From Candidatus Saccharimonadota bacterium (GTDB taxonomy: Bacteria; Patescibacteriota; Saccharimonadia; Saccharimonadales; Saccharimonadaceae): a DNA stretch of 62,627 nucleotides. The translations under genes were made by a program, and so were the position numbers. The notes under the pieces were generated by a model. That model was not told the DNA's origin. It saw only the letters and a program-made list of their open reading frames with translations, and did no database searches. This document shows, one piece after another, positions 1 through 62,627 of the stretch (positions within the stretch are counted from its first letter, which is position 1; each line of letters opens with the position of its first letter). Location of the stretch: positions 1 to 62,627 of the forward strand of contig JAFWOH010000027.1 of the NCBI GenBank assembly GCA_017509895.1. Direction: 5' to 3'.

Positions 1-248
1 CTTCTGGCGTAAACTTAGACACGCAGACTGCCTCCTTTAATAATATGACCAATATCTTCCCACTCGCCGGCTTTATCTACCTCGGTTCGCTAGACTACGT
101 CGGTACGGGCGGCTACTATTGGTCGTCTACCGCGCAATCTAATAACCGCGCGTACAACCTGAGCCTCCACTCGAGCAATTTGCGCGTGGACCCCCGGAAC
201 AGCTACCTCAAGTACAGCGGCCACTCAGTCCGTTGCGTTACGGATTGA
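1..248 (+). CDS. FISUMP-domain surface protein, C-terminal fragment (5' truncated by window edge)
   Basis: The reading frame is open from base 3 to the TGA at 246-248, so this is the last ~81 residues of a longer gene. It carries the end of a Fibrobacter succinogenes major paralogous (FISUMP) domain: the YYWSSTAQSN motif, then a variable stretch, then the closing SVRCV. The same motifs end the three FISUMP domains of the adhesin at 48988-52491; the closest match is its first domain (GSLDYVG..., WSSTAQSN). FISUMP domains are expected to adopt a C-type-lectin-like fold and to sit on secreted surface proteins. The sequence just after the stop (GAGAACCC then CACCCCTGTT) also matches the 3' flank of the adhesin gene. 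Function as an adhesin is inference. Confidence 0.8.
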   Translation, partial: SGVNLDTQTASFNNMTNIFPLAGFIYLGSLDYVGTGGYYWSSTAQSNNRAYNLSLHSSNLRVDPRNSYLKYSGHSVRCVTD

Positions 249-397
249 GAACCCCCGACCTCTCACCCCTGTTAACTCTCCCAAATCCGTTTACAACCAC
301 TTTCCCGGTAACTGCTTGTCAGATAAAATGGCTTTAATATAGACATTGTTACCTCTTATGGTCACGAGTTTTTTGCCCACCATCCGTTAAGATGATG
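249..397. other. Intergenic spacer with a conserved FISUMP 3' flank
   Basis: Bases 245-275 resemble bases 52489-52520 behind the big adhesin (TTGAGAACCC, then CACCCCTGTT). GGTAAC at about 315 and GTTACC at about 350 could form a weak stem. I see no gene. Confidence 0.4.
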
Positions 398-640
398 TTA
401 AAAGCCATATTTCTTTTTTACATGCTCCCTATCTTGTTCCAAGGTATATACCCTACCAGCCTTGATATCTTCGTCTGCCTTGTCAAATAGTTCAAGTAAT
501 TCTTTTTCTGTGTAGGTCTTCATTTTTGGCGCCGTCTTTTCTTGTTTCGCAAAAAGTTTCTCGATATAACGACTCGCTTTTTCTAGATTCGGCCCGTTTA
601 GACGGTTCATTTTTGCAATAGCTATTTCCGCAGTTGTCAT
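398..640 (-). CDS. Small acidic/basic protein, antitoxin-like
   Basis: 80 aa, no membrane segment or signal peptide. The C-terminal part (KELLELFDKADEDIKAGRVY, then TLEQ) resembles the helix-turn segment of RelB/Phd-type antitoxins, in which an acidic helix is followed by a G-x-V-Y-T-L-E turn. No partner toxin is adjacent: the neighbour is the divergent gene at 678. A TATAAT (complement of 647-652) ends exactly six bases before the ATG, so the transcript is probably leaderless. It is back-to-back with an identical arrangement for the 678 gene. The antitoxin idea is a weak motif inference; it could equally be an unassigned small protein. Confidence 0.5.
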   Translation of the reverse strand: MTTAEIAIAKMNRLNGPNLEKASRYIEKLFAKQEKTAPKMKTYTEKELLELFDKADEDIKAGRVYTLEQDREHVKKKYGF

Positions 641-677
641 GCCCCAATTATAACATATTTCATGCTATAATACTATT

Positions 678-1754
678 ATGGTCTGTATCGCCGCATTCAT
701 TATTTTAATTGTCGTCGGGATTTTCGTCGCCTTTATTAGTATTTTCAAGCGCGACCTCGGCAAGAAGTATCTAAAGGTCCTAAAAAAATCTTGGCATTGC
801 TTTACCCGCCATCTGACTTTCAGAAAGTGCGATACCAGTTTTCAGGATGATGTAAAGACGGCCCTACTTAAAAAAGTCGTTTTAAAAAATCCGAAGGCCG
901 TAAAGCCTTTAAGTATCACTATCGAGGTCGCTAGCATTTTAATCGTCATTATTACGGCGTGGTCCCTAGTCGAGGGAATTAAGGCCGGCCTCGCCCTCTG
1001 GACTCTCGGGACTTGTAACGTCTCTCATCCCGCCTCCTGCGCCCTCGGCGCGGAGTCCTGCTCGATAGACGAGGAAAACTTAAACTGGTTTTCGGAGTGG
1101 GGCGAGATTTTTGGCGCCATCCCGGACAGGCTAAAAAATTGGAACGCCGCGGATTATCTTGTCGAGCCCGCCGAGACAATTAACGAGCTCTCCGAGAATT
1201 ATGAAAAGAAGGACAATCTCCCCCCGGCCCTCGATATCATGGATCCCGGCTGCACCGTCTGCCTCTCTTCCTTCCGCAATCAGCTAAAAGACACGAATTT
1301 CATTAATAACCATGCTGTTTATATCATGCTCTATGTTATCAAGACTGACGACGGCCCGAAGTTCAAAAACTCTGAGCTTCTCACTAATTATTATTATGCT
1401 CTCCTCCTTCAAAATACCGAAACCCTCAAAACCTCCGAGAAAAGCCCCTATAACGGCCTCAGCTTAAAACTCATTAGCCGCCTCTATACCGAGAACAATT
1501 CCGAGAATCAAAATTGGCAATATCTCTTTGATAATGTCTATGACAATGAGACCGCCGAAAAGACTATTAAAGACTGGCTAAAGGAATGGAAACTAACCGA
1601 CAATCAAATCAAGGCTATCGCCGAAAAGACTAAATCTGAAACAGTCAAAACCCACATCGCAAAAATCCGCGCCAAAGTCGAATCCGAAATCAAGCCCAAG
1701 GGCATCCCCACCATGCTCTACGACGGCAAAAAACACCTCGGCCTCTATAAATAA
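678..1754 (+). CDS. Membrane-anchored thioredoxin-fold protein (DsbA/TlpA-like)
   Basis: 358 aa. An N-terminal hydrophobic segment (about residues 4-22) and a second one (about 82-102) anchor it, with a Cys-containing loop behind the second. The extracytoplasmic part begins its redox domain at about residue 190 with DPGCTVCLSSF, a CxxC active site preceded by D-P as in DsbA-type proteins, and ends with GIPTMLYDGKKHLGLYK, where Ile-Pro is the expected cis-proline loop of a thioredoxin fold. Between them lies a helical insertion, also as in DsbA. Likely role: oxidation or isomerisation of disulfides in the Cys-rich secreted proteins seen in this window. TATAAT at 666-671 lies six bases before the ATG. 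The fold call rests on two motifs only. Confidence 0.6.
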   Translation: MVCIAAFIILIVVGIFVAFISIFKRDLGKKYLKVLKKSWHCFTRHLTFRKCDTSFQDDVKTALLKKVVLKNPKAVKPLSITIEVASILIVIITAWSLVEGIKAGLALWTLGTCNVSHPASCALGAESCSIDEENLNWFSEWGEIFGAIPDRLKNWNAADYLVEPAETINELSENYEKKDNLPPALDIMDPGCTVCLSSFRNQLKDTNFINNHAVYIMLYVIKTDDGPKFKNSELLTNYYYALLLQNTETLKTSEKSPYNGLSLKLISRLYTENNSENQNWQYLFDNVYDNETAEKTIKDWLKEWKLTDNQIKAIAEKTKSETVKTHIAKIRAKVESEIKPKGIPTMLYDGKKHLGLYK

Positions 1755-1846
1755 AAACCAAATTAGGACATATACCTAATTGATTTTCATACTAGTTCTT
1801 CTCGTTGGGACTAAGAGTCCCACTGGTATAAATTACGACATTGTGC
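1755..1846. repeat. Paired intergenic hairpins (types B and C)
   Basis: Two hairpins in a row. AATTAGG at 1761-1767 pairs with CCTAATT at 1775-1781 around the loop acatata. TGGGACT at 1806-1812 pairs with AGTCCCA at 1816-1822. The same two-hairpin order, with different stems but similar loops and flanks (gacat-loop, then CGTTGGG), recurs at 38168-38250. They probably act as a terminator or 3'-end structure of the upstream gene; neither has a long T-run. Confidence 0.6.
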
Positions 1847-1858
1847 TATTATTATAGT

Positions 1859-2491
1859 ATGGATAATAGTCTGGAAAAGCTCCCAAATTCCGAAGAGACT
1901 CCGAATCATGCTACCCGGCGCAAAAATTATCGCCCGGCTATCTTTGCCGTTGTTCTGCTCTTGATTGCCGGCGCCGTCGCCTTTATCTTCGCCTTGAATC
2001 ATAATAAGAAACCAGATAATAATTCTGACAATACCACCACTGCGGAAACCTCTAAGGAAGAAAAATCTGAGGAAAAGCCCAAAGCGACGGAGACCACTAA
2101 AGAGCCTGAAAGCGCCAAAGAGGCCGAGGAGCCCGAAAAAGCGCCTGAGGAAATCGTCCAAAATAAAGCCCCTGTAAAACAGGAGGGCGAAGACCCCAAT
2201 ACTTTGAGCGAGCTAACCGGCGTAATAAACTACGCCGCGGTGAATGACGGTACTCTGATGATTCGTGTTTCAATAGATCAATACCTCGACTCCGGTACTT
2301 GCCTCCTCGAGATGACCTCCGCGAGCGACAGCTTTAGTCTCTCGGATAATATTATGCCGAGCGCCTCGACTAGCTCCTGCAGTTATGACATAGCAACCAG
2401 CCTCCTAAACAGCGGCGATAATTACGACATCAAAATCACTCTAAATAGCGAAAACAAACAGGGGATAATCAAAGGAGAAGTAAAAATATGA
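1859..2491 (+). CDS. Membrane-anchored secreted protein with Pro/Glu/Lys linker
   Basis: 210 aa. Start chosen at 1859 because TATTAT (1847-1852) ends six bases before it, the spacing seen at many genes here; an upstream in-frame ATG at 1841 overlaps that hexamer. Layout: short basic cytoplasmic tail, one membrane segment at about residues 25-46 (IFAVVLLLIAGAVAFIFAL), a long low-complexity linker rich in E, K, T and P (about 50-110), and a small C-terminal domain of ~85 aa with two cysteines (GTCLLEM and SSCSYD) that could form a disulfide. The stop codon overlaps the start of the next gene (ATGA at 2488), so the two are probably co-translated. No family recognised. Confidence 0.7.
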   Translation: MDNSLEKLPNSEETPNHATRRKNYRPAIFAVVLLLIAGAVAFIFALNHNKKPDNNSDNTTTAETSKEEKSEEKPKATETTKEPESAKEAEEPEKAPEEIVQNKAPVKQEGEDPNTLSELTGVINYAAVNDGTLMIRVSIDQYLDSGTCLLEMTSASDSFSLSDNIMPSASTSSCSYDIATSLLNSGDNYDIKITLNSENKQGIIKGEVKI

Positions 2492-3912
2492 CAAAACAGA
2501 GAATAGAATGTATTTATCCAGAGTCAATAAAGGCCCCGTACCGCTCGCGACGCACGCGGCTAATGTTTATGGGGTTTTTTGCCTTTGCTTTTGCGGCGGC
2601 CTTCGCCTTCCTCGCCACTAAAAATCAGGACGAAACTAGCGCAGCTAATCTCGCTAACTTTAGAGCCGGCAATATCATTTCCGATGCCGTTATGAGCGAT
2701 TATAATTCCATGACGGTCGACCAAATCCAGAGCTTCCTAAAGTCAAAAAATGCCTGTAACCAGTCCGCCGACCCCGGCTCCGTCGGTGCTTTCAAATATG
2801 AAAATGCTAATTTTACCGAGCTTGGTATTACTTATAACCGTAAGTATTATTTCTACACCTCTAATGGCGTCGCTAGTGCTTATTATCACGTTAAGGACAA
2901 CAAATTCGTCTGTCTAGCCGACGAGACTATCAGCGGCCGTTCCGCCGCCTATCATATTTGGGACGCCGCACAGACCTTCAAGATTAACCCAAAGGTTTTG
3001 ATTGTTTTATTGGAAAAAGAGCAAAGCCTCATTACGGATAAGTTCCCGAATCATACTCAATATCGCGGCGCAACCGGCTATGGCTACCCGGACAACGGCA
3101 ATCCCGACCCGCGCTTCTTCGGCTTTGAGGCCCAGATCGGCAATGCTGCCAATCTTTTCCATTCCGTCCTCTCCGGTGGCTGGACCAACTTCCCCCTTGG
3201 CAACAACTACATCCAATACAACCCCAACGCCGCCTGCGGCGGCAGCACCATCAGGATTGAGAACCTCGCCACCTCCGCCCTCTACCGCTACACCCCGTAC
3301 CAGCCCAACGCCGCCGCTCTCTCCGGCTCCCCCGACGGCTGCTCCGCCTACGGCAACCGCAATTTCTACATACTCTTTTCCGATTGGTTCGGCGATCCTC
3401 ATAGTAACGCAAAAACTATAACCACCGTAAACAGCGCACTCCCTGTCTCCTATCGTTCTCACGTCCAGAATATTGGCTGGGAAACTAGCTGGAGGGACGA
3501 TACAGCCACTTCCGGTACCACCGGCCAATCTCTCCGCCTTGAAGCAGTCAATGTTAAACTCAGCAGTGAAGCTAGTGCTAAGGATATGCATATTTTATAT
3601 CAGTCGCATCTCCAGAATATTGGCTGGGAAAAAGATTGGAAGAAAGATGGCGATACCTCCGGCACCACCGGCCAGGCCCGTCGTCTCGAGGCAGTTAAAA
3701 TCAAGTTAGACGAAACCTCCGCAAAGACCTATGATATCTATTATCGCTCACATATTCAAGATATAGGCTGGCTAGCCTGGACTAGGAACGGCGAGCCGTC
3801 CGGCTCTGAAGGCTTAGCAAAACGTCTAGAGGCGCTTGAAGTTGTTATCGTTAAAAAAGGCGAGATGCCAGTTTCTAACAATGCAAATAGCCTCAAAGGT
3901 TTCATCAAATAG
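2488..3912 (+). CDS. Cell-surface protein with lysozyme-like domain and three ChW repeats
   Basis: 474 aa. A basic N-terminus and a membrane segment (about residues 27-45) lead to a domain of ~250 aa containing FKINPKVLIVLLEKEQSLIT. That phrase, a helix followed by L-x-K-E-Q, is typical of a domain often paired with wall-binding repeats and distantly resembles lysozyme/transglycosylase folds. The C-terminus has three copies of the clostridial hydrophobic-W (ChW) repeat, each of the form YRSHxQxIGW...SGTxGxxxRLEAxxVxL, at about residues 320-365, 370-415 and 420-465. Likely role: binding or remodelling of cell wall or surface glycan, of self or of a host bacterium. It overlaps the preceding gene by four bases. 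A GC-rich stretch near 3190-3360 keeps the frame open on other strands; those ORFs are shadows. Confidence 0.75.
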   Translation: MTKQRIECIYPESIKAPYRSRRTRLMFMGFFAFAFAAAFAFLATKNQDETSAANLANFRAGNIISDAVMSDYNSMTVDQIQSFLKSKNACNQSADPGSVGAFKYENANFTELGITYNRKYYFYTSNGVASAYYHVKDNKFVCLADETISGRSAAYHIWDAAQTFKINPKVLIVLLEKEQSLITDKFPNHTQYRGATGYGYPDNGNPDPRFFGFEAQIGNAANLFHSVLSGGWTNFPLGNNYIQYNPNAACGGSTIRIENLATSALYRYTPYQPNAAALSGSPDGCSAYGNRNFYILFSDWFGDPHSNAKTITTVNSALPVSYRSHVQNIGWETSWRDDTATSGTTGQSLRLEAVNVKLSSEASAKDMHILYQSHLQNIGWEKDWKKDGDTSGTTGQARRLEAVKIKLDETSAKTYDIYYRSHIQDIGWLAWTRNGEPSGSEGLAKRLEALEVVIVKKGEMPVSNNANSLKGFIK

Positions 3913-3937
3913 TTAAGATGTGATATAATATACCTAT

Positions 3938-4765
3938 ATGAGTTTACCGAGAGTGTTAAACAGGCAGAATCGCATCCTTCTAAAGGAGCTGTCTAAAACA
4001 GATTTTAAATTAAGATATCAGGGCTCCGCACTAGGTTACCTCTGGGCACTGCTCCGACCGCTTTTAATGTTCGCAATCTTGTATTTTGTTTTTGCGGTTA
4101 TTATGAACTTCAATAACGAAATCCCGCATTATCCGGTCTATCTCCTTACCGGTACCGTTCTCTGGAGCTTTTTCACAGAATGTACCAGCCAGGGCATTCA
4201 GGCTACAGTTTCAAGAGGAGACTTAATTCGCAAGATTTGTTTTCCGAGATATGTTGTTGTAGTTTCTGCTACATTCACCGCTCTGATAAACCTCGCTATT
4301 AATATGGTTGTCGTAGTTCTGTTTGCCTTGATTAATGGTGTCACGCCTTCGCTTTCTTGGTTGATGGTTCCAGTTTGGATTTTAGAACTTTACACGTTCT
4401 CCCTCGGAATTGCCTTCCTCCTTGGTGCAATTAACGTTAAATATCGCGATATAACCTCTATTTGGGATGTTATTATTCAGGCGCTTTTCTATGCTGTCCC
4501 GATTATCTATCCCATGTCTATGGTCATTGGCGCAGGGGATAGTGCGGCGAGAATGTTGGTTGCAAAGGTCATCCTTGCGAACCCAATTGCCCAGACCATC
4601 CAGGATGTCCGGCACGATTTAATTACTCCGGAGACCGTTACAGTCTGGAATTTTGATAGTGCTTGGTATTGGAAAGTCCTACCGATTGCGATTGTCATCT
4701 TTCTATTCATTTTTGCTGCTCTGTATTATCGGAAAAAGTCTAAATATTTTGCGGAGGAAGTTTAA
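3938..4765 (+). CDS. wzm: ABC-2 type polysaccharide/teichoic acid exporter, permease (Wzm/TagG-like)
   Basis: 275 aa, the usual length for Wzm/TagG/KpsM. It begins with the interfacial segment (LKELSKTDFKLRYQGSALGY) characteristic of these permeases, followed by about six membrane segments: LWALLRPLLMFAILYFVF, YPVYLLTGTVLWSFF, VVVVSATFTALINL, LSWLMVPVWILELYTF, VIIQALFYAVPIIYPMS and the C-terminal IVIFLFIFAALYY. The ATPase gene follows with a TAATG overlap, giving a complete two-gene exporter. It would carry an undecaprenyl-linked glycopolymer across the membrane, made by the glycosyltransferases nearby. TATAAT (3924-3929) lies eight bases before the ATG, so a very short or absent leader is predicted. 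Confidence 0.9.
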   Translation: MSLPRVLNRQNRILLKELSKTDFKLRYQGSALGYLWALLRPLLMFAILYFVFAVIMNFNNEIPHYPVYLLTGTVLWSFFTECTSQGIQATVSRGDLIRKICFPRYVVVVSATFTALINLAINMVVVVLFALINGVTPSLSWLMVPVWILELYTFSLGIAFLLGAINVKYRDITSIWDVIIQALFYAVPIIYPMSMVIGAGDSAARMLVAKVILANPIAQTIQDVRHDLITPETVTVWNFDSAWYWKVLPIAIVIFLFIFAALYYRKKSKYFAEEV

Positions 4766-5547
4766 TGAAAAAGCGTGAAATCGGCACCAGAACTGTTATT
4801 GATAATCCTGCAGACCAGACTGCGATTGCCGTCTCTAATTTGTATAAAAGTTTTCGTCTTCCTACGGAGCGCGCCTGGGGTTTAAAGCAAGCTCTCTTCA
4901 ATCGTCTTCGGGGAATTAAAGGATTTAAAGAGCAACAGGTCTTGCGTGGCCTTAACTTTGAAATTAAAAAAGGCGAGTTCGTTGGCATTATTGGGCGTAA
5001 TGGCTCTGGTAAGTCGACTCTATTGAAAATCCTTTCCGGTACATATTATCCAGAAAAAGGCTCCGTACTCGTCAATGGTACGCTTGTTCCGTTTATTGAG
5101 CTCGGCGTCGGTTTTAATCCAGAACTCACCGGCAAGGAAAATGTTTATCTAAACGGTGCCATGCTAGGCTTCTCGAATAGTGAAATGGATAGAATGTACA
5201 ATGAGATTGTAAGTTTCGCAGAGCTCCGCCCTTTTATGAACCAAAAGCTCAAAAATTACTCTTCTGGCATGCAAGTCAGGCTTGCCTTCTCGATTGCCAT
5301 TCGTGCAAGGGGCGACATTCTCGTCCTAGATGAAGTTTTAGCGGTGGGCGATGCTGCTTTCCAGCAGAAGTGCAATGATTATTTTGAGAGCTTAAAGGGT
5401 GAACAGACCGTCATCCTGGTCACCCACTCTATGGAAAACGTCGAGAGATTTTGCGACCGTGCCATCTTGCTCGAAGATGGTGAAATTATGCAAGATGGCG
5501 ATCCTAAAAAAGTTGCTAAGGCATACATGAAACTCTTCGAGTCTTAG
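4765..5547 (+). CDS. wzt: ABC transporter ATPase for polysaccharide export (Wzt/TagH/KpsT-like)
   Basis: 260 aa. Walker A is GRNGSGKST (about residues 78-86), the signature is YSSGMQVRLAFS, Walker B is DILVLDEVLAVGD and the switch His is in LVTHSME. The N-terminal extension ending in LPTERAWGLKQALF and the AVGD after Walker B are typical of the O-antigen/teichoic acid subfamily. The protein ends soon after the ATPase fold, so it lacks the C-terminal carbohydrate-binding domain of O9-type Wzt; it is closer to KpsT/TagH, which do not read a glycan end-cap. The start overlaps the permease stop (TAATG) and is preceded by GGAGG. Confidence 0.92.
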   Translation: MKKREIGTRTVIDNPADQTAIAVSNLYKSFRLPTERAWGLKQALFNRLRGIKGFKEQQVLRGLNFEIKKGEFVGIIGRNGSGKSTLLKILSGTYYPEKGSVLVNGTLVPFIELGVGFNPELTGKENVYLNGAMLGFSNSEMDRMYNEIVSFAELRPFMNQKLKNYSSGMQVRLAFSIAIRARGDILVLDEVLAVGDAAFQQKCNDYFESLKGEQTVILVTHSMENVERFCDRAILLEDGEIMQDGDPKKVAKAYMKLFES

Positions 5548-5559
5548 TCAAAATATGGA

Positions 5560-7698
5560 TTAGGCATCCCTGATAAATCGCCAGGTTTTCTTCACTAATC
5601 TCTTAAACTTGCGCACAGCTCTGCGTGAAAAGCTGAGTTTTACTACATCTGCCATCATTAGGTAGTCGCTCACAGTAACATCTTTCGTGATAGTCTTGCT
5701 GATTCTTTTGGCTTCTAGAGATGCCACTACTGGCTCTCTTGTGTAACTTTGCTTTATCTCCGGAGCCTTCGCTTTTATATCACTATCTTTGAAACAATCG
5801 TCAACATACTTGATGAATTGCTGATAACCCTTTTCTAGCGGATAATTCTTCATATATTTTGCTCCCGCTCGGCCCATCTTCTTCTGTAGCTCTGGATCTT
5901 CAATAACTTTTATCAAGGCCGTCGCTACTGCCTCTGGCGTCGGCTCGGCCAATAGACAGCCGTCCTCTGGCAAATCGTAAATATTATTCTCGCGATAAAG
6001 TTCCACCACCGGGAGTCCCGCTGCCATCATCTCAAATGGAATCCTAGACGGATTAGAAGCGCTCATACATAGTCCAACTGCACATTTATTATAAAGATCA
6101 TTACACTTCTTTGCCGAAATAATCCCGAGATGCTCCGCTACTAGATTATGGACCTTTCTCCGTGCCGACCCATAAAGATAAATTTTTACTTCTGGGTGGG
6201 CCATCTGAACAATCTGGAGTGCTTTAAGAGCTATTTTATCGCAGCGCCTAGGCTTGCCAGGTTGAAAAATTAAACAGATAGAGTTTGTTTTGCGCGCATT
6301 CTCGACTGGATGATAAGTTTTTAAATCTGCACAGAAGTTGAAATAATCAGTTTTAGTCCGGTAATTTTTACCAATCTTTTGCGAAAGCCACTTCCCAATC
6401 GTAATACCTTTCATACCGTAATTATAAGACTGCTCGGCTATTAAGTATTCGCTTCCCATTGGGAAAAACCACGGTTCAAAATCCTGGATAAAATAAACCT
6501 TGCGAGGGGATTTTGATTCGGCAACTGGCTTCGCAGTATCCCATCCAGTAGCGATAATCATATCATAATTTCGCGCCAACTGATAGCCTGTGAAGATTTC
6601 GCCGTCAAATTTCCCATAATCTTCGACTAGCCGTTCATAAATCTCATTCGGGTATTCATTTTTTAGACTGTCTACATACATATCGCATCTGTAGCCATGT
6701 GCAATCAACCGATTAATATTAGTAAAAATCGTTCGATGTCCCCCAGAGCCAGCGTCAAACCACGGCACTAGCCAGGCAATCGTCCCTTTACCCCCATTAT
6801 TTTTATCGTTTTCAACAAATCCCATCCCTCTCCTTCTGACTTTTTGCCATTGTAATTGCTTCGGGGTTAATTTGTATTTTTTACCAATTCGCTCTTGTAC
6901 TGAAACTACTTCTCCGTATTCTACATTTAATTTTACTACTGTCGAAGCAGAGCCTTTATCATGCTTTCTGTAATAATTTAACGGTTTTGCGCTATAGGCT
7001 ATATCGCCGTATTCAAGTACTCTCGAATAAATATACCAGTCTCCGGCCACTTTATATTGTTTAGCTTCTTCAAAAATCTTTGGCAATCGTTTATCATTTT
7101 TCCAGACTACGCTCGATACATTCATAATCGGGTTAGTTCCGCTCAAATAATTTACGATTTCGTCTTCACCGCTATTATAGAAATCATGAGCATATCTGCC
7201 AGATCGCCACATATCCATCCAGTCCGTACAGGTTTTGCTTTTTACGACATTATTTTGATTAATTCGATAAGAATCTGTGTAACAGAGTACGGTGTTTGGT
7301 CGTTCTTCAAATTTTTCCATTACAGTCTGCAAAAAATGTGCATCAGCACTATCGTCCGCCTCTGCAATCCAAACATACTCACCAGTAGCGGCCGCAATCC
7401 CTTTTTGCCATTGTGAAAATACGCACCCTCCACTATTTTTCTTGTTCGGCAAAAAACTTACCTTCAGATTTGGATATTCTCGTTTTATGTCCTTTATTTT
7501 TTCTTTTATTACTTGTACACTATCGTCCGTCGATGCATCATCTAGAATAATTAGTTCAGAAACAGGATAAGTCTGAAAAAGAATCGAGTCAATTCGCTCG
7601 TTGATAAAATCGGCGTAATTATAATTTGGCACTATTGCCGTTACCCTATGCAAAGGCACAACCTTCGCAAAAGGATGTATGTAAATATTAACCTTCAT
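5560..7698 (-). CDS. Fused glycosyltransferase: GT2 (N-term) plus GT4-like (C-term)
   Basis: 712 aa. The first ~260 residues are a GT-A/GT2 domain: VTAIVPNYNYADF, then LIILDDASTDDS, and EADDSAD as the DxD metal site. Residues from about 300 form a second domain with GT-B/GT4 character: a nucleotide-fold start (IAWLVPWFDAGSGGHRTIF), a middle segment (GITIGKWLSQKIGKNY) and a C-terminal E-rich donor site (NPSRIPFEMMAAGLPVVEL). Such GT2-GT4 fusions suggest one protein adding two sugars to a surface glycan. The N-terminal domain is closely similar to that of the gene at 9721 (VPNYNYA, QTYPVSELIILDD), so the two are paralogues. It is convergent with wzt (12-bp gap). TATAAT on the minus strand (7708-7713) is nine bases from the ATG. 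Confidence 0.85.
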   Translation of the reverse strand: MKVNIYIHPFAKVVPLHRVTAIVPNYNYADFINERIDSILFQTYPVSELIILDDASTDDSVQVIKEKIKDIKREYPNLKVSFLPNKKNSGGCVFSQWQKGIAAATGEYVWIAEADDSADAHFLQTVMEKFEERPNTVLCYTDSYRINQNNVVKSKTCTDWMDMWRSGRYAHDFYNSGEDEIVNYLSGTNPIMNVSSVVWKNDKRLPKIFEEAKQYKVAGDWYIYSRVLEYGDIAYSAKPLNYYRKHDKGSASTVVKLNVEYGEVVSVQERIGKKYKLTPKQLQWQKVRRRGMGFVENDKNNGGKGTIAWLVPWFDAGSGGHRTIFTNINRLIAHGYRCDMYVDSLKNEYPNEIYERLVEDYGKFDGEIFTGYQLARNYDMIIATGWDTAKPVAESKSPRKVYFIQDFEPWFFPMGSEYLIAEQSYNYGMKGITIGKWLSQKIGKNYRTKTDYFNFCADLKTYHPVENARKTNSICLIFQPGKPRRCDKIALKALQIVQMAHPEVKIYLYGSARRKVHNLVAEHLGIISAKKCNDLYNKCAVGLCMSASNPSRIPFEMMAAGLPVVELYRENNIYDLPEDGCLLAEPTPEAVATALIKVIEDPELQKKMGRAGAKYMKNYPLEKGYQQFIKYVDDCFKDSDIKAKAPEIKQSYTREPVVASLEAKRISKTITKDVTVSDYLMMADVVKLSFSRRAVRKFKRLVKKTWRFIRDA

Positions 7699-7738
7699 TA
7701 CCGTACCATTATATCATATCTTATCTTAATATAATAGT

Positions 7739-9676
7739 CTAAAACCAGTATTGTTTGCCATTTAAAATGTCATAATTCAGCAGTTCGTAATCCGTCGTTG
7801 CCTTGCCTTTTGGCTGGCTATCTGCGAGGTATGTTGGCGCGAGAATTGGATTTTCTGCACAAGCTCCTGCGACAATTAGTCCCTCCACATCTTTCTTCAG
7901 CCCCAGCATATCATACATAGTGTTAGTCAAACAATTTGGCGTAGTCGTCGGTAGTTTAGTAGGCTTCATGCCGGCATCAAAGTTTGCCCAGATGAAATAA
8001 GGCGTAAGATGAGTTAAGTCAGCCAACTCCTTATCAGTGCTTGTATTAGCATAGCTGAAAATCCCCGGAGCATGGTCCCCAAAGAATAGTACCACTGTCT
8101 TCTCGTCTGACTTCTTCAGATTCTCTAAAAACTCTCCTAGGTATGCATCAGAATAGTGGACACCCTGTAAATAGGCCGAAATCGGATCGGCAAGGTCGAC
8201 TGTTGAATTCGGATCATCGAAGGAGTATTCTGTCTCCTCTCCGTAAGCTTCTAGCTGATATGGAGCATGGTCTTGCATCGTCAAGACACTGATAAGCTGC
8301 TTTTTATCAGAGTTCTCGAGAATATCGAGAGTCTCCGCATAAATAGAACGGTCGTTGATATAGCCGCCACTACTCCCGTCACGCTCAGTATGATGCATCT
8401 TATCTTGCGTGATAAAATCATCAAAACCTTCTATCGGCAGCACATAACTTCTCTTATACATCTCCCCGGTATAAGAATGAATGGCCGTAGTTTTATATCC
8501 GGCTGCTTTAGCGGTATTGGCAATTGAGACTATCCGGTCCAACTTCGGCAATATACTAGTATATGGCGTAGTCTGTGCCCAATAATTTGAAAGACTCGTA
8601 TCTACTTCAAACTCCACATTTGCTGTCCCTCCACCGTACTCTGGAGAATACATATAGCCTGTCGGAGTGCTCTTGGATAATTCACGAAATACAGGTATCG
8701 GGTCTGGTCCATTGAACGGATAGACTTCTTTAAGTAGCATTGGGTCATAGAATGATTCATTAAGAATCACGACTATGTTATAATCTGCATCCTTTAAATC
8801 TTTCTTTTTCACATTTGACTCTTCTTTCGATAGCTTAGTATACTTCTGTTTGATTTCTGCCATCTTATTTTTACCATAATCTTTAGGAGGTTCGATATTA
8901 TATCTATTTAGATTGTAAATAAAGCCGAGCAGGAAAGTATTTTGCTCATAATTTAAGGCCTGGCTCCAAGATATAAACTCTGCGCCTCCTAGCCAGTCAT
9001 ACTTTTGGTATGCTGCTCCGCCGTGGTTAATTATAGGATCGGCCACCAAGAAAAATCCAAAAATCGCAGAAGGAATAATTACCATCCTAGGAATTAATTC
9101 ACCTAGCGCTCGTATTCGGAGCTGCTTTTTTCGCTCGGCTCTTGCGCGCTTAGTCAGTTTTTTCTTTTTAGATTTTTTCTTACGCACCGGGAAATAAGAT
9201 AGAATTGGCCGGGCGAGATAGTCCAGTAGGAATCCGAGCGAAGTCGATAAAACCGCCGCTAAAATAACACGCACAAGCTCTCCGGTATCTATGAAATCAG
9301 TTAATGTTCCAGCCTGGTCAGCCAATTGAAAATCTTCTGGCAAAAGCGGCATACCTCGAAAAGCAATCTTCGTATTGTTGATATAAGTAATTACTGTAAT
9401 AATCGCAAATACTACTCCTATCGCTCGAAACGGACCATAAAATATTCCATAAAACAGGGTTAGTAAGGTAAAAATAATTAAAGATGAGTACCAGAAAATT
9501 TCTGGCTTTTCATCCATTGAAGTCCAGACAGCCTCGGCATTGTTGCCCAAAGTCCTATATTGTAAATACCATGTCAGAAGTATTGCCCCAAGTATTAGAA
9601 TTGACCAACGCCTCAAAAAAATCAAAAAAACCTTCCCGACTCTCCGGAAAAAATACTGGAACTTTAACTTATCCAT
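7739..9676 (-). CDS. LtaS/MdoB-type phosphoglycerol transferase (sulfatase fold)
   Basis: 645 aa. Five hydrophobic segments occupy the first ~220 residues, with a very basic loop (KKKSKKKKLTKRARAERKKQ) between the fourth and fifth. From about residue 290 there is an alkaline-phosphatase-superfamily domain: NIVVILNESF (metal site), GGGTANVEFEVDTSLS (Thr as the expected nucleophile), AAGYKTTAIHSYTGEM, HAPYQLEAYGEE and VLFFGDHAPGIF (metal site). This is the architecture of lipoteichoic acid synthase and of MdoB/OpgB, which transfer phosphoglycerol from phosphatidylglycerol to a polymer or glycan outside the cell. It sits within the glycopolymer genes, so it likely decorates that polymer. Minus-strand TATAAT (9685-9690) is eight bases before the ATG and faces the promoter of the 9721 gene. 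Confidence 0.85.
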   Translation of the reverse strand: MDKLKFQYFFRRVGKVFLIFLRRWSILILGAILLTWYLQYRTLGNNAEAVWTSMDEKPEIFWYSSLIIFTLLTLFYGIFYGPFRAIGVVFAIITVITYINNTKIAFRGMPLLPEDFQLADQAGTLTDFIDTGELVRVILAAVLSTSLGFLLDYLARPILSYFPVRKKKSKKKKLTKRARAERKKQLRIRALGELIPRMVIIPSAIFGFFLVADPIINHGGAAYQKYDWLGGAEFISWSQALNYEQNTFLLGFIYNLNRYNIEPPKDYGKNKMAEIKQKYTKLSKEESNVKKKDLKDADYNIVVILNESFYDPMLLKEVYPFNGPDPIPVFRELSKSTPTGYMYSPEYGGGTANVEFEVDTSLSNYWAQTTPYTSILPKLDRIVSIANTAKAAGYKTTAIHSYTGEMYKRSYVLPIEGFDDFITQDKMHHTERDGSSGGYINDRSIYAETLDILENSDKKQLISVLTMQDHAPYQLEAYGEETEYSFDDPNSTVDLADPISAYLQGVHYSDAYLGEFLENLKKSDEKTVVLFFGDHAPGIFSYANTSTDKELADLTHLTPYFIWANFDAGMKPTKLPTTTPNCLTNTMYDMLGLKKDVEGLIVAGACAENPILAPTYLADSQPKGKATTDYELLNYDILNGKQYWF

Positions 9677-9720
9677 ACTCTACCATTATACCATACTTGG
9701 CATTGTGGTATAATATCTCT

Positions 9721-11547
9721 ATGAAGAGAACCGTCACGGCCGTCATTCCGAATTATAATTATGCGAGATTTCTCCCCGGCCGCGTTGAATCTATCTTAAA
9801 TCAGACTTATCCTATTTCTGAGCTGGTTATTCTGGATGACTGTTCTTCGGATGATAGCGAGAAAGTCATTCGCCAGATTCTCGAACACACAAAAATCACT
9901 CACCCCGATTTGAAAATAAACTTTTTTCAAAACAAGCTAAACTCTGGCAGCGTCTTTGAACAATGGGCCAAGGCTTTTGAAAAAGTCTCCTCGGACTACC
10001 TCTGGATTTGCGAGGCTGACGACCTCTGCGATAGGAATTTTCTAGATGCTTGCATGAAGGGTTTTGATAAAAACCCAAAAGTGCTTATTTCATATACGGA
10101 TTCAAAGATGATTGATGATTCTGGCAATACCTTAATGAAGAGCCTTCGTTCGTGGTCTGGCTACGATGGCTATGACCATTGGAAACAGAGCTATATTAAT
10201 CATGGCCAGGATGAGCTAAAAAATTATCTCGCAATTAACAATACTATCATCAATGTCTCGGGAGTAGTTTTCAAGCGTCAAAAAAATGTCGATTATGCAG
10301 GGTTTTTGAAATCTGCCGCTAGTCTAAAATTGGCCGGAGACTGGTACTTCTATGCTAAGATTTTACAATTTGGCGATATTGCCTATTGTGCTGAGCCTCA
10401 TAATTTCTACCGGTTACATTCCGGCTCGGTTTCCGACAAAACTGATAATATGACACATTACAGGGAGATTACATTCGTCCAGGACGAAATCGCAAGAAAC
10501 ATAGAGCTCCCAGAAAAAACGAAGAGCTTAATCAACCATCGCCGCGTAGACTTGATTTCCAAATGGGACTTAGAAAATAAAACTTCAGATTTTTTTGCGC
10601 CGCTCGTTTCAGTTATAGTCCCAGCTTATAACATTGAGCACTTTTTGCCCAACTGTCTTGATTCAATCTTATCCGGGACTTATGATAATTATGAAATTAT
10701 CGTTGTTGATGATGGCTCGAGCGACGAGACTGGAAAAATTTGCAATCAGTACGAAAAAAGATTTAGCAAAATCCGCATCATCCATCAAGAAAATGCCGGG
10801 CTTTCAGTTGCTCGCAATACAGGTATAAAGGCCGCCAAAGGAAAATACCTAGCGTTTATAGACGGCGACGATTTGGTTTCACCTAATTTTCTATTGGACC
10901 TCGCAAACATTGCCGAGCTTATCCCTGCCGACATCGTGGAATGTGGCTATCTTGAGTTTTCGAATAACCCTCCTAAATCTTCTGGAGGTCAGGACCTTCT
11001 CGTTAAAACTAGAAGGGAAGCCACTGCCGATTTGCTCGTCGGCCAGGAGAATCTCGACATTGTTACATGGAATAAATTATACGACAGAGAGCTGTTTAAA
11101 GAAATTAAATTTCCAGCCAATGAGCTCCATGAGGATAACCTTACTACTTATAAACTTTTTGCCGCCGCTGTTAGAATTGCCGTAATCGATAAAGAACTTT
11201 ATTATTACCGCAAACGCGGAGGTTCAATTATGGCAGAGCAAAATCTTTTAGCTCGCCTCAAGCAAAAAGAGCGTGCCGCACATGAGGCTATTGACTATTT
11301 CAAAGAAGATTCCAGTTTGAAATCTGCCGCCGAAATTGCCTTGCTTTTGTCTAGACTCGCCTACCTTGATAATATTGCCGCAGGACGCCTCGGTGACCAA
11401 TCTCTATGGGATAACACGATTCGGGCTATCAACTCTTCTCGCCAGGCTTATCGAAAAAATCCTTATCTCACTAAAAAGCTCAGGCTCTATCTCTTGCTTC
11501 TTCGTATACCATCACTTTATCACCTCTTCCGTAAAATCATTCACTAG
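9721..11547 (+). CDS. Tandem GT2-GT2 glycosyltransferase
   Basis: 608 aa from ATG 9721, chosen because TATAAT at 9709-9714 ends six bases before it; a much longer open frame upstream (from 9484) runs antisense through the divergent gene. Domain 1 (about 1-270) has VTAVIPNYNYARF, LVILDDCSSDDS and EADDLCD. Domain 2 (about 290-540) has VSVIVPAYNIEHFLPNCLDS, IIVVDDGSSDETG, NAGLSVARNTGI and FIDGDDLV as the DxD-type metal site. Two complete GT-A catalytic sites in one chain suggest a glycan polymerase or the consecutive addition of two sugars, as in capsule synthases. Domain 1 is paralogous to the N-terminus of the 5560-7698 protein, and domain 2 resembles the stand-alone GT2 at 17001. Confidence 0.87.
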   Translation: MKRTVTAVIPNYNYARFLPGRVESILNQTYPISELVILDDCSSDDSEKVIRQILEHTKITHPDLKINFFQNKLNSGSVFEQWAKAFEKVSSDYLWICEADDLCDRNFLDACMKGFDKNPKVLISYTDSKMIDDSGNTLMKSLRSWSGYDGYDHWKQSYINHGQDELKNYLAINNTIINVSGVVFKRQKNVDYAGFLKSAASLKLAGDWYFYAKILQFGDIAYCAEPHNFYRLHSGSVSDKTDNMTHYREITFVQDEIARNIELPEKTKSLINHRRVDLISKWDLENKTSDFFAPLVSVIVPAYNIEHFLPNCLDSILSGTYDNYEIIVVDDGSSDETGKICNQYEKRFSKIRIIHQENAGLSVARNTGIKAAKGKYLAFIDGDDLVSPNFLLDLANIAELIPADIVECGYLEFSNNPPKSSGGQDLLVKTRREATADLLVGQENLDIVTWNKLYDRELFKEIKFPANELHEDNLTTYKLFAAAVRIAVIDKELYYYRKRGGSIMAEQNLLARLKQKERAAHEAIDYFKEDSSLKSAAEIALLLSRLAYLDNIAAGRLGDQSLWDNTIRAINSSRQAYRKNPYLTKKLRLYLLLLRIPSLYHLFRKIIH

Positions 11548-11585
11548 GATGTATGACTATTAACAACAGATTGATTTACAGACTC

Positions 11586-11614
11586 TTGACTTATGTCGGG
11601 TGGGGGTATATTAT
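11586..11614 (+). promoter_or_regulatory. Sigma-70-type promoter of the 11641 surface gene
   Basis: TTGACT (11586-11591), a 17-base spacer and TATTAT (11609-11614). The start would fall near 11621, giving a ~20-nt leader with AAGGT before the ATG. The 44300 surface gene has the same layout (TTGACT, 17 bases, TATACT). Confidence 0.7.
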
Positions 11615-11640
11615 AGACATATAAACAAGGTCATATTAGA

Positions 11641-13353
11641 ATGAAATATAAAAAATCTCTTTTGAGCCTCGCTACGCTTGGTATTTTCGCCGGCGTAGGG
11701 CTCGTATCGGTATCTAATGTATCCGCATTCACGGACTATTTCAAGAATGAGGATACTTACAATGAAAATGGAAACAATATGTACTATATTGATGCCAATA
11801 AAGTTAACATTGAATGTCCTTCCGGCTCCGCAACATATAAAGTTGATAAAAATTATGATGCAACTAAGATAACTTGGTTCCGTGCTGACGAAACTTGTAC
11901 AAATATCACTTTTGACTTGAACGGCAAAACTGTTGCAGACGGGGCTATTACTATACCTGGTGGTGTAACTGTTACACTGAAAGATTCTGTTGGTAATGGT
12001 TACTTCCAAAACTCTGCCAGCCACAATGACGCATACTTGGATTCAATAGTTAATACACAAGCTTATGGCGCCTCAACCGCCTCGACTCTTATCATCGAAA
12101 GCGGTCGTTATCAAGGTTCATTTAGAGCAAATGGACGAAAATTAGACATTCGCATTACAGGTGGCGCTTTTGATAATGCGTTGTCCATTCCAATGGAAGT
12201 GACTCTCGCTATCTTCGGCGGCACCTTCTCCACTAAGCCGGATGAAAAATACATTGATAGCTCATTCGAGGCTTATGAAGTCGACGGTAAATTTGTTGTA
12301 GACCGAAGATTTATGCTAACCAATTTCTTCCAATATATGTATGTTGGCCAAAGTAGCGAGGCTTATGTTTCTCCCGGGCTCGTTGCAAAAACTGCTGAGG
12401 TCACTTCTTCTGATGAATCCATCCTTGGCATCTCTTGCAAAGATAGCAAGATAATTCCTGGGCAAATGATGATAGAGACAACCGACGGTAGTATTGGTAG
12501 CAAGGCCTGTACCATCACTGCTAAGAAAGCTGGTAAAGCCACAGTCTCTTACACTACAGATTACGGCTATAATGGGACTATCACAGTTTATATTGCTGAT
12601 GTCGACACTACAGACTACGGCAGTGCTGCCGATTCTGCTAAATACGAATTATTAGCCCGTTACCTCTCGGTTTGGAATGCCGAGCCTGTGGAACATTCAT
12701 GGCTTACTACTGCACCAAGCGCTATTGCTCCTGATGCTGTAGAGGGCTATAAGGAAAAATATGCTAGCACCGCTGCCGCCATCAAAGCCGGGCATAAAAT
12801 CAAATTAACTCTTAATTTTGAAGAAACTACTTTGGATGACGAAGAAAAGAAAATTATTGAAGAAATTGGCGAGACGAACCCGATGGACGATGCGAAAAAT
12901 ATCGCAGCAGTTTATACTGCGGCTGGCGAAATTGTAGATGTTACCGATAAAAAAACGCTTCTAGCTCAAGTTTTTGGCATTTCAGAATTCCCATTGCCAA
13001 ATATTCTCAAAAATCATAATCGTGAGGTTTACATTGTTGGCCTACGTAAAAATCCAAATGGCGACTATTCCTTCTCTACCAAACTACCTACGACTATCGA
13101 TAATAATCATATTATTTTCTCCGGCAGTTATTATTTGAATGGTGACAAATTCGTCATCCTCTATGACGGCTCCCCAATCAATCCAGACGGTACCACGGAT
13201 GATGTCCCCGCCACCCCAAATTCCGCCGGCTTTGGCGAAGATCATAGTACCTTGCTCATCCTCGGCGCTAGCCTCGCTGGCCTCCTCGCCATCTCCGCTC
13301 CTATCGCCTATCTCATCCACCGTAAAAAATCTCTCGATAAAGTCCGCTTCTAA
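11641..13353 (+). CDS. Secreted surface protein with C-terminal sorting-like signal
   Basis: 570 aa. A signal peptide (LLSLATLGIFAGVGLVSV, cleavage probably after NVSAF) leads to a repetitive beta-rich region (about 60-220; CTNITFDLNGKTV, GVTVTLKDSVG, ESGRYQGSF) that looks like a right-handed beta-helix. A bacterial Ig-like segment follows (about 235-320; VTSSDESILGISCKDS, KKAGKATVSYT). The C-terminus is PNSAGFGEDH, a ~20-residue hydrophobic segment and a basic tail (IHRKKSLDKVRF). That tripartite end is the layout of a sortase signal, with P-N-S-A-G-F-G in the place of LPxTG. The protein at 44300 ends the same way and shares the opening beta-helix features, so they are paralogues. Promoter and RBS are given separately. 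Role on the cell surface is inference. Confidence 0.75.
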   Translation: MKYKKSLLSLATLGIFAGVGLVSVSNVSAFTDYFKNEDTYNENGNNMYYIDANKVNIECPSGSATYKVDKNYDATKITWFRADETCTNITFDLNGKTVADGAITIPGGVTVTLKDSVGNGYFQNSASHNDAYLDSIVNTQAYGASTASTLIIESGRYQGSFRANGRKLDIRITGGAFDNALSIPMEVTLAIFGGTFSTKPDEKYIDSSFEAYEVDGKFVVDRRFMLTNFFQYMYVGQSSEAYVSPGLVAKTAEVTSSDESILGISCKDSKIIPGQMMIETTDGSIGSKACTITAKKAGKATVSYTTDYGYNGTITVYIADVDTTDYGSAADSAKYELLARYLSVWNAEPVEHSWLTTAPSAIAPDAVEGYKEKYASTAAAIKAGHKIKLTLNFEETTLDDEEKKIIEEIGETNPMDDAKNIAAVYTAAGEIVDVTDKKTLLAQVFGISEFPLPNILKNHNREVYIVGLRKNPNGDYSFSTKLPTTIDNNHIIFSGSYYLNGDKFVILYDGSPINPDGTTDDVPATPNSAGFGEDHSTLLILGASLAGLLAISAPIAYLIHRKKSLDKVRF

Positions 13354-13373
13354 GCATAAAGATTATAAAATTT

Positions 13374-13437
13374 AGCATAAGCGAGGATAAATTAGCCTCG
13401 CTTATGCTATAATATAACCATAATAGGAAAGGTCATA
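13374..13437 (+). promoter_or_regulatory. Hairpin-flanked promoter of the serpin gene
   Basis: AGCATAAGCGAGG (13374-13386) pairs with CCTCGCTTATGCT (13396-13408), a perfect 13-bp inverted repeat whose right arm touches the TATAAT -10 (13408-13413). Bases 13397-13437, covering the -10 and an AGGAAAGGT ribosome site, are 40/41 identical to 15289-15329 before the next gene. The inverted repeat may terminate the upstream gene or be an operator. Confidence 0.6.
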
Positions 13438-13439
13438 AA

Positions 13440-15257
13440 ATGAACGACAAGGAAATTAATATTAAATCTCCAGACGAAGTTACGCTCGACGAAAAATCTT
13501 ACGAGCCAGAGCCTGCTCCGGAAAGTCAATCTATAAACCCAGAATCATCGTCTGAAACTGCTCAGACGCCAGAGGTCCCAGATCAAAAATTGAATCAAAG
13601 CTCTAGCACTTCTCAGCAAAATACTATCTCAGCGCTAAGCCCCGAAGAACCGCCCAAAGAAAGCCATAAATCTAGAAATATTTTCATTGCTGTTATCGCT
13701 CTCGTCTTTGTCGCTCTTGGCACCGCCACAACGGTCGCTATCATAAACCATAATAATAACCAACCGACTGAAGAACCTCCTAAAAATTCTGAAAAACCCA
13801 TAGAAAAGCAAGAACCCATTTCTGAGCTAAAGCTCACCGGCAATTCTCTTAGCGATTTTGACCTTGAATTCTTAAAGCTTGAAAACGAAGCTAAAAATAA
13901 AATTTATAGTCCACTTTCAATCAAATATGCTCTCGCCATGCTAAAAGATGGTGCTGCCGGTGAGTCTAAAACTCAGATTGAAAACCTAATTGGCAATTAT
14001 GTTCCAAAACTCTATCTGAATAATGAGAATCGCTCTCTCGCAAACGCTCTCTTTGTTCGTGACACTTTTCAAGACCGAATCCTAAGTTCTTATATTGAAA
14101 CTCTGAATAATAAATATGCCGCCGCAGTCATTGCTGACCCATTTGTAAACGCTATAAATATTAACAATTGGATTAGTGAAAAGACCCTTGGCATTATTCC
14201 AAATCTCGTCCAAGACGATCTCGTCCAAAATAAAGATTTTATTTTAGCGAATGCCTTAGCAATCGATATGAATTGGAATTATCAAATTCAATGCGAAGTC
14301 GATCAAGATTCTGTACCTTGCCTAAGATACTCCGTCAAATACAACCATGAAGACTATTCTGACAGCATTAGCCCTATTATGTCCAACAGTGGCAAAGCCA
14401 GCTATGAATCCATTATCTTTAACGGTCAAGAAAACACTAAAACTTCTCGCATTGGTGCCAGCATTAATAATTATGACATTATTAAAGAAATAGGCGAAGA
14501 CAAAATCCGTTCAGTTATCAAACAAGAATACACTGAATGGCTTCAAAGTGATGAAGCAAAGTCCGTGATGGGTACTGAAGCGGCTCCAGAACAAGATGTT
14601 GATAAATATGTCGATGGTTATATGGAACGCCTTGGCGCCAATTACGGCAAGGTAGATTTCTCGACCGATTTTACTATGTATGATGATGAAAATGTCAAAG
14701 TCTTTGCTAAAGACTTAAAAGAATATGACGGTAGCATACTCCAATACATTGGCATTATGCCAAAAGTTGCCAATCTTGGAGATTACATCAAAACTATGAC
14801 TGCCGAAAATACTCAAAAACTAATCGACAATCTCAAGCCAATTGAGACCACTAGCTTCAAGCAAGGTGTCGTCACCAAGATTAAAGGAAACATCCCTCTT
14901 TTCCATTACAATTCTGAACTCCAGCTAATGAAAGACCTCAAGGATTTAGGCGTTGAAGATGTTTTTGACCAAGAAAAAGCTGACCTTTCCAATTTAGCAA
15001 CAGGCTCAAGCTTTATCAGTGACGCCATCCATGTTGCTGATATCGATTTCAGCAACAACGGTATCAAAGCCGCCGCGGTTACTTTAATGGCTGGCCTTGG
15101 TGCTACTGGCGCTCCACATTTTGAACACCTTTGGGAAGTCCCTGTAGAAGAAATCGATTTAACCTTCGACAAGCCCTTTATATTCCTCATCCGTGATAAA
15201 GCTACTGGCGAAGTCTGGTTTACCGGCGCCGTCTACGAACCACTTCTAAACAATTAA
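13440..15257 (+). CDS. Membrane-tethered serpin (serine protease inhibitor)
   Basis: 605 aa. Residues 1-75 are an acidic, Pro/Glu/Ser-rich cytoplasmic or linker region; one membrane segment follows (about 81-101, IFIAVIALVFVALGTATTVA); the rest is extracellular. The serpin fold starts with NKIYSPLSIKYALAMLKDGA, the equivalent of the N-P-x-S hallmark, then LANALFVRD, and KDFILANALAIDMNWNYQI for the conserved F-xx-N-A-x-Y-F-K-G-x-W region. The reactive-centre hinge is NNGIKAAAVTLMAGLGATGA, with the small-residue run needed for loop insertion in inhibitory serpins. The distal hinge reads FDKPFIFLIRDKATGEVWFTG. This is strong serpin signal. An insertion of ~100 aa (about 300-430) is unusual. Serpins form covalent complexes with serine or cysteine proteases, so defence against host or competitor proteases is plausible. 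RBS AGGAAAGGT at 13425-13433. Confidence 0.9.
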   Translation: MNDKEINIKSPDEVTLDEKSYEPEPAPESQSINPESSSETAQTPEVPDQKLNQSSSTSQQNTISALSPEEPPKESHKSRNIFIAVIALVFVALGTATTVAIINHNNNQPTEEPPKNSEKPIEKQEPISELKLTGNSLSDFDLEFLKLENEAKNKIYSPLSIKYALAMLKDGAAGESKTQIENLIGNYVPKLYLNNENRSLANALFVRDTFQDRILSSYIETLNNKYAAAVIADPFVNAININNWISEKTLGIIPNLVQDDLVQNKDFILANALAIDMNWNYQIQCEVDQDSVPCLRYSVKYNHEDYSDSISPIMSNSGKASYESIIFNGQENTKTSRIGASINNYDIIKEIGEDKIRSVIKQEYTEWLQSDEAKSVMGTEAAPEQDVDKYVDGYMERLGANYGKVDFSTDFTMYDDENVKVFAKDLKEYDGSILQYIGIMPKVANLGDYIKTMTAENTQKLIDNLKPIETTSFKQGVVTKIKGNIPLFHYNSELQLMKDLKDLGVEDVFDQEKADLSNLATGSSFISDAIHVADIDFSNNGIKAAAVTLMAGLGATGAPHFEHLWEVPVEEIDLTFDKPFIFLIRDKATGEVWFTGAVYEPLLNN

Positions 15258-15288
15258 ATTCTACTAAACAAAATCTTGCCCCAGCCAT

Positions 15289-15329
15289 CTCGTTTATGCT
15301 ATAATATAACCATAATAGGAAAGGTCATA
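15289..15329 (+). promoter_or_regulatory. Promoter/leader duplicated from the serpin gene
   Basis: TATAAT at 15300-15305 and an AGGAAAGGT site, 40 of 41 bases identical to 13397-13437. Unlike the serpin copy it lacks the left arm of the inverted repeat. The duplication implies that the two genes share regulation or that the upstream region was copied. Confidence 0.7.
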
Positions 15330-15336
15330 TATTCTT

Positions 15337-16101
15337 ATGGAAACAGATTTTAAGAGTAGCTCATATCCTGAAGAGAAGAAATCTCTCAATAAAGCCAATA
15401 TCGTTATGGCTTGCCTCATGCTACTTATGCTTGGCGCCGCGATTACTTTCGCTGTTCTTTGGCTAACTAAAAAGACTCCCGCCGAGCCGATTGCCAACAA
15501 TACTAATAACACCACTATTGAAGACTGCAAAACTGAGATTTCCGTTAAGGATTGCCCGCCTTGTGCTCAATCTGGCGCTCAAAATTTTATGTATTTTAAT
15601 CAGGAAAAAATCGTCAATGGCGAAAATGGCCAAGTTTATGGCGCCATCTTTTCTGGTCACATCCCCGGCCCAGACGGCCAAGATGCTCTCCGGGCGACCG
15701 TATCTGCCTCCGGCTCTAATCACGCTTCTATTATGGTAGATTGGCAAACTCTTGAATCTATCTATATCGCCAAACAAGCCGCCTCTTCTGGCGAAGGTCA
15801 CACCTATGAAACTTACGAGCTTGATCTCCCTCAGACCGTTGCAGATGTCTTTATCTCTGGCGCAGGCCAAATGCTTGGCTCCGAAAGAATCTTATTCCTT
15901 CTCGCTGATGGCACAGTAGAGTATATACCAGTCAAAGAGGCGGTTGCTACTAAAGAAATTAAATCCTATGGCAAGTTAGAGGGACTAAACAATATTGTTA
16001 AGTTTTATCGTGGCACAGTTGTTCAGGCTAATAGCCCGGCCGGTGGCGGTGCTATGTCATATGCTCAAGACGCAGACGGGAATATTTATCTTCTTAATTA
16101 G
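15337..16101 (+). CDS. Membrane-anchored extracellular protein, family unknown
   Basis: 254 aa. A short cytoplasmic tail is followed by one membrane segment (about residues 24-46, ANIVMACLMLLMLGAAITF) and an extracellular domain of ~200 aa. A short Cys-containing segment (DCKTEISVKDCPPCAQSG) precedes a beta-rich domain with repeated phrases such as VYGAIFSGHIPGPDG, GSERILFLLADGTVEYIPV and YAQDADGNIYLLN, which recall WD/PQQ-like strands. It shares its promoter and leader with the serpin gene upstream, so the two are probably expressed together. I do not recognise the family. Confidence 0.65.
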   Translation: METDFKSSSYPEEKKSLNKANIVMACLMLLMLGAAITFAVLWLTKKTPAEPIANNTNNTTIEDCKTEISVKDCPPCAQSGAQNFMYFNQEKIVNGENGQVYGAIFSGHIPGPDGQDALRATVSASGSNHASIMVDWQTLESIYIAKQAASSGEGHTYETYELDLPQTVADVFISGAGQMLGSERILFLLADGTVEYIPVKEAVATKEIKSYGKLEGLNNIVKFYRGTVVQANSPAGGGAMSYAQDADGNIYLLN

Positions 16102-16141
16102 TTAATAGCCAAGAATAAGACTAAAAAATCCGAGATTTTCC

Positions 16142-16170
16142 GAGATATGAAGCACGGCACTTCATATCTC
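16142..16170. repeat. Perfect 11-bp hairpin
   Basis: GAGATATGAAG (16142-16152) and CTTCATATCTC (16160-16170) around a 7-nt loop, 40 bases after the previous stop. There is no T-run, so this is a 3'-end structure of unclear function. Confidence 0.55.
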
Positions 16171-16217
16171 ACAACATCATAAATTCTAAGACAGAAAAAT
16201 ATACTAAGATAAAATCA

Positions 16218-16294
16218 TGGCACCAAGCCTAGATGGACAGCTAGGGAAGGGGTCAGATTATAAGCAGATCTGTAACACATTAGCGGTGGAACCA
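16218..16294 (+). ncRNA. Candidate three-way-junction leader RNA
   Basis: TGGCACC (16218-16224) can pair with GGTG and CCA (16285-16288, 16292-16294) across a GAA bulge. Inside are two hairpins: CCTAG/CTAGG (16228-16232 with 16241-16245) and CAGAT/ATCTG (16254-16258 with 16268-16272). The 3' strand reads GCGGTGGAACC, similar to the T-box antiterminator motif, but no stem I with a specifier loop is evident. It ends ~8 bases before the AAGGAG of the next gene. A cis-regulatory switch is an inference from structure alone. Confidence 0.35.
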
Positions 16295-16314
16295 AATTAA
16301 ATAAGGAGTTTCAA

Positions 16315-16971
16315 ATGCTAAAACAGGTAGTAGTTTTTGGTAGCAAAATGAGCGAAAGTATTATTGGAAAAATGATAGAAGTAAATCTCCCCGTAGAAGT
16401 CATCAAAGTTATGAGCTCAAAAGACAATGATTATCTCGGTGGCACCGAGTCTGAAATCAGGGAACAGACCGAGCTAATACTTCAGCCGTTTATCGGCAAA
16501 GTTGATGTAATCATCCTCTGTGAGCCAGAAGTCGTCTTTTCTACTCAGGCTTTTCTCAGTAGAAAATATCCTCGCCAAAAATTCGTCGGCTATGGCCAGA
16601 ATTTACCAAATCTATTAAGGAACAAACGGTCCGCTAGGGTTCTACTTTCAAAATCTGTCAAAAGGATGACCCGCTACCAAGAGCTCAAATCAGAATTCTC
16701 TGATATGGAAATCTCCGAATGTGAATTCAGCCTCGAAGAACGGCAAAATTCAAAGTCTAAGGACCTAATCGAATTTGCCACGAAAGATTTTTCTGGCGGC
16801 CTAATCGTCATCTATACGCCAGATCTAATCCGCATAAAAAGCCTCATCGAGAAAAAGTTCACTTGGCGTGCCGATGTCGTCGACATGAGACCGTCACTCC
16901 TCCGGGCGACCTGCCTCGCCCTCAATCTCCGCGGTATCGACGGCAAGCTCAACCGCGACATTAAAGGCTAG
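16315..16971 (+). CDS. Asp/Glu-racemase-superfamily-like protein (degenerate)
   Basis: 218 aa, cytoplasmic. The order VVVFGSKMSESIIGKMIE, then YLGGTESEIREQTELIL, VDVIILCEPEVVFSTQAFL and KFVGY parallels glutamate racemase (the GVFDSGxGG, PYGxRSxEEI, VIACNTATA and PVIGV blocks). The first catalytic Cys may survive (LCEPE for ACNTA), but the second (GCTHYP) is replaced by IYTPD. So it may be an inactive relative or a binding protein. RBS AAGGAG precedes the ATG, behind a structured leader. The next gene is a GT2. Without a search I hold the family call loosely. Confidence 0.4.
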   Translation: MLKQVVVFGSKMSESIIGKMIEVNLPVEVIKVMSSKDNDYLGGTESEIREQTELILQPFIGKVDVIILCEPEVVFSTQAFLSRKYPRQKFVGYGQNLPNLLRNKRSARVLLSKSVKRMTRYQELKSEFSDMEISECEFSLEERQNSKSKDLIEFATKDFSGGLIVIYTPDLIRIKSLIEKKFTWRADVVDMRPSLLRATCLALNLRGIDGKLNRDIKG

Positions 16972-17000
16972 AAAGGACTAGAGTATGATATAATCAGTAT

Positions 17001-17927
17001 ATGAGTGAGCCTCTCCTTTCGATAATTATTCCAGTCTATAATACCGGCGAAGCTTTTTTAAACCTCTATAAATCAATTGAAAAAGACCGCTATAAAAATC
17101 TCGAAATTCTCGTCGTGGACGACGGCTCTACTGACGATTCGCTAAAAATTCTGAGAGCCACCGCCGCTAAGGACAAACGCATCAGGGTGTTATCCCAGAA
17201 AAACTCTGGCGCCTCTAGCGCGCGCAACCTCGCCTTAAAAAAGGCCACCGGAAAATATCTCTTTTTCATCGACTCGGATGACGACATTTTAAAAAATCAC
17301 TTCACCAGACTGACTAAAGAGTTTGAAGAAAACGGTGCTAGCCTCGTCTCCTGTGGCTATCGTTATCACCGCGTCTATAATGATAAATCTCACGATACCT
17401 ATACGAATCCTCCCGTAGAAAGAAAGCCGAGCGACACTGATCTCTCCTTCATCCTTCGTCAAGATGTCAGGGATGGCCGTCTCTATGCCGCCACCAATAA
17501 GGCCTTTCGTAGCGACATCATTAAACAGGGAAATATCGAATTTGATACTCAGAAAAAATTCGCCGAGGATACTAAATTTGTCCTTGATTATCTATCTATG
17601 CTTATTAAAAACCATGACCTAAAAATCGGCTATGTCCTCGAGGCCACTTATCTCTACCATTATGGCACCGAAACCAGTACTGTCCGCGAGTCTTCACTTA
17701 TCTGGAAAAATTGGGAAAATAGTTTCAAGGATTTTCAAAATTTCGCGAAAAAGAATGGCCCCGTCACACATAAAATCAAGCGTCTCTTAAGAAAGCTTAA
17801 AATTCGCTTTCATATTTCTCATGCCTTCGCCGTCGCCCGTAGCAATCAAAAGTTTAGCCAAAAACTAAAATACGCCAATATTTTTAAACTTCTCCCTGCC
17901 TCTATCATTGTTAAATTTCGTAAATAA
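17001..17927 (+). CDS. Family 2 glycosyltransferase
   Basis: 308 aa. A single GT-A domain: LLSIIIPVYNTGEAFLNLYK, ILVVDDGSTDDS, NSGASSARNLALKKATGKYL and FFIDSDDDI as the metal-binding D-x-D region. The C-terminus is basic and Phe/Lys-rich (about residues 235-308) with no clear membrane segment, so it probably associates with the membrane peripherally. It transfers a sugar from a nucleotide donor to a lipid-linked glycan; donor and acceptor cannot be read from sequence. TATAAT at 16989-16994 lies six bases before the ATG (leaderless). A CCCCTGTT/AACAGGGG hairpin follows the stop. Confidence 0.9.
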   Translation: MSEPLLSIIIPVYNTGEAFLNLYKSIEKDRYKNLEILVVDDGSTDDSLKILRATAAKDKRIRVLSQKNSGASSARNLALKKATGKYLFFIDSDDDILKNHFTRLTKEFEENGASLVSCGYRYHRVYNDKSHDTYTNPPVERKPSDTDLSFILRQDVRDGRLYAATNKAFRSDIIKQGNIEFDTQKKFAEDTKFVLDYLSMLIKNHDLKIGYVLEATYLYHYGTETSTVRESSLIWKNWENSFKDFQNFAKKNGPVTHKIKRLLRKLKIRFHISHAFAVARSNQKFSQKLKYANIFKLLPASIIVKFRK

Positions 17928-17933
17928 ATTATA

Positions 17934-17961
17934 CCCCTGTTAAATGCACGAAAAACAGGGG
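17934..17961 (+). terminator. Terminator-like hairpin after the GT2 gene
   Basis: CCCCTGTT (17934-17941) and AACAGGGG (17954-17961), 8 bp, loop 12 nt, seven bases after the stop. No T-run follows, so it may protect the 3' end rather than terminate. Confidence 0.5.
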
Positions 17962-18016
17962 AAATGTGGCCCAGAAAGTTGTAAAAACCACACTAGACAT
18001 GGAACATAAAATTTAC

Positions 18017-18081
18017 TATAATAAAAGCATAAACAAAAACAGCTACTAAGATTGCCCGGAAGCCCGAGCAATCTTTGTTTT
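18017..18081 (+). ncRNA. Short terminated transcript upstream of gtrA
   Basis: TATAAT at 18017-18022 would start a transcript near 18029. AAGATTGC (18048-18055) pairs with GCAATCTT (18068-18075), and TTTGTTTTAT follows, an intrinsic-terminator layout. The product would be ~50 nt, ending before the separate leaderless promoter of gtrA (TATAAT 18102-18107). It could be a small RNA or a remnant leader. Confidence 0.4.
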
Positions 18082-18113
18082 ATGGGCATAAACTAATATG
18101 GTATAATAATTAT

Positions 18114-18530
18114 ATGTTTAAAAAGCTTTGGGCTACCTATAAGAAATACGAAGAGCCAATCAATTATGTCATTGCTGGTGGCTTTGGTACCGTCGTCAAT
18201 ATCGGCACTTTTTCTCTCTTTCGCGCTTTTGGTCTAGACATCACTTTAAGTAATATTATTGCGTGGATTATCACCATCATCTTTGTTTATATTGCGAATA
18301 AGTTCTTTGTCTTTAAGACCGCGGATAAGACTAAAAAAGAATCTACTAAAGAGTTTATGATGTTTGTCCTTGCCCGTCTCGCCACTCTCGGCGTGGAGAT
18401 CCTCCTTCTAAATCTCTTTATCGAGGCGATGCATATAAACGAGTTGGTCTCAAAAACCGTCGCCCAGGTCGTTGTTATTATTCTAAATTACATCTTAAGC
18501 AAGTTAGTAATCTTCACACCAAAGCAATAA
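18114..18530 (+). CDS. GtrA-family membrane protein
   Basis: 138 aa from ATG 18114, picked because TATAAT (18102-18107) ends six bases before it; an in-frame ATG 13 codons upstream covers the hexamer. Four membrane segments: about residues 15-33 (PINYVIAGGFGTVVNIGTF), 41-62, 80-101 and 112-132. The pattern, with YVIAGGFGTVVN at the start and YILSKLVIF at the end, is that of GtrA/DPMS-like proteins, which help flip or supply polyprenyl-linked sugars for glycan modification. The placement between glycosyltransferases and galE fits that role. Confidence 0.85.
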   Translation: MFKKLWATYKKYEEPINYVIAGGFGTVVNIGTFSLFRAFGLDITLSNIIAWIITIIFVYIANKFFVFKTADKTKKESTKEFMMFVLARLATLGVEILLLNLFIEAMHINELVSKTVAQVVVIILNYILSKLVIFTPKQ

Positions 18531-18555
18531 GACTCTGGACATCAAATCTTAAACA

Positions 18556-18593
18556 GTTCGAAACTTGGAAACCGCGCTTTTCAAGTTTCGAAC
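18556..18593. repeat. Type-A hairpin with conserved 14-nt loop
   Basis: GTTCGAAACTTG (18556-18567) and CAAGTTTCGAAC (18582-18593), 12 bp perfect, loop gaaaccgcgctttt. The identical loop occurs at 48083-48096 with an unrelated 12-bp stem. It lies between the convergent gtrA and galE genes. Confidence 0.8.
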
Positions 18594-18601
18594 CAAACTA
18601 G

Positions 18602-19600
18602 CTAAGCCTGTTTCTTTGCCAAGAAATTCAAAGTGTCTCGCATCGCATCATCAATCGACAGCTCCGCCTTCCATTCGAGCTCACGAAGCGCCTTATCCGG
18701 CACCGCACAAAGTTCGGCGAGATCCCCCGGCCTCCTTGGCGCGATTTTATAAGGTAGCGGCCGCCCGCTCGCCTTTTCAAAGGCCCGCACCATCTCGAGC
18801 ACCGAGGTCCCGCGCCCCGTCCCGAGATTATAAACTGCGCAGCCATTGTCAATATGTTCTAAGGCGGATAGGTGCCCCTTCGCAAGGTCTACCACATGGA
18901 TGTAATCCCGGATGCAGGTCCCGTCCGGCGTCGGATAATCGTCGCCATAGACCGAAAGCTCCGGAATCTCCCCCGTCGCTACTTTCATCACGATCGGCAT
19001 CAGATTGTTTGGAATCCCATTTGGGTCCTCTCCAATCAGCCCGGATGGATGCGCTCCTACCGGGTTAAAATAGCGCAGTAGCACCGCTGAAAACTCTGGG
19101 TCGGCCACGCAAACATCTCTAATAATCTGCTCTATCATAAACTTCGTCTGGCCATAAGGGTTCGTAATTCCATGCCCCGTCTCCATCGTTTCGTCTAGAA
19201 GCCCCACCCCTTGGTCCCCATAGACCGTCGCCGAGGACGAAAAGATTAAACGCGAGCAGCCCGCCTCCTGCATCGCCTTCAGTAAATTCAGCGTCCCCGA
19301 AATATTATTTTCGTAGTAAAAAAGTGGCTTTTCGACACTCTCCGCCACCGCCTTCAGCCCGGCAAAATGCATTACCGCATCAAACCCACCCCGAAGGACT
19401 TTTAAGACGGCCGGATAGTCTAGCAAGTCGACTTTATGAAATGCTGGCCTTACTCCCGTGATTTCAGAAATCTGCCCGAGGACTTCCTCTTTAGAATTAT
19501 ATAAATTGTCTAAAATCTCCACGGTATGTCCCGCCTGGATCAGCTCCACCGCTGTATGTGAACCAATATAGCCTGTTCCACCTGTCACTAAAATTTTCAT
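18602..19600 (-). CDS. galE: UDP-glucose 4-epimerase
   Basis: 332 aa, the usual GalE length. NAD-binding GGTGYIGSH (residues 7-15), LDNLYNSKEEV after the second strand, SSSATVYGD (catalytic Ser/Thr), YGQTKFMIE (catalytic Y-x3-K, about residues 149-153), LRYFNPVGAHPSGLIGED, and CIRDYIHVVDLAKGH near the C-terminus. It interconverts UDP-glucose and UDP-galactose (or the GlcNAc/GalNAc pair) to supply donors for the glycosyltransferases around it. The start has AGAGGA eight bases upstream. It is divergent from the sugar-phosphate transferase at 19634; TATAAT-like boxes for both directions overlap between 19617 and 19631. Confidence 0.95.
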   Translation of the reverse strand: MKILVTGGTGYIGSHTAVELIQAGHTVEILDNLYNSKEEVLGQISEITGVRPAFHKVDLLDYPAVLKVLRGGFDAVMHFAGLKAVAESVEKPLFYYENNISGTLNLLKAMQEAGCSRLIFSSSATVYGDQGVGLLDETMETGHGITNPYGQTKFMIEQIIRDVCVADPEFSAVLLRYFNPVGAHPSGLIGEDPNGIPNNLMPIVMKVATGEIPELSVYGDDYPTPDGTCIRDYIHVVDLAKGHLSALEHIDNGCAVYNLGTGRGTSVLEMVRAFEKASGRPLPYKIAPRRPGDLAELCAVPDKALRELEWKAELSIDDAMRDTLNFLAKKQA

Positions 19601-19633
19601 ATCATGTCCTCTATGTTATAATATTATTATAAC

Positions 19634-21064
19634 ATGAAAAAAGATTTAGGGTTTACCTCCGTACTCTGTCTAATGCTAGGCGATGCCTTGGCTATCGTCG
19701 CCTCCTTTTTCTTTGCCTTCCTCGTCCGCACCAATCTCGACTCCCGCCCCTTCTATTTTGAAAAAGACCCTTGGAATTTCATCCTTACCTCTCTTATCCT
19801 CATCCCGATTTGGTGGATTATCCTCGCTCTCCTTGGCCTTTATAATCGCAGAGTTTATAACAACCGCTCTCGTCTCCCGGAAATCTCGCGGGCCTTCGCC
19901 GCCGCCGTTCTCGGCATGATGACACTTATTTCATATCAGTTCTTTTCTAAAACCGCGCTCTTTCCGAGCCGTTCTATCGCCCTCTGGACACTCGTTTTCT
20001 GCTTTATCGCCCTCGTCCTTATCCGCCTCCTCATCCGCGCCCTCCGCCGCGCCCTAAACTCTCGCCGCTCCGCCGGCCTTGGCGTCATCATCATCGGCAA
20101 TCATAAAAATACCGAGCGCCTCATTGAGCACATCGTCGATTTTCCAGAGGATGGGCTGAGGATAAAGGGAATTGTCGCTGGTAATAGTTTCATCCCAGAT
20201 GGACTCGGACTAGAAAAATACCAATATTCTTCTCTTCAGAATGCCCTCGAGGAGACTGCCGCCGACATCATCTTCCAGACCGACGAAGACAAGACCGAAT
20301 ATGTCTATACCGAGTCTATTAAGCATCATCTGTCCTATTACTTCGTCCCGAAGGAGTCCAGCCTTTCCTCTCATATCGGCGAGATTGAGCTCATCGGCGA
20401 TACCCCCGCCGTCCTCGTCAAGGTCACTCCGCTCGTTGGCGCCGCCCGCGTCGTGAAACGGACTTTCGATATTGTCGTCGGTTTTCTTGCGACCCTCCTC
20501 GCCCTCATCCCGATGCTCATCATCTGGCTCGTATTAAAGCTCTCTGATTTTAAGCACTCCCCAATCTATTCAGAATATCGCCTCAGCCGCTATAATAAAA
20601 AGGTCAAAATCTATAAATTCCGCTCGATGAAGCCAGAGTTTTCCGGTCTCTCTCCAGAGGAGGCTTTCGAAAAAATGGGCCATCCAGAATTAATTAAAAA
20701 ATATCGCGAAGAAGGGGATTACATCAAGGATGATCCTCGGGTCACCAAAATCGGCCATTTTCTCCGCCGTACCTCTCTCGATGAATTGCCACAGTTATTT
20801 AATGTTTTAAAGGGCGATATTTCACTTGTCGGCCCACGCGCCCTCGTCCCCGGAGAACTCAGAAACTATGGCGATCGCTCCCTCCTACTCTCCGTCAAGT
20901 CCGGCCTCACCGGCCTCGCTCAGGTCTCTGGTCGCCGCGACATCTCCTTCGAGGAGCGCCGCGCTCTTGATCTCTATTATATCCAGAATTGGTCCTTCCG
21001 CCTTGATCTCCAAATTCTCCTAAAAACTGTTGTCATCGTCCTCACCGGCCGAGGTGCTAAATGA
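19634..21064 (+). CDS. Polyprenyl-phosphate hexose-1-phosphate transferase (WbaP/WcaJ family)
   Basis: 476 aa. Four N-terminal membrane segments (about residues 10-30, 45-65, 85-105 and 112-132) and a CoA-binding-like middle region lead to a fifth hydrophobic segment (about 277-300). The catalytic bacterial sugar transferase domain follows: YRLSRYNKKVKIYKFRSM, DDPRVTKIGHFLRRTSLDEL, PQLFNVLKGDISLVGPRA and SGLTGLAQVSGRRD. It starts glycan synthesis by moving a sugar-1-phosphate from UDP-sugar to undecaprenyl phosphate, so it probably initiates the polymer exported by Wzm/Wzt. TATTAT at 19622-19627 is six bases before the ATG. The next gene overlaps its end by four bases. Confidence 0.93.
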   Translation: MKKDLGFTSVLCLMLGDALAIVASFFFAFLVRTNLDSRPFYFEKDPWNFILTSLILIPIWWIILALLGLYNRRVYNNRSRLPEISRAFAAAVLGMMTLISYQFFSKTALFPSRSIALWTLVFCFIALVLIRLLIRALRRALNSRRSAGLGVIIIGNHKNTERLIEHIVDFPEDGLRIKGIVAGNSFIPDGLGLEKYQYSSLQNALEETAADIIFQTDEDKTEYVYTESIKHHLSYYFVPKESSLSSHIGEIELIGDTPAVLVKVTPLVGAARVVKRTFDIVVGFLATLLALIPMLIIWLVLKLSDFKHSPIYSEYRLSRYNKKVKIYKFRSMKPEFSGLSPEEAFEKMGHPELIKKYREEGDYIKDDPRVTKIGHFLRRTSLDELPQLFNVLKGDISLVGPRALVPGELRNYGDRSLLLSVKSGLTGLAQVSGRRDISFEERRALDLYYIQNWSFRLDLQILLKTVVIVLTGRGAK

Positions 21065-22260
21065 AAGTAGCCTTAGTCTCAGACTGGCTCGTTAATGTTG
21101 GTGGTGCCGAACGGGTCTTATTAGAGTTCCATAAGATGTTTCCGGATGCCCCGATTTATACTTCCAAATACGACGAAAGGGGAATCGATTGGTTTAAAGA
21201 TGCAGAGATAAAAACCGGCTATCTCCAGCACTTTCCAAATTGTCTGCGAAAGCTCATCGGCCCGCTCCGCTCGCGCTATTTTAGGAAACTCGATCTTACA
21301 GGCTATGACCTCGTCATTTCTGTTACCGGCGCCGAGGCTAAAGGAGTTTCCACAACCGGTGGAAAAGAAACCGAACACAAAACCGAACACATCTGCTTTT
21401 GTCATGTCCCGACTCAGTACTATTGGGGTCTCTATGATCAATACATTAAAGACCCCGGCTTTGGCATTCTAAATCCGCTTGCCCGCCTCGGCCTCAAGAT
21501 TTTTGTAAAGCCGATGCGAAAAAAGGATTATGCGGCGGCCCAGAAGCCAGATTATTATATTACCATCTCAAATTATGCCAAGCAGGAAATCAAGCGCTTT
21601 TATAAGAGGGAAGCAACCGTTATTTACCCGCCTGTTGATACTAAAACATTTATGCATAAAAAGTCAAGTCATGTGGAAAACATCAAAGCGGGGAAAAGTC
21701 AAGTCGAAATCCATTCACATAAAACCATCAAAGCCGAAAAAAGTCAAACGACCAAAGAACCCTATTTCATCACAACTTCCCGTTTTGTCAATTGGAAGCG
21801 CCTCGACCTCGCTATCGAGGCCTGTAAAAAGACCGGCCAAAAGCTCATTTTAATCGGTGAGGGTCCCGAATATAAAAAGCTCCGCCGTCTCGCCGAGAGG
21901 AATGAAAATATTATTTTCCTGCCAAAGATGAATCAAACATCATTAAAAAAATATCTCGAAAACGCCAGCGCCTATCTTTTCCCCAGCCAAGAGCCCTTTG
22001 GCATCGCCCCGGTCGAGGCCCTCGCCGCCGGCTGCCCCGTCATCGCCTATGAGAAGGGTGGCGCTCTAGATTATATTAAGGATGGAGAAAACGGCCTCTT
22101 CTTTAAGGAGCAAACCGTAGATTCTCTTGCAAAAGCCATTGAAAAATTTTTGAGTACAAAAAATAATTTTAATCCCGCAAAAATCGCGAGCACCGCTCTT
22201 CCCTTTGATACAGAAGTTTTCAAAACTAAAATTAAGGAATTTATTGATGAAAAAATTTAG
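21061..22260 (+). CDS. WbaZ-like GT4 glycosyltransferase with in-frame insertions
   Basis: 399 aa. GT-B fold: VALVSDWLVNVGGAERVLLE at the N-terminus (the WbaZ/mannosyltransferase start), CFCHVPTQYYWGLYDQY, a hinge, then the donor domain with FITTSRFVNWKRLDLAIEAC, LILIGEGPEYKKL and SQEPFGIAPVEALAAGCPVI (the EX7E motif). Two lysine/histidine-rich stretches interrupt the family pattern: about residues 96-110 (STTGGKETEHKTEHI) and about 200-235. At DNA level the first contains a TTTCCAC/GTGGAAA inverted repeat and a 12-bp tandem repeat. It overlaps the preceding transferase by 4 bp and the following ligase by 14 bp, forming a compact operon for adding early sugars. Confidence 0.88.
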   Translation: MKVALVSDWLVNVGGAERVLLEFHKMFPDAPIYTSKYDERGIDWFKDAEIKTGYLQHFPNCLRKLIGPLRSRYFRKLDLTGYDLVISVTGAEAKGVSTTGGKETEHKTEHICFCHVPTQYYWGLYDQYIKDPGFGILNPLARLGLKIFVKPMRKKDYAAAQKPDYYITISNYAKQEIKRFYKREATVIYPPVDTKTFMHKKSSHVENIKAGKSQVEIHSHKTIKAEKSQTTKEPYFITTSRFVNWKRLDLAIEACKKTGQKLILIGEGPEYKKLRRLAERNENIIFLPKMNQTSLKKYLENASAYLFPSQEPFGIAPVEALAAGCPVIAYEKGGALDYIKDGENGLFFKEQTVDSLAKAIEKFLSTKNNFNPAKIASTALPFDTEVFKTKIKEFIDEKI

Positions 22261-23677
22261 TAATTCCCTAAAGAAAATCTGGCTCGCCCTGCTCTTCTCT
22301 GCTCCGGCCGCCCTCTTCTTCTCTTATCACCCCGTCATTTCCCTCGGCTCCTCAGAGCAGATGAATTTTGAATTTTCCCTCGCCGAAATCTGGCTCATCC
22401 TCTTTTCTCTCGCGAGCCTAGTAAATTTAAAAGATTTCTTTAAATTTTATGGTAAAAAACTCTTTCTCTTCGCGGCCTTCCCCGCCTATGCCGCCCTTTC
22501 CCTCCTCTGGATCCCCAATCGCCTCCGCGCCCTCCTTACCCTCGGTCTTCTAGCCCTCCTTATTTTCTCTGCGCTAAATATCTATTATTATATTAAAACC
22601 AGCCCGAAAAAACTTCCCCTTCTCCAGAAAATCCTCGTCCTCTCCGCCGTCGGCTTTTCTATCTTTTGTTGGCTCCAATGTATTTTAGATCTCGCCGGCG
22701 TCTCCCGCTCTGCTACCCTTCTTTGTCGTGGCTGTACTTATCTTGCCTTCGGCTACCCCCATCCCAATGGCTTTGCCATCGAGCCTCAGTTCGCCGGGAA
22801 TCTTCTCCTCGTCCCGACTTTCCTGATGATTTATGGGCTCATCACTAAAAAATATTTATTTAAAAAGCCCCTTTCTCAAGTCTTAATCTCTATCTTTCTA
22901 ACCACCACTATTTTCATCACTTTTTCAAGAGGTGCCATCTATGCTCTCATTATCGGCCTCGGTCTGATTTTCCTCTCACAATTCCATGTTATAAAACATA
23001 ATCGTAAAAAGTCAAATAAATCTGCTTGGCTGATTATTCCCATTGCTCTCGCCAGCTTTTTAGTTGCCCTAACTTTTCAGGGTATTTTCTCTGCAGTTTC
23101 CCCTACTAATGATACCTTCTGGAGCGGCGTCACGAAAAGTATTCACCAGCTCTCTCTCGGCAAGATTGACCTCCGTCCGCCCGAGGTCTCTGAAACAAAG
23201 ACCGAAGAAGAAGATAATATCGCCCTCGCCGAGCTTACCGAAGATCCTTCAGAGACAGAGGCCTCCACTTTCTCTGGCTATGTCGAGCAATCTAGCGCCT
23301 TCCGTTCACAGCTAACAAAGGATGCCCTCGATATCTGGAATGACAGTCCAAAAAACCTCCTCCTCGGCACCGGCCTTGGCTCCGCCGGCATTAAATTGCT
23401 CGAAAAAGACCCAGAGCTTGGTATCGAAAAAGAAATCGTCCAAAACCAGTACGCCTCAATCCTCCTCGAGCTCGGCCTCGTCGGCTTCCTCCTCGCCGCC
23501 GCAACGATAATTTTCATCATCTATCAAATTAAACCAAACGCACTTCTTGGTTCCACGCTTATTGCCCTTGGCTTTACTCTCTTCTTCTTTGGCGGATTGC
23601 CAAATGCCTTACATGTTTATTTATTCCCAATTTTGTTGACGGATCCACTTGTCAAGCGGTCCCGCCGACATAAATAA
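22247..23677 (+). CDS. O-antigen ligase/polymerase-like membrane protein (WaaL/Wzy family)
   Basis: 476 aa from ATG 22247 (AAGGA eight bases upstream, overlapping the end of the GT4 gene). About eleven hydrophobic segments. The family signature lies in ITFSRGAIYALIIGLGLIF, followed by a large extracellular loop (about residues 290-390, with acidic low-complexity segment ETKTEEEDNIALAELTED), then LLLGTGLGSAGIKLLEKD and QNQYASILLELGLVGFLLAA. WaaL-type enzymes transfer or polymerise lipid-linked glycans on the outer face of the membrane. Here it likely joins the polymer to its final lipid or protein acceptor. Its last 57 bp overlap, tail to tail, the gene on the other strand. Confidence 0.87.
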   Translation: MKKFSNSLKKIWLALLFSAPAALFFSYHPVISLGSSEQMNFEFSLAEIWLILFSLASLVNLKDFFKFYGKKLFLFAAFPAYAALSLLWIPNRLRALLTLGLLALLIFSALNIYYYIKTSPKKLPLLQKILVLSAVGFSIFCWLQCILDLAGVSRSATLLCRGCTYLAFGYPHPNGFAIEPQFAGNLLLVPTFLMIYGLITKKYLFKKPLSQVLISIFLTTTIFITFSRGAIYALIIGLGLIFLSQFHVIKHNRKKSNKSAWLIIPIALASFLVALTFQGIFSAVSPTNDTFWSGVTKSIHQLSLGKIDLRPPEVSETKTEEEDNIALAELTEDPSETEASTFSGYVEQSSAFRSQLTKDALDIWNDSPKNLLLGTGLGSAGIKLLEKDPELGIEKEIVQNQYASILLELGLVGFLLAAATIIFIIYQIKPNALLGSTLIALGFTLFFFGGLPNALHVYLFPILLTDPLVKRSRRHK

Positions 23678-24871
23678 CAATAAATATCCATCCTTTAAAT
23701 ATTGAATTAATTTTTCATATAATTCCGTATTAATTTCGGCTTCTTCCGCATCCCGCGAATTATTAAGCCTCGCGATGAATTCGACTGGCTTTAAAACTTT
23801 CAGCGCCGGGTCTTCCCTCGTGAGATAGGTCGGTAGCCAGAAAATATGAAAAGCGCCCTCAAATGACTTTCGATAACCGTTTAAGACTTCGTGCTGGCGG
23901 ACATTCTGATGAGGTTCATAAATCGCAATCACGCCAGAGAGCCCGAGCCGCTTTGCTTCTTCCCCCGCCATCTCTACCGTCGCGGCGATTTCCTCCGGAT
24001 GATGCCCATAGTCCGAATAGACTCCCGGCGCTATCCTTTCAAATCTCCTTCCCACTCCCGGGAATCGATTTAAAATTGCAACAATCTCCTCGGCCGAGAC
24101 TTCTTGCCCCACCTCCTCACACATTGCCATAACGGCAAGCAATGCTAGTCTCGCATCCTCCCGCCGCTTTTCCCCCGCTAGATTCAAATCTCTCGCCTCC
24201 TCCGGCAGGTCTAAATCTTCTGTCCCGTTAATCACTTGCTCGCTCTGCGACATAAATTTCAAGAATGCCGCCTCATAATCTTCGCGCGTTGGATAAATAT
24301 CTGGATGGTCATAAGAAATCGTGGTAATTACGGAGAGCCAAGGATAAAACCGGAGAAAGTTTCGGTCATATTCATCCGCCTCATAAATCAAAAATTTTGA
24401 ATCAGGAGAATACGACCCCGCCTCTGCAAAGGGCAAAGTCGAGCCGACAGAATAGGAAACGGGCAGTCCGAGCTCTAGCGAGGCCCAAGTAATCATCGCC
24501 GTCGTCGTGGTTTTCCCATGCGTCCCCGCTACGGCCACCATCTTAAGCCCCAGTTTCTCCACGAGATAAGCAATCAGCTCATCCCTTTTCGACACTCGAA
24601 TCCCGAGCCGAGAGGCCATCTTGACCTCCGGGCTTTCCGGCCCCATCGCCGAGGTATGGACAAACCAGTCCACGCCCGCCTCATCAAAACATTTTTTCAG
24701 GAATGCCCCGTCCTGCTTTCCGATTTCAAATGAAATCCCCTCTTGATATAATTCTGGCGCCACCGCCCCCTCTGCGAGGTCTGAACCAAAAACTGTAAAA
24801 CCGGCTCGCTTCGCCATCAGGGCGAGTGGCCCCATTCCCGTCCCCGAAATTCCCGCAATATAAATATTCAT
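23621..24871 (-). CDS. MurC/Mpl-family UDP-MurNAc peptide ligase
   Basis: 416 aa. IAGISGTGMGPLALMAKRAG is the N-terminal UDP-binding fold of MurC/Mpl, AGTHGKTTTTAM the ATP P-loop (about residues 115-126), YEADEYDRNFL and SYDHPDIYP the central catalytic region, and YGHHPEEIAAT the start of the C-terminal domain. The family joins L-alanine (MurC) or a recycled tripeptide (Mpl) to UDP-MurNAc. The EADEYD wording leans to Mpl and the overall length fits either. For a host-dependent bacterium peptide recycling is plausible, but the distinction needs a tree. Minus-strand TATAAT (24881-24886) is nine bases from the ATG. It overlaps the ligase gene at 23621-23677. Confidence 0.85.
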   Translation of the reverse strand: MNIYIAGISGTGMGPLALMAKRAGFTVFGSDLAEGAVAPELYQEGISFEIGKQDGAFLKKCFDEAGVDWFVHTSAMGPESPEVKMASRLGIRVSKRDELIAYLVEKLGLKMVAVAGTHGKTTTTAMITWASLELGLPVSYSVGSTLPFAEAGSYSPDSKFLIYEADEYDRNFLRFYPWLSVITTISYDHPDIYPTREDYEAAFLKFMSQSEQVINGTEDLDLPEEARDLNLAGEKRREDARLALLAVMAMCEEVGQEVSAEEIVAILNRFPGVGRRFERIAPGVYSDYGHHPEEIAATVEMAGEEAKRLGLSGVIAIYEPHQNVRQHEVLNGYRKSFEGAFHIFWLPTYLTREDPALKVLKPVEFIARLNNSRDAEEAEINTELYEKLIQYLKDGYLLLFMSAGPLDKWIRQQNWE

Positions 24872-24911
24872 GATATAATAATTATAACATAATTACAGAT
24901 AGAAAGTGGGC

Positions 24912-25586
24912 ATGAAAAAATTCTTCAAAAGAAAACCTCAGATAAAAACTTGGCAGCTCGTCCTCATTTTGATTCCCCTACTCTTTATCTCTGCCACCCT
25001 CTTTCGCATTGATCATGTCAAGATGATAGAACTAAAAAACGCCGTCGTTGCGGCGGATAAAGAGGGTGATTCCGAAAAGACTAGAGAGGCTCTAAACGAA
25101 CTCAAGAAATTTACCGAGACTCATACGGTCATTAATATTGAGGAAAAGAATGGTAATTTTGTACTCTATTTTGGTTCTGGCGAAATCTATCTCGCTAAGG
25201 AATACGAGCGTACGGCTACCGCCCTTAAAATTCAGGCTCAGGAAAACGCCGGTATCTATGCTAATCCCAATGGTAATATTTATGCCAAGGCCATGGCCGT
25301 CTGTCAGCCCCTTGCTCATCAATATGGCTGGAACTGGAACACTCCAGATTATATCGCTTGCTATCAGACCGAACTCGGCAAATATCCCACCTCCGAAAAC
25401 ATCGAATCAGAAATTAAAGTCGACCTCCCCTCCCCCTCCCTCTATCGCTACGACTTCATTTCCCCTCTTATCACCTTCACCCCCTCCAGCATTGTTGCAA
25501 TTATCACAATCATCCTCATTGTCGTTATCATCATCCGCTTCTTCATCTGGCTAACCTTAAAGATTGCTCTAAAGATTAGACGGTAG
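24912..25586 (+). CDS. Two-pass membrane protein, family unknown
   Basis: 224 aa from ATG 24912 (a GTG two codons upstream is possible). A basic start, one membrane segment at about residues 15-33 (TWQLVLILIPLLFISATLF), a ~140-aa extracytoplasmic region with a helical, coiled-coil-like first part (AADKEGDSEKTREALNELKK) and two cysteines (AVCQPLAH and IACYQTEL), and a C-terminal membrane segment of ~24 residues rich in Ile/Val. The promoter is probably TATAAT at 24874-24879. Its last codons form the outer arm of the long palindrome at 25572-25776. No function can be assigned. Confidence 0.65.
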   Translation: MKKFFKRKPQIKTWQLVLILIPLLFISATLFRIDHVKMIELKNAVVAADKEGDSEKTREALNELKKFTETHTVINIEEKNGNFVLYFGSGEIYLAKEYERTATALKIQAQENAGIYANPNGNIYAKAMAVCQPLAHQYGWNWNTPDYIACYQTELGKYPTSENIESEIKVDLPSPSLYRYDFISPLITFTPSSIVAIITIILIVVIIIRFFIWLTLKIALKIRR

Positions 25587-25776
25587 GGAGGGTATTGCAA
25601 ACAATGCGTCACTCGCCCCGCAAAAAATTGCTCATATACCAAAATCAAGTCGAGCTTTGCTTGACTTGATTTTAGTGTTTAGTTTCTCTCGTTGGGGCTC
25701 TCTTTTTAAAAGAGAGCCCCACTAAGGTAGCAGGCGGCGAGTAGCGTTTGCAATACCCTCCCTGCTGTCTAATCTT
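25572..25776 (+). repeat. Modular long palindrome, copy 1
   Basis: The outer arms AAGATTAGAC (25572-25581) and GTCTAATCTT (25767-25776) continue through three bases pairing with G-U wobbles into AGGGAGGGTATTGCAAAC (25585-25602) and its complement (25746-25763). A core follows: ACTCGCC (25611-25617) with GGCGAGT (25736-25742). Inside are two hairpins: AAAATCAAGTC... (25641-25675) and TGGGGCTCTCTTTT (25693-25706) with its complement (25708-25721). The wobbles pair only in plus-strand RNA, so the element probably acts as RNA at the 3' end of the upstream gene. The core and its flanks recur at 44044-44177. No coding sequence lies in 25587-25900 otherwise. Confidence 0.85.
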
Positions 25777-25841
25777 AATTGGAGGCTTTTTACTAAGAGG
25801 CCTAAAATTACAGTATAATTTACAATTCAAACATAAAAGTC

Positions 25842-25870
25842 TTGACAGATATTATAAGAGGCGATAAGAT
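25842..25870 (+). promoter_or_regulatory. Sigma-70-type promoter of the 25901 gene
   Basis: TTGACA (25842-25847), a 17-base spacer and TAAGAT (25865-25870). An AAGGAGG ribosome site follows just before the ATG at 25901. Confidence 0.75.
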
Positions 25871-25900
25871 ATAAATACAATATCAATTAAGGAGGAACGT

Positions 25901-26107
25901 ATGGCCTATCAGCATACAAACAGCAAAGGAATTACATATTATCTTAGGAAGTCCGAAGTGACTCTTCGCGGTGGCAAACCACAGACTATTTACTTCTTCA
26001 CTAAGACCGAAGACGGCGGCAAGGGCACTCCTTGCGATCTTCCAGATGATCGTCAGGTCAATGAAAACCCAAGGAACGGTTTCTTGACTCTCTCCAAGAA
26101 GAAATAA
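25901..26107 (+). CDS. Small conserved-looking protein, family unknown
   Basis: 68 aa, basic, no membrane segment. The sequence has an ordered small-domain look: KGITYYLRKSEVTLRGGKPQ, IYFFTKT and a C-terminal GFLTLSKKK; one cysteine (TPCDLPD). A consensus promoter (TTGACA, 17, TAAGAT), an AAGGAGG site and a strong terminator after the stop suggest a well-expressed single gene, like a ribosome-associated or nucleic-acid-binding small protein. That role is speculation; the family is not one I can name. Confidence 0.75.
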   Translation: MAYQHTNSKGITYYLRKSEVTLRGGKPQTIYFFTKTEDGGKGTPCDLPDDRQVNENPRNGFLTLSKKK

Positions 26108-26122
26108 TTTCCTATTTTAGCT

Positions 26123-26158
26123 AAAAAGAGGCCTTTCGAGCAAATCGGCCTCTTTTTA
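26123..26158 (+). terminator. Intrinsic terminator
   Basis: AAAAGAGGCC and GGCCTCTTTTT flank a 13-nt loop (about 26125-26157), ending in a T-run. It lies 17 bases after the stop of the 25901 gene. Confidence 0.9.
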
Positions 26159-26176
26159 TTGAAAAGTCTAAATATG

Positions 26177-26252
26177 TGGTGGGGGCAATTGGGTTCGAAC
26201 CAATGACCAATCGGTTATGAGCCGACTGCTCTAACCACTGAGCTATGCCCCC
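26177..26252 (-). tRNA. tRNA-Met (CAT), elongator
   Basis: The minus strand folds as a full cloverleaf of 76 nt with CCA encoded. Acceptor GGGGGCA pairs with TGCCCCC, D-arm GCTC...GAGC, anticodon loop CTCATAA, T-loop TTCGAAC. The first base pair is G-C, so it is not the initiator, which is at 37938. A CAT anticodon with C34 modified to lysidine (tRNA-Ile2) cannot be excluded from sequence. Confidence 0.93.
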
Positions 26253-26312
26253 ATATACATTATTCTACCATCTACCACCCCAAAAGTAAAACGATTATGA
26301 TATAATGAATCT

Positions 26313-26735
26313 GTGAAGGACAAGCTCCGCAAAATTAAATACAACATCAAGCACGATTTTCCCCTTGATAAATTCCTCTTTACGCTCGCGCTATTGTTTT
26401 TCGCAGTCTGTGTCTGGGGGACGATTTCGAGTGTCACGAGGAATTGGGAGCTAGAGCAGCGCCTCTCCTCGCGCAAAAAGGAGCTAGAAATTGCGAAGCT
26501 AGAAGTCGAGGCGGCCGAGCTTGAAAATACTTATTATGCCTCGGAGGAATATCAGGAGCTTTCCGCCCGCGCGAAATACAACAAGGGCTTTGAGGGCGAG
26601 ACGCTCGTCTATCTACCGAAAAATTCCGAAAAAGCTAGGACCAAGCATCAGGAAACTAAAACCGTTATTATGACCGACGAAGAAGACACCCGCACCAATT
26701 TTGAAAAATGGCTCTCCTTCCTTTTTGGCGCTTAG
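26313..26735 (+). CDS. DivIC/FtsB-like septum protein
   Basis: 140 aa, starting at GTG: TATAAT (26301-26306) ends exactly six bases before it, and there is no in-frame ATG nearby. A basic tail is followed by one membrane segment (about residues 22-42, KFLFTLALLFFAVCVWGTIS), then a coiled coil (about 46-75, ELEQRLSSRKKELEIAKLEV), then YYASEEYQELSARAKYNKGF and GETLVYLP. This last part matches the DivIC/FtsB pattern (Y-x-S-x-E-Y-I-E-x-x-A-R, then G-E-x-V). Those proteins form the FtsB-FtsL-FtsQ divisome subcomplex. It stands alone beside a tRNA; no other division gene is in the window. Confidence 0.75.
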   Translation: MKDKLRKIKYNIKHDFPLDKFLFTLALLFFAVCVWGTISSVTRNWELEQRLSSRKKELEIAKLEVEAAELENTYYASEEYQELSARAKYNKGFEGETLVYLPKNSEKARTKHQETKTVIMTDEEDTRTNFEKWLSFLFGA

Positions 26736-26807
26736 TTTGAATCTCGTATAGAAATTTCAACATCTTTTTACTTGCATTTTCATCCCGATTACGCTATTAT
26801 AATATTA

Positions 26808-28964
26808 ATGAAACTCAGAAGGTCTAAAGAAAAAATCCTGATGGCTGTTTGGGCCGTAATGGTTTTCTGCGGCCTCGCCGCCGGCATCGGCATCTTCGTG
26901 GCGAATGAGTCTATGACTTGGGCTGCTTCCGGCAGTCGCAGAAAGTATGCCAGTGATTGGGACTGGAACACTGAGAGCGTTTTGTATTTTGAAAATGGGT
27001 TGCAGGGTGCCGCCGCTCAAAACGGAAATGGGAATACTCCAATCAAATACTGGCAACCTATTGATCAACGATATGGCCTAGGTTATATGAACTTCAGTGC
27101 AAAGGCTCGTGGTATAGATCATATTTGCAGTGCAGTAATTTTCACTGCTACTTATGGTTCGAATAAAGTCAATTTAAACTTAGACCCTAAAGAAGACAAT
27201 GTCTTATATATTTTGCCTAAAATTAAATATGAAGAGCCGCATGGTGGGTCAAAGGAAGGTGAGCATAAAGAGCGTATGTGCATCTTTAAAACTGCCGAGA
27301 CCAAAGACAACACTAAAATTGCTCGTGATGATACCCACTTTATTGACCATCTTGGTGGTGCACAATCTCTTGGTGAACGCTATGATGTTCGCGAATATGT
27401 CACTTCTGCTTACGGCAAAGGTAAAAAGGGAGATGAGAGTGCTGACGGTGATTGTCCAACCATTCGTGTGAAGGGAGTTAATAATTCTACCATGAATAAT
27501 GTCATCGGTACACCGGACAGACCGCTTAATAACAATCGCCCCTATGCCTCACTTAATCGCCAATGTAGAGGGGCTACCATTCTTGAGTTCCACTTTTATC
27601 CTCAGCACACTCTTGCATATATCGACCAAGCACTTAAATTTGTCAACCTAACATATAGAAGAAAATATCACTATAAAAGTTGGTATTCGTATTCTTGCGG
27701 AACGGAAGAAAACCCTAGAACTTGCTATGATTACTATTACCGCGAAAGTTACTTATCATCTGAAAAATACAATGTCTATATAGGAAGAAACGACCCTACA
27801 TCCATAACTTATGAATGTCCCACTATGTTTGAGACTGGCTATGACGGCCATACATACCACTCTTTTTCGACTGACGATCTCAAGGGCTGCCTCGACGGGA
27901 CTTTCCAGAAATATTACCAAACTTCTTATGACCAAATCAAAGACATCAACCCGGCAAATGAAGTTGATACTAATGGCAAGATTATAAGAGCCTTGGCCGT
28001 TTATCCTCGTGGCTCAGTTTACTACGGCTCCGATCCTAATTCTAGACCATATATCCCACATGAAATCTACAACCAATATCTTAGAATACAAGAAAACAAA
28101 GTCAAAGTTCCCGGCCTTCCACAGGGTGAATTCGATGGTTTCCTAGCCGTAGACGATATTGACGGCCATAATGAGGGCTATACTCCGCTAAAAGGTGTAA
28201 ATCGAGTGTTCCTTAGCTACAATACCCGCATAAGTCGCAAGACGATACCAAGCATGTTTAAGTCGCAGAGATGGCTCAGTCTCTACAATTGTTCCTCTTC
28301 TAATCCTTTCTGTAGCAAGGAATGGTTTAAGGCCGGTAGTACTAAAAGTAGCCATTCTGAAGACAAGTCCACCTCAATCTATATGCAATATGCTTCTACT
28401 CCCGATAACCCTCTCACTCTTGCTTATTATACAAACAGCCATGCCTCTGGTATTGACTCTGACGGCATCCCGATTCTCTATGTCGTTGAAGATATTCAAG
28501 GTTACAGCGATTCTGACGGCAGTCTCGTTAAAACACTTAAAGAGAAATTAGAAATGTACAAGAAACAATTTAGGGAAATCTATGGAGAAGAGCTCTCGAT
28601 GACTATAGATATACTAAAAGGCAAAGTTCAGAATCCTTTAACCGGAGAAACCAAGGCTAGCATGCCCGATAATTTCGTCGTAAACGAGAACACCGTTTTA
28701 ATCTATTTTGAAGCAGAGAGAGGTGCACAGTATGACCCATACACGATTAGCAGAGAAATACTTGGCGACTCGTCCTATGAGATTCCATGGTATCGTGACC
28801 CTGCCTTGAAAGATTATATTGAGCCGGGTACGACAGATATACTTGGAGCCAAAACAAATAAAGAGTGGCAAAATAAAAATGTCTCAGTCTATTTCACAAA
28901 GATTAGTCGCATCGTCGACGACTATCAGAATACCTGCTATAGCAACAACATCAGCACAAATTGA
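26808..28964 (+). CDS. Large secreted protein of the pilus locus, family unknown
   Basis: 718 aa from ATG 26808 (a TATTAT/TATAAT pair at 26795-26803 sits directly before it). A signal peptide or anchor (about residues 10-35, ILMAVWAVMVFCGLAAGIGI) is followed by a Tyr/Ser/Asn-rich extracellular chain. It has several Cys pairs (SYSCGTEENPRTCYDYYY; NCSSSNPFCSKEWF) and no repeats that I can see. It is followed within 14 bases by a small membrane protein and then the 1352-aa protein and four pseudopilins. It is therefore probably a secreted component that works with a type IV pilus, such as a tip or surface subunit. Confidence 0.65.
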   Translation: MKLRRSKEKILMAVWAVMVFCGLAAGIGIFVANESMTWAASGSRRKYASDWDWNTESVLYFENGLQGAAAQNGNGNTPIKYWQPIDQRYGLGYMNFSAKARGIDHICSAVIFTATYGSNKVNLNLDPKEDNVLYILPKIKYEEPHGGSKEGEHKERMCIFKTAETKDNTKIARDDTHFIDHLGGAQSLGERYDVREYVTSAYGKGKKGDESADGDCPTIRVKGVNNSTMNNVIGTPDRPLNNNRPYASLNRQCRGATILEFHFYPQHTLAYIDQALKFVNLTYRRKYHYKSWYSYSCGTEENPRTCYDYYYRESYLSSEKYNVYIGRNDPTSITYECPTMFETGYDGHTYHSFSTDDLKGCLDGTFQKYYQTSYDQIKDINPANEVDTNGKIIRALAVYPRGSVYYGSDPNSRPYIPHEIYNQYLRIQENKVKVPGLPQGEFDGFLAVDDIDGHNEGYTPLKGVNRVFLSYNTRISRKTIPSMFKSQRWLSLYNCSSSNPFCSKEWFKAGSTKSSHSEDKSTSIYMQYASTPDNPLTLAYYTNSHASGIDSDGIPILYVVEDIQGYSDSDGSLVKTLKEKLEMYKKQFREIYGEELSMTIDILKGKVQNPLTGETKASMPDNFVVNENTVLIYFEAERGAQYDPYTISREILGDSSYEIPWYRDPALKDYIEPGTTDILGAKTNKEWQNKNVSVYFTKISRIVDDYQNTCYSNNISTN

Positions 28965-28978
28965 GAAAGGCAGACGAT

Positions 28979-29587
28979 ATGAATACGAAATCTAATTTTA
29001 AAAAAGAACCTACCACCATCATTCTCTTTTTAGCTAGTATTGCCTTAGTCTTTGCCTTCCTAGTTATAAATCTCGCCTTTCAAAAATCTGGCCCTTCGAT
29101 TAGAAACGGCGCCACCGAAGAAGAGATTAATAATTATGCCTATCAGCTCCTCGAAGCAAAGCCCGAGAACGCCCTAGGTTATCAGGAGGCCATCAAATAT
29201 TATAAGTCACAAATCTCCGCTGCGAGCGAGCCAGAACAAGTCTTCAGCCTTAAACTAGACCTAGCCAGCTTTTTTGGTCAAACTGGAGATCCGATTTCTG
29301 GCCTTACTACTTTAGAGGACATTTCGCCAGATTCGCTTTCGCCCATTGCTCGCTACTATCTCTATGCTACTTTGTCATATCTCTATGACCGCGATGGTGA
29401 TTCTGAAACCGCCACCGAATATTATCAACGCATCACAGACGAAGGTATTTATGACTATATTGCAAAACTAGATGCTGGCGAGATTGAACCAAGTTCGGTC
29501 ACTACGGAACCAACCGACCAAGATGAATCTAACGAAGACGATTGTGAAGAAGAATGTGAATCTGAGGATTACAGGGATGAGAGTTAA
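28979..29587 (+). CDS. Membrane protein with TPR-like repeats
   Basis: 202 aa. Start at ATG 28979, eight bases after AAAGG; an in-frame TTG is six codons earlier. One membrane segment (about residues 14-35, TIILFLASIALVFAFLVINL), then a helical region (about 45-165) with TPR-like phrases (YAYQLLEAKPENALGYQEAI; IARYYLYATLSYLYDRDGDS), then a very acidic tail (DQDESNEDDCEEECESEDYR). TPR proteins scaffold complexes; here it may hold parts of the secretion or pilus system. Its stop overlaps the start of the next gene by 11 bp. Confidence 0.65.
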   Translation: MNTKSNFKKEPTTIILFLASIALVFAFLVINLAFQKSGPSIRNGATEEEINNYAYQLLEAKPENALGYQEAIKYYKSQISAASEPEQVFSLKLDLASFFGQTGDPISGLTTLEDISPDSLSPIARYYLYATLSYLYDRDGDSETATEYYQRITDEGIYDYIAKLDAGEIEPSSVTTEPTDQDESNEDDCEEECESEDYRDES

Positions 29588-32500
29588 AGTCTTTAAAAGT
29601 ATTTTCATCTTTAGCCTCCTCGTGGCGGGGGTTTTTATGTCGTCAAAAGCTTCCGCTATTACCGCCTATGGCGAAAATTCGCGCGATGTTAGCCGGGCTG
29701 CCGGGGCCACGTGGTATTATTATAAAATTACCGGGTCTAATTATGGGCCTGATGATAAATTTTATGTTCCTACGGGCAGTAACAATACCAAAGTTGCCAT
29801 TCCCGCCCAGACTTGCCAAAGCTATGGTGGTTTCTGGGTTTTACTTCGCAATGCTTATGATGGCCAGCCCGCTTCCGCCATCCGGCTAAGTGACATTTCT
29901 CTAAATAGCAATAGCCTGCCGTCTAACACCATTGCTCCCCCGACCAACGTCATTCCCTATATTCCAAACTCTACTAGCGCAGTTCCGGCATCACAGAACG
30001 GTATTAGCTTCGTAATGCGCAATAAAACAATGAAAGAGGTCTTAGATATATATAATAAATATATCAACACCACGGCCGACCCGCTTGGCGGTGGCTACAT
30101 TGGAGACCTCAGTTATTTCTGCGCCAATGAGGCCGGCACCGCTCCTACTAATGTCAAAACGAACCTGGATAGCTTCTCTACCGTTACTATTGGCGAAATC
30201 ACCAGCGCACCGGTTCTAAACGGTTCCTCTTATTATGGCAGTAGTTCAAATTCTACGGTCATGGTTCCTTATGGCGAAAAAATTACCGTCACTTTTCGAT
30301 CTTATCTTGCCCGTGTCGCTTACGACTATCAGCTAAAGGGCGGCAATGCTAGCTATCAGCTTAATACCGATGGCTCGAGTAGAAGTGGCTCTGTTAATTT
30401 TAGCGATCTTAATAACGGCGATCGTCGCTGGGATATTAACGGCGTCGAATATTTTTACTCTTCGCCAATAGAAGTGACCCGGGATTTTACTATTACATCC
30501 ACTAGGACTTATTGTCAAACTATTTCTTATAATGTCGCCTACGATGCTTCCGGCAATTTGACGAGCGGTACCGGATCTAGGACATCCAGAGCCTGCATTA
30601 CCTTTTATCCAGCTCAAATGGCATCTTCCGGCAACCCAAGCGGTGGTGTTGTTACTAGTTGCAGACAAGGTGGTGATCCCAATAGCGGCAGCAATATTGC
30701 CACTGTTGGCGTATCTAAGAACGGCACCAAAGAGGTCGGCTCGGGCTTTCAGATGACTACTGCCGCCAATAAGAACGACAATATTACCATTTTTGCAAAG
30801 CCCGGGGATAGCATTCGCTTTTCTTATTCTATTTGCTTTGTTGGGCGAAAGAGCATACCAGTCAATAATCTTACAGATAGGCATTTTGAAATCTTTGCCG
30901 GCCAGGGTGGTGGTGACGACGTGGATTCTTTGCTGTTTGGAAAACAGTTTAATTTGCTTGGGCAGGGCATCGGCGTTCTCCAAAAAGCCATTAGAAATGG
31001 GAATTTTAAATTTCAGTATATTGATGAATCTGTCTTCGACAGTAGTGACTCTGATGCTAGAGATACTAAATACAAAATTACATCAGCCTCGCTTTGGAAC
31101 TCTAGCGAGAAGCAGCTCTCCTTCACTTCCCCAGACGCACGAGAAGACGCCGTTCAGCTTGCTGACAAAGGAACCGGAGAAGATAATAACGATGATGACG
31201 ACTTTGATACAGAAGATGGGGGTACTGAAAAAATTAGTTACGACTGTGAATATTATACTGGGCGCACTACAGACAATGGCGGATTTGTTATTCCCGGTCT
31301 TTTACCGGATTATATCAATCAAGACGATTCAAAGATGAAAGATGCATTAGAACATTGTAATAGCGCCAAAGCTCTCGCTTCTAGCGGTAGTAGCAATGCT
31401 TCCTATAGCGCCGTTGGTGCTACGATTGGACAAAACCTTAAATATAGTGTCAACAGCTCTAGTGGCACCGGTATCGCCATCGTTAGTAAGGGTGCCGGGG
31501 TAAAAATCCCTTATAACTACACTACTAACATTACTGGCGAAATCAAAGACCACGATACTGGCATAGTCTATCCTGGTGAAGTCGTTAAATACGACACGAA
31601 TGTCGATATTCTTCCGCGCGCCAATCAGCTCACTAGTGATAAAGAAGGAGATAACTATATACAATATGCCACTAATACCCCTCCATATACCGAGGTAGAT
31701 CTCGTCGAATTCCTGATTGAAGACAACACTAATTTAGATAGTATTAAAGATAAATTAGCTCAAGATTATAATAATTGGGATAGCCACATGGAATCAGTTT
31801 TCAGAGTAGAAAACCCTCAATGGAATGGGAATCTGCCATCTCCGAACAGCGACTCAGATGTCTGCGAGTTTTATGCTCGTATCTTAGGTAAAGATTTGAC
31901 TAGCTGCAAATCTCGGGTCGTCAAAGGAAGCGGTGCAGCCAATAAAGCGGACAGCTATGTTGGCAACCGCACTAGTGATCCGAAAGGAGAAATGGGCTAT
32001 TATAAAGCTACTGAACTGCTTACTGTTCCGGATACCATAGCCGGCTATAAATATTGTGTCGCAACGGCGATTAATTATGGTGATAGTCATGGCGTTCCTA
32101 AGGAGGGGCTTCTCAATGACAATCCAAACAGTCCCGCTTATGGCGCCAATTCCTATAGTGTCAATAGTAATTTCAGCAATTACACTAGTACCCGTTGGCG
32201 CGTCTCTAATGCCTCCTGTCGCACCGTCGCCAAAAAGCCTAGCGCTGAAATCTGGAACGGCGGTTCTTATTCCGGTGGCAACATCTGGTCGTCTGTCACG
32301 AAAAAATCCGTCAATGCCCGCCTTGGTGACCTCCTCAACGGCACACCACAAGTCGATAAGAATGACAAACGCCGAAGAGCCCCGGGCTATGCCTATTTTG
32401 GCTCTTGGGATGAATATTATGTTGTAGCGAAGGGTAGTGTCTATGGCCTCGCCTCCGCTTCCGCTCTCGGCTACACTAGTAATATCGGCCTTCTGGGTGG

Positions 32501-33635
32501 CCTCGCTTCCGACGGCTATGGCAATCCTAATGGTAAAGATTTTTGTGACCTCTCGCGTCTCACGATAGCAAATAATAACTGCAAGGAAGGCGTTGCTGGT
32601 GAGCTAAGTAAAGATCCTACCGAGCCAAATGACATCAAAAAGACCATTAAAGCCTTCTATACCCCGCCAGACACAGTAGAGCCTTCTTCTCCACCTGCCA
32701 CTATACAAGGAATCTATAATGCTATTGGTGGCTTTTCCAGTGCTAAATACTATTCTTGGCGTAATGCCCATGTCATAATGTCTTCATGGACTGGAGATCA
32801 AACCATTGGAAGCCAACTTAAAAACTGGACTTCTGGAACTGTCGTTATCAAAGTAAACGGGCATCTCACTATCGAGGATAATATCTGTATTACTGAAGGG
32901 ACTTGCTCAAGTATTTCTAATGAAAAAGATATTAACAATCTCTCTCTCGAAAACCGCAACATTAGCGCTGGTGGCTTTGACGCCGAAAATCTCTCTACCA
33001 TCCCCCAAGTCATCATCATTGCTAAATCCATCAGCATTGGCGAGAATGTTACTCAGATTGACGCATGGCTTGTTACTGACTCCGACGAAGATGGTTATAA
33101 CGGTGGCTTCATTAATACCTGTGCCGGATTTAAAACTGGCGAAACAACTATGAATACTTGTTGGCGGACTCTTAAAATCAATGGTCCCGTCCTTACTTCC
33201 GAATTGCTCCTAAATCGTACCGGTGGCGCATGGGCTGGCTATTCCGGTGACCTCGGCAGCCCGGTCTATCAATCCTTGAGAGAGAAGAAACTGGAGTGGG
33301 AAAGCTATTGTGAATTGCGAAATGGGCGAAATTACGACAAAGTTAGAAGTTGTCTCAATGAAAGAATCGATTCCGAGGTGAATGGAATGTCTATGTCAGA
33401 GGCAGATAAAACCGCCTTAAAACTCGCCTATCGTGCCGCCGACCGTTTCGGCGCTCAGGATAACACTTACTCAGTAAATGGAGCTTCCTGGCGTGACCTT
33501 ACCTGTGATGGTTCCATCACTCCCGCAGAAATCATCAATCTTAGCCCCATCGTATATTTCTGGGCCTATTCACAGTCCCAGCAGCTCGGTCAGGCGATTA
33601 TCACCTATGCTCAGGAGCTCTCTCCCCGCTACTAA
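29577..33635 (+). CDS. Giant secreted protein, probable pilus-associated adhesin
   Basis: 1352 aa. Start chosen at ATG 29577 (MRVKVFKSIFIF), because it begins the signal peptide (about residues 3-25, cleavage after SKASA); the open frame extends 35 codons further back through the previous gene. The chain is rich in Ser, Asn, Gly and Thr. It has scattered Cys pairs, an acidic patch near residue 530 (EDNNDDDDFDTEDGG), and a C-terminal region with IEDNICITEGTCSSI, VIIIAKSISIGENVTQIDAW and LKINGPVLTSELLLNRTGGA. That last block recurs in large proteins beside CPR pilin genes. It lies in one operon-like run with the four pseudopilins, so a tip or surface adhesin role is likely but inferred. Confidence 0.68.
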   Translation: MRVKVFKSIFIFSLLVAGVFMSSKASAITAYGENSRDVSRAAGATWYYYKITGSNYGPDDKFYVPTGSNNTKVAIPAQTCQSYGGFWVLLRNAYDGQPASAIRLSDISLNSNSLPSNTIAPPTNVIPYIPNSTSAVPASQNGISFVMRNKTMKEVLDIYNKYINTTADPLGGGYIGDLSYFCANEAGTAPTNVKTNLDSFSTVTIGEITSAPVLNGSSYYGSSSNSTVMVPYGEKITVTFRSYLARVAYDYQLKGGNASYQLNTDGSSRSGSVNFSDLNNGDRRWDINGVEYFYSSPIEVTRDFTITSTRTYCQTISYNVAYDASGNLTSGTGSRTSRACITFYPAQMASSGNPSGGVVTSCRQGGDPNSGSNIATVGVSKNGTKEVGSGFQMTTAANKNDNITIFAKPGDSIRFSYSICFVGRKSIPVNNLTDRHFEIFAGQGGGDDVDSLLFGKQFNLLGQGIGVLQKAIRNGNFKFQYIDESVFDSSDSDARDTKYKITSASLWNSSEKQLSFTSPDAREDAVQLADKGTGEDNNDDDDFDTEDGGTEKISYDCEYYTGRTTDNGGFVIPGLLPDYINQDDSKMKDALEHCNSAKALASSGSSNASYSAVGATIGQNLKYSVNSSSGTGIAIVSKGAGVKIPYNYTTNITGEIKDHDTGIVYPGEVVKYDTNVDILPRANQLTSDKEGDNYIQYATNTPPYTEVDLVEFLIEDNTNLDSIKDKLAQDYNNWDSHMESVFRVENPQWNGNLPSPNSDSDVCEFYARILGKDLTSCKSRVVKGSGAANKADSYVGNRTSDPKGEMGYYKATELLTVPDTIAGYKYCVATAINYGDSHGVPKEGLLNDNPNSPAYGANSYSVNSNFSNYTSTRWRVSNASCRTVAKKPSAEIWNGGSYSGGNIWSSVTKKSVNARLGDLLNGTPQVDKNDKRRRAPGYAYFGSWDEYYVVAKGSVYGLASASALGYTSNIGLLGGLASDGYGNPNGKDFCDLSRLTIANNNCKEGVAGELSKDPTEPNDIKKTIKAFYTPPDTVEPSSPPATIQGIYNAIGGFSSAKYYSWRNAHVIMSSWTGDQTIGSQLKNWTSGTVVIKVNGHLTIEDNICITEGTCSSISNEKDINNLSLENRNISAGGFDAENLSTIPQVIIIAKSISIGENVTQIDAWLVTDSDEDGYNGGFINTCAGFKTGETTMNTCWRTLKINGPVLTSELLLNRTGGAWAGYSGDLGSPVYQSLREKKLEWESYCELRNGRNYDKVRSCLNERIDSEVNGMSMSEADKTALKLAYRAADRFGAQDNTYSVNGASWRDLTCDGSITPAEIINLSPIVYFWAYSQSQQLGQAIITYAQELSPRY

Positions 33636-33674
33636 ACTCTTGAGAAAATTATTACGCTCGTGTATAATAGAAGT

Positions 33675-34787
33675 ATGAAAAAGCAGAGGTCTGGTTTTAC
33701 TTTGCTAGAGACGGCGCTTGTCGTTGCTATTGCTACGCTTCTTTTTATGGCCGTCGCTATTGGTTTTGGTGGTCGTATTGCTACTAATCGTTATGATACT
33801 GCCGCCTCGGAGCTCGTTGATTATTTAAGGGATATTTATACGGAAGCTCTTAACACCGAAAATAATCGCACCGGCATCGAGGGCGCACGAAACTTCTGCA
33901 CTCTCTCGAGTGCTTTATCTGGAGACGAAAAACTTTACATTGGCAATTCCTCAGATTATCTTGATGTTTTAGATAGCGGAGATGAAGTAGCCTTCTATCC
34001 CGGTCGCACTAATTGCGCCATTTACGGTAAAATTCTTTTCTTCGGGGTCGGCAATAATAGTGAGGCCTCAAAAAAGGTCCATATCTTTGATATTGTTGGC
34101 GATGTCGCTACCGCCGCTAGACAGACGAAACAAGATTCACCAAAAACCAGTACCGATCTAGAACAACTTAATAATAAAGACCCTATCGCTGGAGAAAAAA
34201 TCTTAGCCGAGCTAGAATATGTCCATGCTGATTTTCGAGCGGCTCTATCGGAAAATCCTAGGAGTGCTACTAGCAACTGTCATATTTCTCCAGCCGCCGG
34301 CTATACAACTTATGATTTTGACTGGGGCACTTTTTCAAAGTCCGCAAATTTTAAAGATGAAAATTTTATTGGCTTTGCTATGATTGTTCGCTCGCCGCTA
34401 TCTGGAGATGTCCATACTCTTTTCTACGAGCGTCCTTCTGGCTCTGAGCCTTGGGATTTTCATTTTGACAGCTCTGACCCGGTAGGAGATGTCAGTTGCG
34501 AAAATTTGACCGGTAGCTCTTATACGAATATCGTCAATGAAAATTCGCCCATTAAACTACTAAGAGACTCTAAAGAGGAAGAGGATTATTACAATATCCC
34601 CATAGATGAAAAGTTTCATACTGGCTTCTGTCTTGCCTCTGATGACGCTTATGTTTCTATCGTTGGTCGCCGTAAATTCATCGAGTTTATTGATGGTGGA
34701 CAAAATGCCTCTGCCGTTAAACTTGAAGAGAGTAATACTAAAAAAGATCCTACGGATCTAGAAAAGGATTATAACCCATGCATTTAA
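33675..34787 (+). CDS. Type IV pseudopilin (GspH/FimT-like)
   Basis: 370 aa. The prepilin leader is very short (MKKQR), followed by SGFTLLETALVVAIATLLFM: the peptidase site G-F, Glu at +5 and a hydrophobic helix. The helix continues through residues ~30-95 (RYDTAASELVDYLRDIYTEA), the alpha-1 region of GspH/FimT pilins. The C-terminal domain is large for a minor pilin and has Cys pairs. It is the first of four overlapping pseudopilin genes. TATAAT (33663-33668) lies six bases before the ATG, so the operon probably starts here as a leaderless mRNA. Confidence 0.85.
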   Translation: MKKQRSGFTLLETALVVAIATLLFMAVAIGFGGRIATNRYDTAASELVDYLRDIYTEALNTENNRTGIEGARNFCTLSSALSGDEKLYIGNSSDYLDVLDSGDEVAFYPGRTNCAIYGKILFFGVGNNSEASKKVHIFDIVGDVATAARQTKQDSPKTSTDLEQLNNKDPIAGEKILAELEYVHADFRAALSENPRSATSNCHISPAAGYTTYDFDWGTFSKSANFKDENFIGFAMIVRSPLSGDVHTLFYERPSGSEPWDFHFDSSDPVGDVSCENLTGSSYTNIVNENSPIKLLRDSKEEEDYYNIPIDEKFHTGFCLASDDAYVSIVGRRKFIEFIDGGQNASAVKLEESNTKKDPTDLEKDYNPCI

Positions 34788-35539
34788 AATCAGAAAAACG
34801 CGGTGACACCCTTATTGAAGTAGTCTTGGCTTTTGCCATGTTCTCTCTCGTCGCCGTCGTCTCCATCGCAGTTATGAACAGTAGCATTTCCGGCGCCGAG
34901 GCTTCCCTAGAGCTCTCTCTCGCCCGCACCGAGATAGATTCTCAGGCAGAAACTCTCCGCTTCGTCCACGAGGCTTTTGCCAATAATAGCGAATATGCTA
35001 ATCTTTGGAACAGGATTACCGAACAAAAAGCTGATCCCGCAAAACTCCCCAAGCTAGATGCTACTAATTGTGATGATTTATATTATGATAATACCGGAAA
35101 TACCATTTATACCGCCAAAGCATTCGTGGTCAATCCGCGCTATGTTGTCAATGGCAATGAGGCAGGTAAGCCTGATTATTATGAAAATACCCTTATTCGG
35201 GCTGTCGAAAATAGCGCCACCACTCCTCCGTTTCGTCCGGCCGTAGTCAACCCTCGGGTTATCTACATCAATGATCAGACCAATCTAGACGGTACGCCAA
35301 AGACTTCCGACGATGTCTTTGCCGAGAGCGATGATGATGATCTCAGCATGGATTATATTCATGTTGGTGCCATCGAAGGGATTTACGACATGGTCTTAGA
35401 AGATTCCGATTCCAGCGCTCCAAAGTCCCGTCACTATGATTTTTATGTCTACACCTGTTGGATGCCGTCCGGGGCGAAGCGCCCGACCACTATTGGCACC
35501 GTCCTTCGCCTCTTTAATCCGGAGTATGTTAGCCTATGA
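34778..35539 (+). CDS. Type IV pseudopilin (PilV/GspI-like)
   Basis: 253 aa. N-terminus MHLKSEKRGDTLIEVVLAFA: a basic leader, Gly at the cleavage site followed by Asp rather than Phe or Met, Glu at +5, then the hydrophobic helix AMFSLVAVVSIAVMNSSI. R-G-D-T-L-I-E-V-V-L is frequent in CPR PilV-like proteins. The rest includes an acidic patch (FAESDDDDLSM) and one C-terminal Cys (YVYTCWMPSG-like region, about residue 228). It overlaps the previous gene by 10 bp and the next by 4 bp. Confidence 0.8.
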   Translation: MHLKSEKRGDTLIEVVLAFAMFSLVAVVSIAVMNSSISGAEASLELSLARTEIDSQAETLRFVHEAFANNSEYANLWNRITEQKADPAKLPKLDATNCDDLYYDNTGNTIYTAKAFVVNPRYVVNGNEAGKPDYYENTLIRAVENSATTPPFRPAVVNPRVIYINDQTNLDGTPKTSDDVFAESDDDDLSMDYIHVGAIEGIYDMVLEDSDSSAPKSRHYDFYVYTCWMPSGAKRPTTIGTVLRLFNPEYVSL

Positions 35540-36345
35540 GACGCCTAAATAATTCAGAAAAATCCGGCTTCACCATCCTTGAGCTTGCCATTGCCATGCT
35601 TTTCATTTCTTTCTTACTTCTCGCCATTGGCTTTGTCTCGGTCCAGCTCGCCGTCATTTATGAAAAGGGAATTACTATCAAGGTCGTCAATAACAATGGT
35701 CGCGAGCTCATTGATGAATTTTCGCGTACCATCTTCCTCAGTCGTTATGATCAAACACTAGATTATAAGTACACCTTCACTCAGAATCGTGACAACATTA
35801 ACATTAGAAATGATGAGAGCAATCGTCAAAATGTCCAGCTTCATGGTGCTTTCTGTACGGGGGCATATAGTTATGTCTGGAATACCGGATACGCACTCAA
35901 TCTGGATGATTCTCCTGAAAATGAGAATAAAAAAGCCATTCTAAAAATGGGCGACGAGACAAAAACAAAATTCCGTCTTGCTCGGGTCAATGATTCTAGG
36001 CGCGCCGTCTGTGCCAATAAGACTAAGGATGATGCTACTCTATCTGGGAATGAATATGATGCCGGTGATCAAGCCTCAAATTATGTTGAACTCCTTTCTG
36101 CCTCTGAGAATGACTTAGTCTTCTATGAATTCATCATGTATCGGCCAGCTGTTTACGAGGCCGCTGGCCATGCACTCTTCGCAGGTAGTTTTCTTCTCGG
36201 TACTATGAAGGGGGACATTGATATTACTACCACTGGTAATTTCTGCGAGGTTTCCCGCCCGGACAGTTTTGCCTCAGATTTTTCCTATTGTGCCATCAAT
36301 AAATTTAATTTCGCCGCTCGCGCGACAGGAGGACTATCGATATGA
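35536..36345 (+). CDS. Type IV pseudopilin (PilW/GspJ-like)
   Basis: 269 aa. SGFTILELAIAMLFISFLLL has the class III signal (G-F, Glu at +5), followed by a long helix that runs to ELIDEFSRTIFLS at about residue 70, the pattern of PilW/GspJ minor pilins. The C-terminal globular part has several Cys (FCTGAYSYVW; AVCANKT; NFCEVSRPD; YCAINKF). It overlaps its neighbours by 4 bp on each side (ATGA type), so the four pseudopilins are likely made in fixed ratio as a tip complex. Confidence 0.82.
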   Translation: MRRLNNSEKSGFTILELAIAMLFISFLLLAIGFVSVQLAVIYEKGITIKVVNNNGRELIDEFSRTIFLSRYDQTLDYKYTFTQNRDNINIRNDESNRQNVQLHGAFCTGAYSYVWNTGYALNLDDSPENENKKAILKMGDETKTKFRLARVNDSRRAVCANKTKDDATLSGNEYDAGDQASNYVELLSASENDLVFYEFIMYRPAVYEAAGHALFAGSFLLGTMKGDIDITTTGNFCEVSRPDSFASDFSYCAINKFNFAARATGGLSI

Positions 36346-37775
36346 TAATAAAGACAAAAAAAGGCATGGCCTCGCTCTATTTAGTAGCCTTTACCACCTT
36401 ACTTCTCGGTATTTTAACCATGAGCTTTGTTCGAGTTATGCTTACCGAGTCAAAGGAAGCCGCGAATAGCGACTTATCCCAATCGGCCTATGATTCCGCT
36501 CTCGCCGGAATCGAGGATGCTAAGACTGCCATCATCATGTATAATGCCTGCCGCGAGACTGGGGCCAGCGGGCTAAGCTTTTCGAGCCGATGCCCCGAAA
36601 TCATCAGTCTGATGCAAGCTAGTTTTGATGCTTTCAAAGCGGGGGGTGACGGTAGCTGTGATACCGTCCCTAGGATTTTAGGGAGAATTGCCGCGAATGA
36701 GACTCCTAAAAATGGCGAAATACCCGTCGGGGCCACCGATTCGGAAGATAATTCAATACTTAATCAGGCTTATACTTGTGTCACTATTGCGAACGATTCC
36801 GAGGATTATCTAACTATTCTTGGCGAGAGCGAATCTTCCCGTACCGTCCCGGTTCGTCTTGAAGGCGATAAATACAAAAATGTCGTAGCCTTTGAAGTAC
36901 AGTGGTACTCTCGGACTAAAGATAATAATGACTCCGCAATCTTTAATGGCACTCGAGATTTCATGCCAAAAAATTCGCTATTGACTAATCTATACGACAA
37001 TGGCAATTACAAACCGTTTGGCAACAAAGAAATTGCCACCGGCTCTCTACCTATCCTCACCATGGAAATCTTACAAACCGATAAAAAATTCCAGATGTAC
37101 GAGTTAGATATTAATAATGAGAATGGTGATGGCACAGACCATGCACTATTGGTGCTATACCCAGACCCTAATGCGAGCAGAGTTAATAATAATGAAGGTG
37201 GTTTTGTCACCACTAGCATCGATACGCAAACTGTTCTTGATGTCTCTAATAAAGACAGTACAAAGCGTGATCAGTCTCCCCAGTCAGTTTACTGCGCCTA
37301 CCCAGATAACAATCGTGACTTTAGCTATAGCGATTATCGTTGCCGTGCCACCATCCAGACACCGCCTACTTATTGGAAGGGGGAAAGAGCTGAGCACACC
37401 TTCATGATTCGGCTCAGTTTGCCATATGGAGCACCAGAGGATACTGATGTCTCCGTCCGGGCCTGCACCGCAGTCTCTATAAATGGCAATTGCACGGCCT
37501 ATGCCGATTGGGTTGGCATCCAATTCATCGTCGATTCCACCGGTCGCGCCAGCACCCTTTATCGCCGTGTCACCGCCCGTGTTAATGCCATCAATGATGT
37601 TTTCATCTATCCAGAATATGCTGTTCAAACCTCCGGAGACAATGCCGCCATCGACAAAAATTTCTGGGTTTCTAGGAACTGTTGGTTCACAGACAGCGAA
37701 GGCAATAGCAAAAATTGCGCTAACAATGGCACCGCCGATACCAATTTCCCCCAAGAAGTCCCTACCACCAACTAA
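36342..37775 (+). CDS. PilX-like pilus assembly protein
   Basis: 477 aa. KKGMASLYLVAFTTLLLGIL: Gly then Met at the probable cleavage site, no Glu at +5, and a long hydrophobic helix, as in PilX/GspK-type proteins. Next comes SQSAYDSALAGIEDAKTAI, the alanine-rich helix in which PilX proteins continue after the membrane segment (the A-x-S-G-x-E-x-A pattern). The lack of Glu5 is typical of the tip subunit that tops the minor pilin complex. The rest is a large Cys-containing domain. No assembly ATPase (PilB/PilT), PilC or PilD gene is in the window. Confidence 0.8.
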   Translation: MIIKTKKGMASLYLVAFTTLLLGILTMSFVRVMLTESKEAANSDLSQSAYDSALAGIEDAKTAIIMYNACRETGASGLSFSSRCPEIISLMQASFDAFKAGGDGSCDTVPRILGRIAANETPKNGEIPVGATDSEDNSILNQAYTCVTIANDSEDYLTILGESESSRTVPVRLEGDKYKNVVAFEVQWYSRTKDNNDSAIFNGTRDFMPKNSLLTNLYDNGNYKPFGNKEIATGSLPILTMEILQTDKKFQMYELDINNENGDGTDHALLVLYPDPNASRVNNNEGGFVTTSIDTQTVLDVSNKDSTKRDQSPQSVYCAYPDNNRDFSYSDYRCRATIQTPPTYWKGERAEHTFMIRLSLPYGAPEDTDVSVRACTAVSINGNCTAYADWVGIQFIVDSTGRASTLYRRVTARVNAINDVFIYPEYAVQTSGDNAAIDKNFWVSRNCWFTDSEGNSKNCANNGTADTNFPQEVPTTN

Positions 37776-37800
37776 CCCTCAAAAATGGGCCTAGACGGTG

Positions 37801-37829
37801 TTGACAAGCCACTATTTTTGGTGTATACT
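37801..37829 (+). promoter_or_regulatory. Consensus promoter of the tRNA-fMet array
   Basis: TTGACA (37801-37806), 17 bases, TATACT (37824-37829). It precedes the partial tRNA copy at 37848 and the intact tRNA-fMet at 37938. Confidence 0.9.
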
Positions 37830-37842
37830 GTCTTAGTATCTT

Positions 37843-37930
37843 AACATCGCGGGGTAGAGCAGTCTGGTAGCTCCCCGTTGTGACGGCTCATGAGCCAACT
37901 AGCGGCTTTGAGTTAGATAGTAGGAACATT
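37843..37930 (+). pseudogene. 5'-half tRNA-fMet-like copy
   Basis: CGCGGGGTAGAGCAGTCTGG onward (37848-37873), with a few bases before it, is identical to the 5' end of the intact initiator tRNA (acceptor strand and D-arm). After that the sequence diverges: a GGCTCATGAGCC palindrome keeps the CTCAT of the anticodon loop, but there is no T-arm or 3' acceptor strand. Confidence 0.7.
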
Positions 37931-37937
37931 AAAACAT

Positions 37938-38014
37938 CGCGGGGTAGAGCAGTCTGGTAGCTCGTTTGGCTCATAACCAAAAGGTCGTTGGTTCAAATCC
38001 AACCCCCGCAACCA
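37938..38014 (+). tRNA. tRNA-fMet (CAT), initiator
   Basis: 77 nt with CCA encoded. Acceptor CGCGGGG against CCCCGCA leaves a C1-A72 mismatch, the hallmark of bacterial initiator tRNA. Anticodon loop CTCATAA; T-arm GTTGG TTCAAAT CCAAC. The anticodon stem is TTTGG/CCAAA, so only two of the three G-C pairs usual in initiators are present (position 29-41 is T-A). Confidence 0.92.
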
Positions 38015-38017
38015 TGG

Positions 38018-38095
38018 ATTTAGCAGTCTGGTAGCTCAGTTGTTTTCAGCTCATGACCAAAAGGGGCCGTAGGCCCAAATCCAACCCCCGCAACC
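38018..38095 (+). pseudogene. 3'-portion tRNA-fMet-like copy
   Basis: GCAGTCTGGTAGCTC (38023-38037) repeats the D-arm, and CAAATCCAACCCCCGCAACC (38076-38095, continuing to CCA) repeats the T-arm and acceptor end. The 5' acceptor strand is missing and the anticodon stem does not pair, although CTCATGA keeps the CAT. It would not fold as a normal tRNA. Confidence 0.7.
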
Positions 38096-38110
38096 ATATA
38101 GATTCAGATT

Positions 38111-38250
38111 CTAGCTGGGTCTACAAATCCCCCCTTTGTAGACCCAGCTAGGAGCTTAATCATAAACAAAATCAAAGCTAGGACATGTGCCTAGCTTTGA
38201 TTTTATGCTAGGTTTCTTTCGTTGGGGCTTTCTTTCCAAAGAAAGCCCCA
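38111..38250. repeat. Three consecutive strong hairpins
   Basis: Hairpin 1: 17 perfect pairs, CTAGCTGGGTCTACAAA (38111-38127) with 38135-38151, loop tcccccc. Hairpin 2 (type B): AAAATCAAAGCTAGG (38168-38182) with 38190-38204, loop acatgtg. Hairpin 3 (type C): TGGGGCTTTCTTT (38223-38235) with 38238-38250. They separate the tRNA array from the convergent oxidoreductase gene. None ends in a T-run. The 37776-38256 gap holds only this and the tRNA array. Confidence 0.85.
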
Positions 38251-38256
38251 CTATAG

Positions 38257-39675
38257 TTAGATCAGTTTTTTCGCCGCGAGCCGAATCAATTCACCCCATT
38301 CTCCATTTATGTGTGGCGTGCTCGCCACCTCCACCACCGAGAGCCCATGCCGGACACACAGCGCCACCTCTTGCAGATTTGCCGCCGCATCGGGCGCCAT
38401 CATCATTGCGCCTAAAATCTTTCCTTGAGAATTAGACAATAGTTTCACAAAGCCAAGCTTAAAATCAGAAGTAATAGCAGCCGAAACCGCTGAAAGCGGG
38501 AGCATCGCCTTATTATATTTAAGGTCTCGCTTCATCAAATCATCCTCGGTCATCCCCACCGTCGCAACCTGCGGATTCGTATCTATCGTCCTCATAAAGC
38601 CATCATAATTTACGGTCGTCTTATTCCTGCCAAGCATATTCGCCGCCGCTACCCCAGCCTCGTAATTCGCGAGTTCCGTCGCGCTATCCCCACCTACCAC
38701 ATCTCCAGCCGCATAAATATTCTTTGCCGTAGTCTGCAAAGTTTTTTCAACATAGATTCCTTTATTATCAAATTTCACCCCGGCATTTTCAAGCCCCAAA
38801 TCTGTGTTTGGCTTTGAGCCTACTGCCGCCACGATGCACTCCACGCGTACAGACTTTTCCTGCCCGTTCCGTGCCAAAGTTACCTTTGAAGAAATCGTAT
38901 CGCCTTGCACAGCCACCGCCCGCGTCTTGGTCAAAATTTTTACGCCCAATTTTTTCTCGAGATATGCCGACATAATCTGTCCCACTTCCTCATCCTCACG
39001 CGGGAGCAATCTCTCAGAAAGCTCGACAATCACGACCTTTACCCCTAGGCTAGCAAAATATTCCGCGAGCTCTACTCCGCTTGGCCCACCCCCAATCACT
39101 AGCATACTCTTAGGCAGCTTTTCCATCCTTAGTGCATTTTCCGGGGTATAATGCTTTGCCTCTGAAAGCCCGGTGATTTCTGAAACTTTTGGTATAGAGC
39201 CAGTCGCAATTAAGAACCTCGCCGCTGTCAAAGTCTTTCCATCCGTTCCGGCCTTTGCCTCCGCTGCTGTCGGGACCGCCGGTAATCGCCTTCGCACCGA
39301 AATCTCATTAGCCGAAACAAAATGTGCTAAGCCAGAGATACAAGTAATCCCTTCCGCCTCTAGCGCCTTCTTGCCAAATTTTTCTCCAGCCCTTGTCACC
39401 GCCCGTAGCTGCACTCTCAGGGCCGTCGGATAATTATAGCGTAAATTCGTAGAAGTAATCCCAAACTTTACCCCCGCCATTGCCTCCGCATAGGTATGCG
39501 CAAAATTCTGCGCCGCATGGTAAGGCACATCGCGATAATTCAAATTCGCCCCGCCGAGCCGCCCCGCCTCAACGATAGCGACCTTCTTTTTTGCTTTTGC
39601 AAGGCTCAGCGCCGCCGTAATCCCGGCTGCGCCACCTCCGATAATTATTGTGTCATAATCAAAACTTTTTCCCAT
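38257..39675 (-). CDS. FAD/NAD(P)-dependent oxidoreductase lacking the redox disulfide
   Basis: 472 aa. FAD motif GGGAAGITAALSLAKA (about residues 12-27), NAD(P) motif VIGGGPSGVELAEYFASLGV (about 190-209), second FAD site IYAAGDVVGG and a dimerisation domain, giving the length and order of dihydrolipoamide dehydrogenase and mercuric reductase. The redox site, normally GGTCLNVGCIPSK, reads GGANLNYRDVPYHAAQN: both cysteines are gone. The C-terminal HPT...E region survives in part (PHINGEWGELI). It therefore probably does not reduce disulfides and may be an NAD(P)H oxidase or quinone-type reductase. No lipoamide complex genes are nearby. TAATAT lies six bases before the ATG on the minus strand. 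Confidence 0.85.
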   Translation of the reverse strand: MGKSFDYDTIIIGGGAAGITAALSLAKAKKKVAIVEAGRLGGANLNYRDVPYHAAQNFAHTYAEAMAGVKFGITSTNLRYNYPTALRVQLRAVTRAGEKFGKKALEAEGITCISGLAHFVSANEISVRRRLPAVPTAAEAKAGTDGKTLTAARFLIATGSIPKVSEITGLSEAKHYTPENALRMEKLPKSMLVIGGGPSGVELAEYFASLGVKVVIVELSERLLPREDEEVGQIMSAYLEKKLGVKILTKTRAVAVQGDTISSKVTLARNGQEKSVRVECIVAAVGSKPNTDLGLENAGVKFDNKGIYVEKTLQTTAKNIYAAGDVVGGDSATELANYEAGVAAANMLGRNKTTVNYDGFMRTIDTNPQVATVGMTEDDLMKRDLKYNKAMLPLSAVSAAITSDFKLGFVKLLSNSQGKILGAMMMAPDAAANLQEVALCVRHGLSVVEVASTPHINGEWGELIRLAAKKLI

Positions 39676-39679
39676 ATCT

Positions 39680-40009
39680 TTATATTATTGTATCACGATT
39701 TTTATAAATATAGGCCAAATCTTTGTCATATTTTTCGAGTTTTTTACTCGCCACTCGCGTAATATCCTCCTCCGTAATAAAGGCCCTCTTGTTTGCCCAA
39801 TCTTCTACTTCGTCCGCCACTTCTTCGGCGATTATCATCGCCGAGCCCATGTGTCGGCCGAGGACTTTCGCCTCAAACATAATTTCATCAACTAGCTTCT
39901 TCCTCGAAAACTTTACTTTCTTTCCTCCTTTCCGCATTTGCTTTTCGGTCGCCTGTTTTTTGGCCTCCGCCCGCCGATAAGCTGTTTTTACTTTCTCTTT
40001 TATCTTCAT
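39680..40009 (-). CDS. ATP-cone-like small protein
   Basis: 109 aa. A basic N-terminus (KEKVKTAYRRAEAKKQATEK) is followed by FSRKKLVDEIMFEA, then AMIIAEEVADEVEDWA, then ITEEDITRVASKKLEKYDKD and LAYIYKNRD. The order (basic strand, helix, helix, then T-x-E-x-I-x-x-x-V-x-x-x-L and A-Y-x-x-Y) matches the second part of the ATP-cone domain found in ribonucleotide reductase and NrdR; the first beta-hairpin is not obvious. As a stand-alone domain it might sense nucleotides. Its ATG overlaps the TGA of the upstream membrane protein, so the two are translationally coupled. The call is tentative. Confidence 0.5.
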   Translation of the reverse strand: MKIKEKVKTAYRRAEAKKQATEKQMRKGGKKVKFSRKKLVDEIMFEAKVLGRHMGSAMIIAEEVADEVEDWANKRAFITEEDITRVASKKLEKYDKDLAYIYKNRDTII

Positions 40010-40710
40010 CAGTTCACATTCCCTAATATCTTAAAGGCAATTAAAAACACCGCAATCGCTACATAACAGATTCCTACAAAGATTCTAAAGAAGGTCTTAT
40101 TTTTTACTCGCCACCTCTGTATCTCCGCCAAACTGCTCCCGCTTTTGATAAGCAGTTTCATTATGATTAAAGGCATAACCGTAATTAAAGCATATCCCAC
40201 TATTGCTAAAATTATTACCGCTTGTGGTAAGTTTAACAGGGAATTCGCCGCAATCACGATTAAAATTATTGAAAATGGTAGCTCGCCTAGCACCGCCATC
40301 ATTCCGATAGCCATCCCCTCCGCCGCACTATCGGCCTTGCCTGCTCGCTTCTTAAAATACTTCGCCATCCAATTTGGTATCCAGAGCATCGTGTTTTTAC
40401 CACTTCTAAAATACAGGCCAAAGACGATCACCGCCCCCGCTAGCGCCACCCCGGCTACCACCGGCAACTGTTCCAGCGTAAATGGCTGGCTATTAATCAA
40501 TAAAATTATCAGCATTACCGTCGAAACCAAAAGTAGCGAAAGTAGAAACGCACCGGTAATAAAGCCTCTTGTGACTTGGCGCGTCGTTTTACGGACTCTC
40601 CGACCCAGACTTTCGTTATAAAGCAAAAGCAGCGTTCCCGCACCGAGTTGCAAACCAGAGTTTGCCACCGCGGCCAATATGATTAGTGCTACATCCACCA
40701 AATTTTCCAT
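40009..40710 (-). CDS. Polytopic membrane protein, family unknown
   Basis: 233 aa from ATG 40710. Minus-strand TATAAT (40718-40723) is seven bases before this ATG, whereas the first in-frame ATG (40758) lies upstream of the promoter. Six hydrophobic segments: residues about 4-28, 50-72, 80-100, 130-155, 160-185 and 205-228. They are separated by basic loops (ESLGRRVRKTTRQVTR; WMAKYFKKRAG). It is somewhat reminiscent of small LysE/CadD-type transporters, but no signature is clear. The ATP-cone-like gene is coupled to it. Confidence 0.6.
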   Translation of the reverse strand: MENLVDVALIILAAVANSGLQLGAGTLLLLYNESLGRRVRKTTRQVTRGFITGAFLLSLLLVSTVMLIILLINSQPFTLEQLPVVAGVALAGAVIVFGLYFRSGKNTMLWIPNWMAKYFKKRAGKADSAAEGMAIGMMAVLGELPFSIILIVIAANSLLNLPQAVIILAIVGYALITVMPLIIMKLLIKSGSSLAEIQRWRVKNKTFFRIFVGICYVAIAVFLIAFKILGNVN

Positions 40711-40797
40711 TACTTTAATTATAACATAAGAGGAATAAAATATCTCAAAATCACTCACCTCTGTTATGACACTCTAAACACAAGCGGTACAAAAAAC

Positions 40798-40892
40798 ATT
40801 ATTTACAACATCAAAACCTCTGTTAAAAATTACAATCAAACACTTTTCAAAAAAGGTTATGATTGTAAGTTTTTTCAAAATCGTCATATCAT
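40798..40892 (+). promoter_or_regulatory. Upstream block shared with 61896-61985
   Basis: Starts with ATTATTTACAACAT, identical to 61896-61909, then ACCTCTGT, TTTTCA, AAGGTTATG and TTGTA, with TTTTTTC in the same order as at 61896. It ends at the TATCAT box (40887-40892), six bases before the 40899 start. Probably a regulator site or UP-like region common to the surface gene here and the RNA at 61994. Confidence 0.6.
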
Positions 40893-40898
40893 AATGTC

Positions 40899-41969
40899 AT
40901 GACAATTTTTTCAAAAACTGCGCCCCGTGGCGAAAAGGCATTTTTAGCATTTGCGTCCTGCGCCCTCAAATTTCTTTTAGCCTTTTCGGCTATGTTCCTT
41001 CCTTTTAAATCATCCTCGGTCTCGGCCACAGATTCGGCTTCGCCCGGCTCAGATTCCGGCTCAGCCCTTGCCAGCGGGTCCGATTCTAGTTCTAAGAGCC
41101 CTCCGAGCTGCAAGGACGGCTATGAATATGTCGAGGCGGTTAATAAGTGCTATAAAGCCTGCGCCGAGGGTTGGGAGAGAAATTCAGAGACCCTCCGCTG
41201 CCGTAAAATTCGCGTAGAGACCAGCACGGAAGACACCACATCTTCCTCTGCCTCTGAATCCGCCTCTAAATCCGCGTCCTCTTCCGATACGTCTGCTTCT
41301 AGTGGCGACACATCCACCCCCGCCACTTCCAGCTCTTCTAGTTCTTCCAAAACTAGCACTTCCTCCGCTCCGCCTTCCTGCAAGGACGGCTACGAATATG
41401 TCGAATCTGTTGGTAAATGTTATAAAAAATGTATTGAAGGCTATGAGCGAAATCCCGAGACCAATCGTTGCAGAAAAGCTACCGTCGAGTCAAATTACGA
41501 AACCGGCTCCTCCGGCTCAAAGTCCGCCACCTCTTCTTCCTCGAGCTCATCTAAAAAATCTTCCGCCGAAAAGTCCACCTCATGTAAAGATGGTTATGAA
41601 TATGTCGAATCGGCCGGGAAATGTTATAAGGCCTGCTCCGAGGGCCAGATTAGAAATCCCGAGACTAATCGCTGTAAAAAGGTCGAGACTAGTAAAGAAA
41701 CCGCTGCCGAAAAAGAATGTGAAGAAGGCTATGAGCGGAATCCCGAAACCAATCGTTGTCGCAAAATCAAAAATAATAACGGCGCAGATTATGACATTAA
41801 AGTCCCAGATACCGGCGGCGGGGAAACCACTTCCTTTATTGCCATCGGTGGGATTATCGTCCTTGTCCTCGCCGGAGCCGCTTTCGTCATCTTTCAATAT
41901 CGCACCGAAATCAAAACCTTCCTAAAAAAGCACTTTAAAAAACCTAAAGTTAAAGAGCCAAAGTCCTAA
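40899..41969 (+). CDS. Cys-repeat surface protein with LPxTG-like anchor
   Basis: 356 aa. Signal peptide (about residues 14-43), then three full repeats of the form CKDGYEYVExxxKCYKxC-x-EG-xxRNPETNRCRK at about 68-102, 163-197 and 228-262. A shorter fourth copy (CEEGYERNPETNRCRKI) follows. Ser/Thr-rich linkers that would be extended and perhaps glycosylated join them. Four Cys per repeat suggest small disulfide-bonded modules. The end is VPDTGGGETT, a ~22-residue hydrophobic segment and a basic tail (KTFLKKHFKKPKVKEPKS), i.e. a sortase-type anchor with PDTG for LPxTG. TATCAT (40887-40892) is six bases before the ATG. Confidence 0.78.
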   Translation: MTIFSKTAPRGEKAFLAFASCALKFLLAFSAMFLPFKSSSVSATDSASPGSDSGSALASGSDSSSKSPPSCKDGYEYVEAVNKCYKACAEGWERNSETLRCRKIRVETSTEDTTSSSASESASKSASSSDTSASSGDTSTPATSSSSSSSKTSTSSAPPSCKDGYEYVESVGKCYKKCIEGYERNPETNRCRKATVESNYETGSSGSKSATSSSSSSSKKSSAEKSTSCKDGYEYVESAGKCYKACSEGQIRNPETNRCKKVETSKETAAEKECEEGYERNPETNRCRKIKNNNGADYDIKVPDTGGGETTSFIAIGGIIVLVLAGAAFVIFQYRTEIKTFLKKHFKKPKVKEPKS

Positions 41970-42004
41970 TAAAATCTACCAAAAATCTCATCTCTACCCC
42001 TGTA

Positions 42005-42031
42005 TTAGCACTCTTGCATTTTGACTGCTAA
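42005..42031 (+). promoter_or_regulatory. CIRCE operator 1 of dnaK
   Basis: TTAGCACTC (42005-42013), nine bases, GACTGCTAA (42023-42031), one mismatch to the GAGTGCTAA half-site. It covers the -35 hexamer TTGCAT. CIRCE binds the HrcA repressor; no hrcA gene is in the window. Confidence 0.9.
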
Positions 42032-42042
42032 TTTGCTATAAT
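42014..42042 (+). promoter_or_regulatory. dnaK promoter
   Basis: TTGCAT (42014-42019), 17 bases, TATAAT (42037-42042). The start would be near 42049, just before the second CIRCE. Confidence 0.85.
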
Positions 42043-42051
42043 CAATATAAA

Positions 42052-42078
42052 TTAGCACTCATACATAGAGAGTGCTAG
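42052..42078 (+). promoter_or_regulatory. CIRCE operator 2 of dnaK
   Basis: TTAGCACTC (42052-42060), nine bases, GAGTGCTAG (42070-42078), one mismatch. It lies in the 5' leader, so it can also form an mRNA hairpin. The dnaK AAGGAG follows at about 42092. Confidence 0.93.
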
Positions 42079-42104
42079 AAATAACGCAGAAAAGGAGTAA
42101 AAAT

Positions 42105-44000
42105 ATGAGCAAAATTATCGGAATCGACCTCGGCACCACCAATTCGGCCTTCGCCTACATGGTGGCCGGCAAGCCAGAGGTCATCACTAATGCCGAGGGC
42201 GATCGTACCACCCCTTCGGTTGTTGCCGTCACTAAAAAGGGCGAGCGCCTCGTCGGCAAGGTTGCCCAGCGCCAGAGAGTGACCAACCCTAAAAATACTA
42301 TTTATGGCATCAAGCGTCTAATCGGCCGCAAGTTTGAGGACAAGGAAGTCCAGCATGATATTGATATTATGCCATATAAGATTGTCAAAAAAGGGAACCA
42401 AGCCGCTGTGGAGCTTGATGGTAAGACTGAGACTCCGGAGGAAATCTCCGCTATGGTCCTCGCTAAAATCAAAGCCGATGCCGAGGCCTTCCTTGGCGAG
42501 AAGGTCACCGAGGCTATCATTACCGTCCCGGCTTACTTTGATGATTCTCAGCGTCAGGCTACTAAAGATGCCGGTAAAATTGCCGGTCTTGAAGTAAAGC
42601 GTATTATCAATGAGCCGACTGCCGCCGCTCTCGCCTATGGTCTCGAGTCCAAGAAAGATGAACAGATTGTCGTCTTCGACCTCGGTGGTGGTACTTTCGA
42701 TGTCTCCATTCTCGAGCTCGGCGATGGCGTCTTCGAAGTAAAGTCCACTAATGGCGATACCCACCTCGGTGGTGAAGATTTTGATAATATTATCGTCAAT
42801 TATCTTCTCGATGAATTTAAGAAAGAGTCCGGCATTGATATTAGAGACGATGCCGCCGCCATGCAGCGTATCAAGGACGAGGCTGAAAAGGCCAAGAAGG
42901 AGCTTTCTAGCGCCACTTCTACTGATATTAATCTCCCGTTCCTTACCGCCGATGAAGATGGTCCGAAGCACTTCGAGCACACCTTGACCAGGGCCAAGCT
43001 TGAGGAGCTCGTCTCCCCTCTCCTTGACCGTCTCGAGGAGCCGGTGAAAAAGGCTCTTAAGGATGCCAAGCTCGAGGCCAAGGATATTGATGAAGTCGTC
43101 ATGGTCGGTGGCATGACCCGTATGCCGGCCGTCGTCGAGCGCGTCAAAAAGTTCTTCGGTAAAGACCCGATGCAGGGCGTCAATCCGGATGAAGTCGTCG
43201 CCGTCGGCGCAGCCATTCAGGGCGGTGTCCTTCAGGGTGATGTCAAGGATGTTCTCCTTCTCGATGTCACTCCGCTCTCTCTCGGTATCGAGACCATGGG
43301 TGGTGTCAGCACAAAATTGATTGAGAGAAATACTACTATCCCGACCAGCAAATCCGAGGTCTTTAGTACGGCCGCCGATAATCAGCCGTCCGTCGAAATC
43401 CATGTCCTTCAGGGCGAGCGCGAATTTGCAAATGACAATAAATCTCTCGGCCGCTTCATTCTAGATGGTATCGCTCCCGCTCCGCGTGGCGTTCCCCAGA
43501 TTGAGGTCACCTTTAACCTTGACGCTAATGGTATCCTAAATGTCACCGCGAAGGATAAGGGCACCGGCAAAGAGCAGTCCATCACGATTCAAAACTCTGG
43601 TAACATGAGCAAAGAGGATATCGAGAAGGCTCGCGCCGAGGCCGAGGCTCATGCCGAAGAAGATAAAAAGAAACGCGAATCTGTCGATGCCAGAAACCAG
43701 CTCGAAAATGCTGTCTATCAGGCCGAAAAAATGCCAGATGAGTATAAGGACAAAATCAGCGATGATGATAAAAAGACTATCGAGGAAGCCGTTAAAGAGG
43801 CTAAGGAAGTCTTAAACGACAAAGACGCTGATAAGGAAAAACTCGAATCCGCCGCCAAGGAACTTTCAAATAAGATCATGCCTATCGGCGCAAAGATGTA
43901 TCAGCAATCTGCACCAAAGTCTGACGAAAAATCTGACGATAAAAAAGACAAAAAAGACGACGACGCCGACGACGCTGTTGAAGGCGAAGTAGTCAAATAG
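42105..44000 (+). CDS. dnaK: Chaperone DnaK (Hsp70)
   Basis: 631 aa from ATG 42105 (AAGGAG upstream; an in-frame GTG at 42072 lies inside the CIRCE arm and is rejected). N-terminal ATPase: [47 protein letters not shown] and the adenosine-site [13 protein letters not shown]. The substrate domain starts after the linker [14 protein letters not shown]; the lid ends in a D/K-rich tail ([18 protein letters not shown]) and EGEVVK. It refolds proteins with DnaJ and GrpE. Two CIRCE elements indicate heat-shock control by HrcA. dnaJ is 11.6 kb away under its own CIRCE; grpE and hrcA are not in the window. Confidence 0.98.
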
Positions 44001-44013
44001 TTAGGTATCAGCT

Positions 44014-44202
44014 AGCCAAATGAGCAAGTAGTGCTTTGGCGACAATGCGTTACTCGCCCCGCAAAAATGACAATAAATACCCATCCGAAGAGCTCCCCCT
44101 AGATTCCCGCATAAGAGCTCTGAGGATGGGCTATTTATTGTGATTTTTCGGCGGTAGCAGGCGGCGAGTAGCGTCGCAAAAGTACTACTTGCTTATTTGG
44201 CT
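44014..44202 (+). repeat. Modular long palindrome, copy 2
   Basis: The outer arms 44014-44032 and 44184-44202 pair over 19 positions with one G-U. GCGAC (44039-44043) pairs with GTCGC (44173-44177) and TACTCGCC (44051-44058) with GGCGAGTA (44163-44170). The inner arm runs from about 44067 to 44086 (ACAATAAATA, CCCATCC) with 44124-44141, then AGAGCTC (44089-44095) with GAGCTCT (44115-44121), flanked by a tandem G-A/A-G mismatch. The segments around 44044-44067 and 44155-44177 match copy 1 (25603-25626, 25728-25750), while the outer and inner arms do not. It fills the space between dnaK and the 44300 gene. Confidence 0.85.
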
Positions 44203-44230
44203 TTCGTGCACTTGTTTCCTTGCTTTTTGC

Positions 44231-44259
44231 TTGACTTTTTTAACCTTAAGCTATATACT
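44231..44259 (+). promoter_or_regulatory. Promoter of the 44300 surface gene
   Basis: TTGACT (44231-44236), 17 bases, TATACT (44254-44259). The leader contains AAAAGGTTAT and an AAGAGGT ribosome site. Confidence 0.75.
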
Positions 44260-44299
44260 AATAATAGAACAAAAGGTTATATTTTAATAAGAGGTAAAA

Positions 44300-45493
44300 A
44301 TGAGAAAAAAAGTTTTCGCTGCATGTCTGGCTCTCGCACTAGTCGCATTAGGAGCTAAAAATACCTTCGCCATAGAAGGTGGCCAATTAAGTTGTACTAA
44401 TTTAAAAACTATTTTAAGCAAAACCAGTACCGAGACAGGTTCCGCTGTGATTGTCATGACGGAGGATTGTAGTGCTGATTTGGTGGTTAAATCCGGTCAG
44501 AAAATTACTCTTGATGCCGCCGGCCACACTTTATCCGGCAGTCTTACGGTTGAGACAGGTGGCGAGCTAATTTTAGATAGCTTTAGCACTCCCGGTATTA
44601 TTAAAAGCGAAATTAAAAATTCTGGTGATGTGATAATTAAGGGTGGCTCCTTTACTAGTGACCCTACCGATTATCTTGCCGACTGCTACCTTACTAAGAA
44701 AGAAAACAATCTCTACATTGTCGTTGATAAGTCAGAAACCGAGAAAAAGAATGAGCTTGATTTTTCCAAAATTACCTCAAATAACGAAGAATTAAAAAAC
44801 GCTCTTATTGATACTTTAAATGCCTATATTAATAATCCCGATGACTCCACTAGTAACGGTCGCAAGCTTAATCAGCTAGTCAATGCTTTGAAACTTGGCC
44901 ATACTTTAACGGTCTCCCTCGTCTTGACTGATGTTTCAGAATTGCCAGAGGGCGCAGTCACTCCGCTCATGTCCGCCGTCGAAGGTCTTAACCTCGCCTC
45001 TATCTATGATGTTAAATTTACCGTCTCCGACAACGCTGATTTATCAGTAGAGCTTAGTGAGCTCGCTACCCCGGTCACAGTCACTATCCCCATCCCAGAA
45101 ATGTTTAAAGCCGCTCTCCGTACTCGTGGCCTCAGAGTCATTAATCTCCATACTACAGACGGCGCTACTTATACCGCCAATATTATCTCCGATGCTAGTT
45201 TGAATGCCAATGGAGATTTAACCTTTAGGACTACCACCTTCTCGGTTGACGCACTCAGCTACGATGGCGATGCCATCACCGCCAACAGCGATGATCCGGC
45301 CGTCCCCTCCACCAGCGCCTACCAAGCCCCGGCGGATAATAGCGATGTCACCGCTCCAGATACAGCGGGCTTCGGCACTGACCTAACCGTCTTCCATTTG
45401 CTTATGCTTTCCGGCATTTCGCTTGTGGTAATTGCAATTATCGCTTATGCCGCGAAGCGCGCCTACATCCGAAATCGTATTTCGTTAAAGTAG
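44300..45493 (+). CDS. Secreted surface protein with sorting-like C-terminus
   Basis: 397 aa. Signal peptide (residues 4-24, cleavage after NTFA), then a beta-helix-like region (about 50-130; VKSGQKITLDAAGHTLSG, then LTVETGGELILDSF and VIIKGGSFTSD). A mixed domain follows, with VTIPIPEMFKAALRTRGLRV. The end is APDTAGFGTDLT, a ~22-residue hydrophobic segment and a basic tail (KRAYIRNRISLK). It is a paralogue of the 11641 protein (same promoter layout, same P-D/N-T/S-A-G-F-G end, same beta-helix start). Its 3' end overlaps by 9 bp the convergent sortase-like gene, which suggests, without proving, a functional link. Confidence 0.75.
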   Translation: MRKKVFAACLALALVALGAKNTFAIEGGQLSCTNLKTILSKTSTETGSAVIVMTEDCSADLVVKSGQKITLDAAGHTLSGSLTVETGGELILDSFSTPGIIKSEIKNSGDVIIKGGSFTSDPTDYLADCYLTKKENNLYIVVDKSETEKKNELDFSKITSNNEELKNALIDTLNAYINNPDDSTSNGRKLNQLVNALKLGHTLTVSLVLTDVSELPEGAVTPLMSAVEGLNLASIYDVKFTVSDNADLSVELSELATPVTVTIPIPEMFKAALRTRGLRVINLHTTDGATYTANIISDASLNANGDLTFRTTTFSVDALSYDGDAITANSDDPAVPSTSAYQAPADNSDVTAPDTAGFGTDLTVFHLLMLSGISLVVIAIIAYAAKRAYIRNRISLK

Positions 45494-46174
45494 TTTCCCA
45501 TGTATTGCTATAATATATTCATTATTGTATTTGATTGAAAAGGTCAGCATCTTATCATTAGCCTCAAACGGCACCTCAAAATTATAAACCGATCTCCCCT
45601 TTAATTTTGATACCAGCCATAAAAGCTCATTATTATTTTTAAAGTCGATTGTCAGATAATCATCTGTTTCTGGAATTTTATAAATTGAGAACACCTGCCA
45701 TCGCAACTCTCGCACCCCGTCCGAGGTCGTTATGACAAAATCGGACGGCTCCTTCATCCATGTGCTGCTCGCAATCACACTTCGCGCTGGTTCAAATTCC
45801 GTCCCCTCGATTTTCCCATGCAGATATATTATATTGTGTTTTCCTGATAAATCCGAAGCATTCCCGGCATCTAAAAACACCCACCCCGCCGGATTATAAC
45901 TTTTATCAAAAGAATGCGTTTTATAATATTCGTTGTCGTGTGTCTGTACGAAAGGATAATCAATTTCCGTCCCAGCTATTTTCACTCGGCCGACAGTATC
46001 GCTGTTTTTCGCCTTTGCTTCCGAAAGAGTTAAACTTCGCGCATCACCAATCTGTTCCGTCGCGCGGTCCTTATCGGACAAACTTCTAAAAATCCACATC
46101 CCCGCCGCCGTCCAAAACACCGCCGCGAGGAATATCGCAACAATCAGAATTTTTTTATGTTTTACTCCACTCAT
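45485..46174 (-). CDS. Sortase-B-like protein without catalytic Cys and Arg
   Basis: 229 aa. One N-terminal membrane segment (about residues 8-29), then the sortase fold: NSDTVGRVKIAGTEIDYPFV, THDNEYYKTHSFD, AGWVFLDAGNASDLSGKHNI and IYLHGKIEG, which keeps the catalytic His. The last strands read MLTFSIKYNNEYIIAIHGKL, where class B sortases have T-L-S-T-C and a downstream Arg; both residues are absent. The reading frame is clean, so this looks like a fixed pseudoenzyme rather than a recent frameshift. It may bind sorting signals or pilin-like substrates without transpeptidation. TAAAAT lies nine bases upstream of the ATG. Confidence 0.75.
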   Translation of the reverse strand: MSGVKHKKILIVAIFLAAVFWTAAGMWIFRSLSDKDRATEQIGDARSLTLSEAKAKNSDTVGRVKIAGTEIDYPFVQTHDNEYYKTHSFDKSYNPAGWVFLDAGNASDLSGKHNIIYLHGKIEGTEFEPARSVIASSTWMKEPSDFVITTSDGVRELRWQVFSIYKIPETDDYLTIDFKNNNELLWLVSKLKGRSVYNFEVPFEANDKMLTFSIKYNNEYIIAIHGKLL

Positions 46175-46213
46175 TCTATCTCTATTTTACAAAAGAACGA
46201 GCGATTTTTCAAT

Positions 46214-46822
46214 CTAGGATTTTTTCTTCGCCGGTTTACGAGAGGATCCGGTGTGTTCTAAAATTCCAATCAACCCCGTCGTTAAAATTCCACCACAGAG
46301 TGCGAATAAGATATCCTGCATCGTATCGTCCAACCCGACAGAAATCAATTCCTGCATATGTGTCCCAAAGAGCTTGTCGCTCCCATATTCAAAACACTCC
46401 CAGACCGCCGCTGTCATCGCTGCAAAGCAAATCATAAAGATATATTTATACCACTTTGTCTCTGCTTTTTTCGTATACGCCTGCCCAGAAATCTCCCATG
46501 CCACTACCGCCGCCAAGACCCCGGATGAGCCATGCGCGACTTTGTCTAGTGGTGTCCAGACCTTATAAATATCAAGGTCGATTCCCAATACCATCGCCGG
46601 AATTAAGAATATATAATATGCGAGCTCCAGCTCATCAGAGGCCTTTAGCTTAAAAACATGTCGCCAGATTTCCGGGACAAAAGCGAGCGCTATCGTCGCA
46701 AGGTAACTCCAGATTTTATAAAATTGCGTCCCCGGCACGAAATAAAGTACCGATAAAAGCACCCCGACCGTAATAATAATGACCTTAATACAGAGATTTA
46801 TTTGTTTCAAATATTGTTTCAT
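46214..46822 (-). CDS. Membrane protein, YjdF/DUF2238-like
   Basis: 202 aa. About six hydrophobic segments. Conserved-looking polar residues lie in WTPLDKVAHGSSGVLAAVVA, AAVWECFEYGSDKLFG and GLDDTMQDILFALCGGILTT. The pattern H-x-x-x-G...E-x-x-E...D-x-x-D-x-x-x-N/F resembles the DUF2238/YjdF and VanZ-like membrane families. The basic tail is SSRKPAKKKS. TAAAAT on the minus strand (46829-46834) is six bases before the ATG. It lies behind the sortase-like gene, possibly in the same direction of transcription but with its own promoter. Confidence 0.55.
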   Translation of the reverse strand: MKQYLKQINLCIKVIIITVGVLLSVLYFVPGTQFYKIWSYLATIALAFVPEIWRHVFKLKASDELELAYYIFLIPAMVLGIDLDIYKVWTPLDKVAHGSSGVLAAVVAWEISGQAYTKKAETKWYKYIFMICFAAMTAAVWECFEYGSDKLFGTHMQELISVGLDDTMQDILFALCGGILTTGLIGILEHTGSSRKPAKKKS

Positions 46823-46872
46823 GCCTTTATTTTAGCACAATCTATGATATAATAACACCCATAAGGAGTAAT

Positions 46873-48060
46873 ATGGATAAAAACAAACTAATTTTGATTA
46901 CCAACCCCGGTAGCAGCTCTCGTAAGTATGCCCTTTATAAGGGAACGGATCTCGTTTGCTCGCTCCATTTTGAATTTGAAGGCAAGGGAATTATCTGCAC
47001 CCTGAAAAAGGCCGATGGTTCTAAAAAAGTTTTGAAACAGACTTTCAAGGAGCTGACTAGCACCGTCGCGAATATTAATCGCATCTTGACCGAAGAGGGC
47101 TACCTCGGCGGCATGACAAAGATCGATGCGATTCTCGCCCGCGTCGCTTGCCCCGGTGAATATTTTACCAAGGATCACATCGTCGATGAAGAATATCTTA
47201 AGGCTCTTGAAAAGGGTAAAAAGCGCGCCCCGCTTCATGTCCCGGTCGTCGCCGGCGAGATTGAGCATTTCGTCAAGAGTTTTAAGGATACACCCATCCT
47301 CGCGATTTCGGATACTTCGTTCCATACCGACCGCCCAGATTTAATGAAATATTATGGCTTCGATACAGAGATTGCCGACAAGGCCGACATCAAAAAGTTC
47401 GGTTATCATGGCCTCTCCATCGGCTCGATTGTTAATTATATGAAGAGCCAAGACATTCTCCCGGAGAAGTTAATCGTTTGTCACCTTGGCTCCGGCTCCT
47501 CTCTCACCGCAGTTTTTGAGGGCAAATCTCTCGATACCACCATGGGCTATTCCCCGATTGGCGGTCTCCTCATGGCGACTCGCTGTGGTGATATGGATCC
47601 GGCCGCCGCTCTCGCCTTAAAGCGCTATCTCGGCTATGAGTCTGATGAATCTATCGAGAAATATCTTAATAAGGAATGTGGTCTTCTCGGTGTTTCTGGT
47701 CAGAGTGATGACATGCGCGAGATTTTAAGACTCCGCGATGAAGGCGATAAAAGAGGTACTTTCGCTCATGCCATGTATGTCTATCGTGTCCAGAGTTGCA
47801 TCGGCCAGATGGCGGCCAGCCTCGGCGGCGTCGATGCCATTGTCTTTACCGCCACTATCGGCGAGCGCTCGGATGAGATTCGCCGCACCGTCACTCAGAA
47901 ACTAAATTACCTCGGCTTCTCTCTTGATGATGATAAAAACCTCGGCGATTTTGAAGAGCGCCATGTCAACATCGCCGCCGATGGCTCTAAGCCTATCTGG
48001 GTCATCCGTACGGACGAGTTTGAAGAAATGCTCCGCAGAGCAGGGGAATTATTGAAATAA
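46873..48060 (+). CDS. ackA: Acetate kinase
   Basis: 395 aa, the usual length. ITNPGSSSRKYALYK at the start (phosphate-binding), ARVACPGEYFTKDHIVDEEY, LAISDTSFHTDRP, FGYHGLSIGSI (the GTSHRYV region is changed but His is kept), CHLGSGSSLTAV, and TTMGYSPIGGLLMATRCGDM, which carries the catalytic Arg. It makes ATP from acetyl phosphate and, with a phosphoketolase or Pta elsewhere, would be a main ATP source in a fermenter. AAGGAG lies eight bases before the ATG and TATAAT about 18 bases upstream, so this gene has an ordinary leader. No pta is adjacent. Confidence 0.97.
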   Translation: MDKNKLILITNPGSSSRKYALYKGTDLVCSLHFEFEGKGIICTLKKADGSKKVLKQTFKELTSTVANINRILTEEGYLGGMTKIDAILARVACPGEYFTKDHIVDEEYLKALEKGKKRAPLHVPVVAGEIEHFVKSFKDTPILAISDTSFHTDRPDLMKYYGFDTEIADKADIKKFGYHGLSIGSIVNYMKSQDILPEKLIVCHLGSGSSLTAVFEGKSLDTTMGYSPIGGLLMATRCGDMDPAAALALKRYLGYESDESIEKYLNKECGLLGVSGQSDDMREILRLRDEGDKRGTFAHAMYVYRVQSCIGQMAASLGGVDAIVFTATIGERSDEIRRTVTQKLNYLGFSLDDDKNLGDFEERHVNIAADGSKPIWVIRTDEFEEMLRRAGELLK

Positions 48061-48070
48061 ATAATAAATC

Positions 48071-48159
48071 AATCGGAAGTTGGAAACCGCGCTTTTCAAC
48101 TTCCGATTCATACTTGATTCTTTTCGTTGGGACTTTTCTTCGTGATAAGAAAAGTCCCA
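48071..48159. repeat. Type-A and type-C hairpins after ackA
   Basis: AATCGGAAGTTG (48071-48082) with CAACTTCCGATT (48097-48108), loop gaaaccgcgctttt, identical in loop to 18568-18581. Then TGGGACTTTTCTT (48128-48140) with AAGAAAAGTCCCA (48147-48159). They lie between ackA and the methyltransferase. Confidence 0.85.
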
Positions 48160-48173
48160 TAGGAGAAAAATAA

Positions 48174-48746
48174 TTGCAACAAGTTTCAGATAAAGAGACC
48201 AAAATCATCCTCGACCTCGCTGAAAAAGCCTTAAAGGTCGAGGGCGATTTTGTTGAGCTCGGCTGTTATAAAGGAGACACTTCTATTCTGCTCCAAAAAT
48301 TACTTCATCAAAACGGCTTCGACCGTCGCCTCTTTCTTTATGACTCTTTTGAGGGCTTGCCGGAAAAGACTAGAGAAGATTCTTCCGCCGCCGGTGATAA
48401 TTTTAAAAAAGGGGAATTGCTCGTCACCAAAAAGGAGGTCGTCCGCCGCTTTAAAAAGGCCGGCCTCCCAGTACCAAAGATTAAAAAGGCCTTCTTTGAA
48501 GATTTAGCGCCAAACGATTTGCCGGAAAGAATCGCCTTCGCCTTCCTTGATGGGGATCTCTATGGCTCTATCAAAACTTCCCTAGAGCTCGTTCTTCCGC
48601 GCCTTACTAAAAATGCAGTCCTTATTGTTCACGATTATAACAACCCTTCGCTCCCCGGCGTCGCCAGGGCTGTGGACCAGGCCGGCCTAAAGGGCACGCT
48701 CCGCGAAACTTTATTTATCAAAATTGTAAATAAAACACTAGCATAA
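48174..48746 (+). CDS. TylF-family class I O-methyltransferase
   Basis: 190 aa, starting at TTG 48174 with GGAG nine bases upstream; no in-frame ATG is suitable. SAM-binding motif I is EGDFVELGCYKGDTSILL (about residues 23-40). YDSFEGLPE (about 57-65) is the hallmark of macrocin O-methyltransferase (TylF)-type enzymes. FLDGDLYGSIKTSLELVLPR and LIVHDYNNPSLPG carry the Asp residues that bind metal in this family. The family methylates sugar hydroxyls, so a surface glycan is a reasonable target. The last codons (about 48724-48739) also contain a 16-bp motif repeated at 62364. Confidence 0.85.
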   Translation: MQQVSDKETKIILDLAEKALKVEGDFVELGCYKGDTSILLQKLLHQNGFDRRLFLYDSFEGLPEKTREDSSAAGDNFKKGELLVTKKEVVRRFKKAGLPVPKIKKAFFEDLAPNDLPERIAFAFLDGDLYGSIKTSLELVLPRLTKNAVLIVHDYNNPSLPGVARAVDQAGLKGTLRETLFIKIVNKTLA

Positions 48747-48761
48747 AACATCTGCCTATGC

Positions 48762-48767
48762 TACAAT
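48762..48767 (+). promoter_or_regulatory. -10 box of the FISUMP adhesin leader
   Basis: TACAAT. The transcript would begin near 48773, the first base of the nested stem. TTGTAAATAAAACACT (48724-48739) lies 22 bases upstream, exactly as the same 16-mer lies before TAGAAT at 62402-62407. Confidence 0.6.
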
Positions 48768-48772
48768 AAGGG

Positions 48773-48953
48773 TGCGACAAACTATTATTAGAAAACGGAA
48801 CCTTAATTTTATATCTTGGCTTTCACAAGTACTGTCATATTTTGAATATTAAAATGGCACCAGTAGTTGCTGTTATATTCAAAATATGGCAGCCAAGTTG
48901 GTTCCGTACCAGTTTGTCGCAAGCTACCGGTGCCATTTTTATCAAAATGCACC
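48773..48953 (+). ncRNA. Nested-stem leader RNA with an 18-nt loop-downstream complementarity
   Basis: Four stems lie in order: 48773-48783 with 48911-48921 (11 bp); ACGGAACC (48795-48802) with 48900-48907; CTTGGCT (48815-48821) with 48891-48897; and 48834-48849 with 48875-48890 (16 pairs, one G-U). The apical loop 48851-48868 is complementary to 48922-48939 (16 Watson-Crick, one G-U, one mismatch), so a pseudoknot or an alternative fold is possible. AAAATGCACC at 48944-48953 competes for the same 48929-48939 segment. It ends 20 bases before the adhesin AGGAGG, so it is probably a cis-regulatory switch. Confidence 0.85.
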
Positions 48954-48987
48954 GCCAACAAAATTTAAACATAGGAGGTGCGAAGCC

Positions 48988-51900
48988 ATGAAACATATAA
49001 ACTTTAACTACCTGATGGATACCAGAGCAATATCAAGAAGCTCTGGTACCCATCAGGGAGCCCAAATGAGAAATAACCTCATTCTCTTAAGGTTTGGGCT
49101 CCTTACTTCCCATGACCGGTTTGGTTTTTCCGGCTATTTTGGACGCTCTGAACATTCCATTCATTCCCATCATTCCCGCATTTCTCGCTCCATTCCGCTT
49201 ATGTTCGCTCTGCTTGCCTTAGCTATTCTGTCTGGTGGTTTTCTTTTCTCTCATTCCGCTTATGGAGCAAGCTATCTAAATGTTTCTTCCTCCGCACCAG
49301 AAGGCTTAGTAAAGTTTTCTAAAGTACAACCTTCTAGTACTGGTTCTATGAGTACCGCACAAGACACCCTTACCATTAATACAAACTGTACTGTAGGCTA
49401 TTCCGTTTATGTTTCTGCTACTAGTACTGGAGACACTAATCTCACCAATAGTGCTGCAGCTAATAACAATACTATCTCTGCTTCAAATACTACTGTAGGC
49501 AGTACTGCTACCGTACTCTCTCCAGATACATGGGGCATTAATGCAAATAGCAGTGATGTATCAGACGGCAAATACTATGGCCTTCCTACATACGCTTCTG
49601 CTATGAATACTGCTCTTACTACTAAATCTAATGTAGAAATCAGTACTACTGTTCCTATCTACTATGGTGCTAAAGTCACTACCGCGATTGCTCCAGGTAC
49701 TTATTCTGGAGATGTGCTATATACTGTACTACCAGACAGTTCTTGTCTAGATTATATCGTAGTCTTTGATAAAAATGCTTCTGATGCTACCGGTACTATG
49801 GCAAACCAAAGCATACCAAGAGGAGATGCTACCGCTCTTTCCGCTAATACTTATACTCGTTCCGGTTATACTTTCCTCGGCTGGAGCAACAGTGCAGACG
49901 GCAAAACCGGAACAGCCGTAAATGGTGTAGGTACTATGGCAGATGTAGATTATACCGACAAAGAGAAGGTTACAGACCTCATTGCCGGTAGCCAGACTAA
50001 AACTCTTTATGCTATCTGGGCAGTAGTCTCTGGCGATATGCAGACCTGGACTGGCTGTCCAAGCCTCGCTACAAACACTGTTATTTACCTAAAAGACACG
50101 AGAGACAATAAAGTCTATGCCGTTAAGAAACTCCCAGACGGCAAATGCTGGATGATGAGCAACCTCTCCGTCTCCAATGTCGTGATGACTTCAAGCGATA
50201 CCAATCTCGCCTCTGGCGCCACCTTTGACCTCACCTCCGGTATCACCTATTCTGGCGACTCCGGCTGGTGTACGGCGAACAGCGCCGCTTGTGACGACGC
50301 CAAGGCCGTCTACGCCAGGAATGACTCTAACGGCTACCTCTACAACTGGTATACCGCTACCGCCGGCAACGGCACTTATAGTACCGCCGCTGACGTAACC
50401 ATAAATTACGACATCTGTCCGAAAGGTTGGCATCTCCCGGTAGGTGGCGATAACAATACCTCGAACCAGTTTGCCCTGCTCGATATTGCCCTTGGTGGTA
50501 CTGGCACAAACAGGATGTTTGCAAACACTTATAGCGCTATGACTAATATCTTCCCGCTTGTCGGCTATATCTACGGTTCATTGGACTACGTCGGTAGGGG
50601 CGGGCAGTACTGGTCGTCTACTGCTCAATCTAATGACAGCGCGTACTACCTAAACTTCTACCCGAGCGATCAGTACATGGGCCTCCGGAGAAGCAGCTAC
50701 AATTTCAACGGCAACTCCGTCCGCTGCATAGCTCAGAATAATTATACGGTGAGCTATAATGCCAATGGTGGTACCGGGGCGGCCAGTAAGGCGAGTGACA
50801 CCATTTACGAAACCGGCACCTTCACAACGGCAGGGCAGGGGACATTAGCAAAAGACGGCTACAACTTCCTCGGCTGGAGTCTAGACCAAAACGCCACCTC
50901 GGCCACCTACGCCGCTAATTCGTCCGTAGATGTCCAAACCCTCATCTCCGCCGCCGGCTCCCCCGCCTCCGGCAGTACCATCACCCTTTATGCCGTTTGG
51001 GAAGAGCAGGCGGATGGCGATATGCAGAGCTTTAACTGCGCAAGTCTTGCTTCAGGTGCCACCGCTAAACTCCGTGATACTCGCGATGGACAAATCTATT
51101 CTGTCTATCGCATCCCAACTAATGCCACTTATTACGGTACTAGCACCGTAGCCAATATTGCTGGTAAATGTATCATGACTAAAGACCTTAACCTTGGCGC
51201 AGTAGACTCTGTTTCAGGAGCAAGTTCTTCAATTACCGCACAAGGCACAATGAATCTTTCGCCACAAGATTCAGCTTTCTCTACCCCGACTGGTTCTGGC
51301 GAGTCTATTACCGTCCCAACAACGACTACTGCCGTCACTCATGGCACACCGGGCACTGGAGACAACTACTATACTAACCGTCAATACCGTATAGACGGTA
51401 CCGGAAATTATGCTGGCAGAGGTTACTACACTTGGGGCGCCGCTATGCTTGCTTGTCCAAAGAATTGGAGATTACCAACTGCTGATGAGTATGCCATTGG
51501 TAGTGGTTGGGAAACATATACTGGTGGTCTTGCTGCTATCGTTAAAGGTGCTAATTACTCCACTACTATTAGTAACATAACCTCCTCCCCTTGGTCCTTC
51601 GTGCTTGGTGGGTACTATAACAATGGTTTCGACAACGCCGGCTCCTACGGGTACTATTGGTCCACTACTCAGAACGTTTCGACTTACTCATATAACTTGT
51701 ACATGGGTTCGTCGGGCGGTCTCGTACGGGGCAGCGGCAGCAAGAGAAGCGGCTACGCAGTTCGCTGCATAGCCGACCCGACCATGCAAAACTTTGACTC
51801 TAGTAGCCTACCGAACGTCGGGGACTCGACCACCCTAGTAGATACCCGGGATGGTACAGAATACGTCGTGAAGCGTCTCCCAGACCAGAAGGTTTGGATG

Positions 51901-52491
51901 GTAGAAAACCTCAAACTCTCTAACTATAACCTCACTTCCTCCGACTCTAACGTCTCCTCCTCCGGCTTTAACATGCTAACTTCCAACGTAGCTCAATCTA
52001 CCGGTACCTGGTGTACAGACTGGAACTCTACTTGCTATAACAAAATCTCGGTCTACCCACGAACTGATAGTAACGGTAATCTTTACAACTGGTACACCGC
52101 TACCGCCGGCACTAGCGGTAGCAGCTACGACATCTGCCCGAAAGGTTGGCGCTTACCTACCGGCGGCTCGAGCGGCGAGTTCGCAGCTCTAGATAAAGCC
52201 TGGGGCGGTACCGGAGCATACCGCAATAACGCTAATACTTACAGCACCTTTACCGGAGCCTATACTTCTGGCAATAACGGCGGCTTTACGCCTCTGCCCG
52301 GCTATATTAACGGGTCGCTGCGCAGTGTTGGCTCGAGCGGGTACTGGTGGTCGTCTACTGCTAATGGTTCAGGCGTCGCGCACTACCTGAACTTGTACTC
52401 GAGCAATTCGAACGTGGACCCCGATAGCTACTTCTACAGCAACTGCGCCGGGTACCACGGGTACTCAGTGCGGTGCGTGGCTAAGTCTTGA
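48988..52491 (+). CDS. Three-domain FISUMP surface adhesin
   Basis: 1167 aa from ATG 48988: AGGAGG lies nine bases upstream, whereas the in-frame ATG at 48886 falls inside the leader stem. A long N-terminal region (about 70 aa) precedes the membrane/signal segment SIPLMFALLALAILSGGFLF. Then come a beta-sandwich (about 95-255), an InlB-type repeat (YTRSGYTFLGWSNSADGKTG), FISUMP domain 1 (about 345-585), a second InlB-type repeat (DGYNFLGWSLDQNATS), FISUMP domain 2 (about 670-930) and domain 3 (about 935-1167). Each FISUMP domain has C-P-K-x-W-x-L-P, a Y/W-W-S-S/T-T motif and a closing VRC. Domains like these decorate Saccharibacteria surfaces. The stretches before each VRC are the most different between copies and look like DGR variable regions. 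No wall anchor follows domain 3. Confidence 0.85.
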   Translation: MKHINFNYLMDTRAISRSSGTHQGAQMRNNLILLRFGLLTSHDRFGFSGYFGRSEHSIHSHHSRISRSIPLMFALLALAILSGGFLFSHSAYGASYLNVSSSAPEGLVKFSKVQPSSTGSMSTAQDTLTINTNCTVGYSVYVSATSTGDTNLTNSAAANNNTISASNTTVGSTATVLSPDTWGINANSSDVSDGKYYGLPTYASAMNTALTTKSNVEISTTVPIYYGAKVTTAIAPGTYSGDVLYTVLPDSSCLDYIVVFDKNASDATGTMANQSIPRGDATALSANTYTRSGYTFLGWSNSADGKTGTAVNGVGTMADVDYTDKEKVTDLIAGSQTKTLYAIWAVVSGDMQTWTGCPSLATNTVIYLKDTRDNKVYAVKKLPDGKCWMMSNLSVSNVVMTSSDTNLASGATFDLTSGITYSGDSGWCTANSAACDDAKAVYARNDSNGYLYNWYTATAGNGTYSTAADVTINYDICPKGWHLPVGGDNNTSNQFALLDIALGGTGTNRMFANTYSAMTNIFPLVGYIYGSLDYVGRGGQYWSSTAQSNDSAYYLNFYPSDQYMGLRRSSYNFNGNSVRCIAQNNYTVSYNANGGTGAASKASDTIYETGTFTTAGQGTLAKDGYNFLGWSLDQNATSATYAANSSVDVQTLISAAGSPASGSTITLYAVWEEQADGDMQSFNCASLASGATAKLRDTRDGQIYSVYRIPTNATYYGTSTVANIAGKCIMTKDLNLGAVDSVSGASSSITAQGTMNLSPQDSAFSTPTGSGESITVPTTTTAVTHGTPGTGDNYYTNRQYRIDGTGNYAGRGYYTWGAAMLACPKNWRLPTADEYAIGSGWETYTGGLAAIVKGANYSTTISNITSSPWSFVLGGYYNNGFDNAGSYGYYWSTTQNVSTYSYNLYMGSSGGLVRGSGSKRSGYAVRCIADPTMQNFDSSSLPNVGDSTTLVDTRDGTEYVVKRLPDQKVWMVENLKLSNYNLTSSDSNVSSSGFNMLTSNVAQSTGTWCTDWNSTCYNKISVYPRTDSNGNLYNWYTATAGTSGSSYDICPKGWRLPTGGSSGEFAALDKAWGGTGAYRNNANTYSTFTGAYTSGNNGGFTPLPGYINGSLRSVGSSGYWWSSTANGSGVAHYLNLYSSNSNVDPDSYFYSNCAGYHGYSVRCVAKS
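49011..49102 (+). promoter_or_regulatory. Two hairpins within the first codons of the adhesin gene
   Basis: CCTGATGGATACCAGAGC (49011-49028) pairs with 49040-49057 over 18 positions with one mismatch. GGAGCCCAAA (49057-49066) pairs with TTTGGGCTCC (49093-49102). They encode the residues before the signal segment and may modulate translation or transcription elongation. Confidence 0.75.
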
Positions 52492-52508
52492 GAACCCGAA
52501 CCCTCCAC

Positions 52509-52605
52509 CCCTGTTCGCCCTTTCAAAACCCGCTACTTTTCCACCATTACGAGCCTGTGGCTCGTAATGGAAGGGCAAACTTGTGCACGAATGTGCACAA
52601 GGAAG
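52509..52605. repeat. Nested inverted repeats behind the adhesin gene
   Basis: CCATTACGAGC (52540-52550 region) and GCTCGTAATGG form a perfect 11-bp hairpin with the loop ctgtg. It is enclosed by GTTCGCCCTT and AAGGGCAAAC (one mismatch) and followed by CTTGTGCAC/GTGCACAAG (loop gaat). It may be the 3'-end structure of the adhesin mRNA, or the downstream hairpin of a diversified locus. Confidence 0.75.
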
Positions 52606-52637
52606 ACCTACCGAGCTATCCACATCCCCTAATACGG

Positions 52638-52769
52638 ATGGTCCGGAGAGTTCGGGGTCTGACACAGGCCTACGTCGCCGAGCAAATCAGCGGTTCTGTC
52701 CGCGCCTTTTACGACGAAGATGAAAAAGAATGGTGGCTCTCCGCAAAAGAGTCTGGTTTACCTCCCTAA
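52638..52769 (+). pseudogene. Decayed copy of the XRE/Bro-N-like regulator
   Basis: The frame reads MVRRVRGLTQAYVAEQI and then directly SVRAFYDEDEKEWWLSAK. Both parts match the intact gene at 53723-54151 (residues ~13-30 and ~93-111), with the ~190 bp between them deleted in frame. It stops soon after (TAA at 52767). The 420-base gap 52492-52911 holds this, the hairpins at 52509-52605 and the promoter of the next operon. Confidence 0.8.
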
Positions 52770-52911
52770 CGGCGCCATCCCTCCCCCACTCCTCTTCCCA
52801 AACCCGCCCAATCCGCCAGAAAAATTCTTTGTCAACAATTTTTACATTTTATATTGACTTTTTATTTGTGCCGGTCTATAATAGAGACATAACATCATAA
52901 ATGGAGGCTAA

Positions 52912-53175
52912 ATGTTAAGAAAAAATTATCACGCGAAAAGGGAACTGACCGTTCTTGAGCGCCAAGCGAGTTCATGCTACAATAAAAATATGAAAAAACA
53001 TGATACTATAAGCGGAGACGACAGGATAAACAGAGCCCTTAAAAAAGTAAAAAAGATGGGACTCAGTTTTGATTATGTGCCATGCGACAAAATAGACATC
53101 GAAAAAGTGCGCGCATCGGCAAAAAAAATTCGCAATGATGTGGTAGAGTATCATGAAGAGATTGTTGCAGTGTAA
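52912..53175 (+). CDS. Putative antitoxin of the PIN operon
   Basis: 87 aa from ATG 52912 (GGAGG seven bases upstream, behind TATAAT at about 52877), or 61 aa from ATG 52990, which has TACAAT (52978-52983) exactly six bases before it and TTGAGC 17 bases further up. So two promoters and two starts may exist. The core is DDRINRALKKVKKMGLSFDY, VPCDKIDIEKVRASAKKIRN, then VVEYHEEIVAV, a charged helical protein without membrane segments. It overlaps the PIN gene by 23 bp, the usual antitoxin-then-toxin order. The family is unknown; the role is inferred from position. Confidence 0.6.
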   Translation: MLRKNYHAKRELTVLERQASSCYNKNMKKHDTISGDDRINRALKKVKKMGLSFDYVPCDKIDIEKVRASAKKIRNDVVEYHEEIVAV

Positions 53176-53722
53176 TCCAGATATAGTGAATGAGTATTCT
53201 GGCAAAACTATTGTTTTAGATACGGCAGCATTAATTGATGCCTCAAAAACAAAAGATTTTGGCGATTTAATAACAAGCATGTCAGAGAAAGGATGTATAT
53301 TCTATTCCACCACGGATGTTTATTTTGAATTTATACGAGGCTCTAAAACGCTAGAAAAGATAATAAATTTTACTAAATTTCTAGAAGATTTAGGTATCGA
53401 ACTAAAGAAAAGTTTAGTTGATTTTATATCTTCTGCCGATATTATGCTTTTTAATCTAGTCATAAATAATTGTTTTAATCGTACTAAAAAGATTCCTAGC
53501 CTGACAGATGTCATGCTCATGCTAGAGCTTTTTGTAAACCGCGACAAAGACATATATCTCATGACCGCCAATCATAAAGATATCCCGGCTCAGATTTTTG
53601 ATACTATGGAGCTAATTGTCTTTGAAACCAGTAATGAAATTCGTACCGAGGCGATCTATGCCCTGAACAAAGATAGATTAGGGAAGTTTTTTGAAAAAAT
53701 TTTAGATAAGGAGAACATTTAA
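53153..53722 (+). CDS. PIN-domain toxin-like ribonuclease
   Basis: 189 aa. PIN fold: IVLDTAALIDASKTKDF (first Asp), IFYSTTDVYFEFIRG (Glu), PSLTDVMLMLELFVNRDKDI (Asp) and YLMTANHKDIPA (fourth acidic/polar strand). The order and spacing fit VapC-like PIN nucleases, though it is longer than the usual ~130 aa. With the overlapping small gene upstream and the XRE gene one base downstream, it forms a three-gene toxin-antitoxin-like operon. The target is probably RNA. Confidence 0.75.
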   Translation: MKRLLQCNPDIVNEYSGKTIVLDTAALIDASKTKDFGDLITSMSEKGCIFYSTTDVYFEFIRGSKTLEKIINFTKFLEDLGIELKKSLVDFISSADIMLFNLVINNCFNRTKKIPSLTDVMLMLELFVNRDKDIYLMTANHKDIPAQIFDTMELIVFETSNEIRTEAIYALNKDRLGKFFEKILDKENI

Positions 53723-54151
53723 ATGTTAGAAGAAATAAATTACCCAAACAACATCGGGATGGTCCGGAAGGTCCGGGGGCTAACGCAGGCCTATGTGGCC
53801 GAGCAAATCGGCGTTTCTCGCCCGAAATACATTGAGATTGAAAGAGGTCAAAAGGAGCTGACCGTCTCCCAGCTAGAAAAATTAAAAGAGGTTTTAGATG
53901 CCAGCTTTGAAGATTTAATCGGCATCGATACAGGGAGGATTGATTTCCGTAAATTCATCAAAGAGCATACCACATCCGAGGAAGAAGAGCTAGAGCTCGG
54001 TGGCGGCTCTATCCGCGCCTTTTATGATGAGGATGAAAAAGAATGGTGGCTCTCCGCAAAAGACGTCATCAAGATTTTGGGCGGCCTCTCCGCCAGCCTC
54101 TCTGAGGCACTCGATAAATATTCCGTCCCGCCCAAGAATCCCAGTAAATAA
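53723..54151 (+). CDS. XRE-family regulator with Bro-N/DinD-like C-terminus
   Basis: 142 aa. The helix-turn-helix is at about residues 10-65 (IGMVRKVRGLTQAYVAEQIG, VSRPKYIEIERGQ, LTVSQLEKLKEVL). The C-terminal part has SIRAFYDEDEKEWWLSAKDV then IKILGGLSASLSEALDKYS, which resembles the start of Bro-N/DinD-type domains (I-R-x-x-x-D-E-x-E-W-x-F-S-x-x-D-V). It starts immediately after the PIN stop (AAGGAG upstream), so it probably autoregulates the operon or serves as a second antitoxin. A deleted copy lies at 52638. Confidence 0.8.
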   Translation: MLEEINYPNNIGMVRKVRGLTQAYVAEQIGVSRPKYIEIERGQKELTVSQLEKLKEVLDASFEDLIGIDTGRIDFRKFIKEHTTSEEEELELGGGSIRAFYDEDEKEWWLSAKDVIKILGGLSASLSEALDKYSVPPKNPSK

Positions 54152-54157
54152 AACCCG

Positions 54158-54757
54158 TCACCGTTCCATCCCCGCCGCTAGTCGCTTTTCGGATGCCTCA
54201 ATTCGCTGTTTTATAAAGGCTAAAATCTCTTGCACCCTATCGTCTATCTTCCTGATGTCCAGCTTATCCCAGAGAATCCACCATTTTAATACCGTCGCCA
54301 CATAATTTCCAACTTCAAAACAAATCCAATCGTCTACCATTTTCGCCCGCCTAGTCCCCCGGCTCGTCCGGACAAATAATTTAATCTCCGTCTGTATCGA
54401 GCTAGAAATCCCTTCAAATGCCCGCGCGTTCATTCGCAGAACACTATATCTATAATACAGCGCATGCTTAGCCACAAAATAAAATAGCCTCGTTAGGCTA
54501 ATTAGTAGAGAAGTGTTCTCCTCAAAAACTACAGTCAGTTCCATCTGTATCCTCATATGCCCAGCTTCCGCCACTTCCAAAAGCCCCGGATAATGTCTAT
54601 AAAAAGTCGGCGTAGAAACTCCCGCCGATTTACATAGTGTCACAACCGATAACTTCTCCGAATACGGATGCACCGTAAAAAACTGAAAGAGAGACTGTTC
54701 TAAGGCCTCTCTTGTTCGTGAACATCTCCTGTCTGCCAGGTTGATTGTATTTTTCAC
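54158..54757 (-). CDS. TetR/AcrR-family regulator
   Basis: 199 aa, starting at GTG 54757: minus-strand TATAAT lies nine bases before it, whereas the ATG at 54787 is upstream of the box. N-terminal HTH: SRTREALEQSLFQFFTVHPY, SVVTLCKSAGVSTPTFYRHY (TetR recognition helix with T-x-T-F-Y-x-H-F/Y). The ligand domain of ~140 aa contains LISLTRLFYFVAKHALYY and VGNYVATVLKWWILWDK, as in DhaS-type TetR proteins. Convergent with the XRE gene and divergent from the RhuM gene. Regulated genes unknown. Confidence 0.85.
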   Translation of the reverse strand: MKNTINLADRRCSRTREALEQSLFQFFTVHPYSEKLSVVTLCKSAGVSTPTFYRHYPGLLEVAEAGHMRIQMELTVVFEENTSLLISLTRLFYFVAKHALYYRYSVLRMNARAFEGISSSIQTEIKLFVRTSRGTRRAKMVDDWICFEVGNYVATVLKWWILWDKLDIRKIDDRVQEILAFIKQRIEASEKRLAAGMER

Positions 54758-54891
54758 AATAAAAATATTATAAACCAATTTCGCCAAAAAGTCAATAGGA
54801 TTTTTGAAAAATCATGTTCAAATTGCTCATATAGGCAGACATCTAATAATCGACAGTATATAAAAACTCCCGACCATGTTATAATTATGCC

Positions 54892-55491
54892 ATGGAAAAT
54901 AGCCAAGGCGACATTGTTCTCTATGAGTCACAGGATGGAAAGCTAAAAATAGATGTTAAACTAGAAGACGAAACAGCTTGGCTTTCGCAACATCAGCTCG
55001 CAGAGTTATTCCAGACTTCAAAACAACTCATCAGTCATCATATTAATAACATTTTTAGGGAGGGAGAGTTAGACAAAAATTCAGTTGTCAAAAATTATTT
55101 GACAACTGCAGCCGATGGCAAAAAATATCGGACAAGTTTTTATAATCTCGATATGATTATCTCTCTTGGCTACCGCATTAATTCCAAAATCGCCACAGTC
55201 TTTCGTCAATGGGCGACAGCCCGTCTAAAAGAATATATTATAAAAGGTTTCACTCTGGATGACGAGCGCCTCAAACAAAATGGTGGCCGCTATTTCAAAG
55301 AGCTTTTACAGCGTATTCGCGACATTCGCAGCTCCGAGCGTAACCTTTGGCAACAAGTAGCGGATATTTATGCTACGGCAATTGATTATGATAAAAACAG
55401 CAAAACCACTAAAGAATTTTTTGCTACTGTCCAGAACAAAATGCATTATGCCGTCCATCACCAAACTGCCGCTGAGGTTGTCTATAATTAA
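54892..55491 (+). CDS. RhuM-family protein, C-terminally short
   Basis: 199 aa. IVLYESQDGKLKIDVKLEDE, TAWLSQHQLAELFQTSKQLI, SHHINNIFREGELDKNSVVK and the following YRTSFYNLDMIISLGYRINS match the RhuM (virulence protein/Bro-like) family closely. Family members usually run to more than 300 aa; this one stops after HHQTAAEVVYN, near the middle of the family, with no continuation in the other frames before the dnaJ promoter. It may be truncated and inactive, or the N-terminal domain may suffice. TATAAT (54880-54885) is six bases before the ATG. Confidence 0.8.
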   Translation: MENSQGDIVLYESQDGKLKIDVKLEDETAWLSQHQLAELFQTSKQLISHHINNIFREGELDKNSVVKNYLTTAADGKKYRTSFYNLDMIISLGYRINSKIATVFRQWATARLKEYIIKGFTLDDERLKQNGGRYFKELLQRIRDIRSSERNLWQQVADIYATAIDYDKNSKTTKEFFATVQNKMHYAVHHQTAAEVVYN

Positions 55492-55519
55492 AGAGCTAGA
55501 ATCACTAAGATATATAAAA

Positions 55520-55546
55520 TTAGCACTCTTGCATTCCAAGTGCTAA
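55520..55546 (+). promoter_or_regulatory. CIRCE operator of dnaJ
   Basis: TTAGCACTC (55520-55528), nine bases, AAGTGCTAA (55538-55546), one mismatch. Its spacer starts with TTGCATT, as in dnaK operator 1, which serves as the -35. Confidence 0.93.
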
Positions 55547-55557
55547 AGCGCTATAAT
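55529..55557 (+). promoter_or_regulatory. dnaJ promoter
   Basis: TTGCAT (55529-55534), 17 bases, TATAAT (55552-55557). HrcA bound to the CIRCE would cover the -35 exactly as at dnaK. Confidence 0.85.
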
Positions 55558-55604
55558 ATATATCATGAATAAATACCTAGCTCAATTTGAAAAGGAGCAA
55601 ACCA

Positions 55605-56510
55605 ATGCCTAAGCGTGATTATTATGAAGTACTAGGTGTCTCAAAAAACGCCTCTGATGATGAAATTAAAAAGGCCTATCGAAAACTCGCCATTAAATAT
55701 CATCCCGATAAAAATCCGGGTGATAAAGAGGCGGAAGAAAAGTTTAAAGAAATTTCCGAGGCCCATGAAGTTTTGTCGGACAAGCAAAAGCGCGCTCGCT
55801 ATGATCAGTTCGGCCATGCCGGTGTCAATGGCGGCGCCGGAAACCCATTCGGAAATGGCGGGAATCCATTCGGAGGCGGTTCTTATACTTTCAATGGCCA
55901 GAGTTTCAATTTCGATTTCGGTGGTGGCGGCTTGGACGACATTTTAGGTTCTCTCTTCGGCTTTGGCCCGGGCGCCAGAAGGGCTCGTCGCGGTGCAGAT
56001 TATAGGACAAATCTTACCATCACTTTTGAAGAATCTATTTTTGGCACCGAGAAAGAAATCAGCGCAAACGGCCAAAACTTTAAGCTAAAAATCCCCGCTG
56101 GCATCGACGATGGCATGCAAATCCGCCTTCGTGGCAAGGGTGGCGAGGCTCCAGAAGGTGGCGAAAAAGGCGATCTCTATGTCCAGATTCATGTCAAGCC
56201 TCATAAACACCTCACTCGTGAAGGCACGCTCATTCTTTCAGAGGAGAAAATCAGCATGGTGGATGCTGCTCTCGGCACAGAAATTGATGTCGAGACCGTC
56301 GATGGCAAAATCACTATGCGCGTCCCCGCCGGCACACAGTCTGGTACCCCCTTTAAGCTTTCTGGTCATGGCGTACCCTTCCGCGCGGATGGTGATCGTG
56401 GTCCACATATTGTCACGATTATTGTCGAGACCCCGAAAAACCTCTCTAAGAAACAGCGTGAGCTCCTAGAGGAGTTTAAGAAAAGTAAGAAGCGTGGCCT
56501 CTTTGGCTAA
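55605..56510 (+). CDS. dnaJ: DnaJ/CbpA-type co-chaperone (class II Hsp40)
   Basis: 301 aa from ATG 55605 (AAAGGAG upstream; an earlier TTG-type start is unsupported). J-domain at residues 1-65 with the catalytic HPD in YHPDKNPG, a Gly/Phe-rich region (about 70-120, [14 protein letters not shown]), and two C-terminal substrate domains with GRGKGG-like [19 protein letters not shown] and [10 protein letters not shown]. There is no CxxCxGxG zinc finger, so it is class II (CbpA-like) and shorter than classical DnaJ. It stimulates DnaK ATPase. The gene is monocistronic under CIRCE, which fits co-control with dnaK. Confidence 0.95.
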
Positions 56511-56538
56511 ACTAAAGCCTAAGACATACATCCGCCCA

Positions 56539-56561
56539 GACTTTTCTTCGGAAGAAAAGTC
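56539..56561. repeat. Type-C hairpin after dnaJ
   Basis: GACTTTTCTT (56539-56548) with AAGAAAAGTC (56552-56561) around cgg. It is related to the type-C hairpin at 48128-48159 but lacks the left GTTGGG. Confidence 0.75.
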
Positions 56562-56582
56562 CCATTATGGTATAATAAAGAT

Positions 56583-57095
56583 ATGAAAAAGCGCGTCCTG
56601 ATTTTGAGCCTCGCTCTCGCATTCATAGTAGCTGCGACAGCTCATGCTGAAGAAAAAACCTCCACCATTTCAAAGGAACAGGCTGGCGCTATTTCTCAGT
56701 CTTGCGATTCTATCAAACAATCTCTCAGAAAACTTCAAAAAGCCGATACTAAAACTCGTTCTTACCTCGGTAGCATCTATGAGGAGCTCTTGACCGATTT
56801 TATCAATCCCTTAAACATCCGCCTCGTCAAAAACAACCTCCCGAGCACTTCCTTGACCGAGCTCCACTCTAGTTTCCTGAGCGGCCGTCAGGATTTTGCC
56901 AAAAAATTCACGCTCTATGAACAGTCTTTCGAGGCCTTGCTTTCTAGTGATTGCACTAAAAATCCCGAGGAGTTTTATCAAAAGCTTCAGGAGACTAGAA
57001 AGGCCCGCACCACTCTCGAGCAGTCCACCGAGGCTCTTCGCATGATACTCGAAAAACATCAAAACGCTGTCCAAACTTTGAAAGGAACTCTCTAA
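56583..57095 (+). CDS. Secreted helical protein, family unknown
   Basis: 170 aa. Clear signal peptide (residues 4-21, cleavage after AHAEE or AHA). The mature part is almost wholly helical, with Lys/Gln/Ser-rich heptads (AISQSCDSIKQSLRKLQKAD; TLEQSTEALRMILEKHQNA) and two cysteines. It is likely a periplasm-like-space or surface coiled-coil protein. TATAAT (56571-56576) is six bases before the ATG. The next gene starts directly after its stop (TAA-ATG), so the two are probably partners. Confidence 0.7.
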   Translation: MKKRVLILSLALAFIVAATAHAEEKTSTISKEQAGAISQSCDSIKQSLRKLQKADTKTRSYLGSIYEELLTDFINPLNIRLVKNNLPSTSLTELHSSFLSGRQDFAKKFTLYEQSFEALLSSDCTKNPEEFYQKLQETRKARTTLEQSTEALRMILEKHQNAVQTLKGTL

Positions 57096-57476
57096 ATGGA
57101 AGAAGGTATAGAAAAGAAAAATCACAACCTCTTTCTCCTTGGCGTCGGCGCGACTTTAATTGCCCTGCTAACTACCGGCATCAGCATTCTAATTTACCAT
57201 TATTCTGGCGATATTTATTTGGATCGTTCCCGCCCTGGCTTTCTCCCCGATAAAGAAGAAATCGAGAGTCAAGACGAAGATGAGGAATATATTTTTTCCG
57301 AAGACGGCCCTGTCACTAAATACGACTTAGACGAATATCTAAAACAATTTCAAGAGGAAATCAAAGACCTCGACGAGCTAAAAAATCCCTATGGCCCAGA
57401 CCCACTTTCGGATGGCGCCCTCGGCATCCCCGCCGCAAAGGCTGCTGAGCCTACCTCACCCGCGGAGAACACATAA
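57096..57476 (+). CDS. Single-pass membrane protein with acidic tail
   Basis: 126 aa, starting directly after the previous stop. A membrane segment at about residues 11-32 (LFLLGVGATLIALLTTGISI) is followed by an acidic extracellular tail (KEEIESQDEDEEYIFSEDG; KQFQEEIKDLDELKNPYGPD). No known domain. It probably acts with the secreted helical protein upstream, as its membrane anchor; this is only inferred from adjacency. Confidence 0.65.
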   Translation: MEEGIEKKNHNLFLLGVGATLIALLTTGISILIYHYSGDIYLDRSRPGFLPDKEEIESQDEDEEYIFSEDGPVTKYDLDEYLKQFQEEIKDLDELKNPYGPDPLSDGALGIPAAKAAEPTSPAENT

Positions 57477-57488
57477 AAAACTACAACA

Positions 57489-57535
57489 GTATTATTTACA
57501 AAAATTATTTACTTTTTTTAAAACCAGAGTATACT
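57489..57535 (+). promoter_or_regulatory. Promoter region of the 57559 gene with ATTATTTACAA motif
   Basis: ATTATTTACAA (57491-57501), shared with 40798 and 61896, then TATACT (57530-57535). A GGAGG follows five bases before the start at 57559. Confidence 0.5.
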
Positions 57536-57558
57536 TATGTAAAATAAATGGAGGAAAC

Positions 57559-57777
57559 ATGGGTATATTAGAAGAAATGCTTCTAAGAAACAATTTAATA
57601 TTAAGAAATTCAGACGGCTCGACTTTGACAGTAGGTAGCTGCGCCGTCCGCTCTGGTCTCACTATTACGGATTCTTCTGGCCGCGTCACTCACCGCATCG
57701 AAAATAGCACCTGGCCCGGCGAGCTTGTCCTCCGAAACCTTAGCACCGGTCTCGTCGAGGAGCGCATCCGCGCCTAA
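57559..57777 (+). CDS. Small beta-rich protein, family unknown
   Basis: 72 aa from ATG 57559, with GGAGG five bases upstream; a longer frame from 57391 overlaps the previous gene and has no site. Regular short strands: NLILRNSDGSTLTVGSCAVR, SGLTITDSSGRVTHRIEN, WPGELVLRNLSTGLVEE. One Cys. No signal or membrane segment. It may be a small beta-barrel or binding protein; function unknown. Confidence 0.65.
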   Translation: MGILEEMLLRNNLILRNSDGSTLTVGSCAVRSGLTITDSSGRVTHRIENSTWPGELVLRNLSTGLVEERIRA

Positions 57778-57781
57778 ATAT

Positions 57782-58228
57782 CTAGCCACGATAAAACAAA
57801 ATATCAAGATAAGCTAGGCCTATCCCGCTCATCATAATAATTCCACGCACCGAATTTATCCATGCGAGAATATTGCGCGATAAATCATCAAAGGCGAACC
57901 ATTCAGAAATCGCCGGCGCAAGTAAAGCGGTAATCAGGGCCGCCATCACTAGTGCTTCCGCTATTCTAAGAATCCCAAACATCCCACCTCTAGAAGACTT
58001 AAAATACAAAATCATTGGGAACCCGACAATTAAGACTAGAGAAATCAAAGCCTTTAGTTTCCCATCTGGCAAGCCAAAATTTATACTATGGAAAAAATCG
58101 ACTAGCATCGGCGAAAACGCCGCATCCACCGCCACCCCAGCTATCACCGCCAGAATCCCCGGCCCGATATGCTTTCGCACCACAAAGAACGCCGCAAACA
58201 GTAAAATCATTACGATACCGATAACCAT
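57782..58228 (-). CDS. Polytopic membrane protein, family unknown
   Basis: 148 aa, about four membrane segments (residues 1-20, 24-42, 57-77 and 90-115) with a small C-terminal hydrophobic stretch (about 128-145). Few charged residues, no signature recognised. Minus-strand TATAAT (58235-58240) is six bases before the ATG. Convergent with the small gene at 57559 (four bases between stops). Confidence 0.6.
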   Translation of the reverse strand: MVIGIVMILLFAAFFVVRKHIGPGILAVIAGVAVDAAFSPMLVDFFHSINFGLPDGKLKALISLVLIVGFPMILYFKSSRGGMFGILRIAEALVMAALITALLAPAISEWFAFDDLSRNILAWINSVRGIIMMSGIGLAYLDILFYRG

Positions 58229-58354
58229 AAACTTATTATACCATAGTTTTATCTAGTCACTACTGTAACATTGCATAGCCGTTAAGCCTAACCAAAGTTC
58301 ATTCCTAGCTCCGCTCCGCTAGAGTTTTTATCTCGTTTATGGTAAACTAAAAGT

Positions 58355-59317
58355 ATGGTCTTACAGATTATTCTGCTCATAGTAGGTTTTATATTGCTAA
58401 TCAAGGGGGCAGATATTTTTGTAGACGGAGCGTCTAGTACGGCAGCAAATTTTAAAGTCTCAAAGACGCTTATTGGACTCACTATCGTGGCTTTCGGGAC
58501 GAGCGCCCCAGAGTTCGCGATTTCGATGCAGGCCCTTGCCAGCGGCAGTACCGACATGGTGCTCGGCAATGTAATCGGTAGCAACATTATTAATATATTA
58601 TTAATCTTAGGCCTCGCCGCGATCGTCAAGCCCATTAGAGTACGGGCAAATACTATCTGTAAAGAGTTGCCAATCTGCCTCCTCGTTTCGGTCTTGCTCG
58701 TTGTTTTATTCTTGGATATCCAGATTTCCGGCGGAGATGCAAACCTCATCACCCGGTCCGACGGCATCGCCATCATCTTATTTTTCTTAGTATTTTTATA
58801 CTATCTAATTTCTTTGGCCCGCAAAAAGAAGACCGAGAAGAAGGCGATAAAACCAAAATTTAAGCTCGGAAAATCATTAGTCTTGGTGGCGATAGGCCTA
58901 GCCGGAATCATCTTTGGTAGCCAGATGATTGTAAACTCCGCCACCGAAATCGCAACTGTACTTGGAATATCAGAGCGGGTAATCGCCTTGACAGTCATTG
59001 CCTTTGGCACCTCTCTCCCAGAGCTCGTTACTACCATTACCGCCGCCCGCAAGGGCGAGGCCGAGCTAGCAGTAGGCAATATCATCGGCAGCAACATCTT
59101 TAATATCTGCATTGTGTTGGGCGTACCGGTGGCCTTGTTCGGTACGGTCACCTCGGCGAGCTTCCAAGCGATTGATCTCGTAATGTTGGTTGTTTCGGCG
59201 GTAGTCTTATTTATCTTCGCTAAATCTGGGCGGAAGCTTTCGCGGCGGGAGGGGGTTTTGATGCTTCTGGCATTCGCAGCTTATTATGCGGTCGTCTTCG
59301 TCGGGACGAACGCTTAA
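58355..59317 (+). CDS. Calcium/sodium antiporter (CaCA, YrbG-like)
   Basis: 320 aa, the YrbG/NCX_Mj length. Two homologous halves, each with the alpha-repeat: GLTIVAFGTSAPEFAISMQA with GNVIGSNIINILLILGLAAI, and ALTVIAFGTSLPELVTTITA with GNIIGSNIFNICIVLGVPVA. The Glu and Asn/Ser residues that bind cation lie in these motifs. Ten membrane segments are expected. It would exchange Na+ or H+ against Ca2+ across the membrane. TAAACT (58343-58348) is six bases before the ATG. Its last 98 bp overlap the convergent comEC-like gene. Confidence 0.92.
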   Translation: MVLQIILLIVGFILLIKGADIFVDGASSTAANFKVSKTLIGLTIVAFGTSAPEFAISMQALASGSTDMVLGNVIGSNIINILLILGLAAIVKPIRVRANTICKELPICLLVSVLLVVLFLDIQISGGDANLITRSDGIAIILFFLVFLYYLISLARKKKTEKKAIKPKFKLGKSLVLVAIGLAGIIFGSQMIVNSATEIATVLGISERVIALTVIAFGTSLPELVTTITAARKGEAELAVGNIIGSNIFNICIVLGVPVALFGTVTSASFQAIDLVMLVVSAVVLFIFAKSGRKLSRREGVLMLLAFAAYYAVVFVGTNA

Positions 59318-60287
59318 CATAGAAAAAGGCGATAACAATCGGTAGATAAAGCAAAAAGACGGCGGTATTATTTTTGTCAATATTGATCAAAAAGGCCGGT
59401 TGTTCAGAAAGAAAAGTCGCGACTTTAATATGATATTGCACGAGCAGGTGCGCACCTAGCGCAGTTACAGGGTTTGGCAAAAGACCAGTCAGAAAGGTCA
59501 TGAGCATAGTAATGGCAAGCGTAGGCGAGATAAGTAAATTCGCAAGGACAGAAATCAAAGAAAGTTGCCCAAAATAAAACAGCAGAATCGGGGCGGTCAA
59601 AAGAGTGGCTGAGACCGAGGCAATCAGTAGCGAGGCGAGTGTACTAGGCTTTTTCTCTGGCCCATAAAAATAGACTTCAAGCGCCGGAGCGAGGAGCAAG
59701 ATAGCCGTAAAAGATGAAAAAGAAAGTAGCCAAGAGAGGCTAGTCGGATAAGACGGATTAATTAAAATTGTAATGGCAGCAGCATAGAGAATGAGTCGGC
59801 CAGGTCTCAAATCGCGGCCAAAATAAGTGGCGAGAAGACTGATCCCCGCGACCAGCCCGGCACGGAGAGCGCTCGGGGTCAGGCCAATAATCCCGATAAA
59901 AAGGGCGACCGCGCCCAGCCCCGCGATTAGCCCAATCCTCCGGGAGAGCTTGCCAAAAGATTTACGGACAAACTTTAAAATAATCCCGAGGTGTGCGCCC
60001 GAGGCGACAATCAGATGCGTCAGCCCGACGGTAGAGATAGTTTCTTTTAGAGTGCTAGAGAGCTCAGATTTATCGCCGAGCAAATAGCCTAGCGCGAGCC
60101 CTTCCGATTCGTTCGGTAGGGCAGATTTTATCCTAGCCTTAAAATCAGTCTTAAAATCGATTAATAGTGGCTCCGCCGCCTCCTGCTTCGCCTTTGAAAT
60201 CTTGCCGGTGGCCAGCCCAAAAATATCTAGCATAATAATCGCAATGCAGAAAATCATAGGAAGAATGGAAATATGTAATATTTTCAT
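59220..60287 (-). CDS. ComEC/Rec2 channel, short form
   Basis: 355 aa. The competence domain is recognised by LALGYLLGDKSELSSTLKET, GLTHLIVASGAHLGIILKFV (the S-G-x-H core), PSALRAGLVAGISLLATYFG (R-A-G/x motif) and LILYAAAITILINPSYPTSL. Many membrane segments follow. It lacks the N-terminal OB-fold and the C-terminal metallo-beta-lactamase-like nuclease domain of full ComEC. ComEC carries single-stranded DNA into the cytoplasm, so with the pilus genes it suggests DNA uptake. TAGAAT on the minus strand is seven bases before the ATG. Confidence 0.85.
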   Translation of the reverse strand: MKILHISILPMIFCIAIIMLDIFGLATGKISKAKQEAAEPLLIDFKTDFKARIKSALPNESEGLALGYLLGDKSELSSTLKETISTVGLTHLIVASGAHLGIILKFVRKSFGKLSRRIGLIAGLGAVALFIGIIGLTPSALRAGLVAGISLLATYFGRDLRPGRLILYAAAITILINPSYPTSLSWLLSFSSFTAILLLAPALEVYFYGPEKKPSTLASLLIASVSATLLTAPILLFYFGQLSLISVLANLLISPTLAITMLMTFLTGLLPNPVTALGAHLLVQYHIKVATFLSEQPAFLINIDKNNTAVFLLYLPIVIAFFYVKRSSRRRRPHNKLRMPEASKPPPAAKASAQI

Positions 60288-60524
60288 AAAGTTTATTCTA
60301 TGAAAACTCTTTCCAAAAACAAGACTTGCTTTTAAACAGAGTCCATGGCAATATCACGACTCTCAAAAAACCTCCAGCATAAGCCTTTTCACCGAAATAA
60401 ATCCGAACAAACAGCGAACAAATAGCATTAAATTTTTATCACCAAAAACTACAATTCTACAATGTTAATTTAACAAGCTCATCCTAGTAGCAAAATTAAA
60501 GGGTTTGTGCTAAAATATAATCAA

Positions 60525-61490
60525 ATGAGATTCGATGAGAAGCCGAAACGGAGGAGTTTACATCTAAAGAAGTCTCGTGCGGAGCTCCCGCGGGAGGTTG
60601 AGCATTCGCGTCTCGAAAAAACTCGCCGGGGGAAGAAGGGTAGTAAACTAGACAAGCTCGAAAAAGAGGCTAGTGAAAATCTACAATATGAAAAGCCCGA
60701 AAAACTCCCAGAGGGCTATGAGGTGGAGGAGACCTTTTTCGAGAGTCTCAAATCTGGCGTAAAAAATCATCTCCCCCTCGTTATTGGCGCAGTTGTCGTC
60801 CTTGTCGGCCTTGGCTTCTGGACCGGTTTCTTTGGTAATCTCTTTAAGGGCCAGGAGCCAGACCAGACCGCCACCGCCACGACTAATGAAGAGACCTTCC
60901 TTGTGAAGCCAAAAACCGTCTTCACGCAGGGTAAATTTGATTTGAATGTCGAAAACACCGATGCCGGCGTTGATGTCATCTGTGAAACTACCACAGACGA
61001 AGACGGGAACGAAAAGAAAACTTGCCGCGCCAAGACCGAGGAAGATAAGAAAAAAGAACAAGAAGAAAAAGAACGCGAGGAGCAAGAAAAAAAGGCCGAA
61101 GAAGAGCGCGAAAAAGAGAAGAAAGAAGAGCAAGAGGCCGCCGCTAAAAAATCTGAAAAATCTTCTTCCTCAAAATCTACCGAAGAAACTAAAACCACAA
61201 AAGAAGGCCCAATTAAAGCCATCGGCATCACTAACATTTCCGGCTGCCCCGCCGAGGCGGTCTCCGGTAGTAATGTTACCTTAAAAGCCAGCGTCCTCCC
61301 TCAAGATGCCGAAAATCAGAATATCATCTGGTCCACCACTAGCTCCGCCAGCGTCGTCTATGACGGCACCGGCCATACCGCTACCGTCTCTGTCTATGAA
61401 GGTCGGAAAGTCATCGTCACCGCCATGACCGTAGACGGTGGCTATGAAGAACATTGCACCTTCACCATAGTTGACCGTCTCACCGAATGA
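60525..61490 (+). CDS. Membrane-anchored protein with charged coiled coil and Ig-like domain
   Basis: 321 aa from ATG 60525 (TAAAAT at 60511-60516, eight bases upstream). A long basic cytoplasmic region (about residues 1-75, KSRAELPREVEHSRLEKTRR), one membrane segment (about 85-107), a K/E-rich segment with (K/E)-E-E-Q-E-K heptads (about 165-225) and a C-terminal Big_2-like domain (about 235-321; ISGCPAEAVSGSNVTLKASV, NIIWSTTSSASVVYDGTGHT, EEHCTFTIVD) with two cysteines. It is likely a surface spacer and binding protein. Confidence 0.72.
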   Translation: MRFDEKPKRRSLHLKKSRAELPREVEHSRLEKTRRGKKGSKLDKLEKEASENLQYEKPEKLPEGYEVEETFFESLKSGVKNHLPLVIGAVVVLVGLGFWTGFFGNLFKGQEPDQTATATTNEETFLVKPKTVFTQGKFDLNVENTDAGVDVICETTTDEDGNEKKTCRAKTEEDKKKEQEEKEREEQEKKAEEEREKEKKEEQEAAAKKSEKSSSSKSTEETKTTKEGPIKAIGITNISGCPAEAVSGSNVTLKASVLPQDAENQNIIWSTTSSASVVYDGTGHTATVSVYEGRKVIVTAMTVDGGYEEHCTFTIVDRLTE

Positions 61491-61510
61491 TAGTATAATA
61501 TAAAAGATAT

Positions 61511-61587
61511 GCACCCGTAGCTCAGCGGATTAGAGCGTCTGTCTTCGGAACAGAAGGTCGTGGGTTCGAACCCCTCCGGGTGTACCA
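61511..61587 (+). tRNA. tRNA-Arg (TCG)
   Basis: 77 nt with encoded CCA. Acceptor GCACCCG with CGGGTGT (G1-U72 wobble), D-arm GCTC...GAGC, anticodon stem TCTGT/ACAGA, loop CTTCGGA (anticodon TCG, reads CGA), T-loop TTCGAAC. Confidence 0.93.
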
Positions 61588-61598
61588 TTTTTGCTGTT

Positions 61599-61622
61599 AA
61601 AATCGCCTATCTCGGCGATTTT
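61599..61622 (+). terminator. Hairpin after tRNA-Arg
   Basis: AAAATCGCC (61599-61607) with GGCGATTTT (61614-61622), loop 6 nt, only a short T-run. Probable terminator of the tRNA. Confidence 0.65.
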
Positions 61623-61648
61623 CCGTTCTCGCTCGTCCATTAAGACGC

Positions 61649-61853
61649 GCTTCGAACGGAGAAATCACCAATCTAGGCGATTTTTCCTAGCAAAAAACAA
61701 TGAAAAGGTTTTGAGCACCAAAAGAACTAGGACTAAAATTGAACCAAGCAAAGCTCGGTTCAATTTTTGATTATGATGTTAGGCGGCTTTCATCTTCGAA
61801 TTTTTGTTGTTAATGCTTCGAACGGAGAAATCACCAATCTAGGCGATTTTTTC
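61649..61853. repeat. 37-bp direct repeat
   Basis: GCTTCGAACGGAGAAATCAC and the following bases to the T-run (61649-61685) are repeated at 61815-61851. Each copy ends in a weak stem AAATCACC/GGCGATTT before the T-run; in minus-strand RNA its mismatch becomes a G-U pair. The stretch 61588-61993 holds no gene; otherwise it contains this, the tRNA terminator and the shared block at 61896. Confidence 0.75.
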
Positions 61854-61895
61854 AACGAATTATAATACTCTAAACCATATTCATTTTGACGACGT

Positions 61896-61988
61896 ATTAT
61901 TTACAACATATTACCTCTGTAAATTAAAACATTTTTCACAAAGACATCAAGGTTATGTTTGTATATTTTTTCGAAATACCCTTATAAT
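61896..61988 (+). promoter_or_regulatory. Shared upstream block and -10 of the 61994 RNA
   Basis: ATTATTTACAACAT (61896-61909), ACCTCTGT, ATTTTTCA, AAGGTTATG, TTGTA and TTTTTTC occur in the same order as at 40798-40885. TATAAT (61983-61988) follows, with a start expected near 61994. Confidence 0.6.
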
Positions 61989-61993
61989 AGATG

Positions 61994-62242
61994 TGGGTTG
62001 GGAGTGAGTTACTTATGAGTTAAGATTGATGGTACTCTGCCAGTGATGGTGGGTAACTGCGAGACTATTGATCCTGACCATTCTAGCTAGCAGGGTTTCC
62101 TGTCACGACATTTAATAATGGAGGAAAGGAGGAATCTCAAGAGATGAATCTTTTAGATGTAAAAGTCTTGAGGACCTTGCGTCTTCGCCTTGTTGTTGAA
62201 TGCAACAAGAAACCCCGCCGTAAGTAGCGGGGTTCCAACCCA
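61994..62242 (+). ncRNA. Candidate structured RNA of ~250 nt, family unassigned
   Basis: TGGGTTGG (61994-62001), the first bases after a TATAAT, pairs with CCAACCCA (62235-62242), closing a ~250-nt domain. Inside: CTCAAGA (62137-62143 region) with TCTTGAG about 25 bases later, CTTGTTG with CAACAAG, and AACCCCGC (62211-62218) with GCGGGGTT (62227-62234). A segment GAGTTAAG...GATGGTACT recalls 5S rRNA, but no complete 5S fold is present, and the RNase P, tmRNA and SRP cores were not found. It also holds the short ORF at 62144. Confidence 0.5.
62144..62227 (+). CDS. Possible 27-aa leader peptide
   Basis: Starts ATG behind AAAGGAGG, 11 bases upstream, with the start codon in a hairpin loop and the stop TAG at the foot of the 62227-62234 stem arm. 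Leu/Arg/Lys-rich: MNLLDVKVLRTLRLRLVVEC then NKKPRRK. A strong ribosome site and a stop placed inside a stable hairpin are typical of attenuator peptides, but it may be a chance ORF in a structured RNA. Confidence 0.35.
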   Translation: MNLLDVKVLRTLRLRLVVECNKKPRRK

Positions 62243-62297
62243 ATAATAGCAAGATATGGTGTGTGATGCTAGATAGCGCATCATATCTTGCTATTAT
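62243..62297. repeat. Perfect 16-bp hairpin
   Basis: ATAATAGCAAGATATG (62243-62258) with CATATCTTGCTATTAT (62282-62297), loop 23 nt containing ATGC/GCAT. It lies directly behind the structured RNA and before the promoter of the 62441 gene. Confidence 0.8.
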
Positions 62298-62363
62298 CAT
62301 AGCACTTATGCAAAGTACTGTCAATTGTGAAATTATCAACATAGGCGGTATTTTGGTAATTCG

Positions 62364-62407
62364 TTGTAAATAAAACACTTGTGTTAATTTTTGTGGGGTG
62401 GTAGAAT
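62364..62407 (+). promoter_or_regulatory. Promoter of the 62441 gene with 16-bp upstream motif
   Basis: TTGTGT (62379-62384), 17 bases, TAGAAT (62402-62407). TTGTAAATAAAACACT (62364-62379) lies 22 bases before the -10, identical in sequence and distance to 48724-48739 before the adhesin. Confidence 0.65.
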
Positions 62408-62440
62408 AGATGTATATAAAGTAAAATAAAGAGGTGTTGA

Positions 62441-62627
62441 ATGGGAAGGTCCAGCAAAATGACAAATACAGTAAAGAGTAAATTAAGTCATCAAAAGGGA
62501 TGCCGAATATTATCACCCAGTTCGGCGTTCCTTTCGAGGGCTCAATTTCAAAATAAAGTTGAGTCCTCTACCTCCCCATCACAGGGGCGTAGAGGTCTAG
62601 CTTTTGCCACTCTTGGTGCTCTCTCTC
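62441..62627 (+). CDS. Secreted protein, N-terminal fragment (runs off the window)
   Basis: 62 codons are visible from ATG 62441 (AGAGGTG six bases upstream), open to the edge. A polar N-terminus of ~50 residues (MGRSSKMTNTVKSKLSHQKG, SPSSAFLSRAQFQNKVESST) is followed by RRGLAFATLGALSL, the beginning of a signal/membrane segment. The long N-region before the hydrophobic core, the promoter motif and the hairpins in the first codons all match the FISUMP adhesin at 48988, so it is probably another surface protein of that class. The mature part is not visible. Confidence 0.65.
   Translation, partial: MGRSSKMTNTVKSKLSHQKGCRILSPSSAFLSRAQFQNKVESSTSPSQGRRGLAFATLGALS
62494..62595 (+). promoter_or_regulatory. 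Hairpins within the first codons of the 62441 gene
   Basis: AAAGGGATGCCGAA (62494-62507) with TTCGGCGTTCCTTT (62521-62534), two G-U pairs. GAGGGCTCAATTT (62536-62548) with AAGTTGAGTCCTC (62556-62568), two G-U pairs. CCTCTAC...CCCC (62565-62577) with GGGG...GTAGAGG (62584-62595), which competes with the second. The G-U pairs form only in plus-strand RNA. Confidence 0.75.

Follow-up and report, generated by a model that had tools for sequence, protein, structure and literature searches.

The described systems closest to the element reported here are leaders in which alternative or long-range pairing governs expression, and hairpins that mark exchangeable genes. In the preQ1 and SAM-II translational riboswitches, the 5' leader folds into a pseudoknot, the 3' strand of which immediately precedes the start region, and a U-rich loop strand runs beside an A-U helix. 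Transcription attenuators and other terminator-antiterminator leaders use one hub segment that takes part in mutually exclusive pairings and is followed by a U run. In the autoregulatory pseudoknot leaders of ribosomal proteins (alpha operon, S15), pairing between a loop and a downstream segment controls initiation, and integron attC sites are variable-stem hairpins with one-sided bulges that occur in many copies next to exchangeable genes. Each of these features has an actual or possible counterpart in a leader found upstream of an adhesin gene in a 62,627-nt contig of Candidatus Saccharimonadota bacterium (JAFWOH010000027.1, assembly GCA_017509895.1; this whole stretch is referred to as the window). 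A reading of the letters alone, hereafter the original prediction, had proposed that this leader may be a new cis-regulatory RNA for surface protein expression that resembles no known riboswitch family. With Rfam 15, only three tRNAs in the window reached the gathering score and the leader was without a match, and a permissive Rfam scan of the leader and six relatives returned, besides neighbouring tRNAs, only sub-threshold chance matches of the miRNA/snoRNA type, in agreement with that proposal. The literature that we searched reports no structured RNA in Saccharibacteria or candidate phyla, which is weak evidence because most subscription papers and all of bioRxiv were outside the scope of the search. 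As for a riboswitch, no ligand can be inferred from the surface-protein genes and there is no recognisable ligand pocket (binding is untested). On the comparative evidence given below, we are nearly certain that the leader belongs to a real and conserved family of cis-acting RNAs, previously undescribed and found mostly in one Saccharibacteria genus.

Results

As the original prediction had it, four stems are nested in the window leader on the plus strand, and all were confirmed base for base. Stem 1 (48773-48783/48911-48921, 11 bp) and stem 2 (48795-48802/48900-48907, 8 bp) form the lower stem S1, whose 5' strand (48773-48802, with an 11-nt 5' bulge) pairs with 48900-48921, while stem 3 (48815-48821/48891-48897, 7 bp) and stem 4 (48834-48849/48875-48890, 16 bp) form the upper stem S3, whose 5' strand (48815-48849) pairs with 48875-48897. 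The kink between lower and upper stem is a U-rich 5' bulge, TTAATTTTATAT (48803-48814), which has U runs in most of the family, and the 3' strands of both stems occupy 48875-48921, as supported by sequence pairing and covariation. We refer to the apical loop as L1 (48851-48868, AAAATGGCACCAGTAGTT), to the 3' flank as F (48922-48939, AGCTACCGGTGCCATTTT) and to the third segment as T (48944-48956, AAAATGCACCGCC; the portion originally noted, AAAATGCACC, is 48944-48953). L1 and F are complementary over 18 positions, with 16 Watson-Crick pairs, 1 G-U pair and 1 A.C mismatch, exactly as had been stated; F, which runs into a U run, is a hub able to pair with L1 or with T, and T is an imperfect copy of L1. 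The ribosome-binding site AGGAGG (48973-48978) and the start codon ATG at 48988 follow (48973-48990 together), and the gene (48988-52491, plus strand) encodes a FISUMP (PF09603) surface protein of 1167 aa (Pfam E 4.7e-32), in which a Pfam scan found three Fib_succ_major (FISUMP) stretches behind a hydrophobic, signal-like N-terminus. Two strong hairpins (49008-49060 and 49057-49102) lie within the first 40 codons of this adhesin, whose first 120 nt have z = -9.3; strong early-gene hairpins were also seen at L181, L164, L173, L220, L136 and L155, and leader genes as a group differ from others in this respect (P 0.004). The region from 48760 to 48980 folded with z = -5.8, none of 200 shuffles being equally stable (RNAfold), and the leader scored 92.6 bits with the covariance model described below, the window being one of its 13 seed sequences. 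We regard this score, together with the conservation of pairing over 89 copies, as far stronger evidence than the fold z-score.

An extended -10 element, TGCTACAAT (48759-48767, plus strand), precedes the stem, and a -10-like sequence, mostly TGnTAYAAT, lies at the same constant distance before the stem in 93/93 copies examined. Because of this fixed spacing, transcription should start at the base of the stem, at about 48773-48775 in the window, as originally proposed; there are no RNA data. Further upstream, a module of the promoter region, TTGTAAATAAAACACT (48724-48739, plus strand), has exactly 7 occurrences in the genome, with sites in the window at 48724-48739 and 62364-62379 and on contigs C24, C28, C30, C32 and C36. 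At 48724-48739 it falls inside the last codons of a TylF-like methyltransferase gene, the upstream neighbour, and on C24, C28, C30 and C32 it likewise stands shortly before adhesin paralogues. Several copies lie just upstream of an adhesin-promoter -10, and the reversed reading was never found in the genome; the module is possibly a shared upstream promoter element or a regulator site.

A DNA-DNA search of 60 relatives with the window leader returned only its own copy, and a protein pattern taken from the adhesin N-terminus had no match in the named genomes. A permissive DNA search of 174 same-genus genomes gave short islands over L1 and F, and these led to the family, since the sequence around them was found to hold whole leaders with the same plan and other stem sequences. 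Many further short matches of this search were set aside as chance coding-sequence matches (e.g. L103, L105, L108 and L110). When 13 leaders were aligned with MAFFT on sequence alone, the 16-bp outer stem was paired in 194/208 cells, and other registers reached at most 89. Covariance model R1, built from these 13 leaders with only the 16-bp outer stem as structure, located the element in 76/174 same-genus genomes (best match per genome at E 0.01; a few weak genomes may be false), and covariance searches also detected it elsewhere in the order, in a few genomes that belong to other genera and families. In a 380-genome sample of the phylum searched at E 1e-4, no genome outside the family had the element. 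The named examples are Saccharibacteria MAGs, some of them from sheep, goat and cattle intestine. The leader was also observed on two contigs labelled Oscillospiraceae and Bacilli (L220, CANQHN010000002, with a surface-protein-type gene behind the leader, and L240, CANRDN010000043), which probably come from rabbit-gut Saccharibacteria and were misbinned.

Copy number differs greatly between genomes. In a 0.8-Mb genome that was searched alone (G080) there were 39 strong copies, and 13 weaker matches overlapped these on the other strand, whereas the genome of the window has a single copy, and the element was not found at its adhesin paralogues with readable upstream DNA. A second match in the window's own genome and weak matches of ~28-45 bits were identified as the antisense strand of the same elements, an echo that arises because L1 and F are complementary, and were excluded from the structural counts. 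In the same genome, FISUMP adhesin paralogues carry (CT)n tracts in the signal-peptide region (G000:C30:5050, C28:16774, C39:250, C27:18143, C25:29109, C24:6238 and C32:31-510; L077-L084, L033-L036 and L040) and, in those that were read, the frame behind the tract is shifted relative to the ATG, resembling phase-variable contingency genes; the window adhesin has no tract and is in frame.

The genes behind the leaders were then compared. G080 has 34 copies clear of contig ends; for 28 of these, FISUMP was matched on the copy's own strand no more than 2.5 kb downstream, and most FISUMP matches without an element sit near contig ends. FISUMP was present in 6/10 scanned downstream proteins, and two of these passed the curated cut-off. 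The N-terminus has a strongly hydrophobic stretch in 71/73 downstream ORFs, which is a weak test, since 29/40 window ORFs have one likewise. A cis-regulatory leader RNA is expected to lie 5' of a coherent gene set on the same strand and to have a covarying secondary structure on the transcript strand, and the first of these holds. The original prediction had named a covariance search of Saccharibacteria upstream of FISUMP genes as its check, and that search recovered the family and confirmed the FISUMP context. Non-FISUMP genes (a TM2-domain protein and others) lie downstream of the copies from other genera and of weakly scoring same-genus copies, both of which lack T (L264, L265 and L269-L271).

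The second expectation was examined in alignment A3, which holds 89 distinct copies; other counts use 93 copies. In the outer stem, 97.7% of cells were paired and 15/16 pairs had changes on both sides. The covariation score of the whole structure was 0.485, compared with 0.162 when shuffled and at most 0.105 in slid registers. G.U combinations outnumbered A.C combinations by 106 to 11 in the stem and by 143 to 39 in the helix between L1 and F, an excess indicating that the folding strand is the transcript (plus) strand, which bears out the earlier argument from G-U pairs. A covarying secondary structure on the transcript strand is therefore present, and the compensatory changes that would have supported the original prediction were found, the stem tested being the outer one and the loop-flank pairing showing double changes of its own. 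Overall, covariation, strand and gene context support a new plus-strand cis-regulatory RNA upstream of surface-protein/FISUMP genes in Saccharibacteria.

The family's hairpins comprise 40 pairs in the median, beginning with ~25 bp, followed by a 14-nt 5' bulge with nothing opposite and then by an upper stem of ~15 bp (median 15 bp). The bulge is usually U-rich, and 20 nt are unpaired on the 5' side compared with 3.6 nt on the 3' side. A run of at least 4 U occurs in the 5' arm of 79/93 copies (28.5 expected), and the largest bulge contains UUU in 74/93. Only L1, F and the U-rich bulge are conserved across the family. Runaway mutation of the stem was rejected as an explanation, because certain stems agree to 90-97% between genomes, and the divergence is that between old paralogues.

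In G080, paralogues with 92% identity between F and the start codon are unrelated in promoter and stem (45-50% identity in the stem), and stems from different genomes are 74-93% alike before different gene classes. Related stems or promoters before different gene classes were observed for L208/L192, L233/L190, L254/L172, L235/L208 and L243/L239. This mosaic identity indicates that promoter, stem and downstream gene did not descend entirely together, the boundary lying at F; it could reflect recombination over the shared downstream block, so that leaders could be expression sites for exchangeable surface genes, which we offer as a lead and not as a demonstration. The same pattern might be expected if the element acted at the DNA level as a single-stranded or cruciform hairpin, for example as an integron attC-like recombination site that swaps surface genes behind promoters, and pairs such as L233/L190 (0.90 in the stem, 0.47 downstream) and L254/L172 (0.79 and 0.53), like the G080 paralogues, are compatible with such a site. 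However, the G.U excess of the transcript strand and the promoter fixed in 93/93 copies point to RNA, positions at the base of the stem lack the conservation demanded of attC R boxes, and homologous recombination over the shared block explains the mosaic equally well, so that we hold a DNA-level site to be very improbable. An integron attC site as such was rejected because pairs at the stem base are free to vary (columns 8/201, for example, have A-U 52, U-A 26, G-C 7, C-G 3).

The helix between L1 and F is absent from the structure of the covariance model. Over its 17 positions, 93.5% of cells were paired in the 89 copies, with 52 double-change cells compared with 12.5 in shuffles, and no slid register came near. 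In a single genome (G076), L1 occurs as ACGAGG, ACTAGG and ATTAGG, each with a matching F in its own copy (CCTCGC, CCTAGC and CCTAGT). This copy-by-copy match favours pairing in cis; pairing in trans between copies as the reason for the complementarity is disfavoured, as L1 and F co-vary within copies of one genome. Since F starts 0-3 nt past the stem base and L1 lies at the far end of ~40 bp, the hairpin must fold back at the bulge for the two to meet, although we have no 3D model. The U run of the 5' arm (79/93), together with the A-U pairs found at one end of L1:F, could supply the strands of a U.A-U triplex, which is conceivable with the A-U part of L1:F; its geometry is untested.

A segment able to compete for F was part of the original prediction, and this holds for the window and for most members, but not for all. 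T was present in 59/93 copies by a strict test and 34/93 failed; T-like segments lie downstream of F in most same-genus relatives, and T is missing in distant genera (L269-L271). The window T, one G short of the usual GGCACC, fails the strict test and still pairs with F. In the 59 strict-test copies, T can pair with F over the same core as L1 does, and variability was 0.13 bit for F, 0.45 for L1 and 0.55 for T, while F rose to 0.44 bit where T is missing. Such low variability of F is what one would expect if, as a hub, it has to match two partners. Since F is nearly invariant, few two-sided changes are seen in the F:T pairing. Taken together, the comparative evidence shows the predicted fold to be a kinked hairpin presenting L1, with an L1:F cis pseudoknot that is universal and an F:T alternative in most members of the main genus.

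T may also face the start of its own gene. In L185, T GCACCGCA is complementary to the start UGCGGUGU, in L187 T GCAUCAC is complementary to GUGAUGC before the start, in L173 T ACCUCC is complementary to GGAGGU, and in the window T GCACC (48949-48953) can pair with GGUGC (GGTGC, 48977-48981), which overlaps AGGAGG. Over 30 start classes, T paired with its own start at -9.2 kcal/mol and with swapped starts at -8.1 kcal/mol, only 24/20000 permutations reaching the own value, and T:start pairing was stronger than L1:start pairing (P 0.0006). Against background starts, the median rank P was 0.14, with 26% below 0.05, which is a shift rather than a rule. The related sequences are not independent, and gene classes differ, some having clear complementarity and others only weak complementarity; we regard pairing of T with the RBS or start region of its own gene as moderately supported. 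Some G080 copies (L190, L191 and L196) have extra inserts with inverted repeats between T and the start codon.

In the window, duplex energies were -22.8 kcal/mol for L1:F, -11.7 kcal/mol for F:T and -13.3 kcal/mol for T with the start region, so that each of the three states that had been drawn for this leader can pair, L1:F being by far the strongest. The strength of L1:F over its competitor, and a very stable structure that begins at the expected first transcribed base, would also suit a leader without any switching, in which the mRNA has its 5' end locked in the pseudoknot and is thereby protected from decay or insulated from the region upstream. Such a static leader leaves unexplained the higher conservation of F relative to L1 and T, the retention of T by most of the genus and the gene-specific T:start complementarity, and we consider it unlikely.

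Most copies have a terminator-like hairpin at F, which a translational switch does not need, and the main rival explanation is a transcription attenuator. In this view, F and its U run would act as an intrinsic terminator, the partner of F being either L1 itself or the lower stem's GCACC end, and the choice between L1:F and this local hairpin (GCACC-CUUGC-GGUGCC-AUUUUU) would decide read-through into the surface-protein gene. The U run has exactly 5 residues in 82/93 copies and 4-7 in nearly all the rest, and it persists even where the facing L1 bases are other than A. In 88/93 copies it is immediately preceded by a local hairpin at least as stable as -4 kcal/mol, and distant members without T carry the canonical-looking GACACC-UUGC-GGUGUC-GUUUUUAUU. 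However, the window lacks this local hairpin (-0.5 kcal/mol), in L098 and L139 it is weak, and a simple terminator scan of the window region finds no terminator. An intrinsic terminator demands a G+C-rich hairpin with a U run directly behind it in all members, and the window copy does not fulfil this. Variants of the stem end are usually unmatched in F, and T lies after the U run, where it would have no role. We see attenuation as possible but doubtful. Since members from other genera that lack T keep both L1:F and the U run, the ancestral role may nevertheless have been at the level of transcription, with T added later in this genus.

Discussion

Our preferred reading is that the leader is a translational switch that works through L1:F versus F:T, to which we assign a probability of roughly 0.55; its signal and direction are inferred, and there are no expression or probing data. 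The leader would be transcribed from the stem base, its long kinked hairpin presenting L1. L1:F would be the default state, leaving T free to cover the start and keeping translation low, because L1:F is the stronger in energy (in the window) and L1 and F are both made before T. A factor that binds L1, or otherwise blocks L1:F, would allow F to capture T and so open the start; a protein, a small RNA, a metabolite or temperature are candidates for this trigger. Control by CsrA was rejected, PF02599 being found in 0/8 genomes while control genomes were positive. Mutually exclusive pairing of F with L1 or T is possible in 59/93 copies, and T:start complementarity is weak in many classes. Given the copies that fail the strict test for T and its absence in distant genera, switching by T cannot account for everything that the family does.

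In genomes like G080, near-identical L1 and F motifs head most FISUMP genes, so that a single trans factor could govern the surface repertoire as a whole. Extended to its limit, this would mean one RNA switch used ~40x in a 0.8-Mb genome, with a single trans factor reading L1 for nearly all FISUMP genes and leaders serving also as gene-swapping expression sites, a combined picture that we entertain only tentatively and think rather unlikely. If it were true, surface genes would be swapped through the leaders, for example to change host attachment. Independently of this, a large family of structured RNAs found here only in the order of the window genome is added to the Patescibacteria, for which the literature searched names no such family, and it provides a first candidate for how gut Saccharibacteria control a large paralogous set of surface proteins. 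With one leader common to nearly all FISUMP genes of a genome, coordinated control becomes directly testable, and what is at issue is how obligate episymbionts choose and hold their hosts.

Compared with the systems described at the outset, the leader departs from each in a different respect. Unlike an integron attC site, it has its own promoter at the stem base, a G.U bias of the transcript strand and a conserved loop and flank, and it lacks conserved R boxes. Its genes are exported surface proteins with up to dozens of copies per genome, in contrast to the alpha operon and S15, and autoregulation by the product is for this reason not an obvious option. The hub and U run recall attenuators, but the competing segment T comes after the U run and the window copy has no terminator-like hairpin. 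With the preQ1 and SAM-II riboswitches it shares a pseudoknot close to the start and, possibly, a U-rich strand beside an A-U helix; the stem of the leader, however, is ~40 bp long and free in sequence, and the start would be occluded by a separate segment, T.
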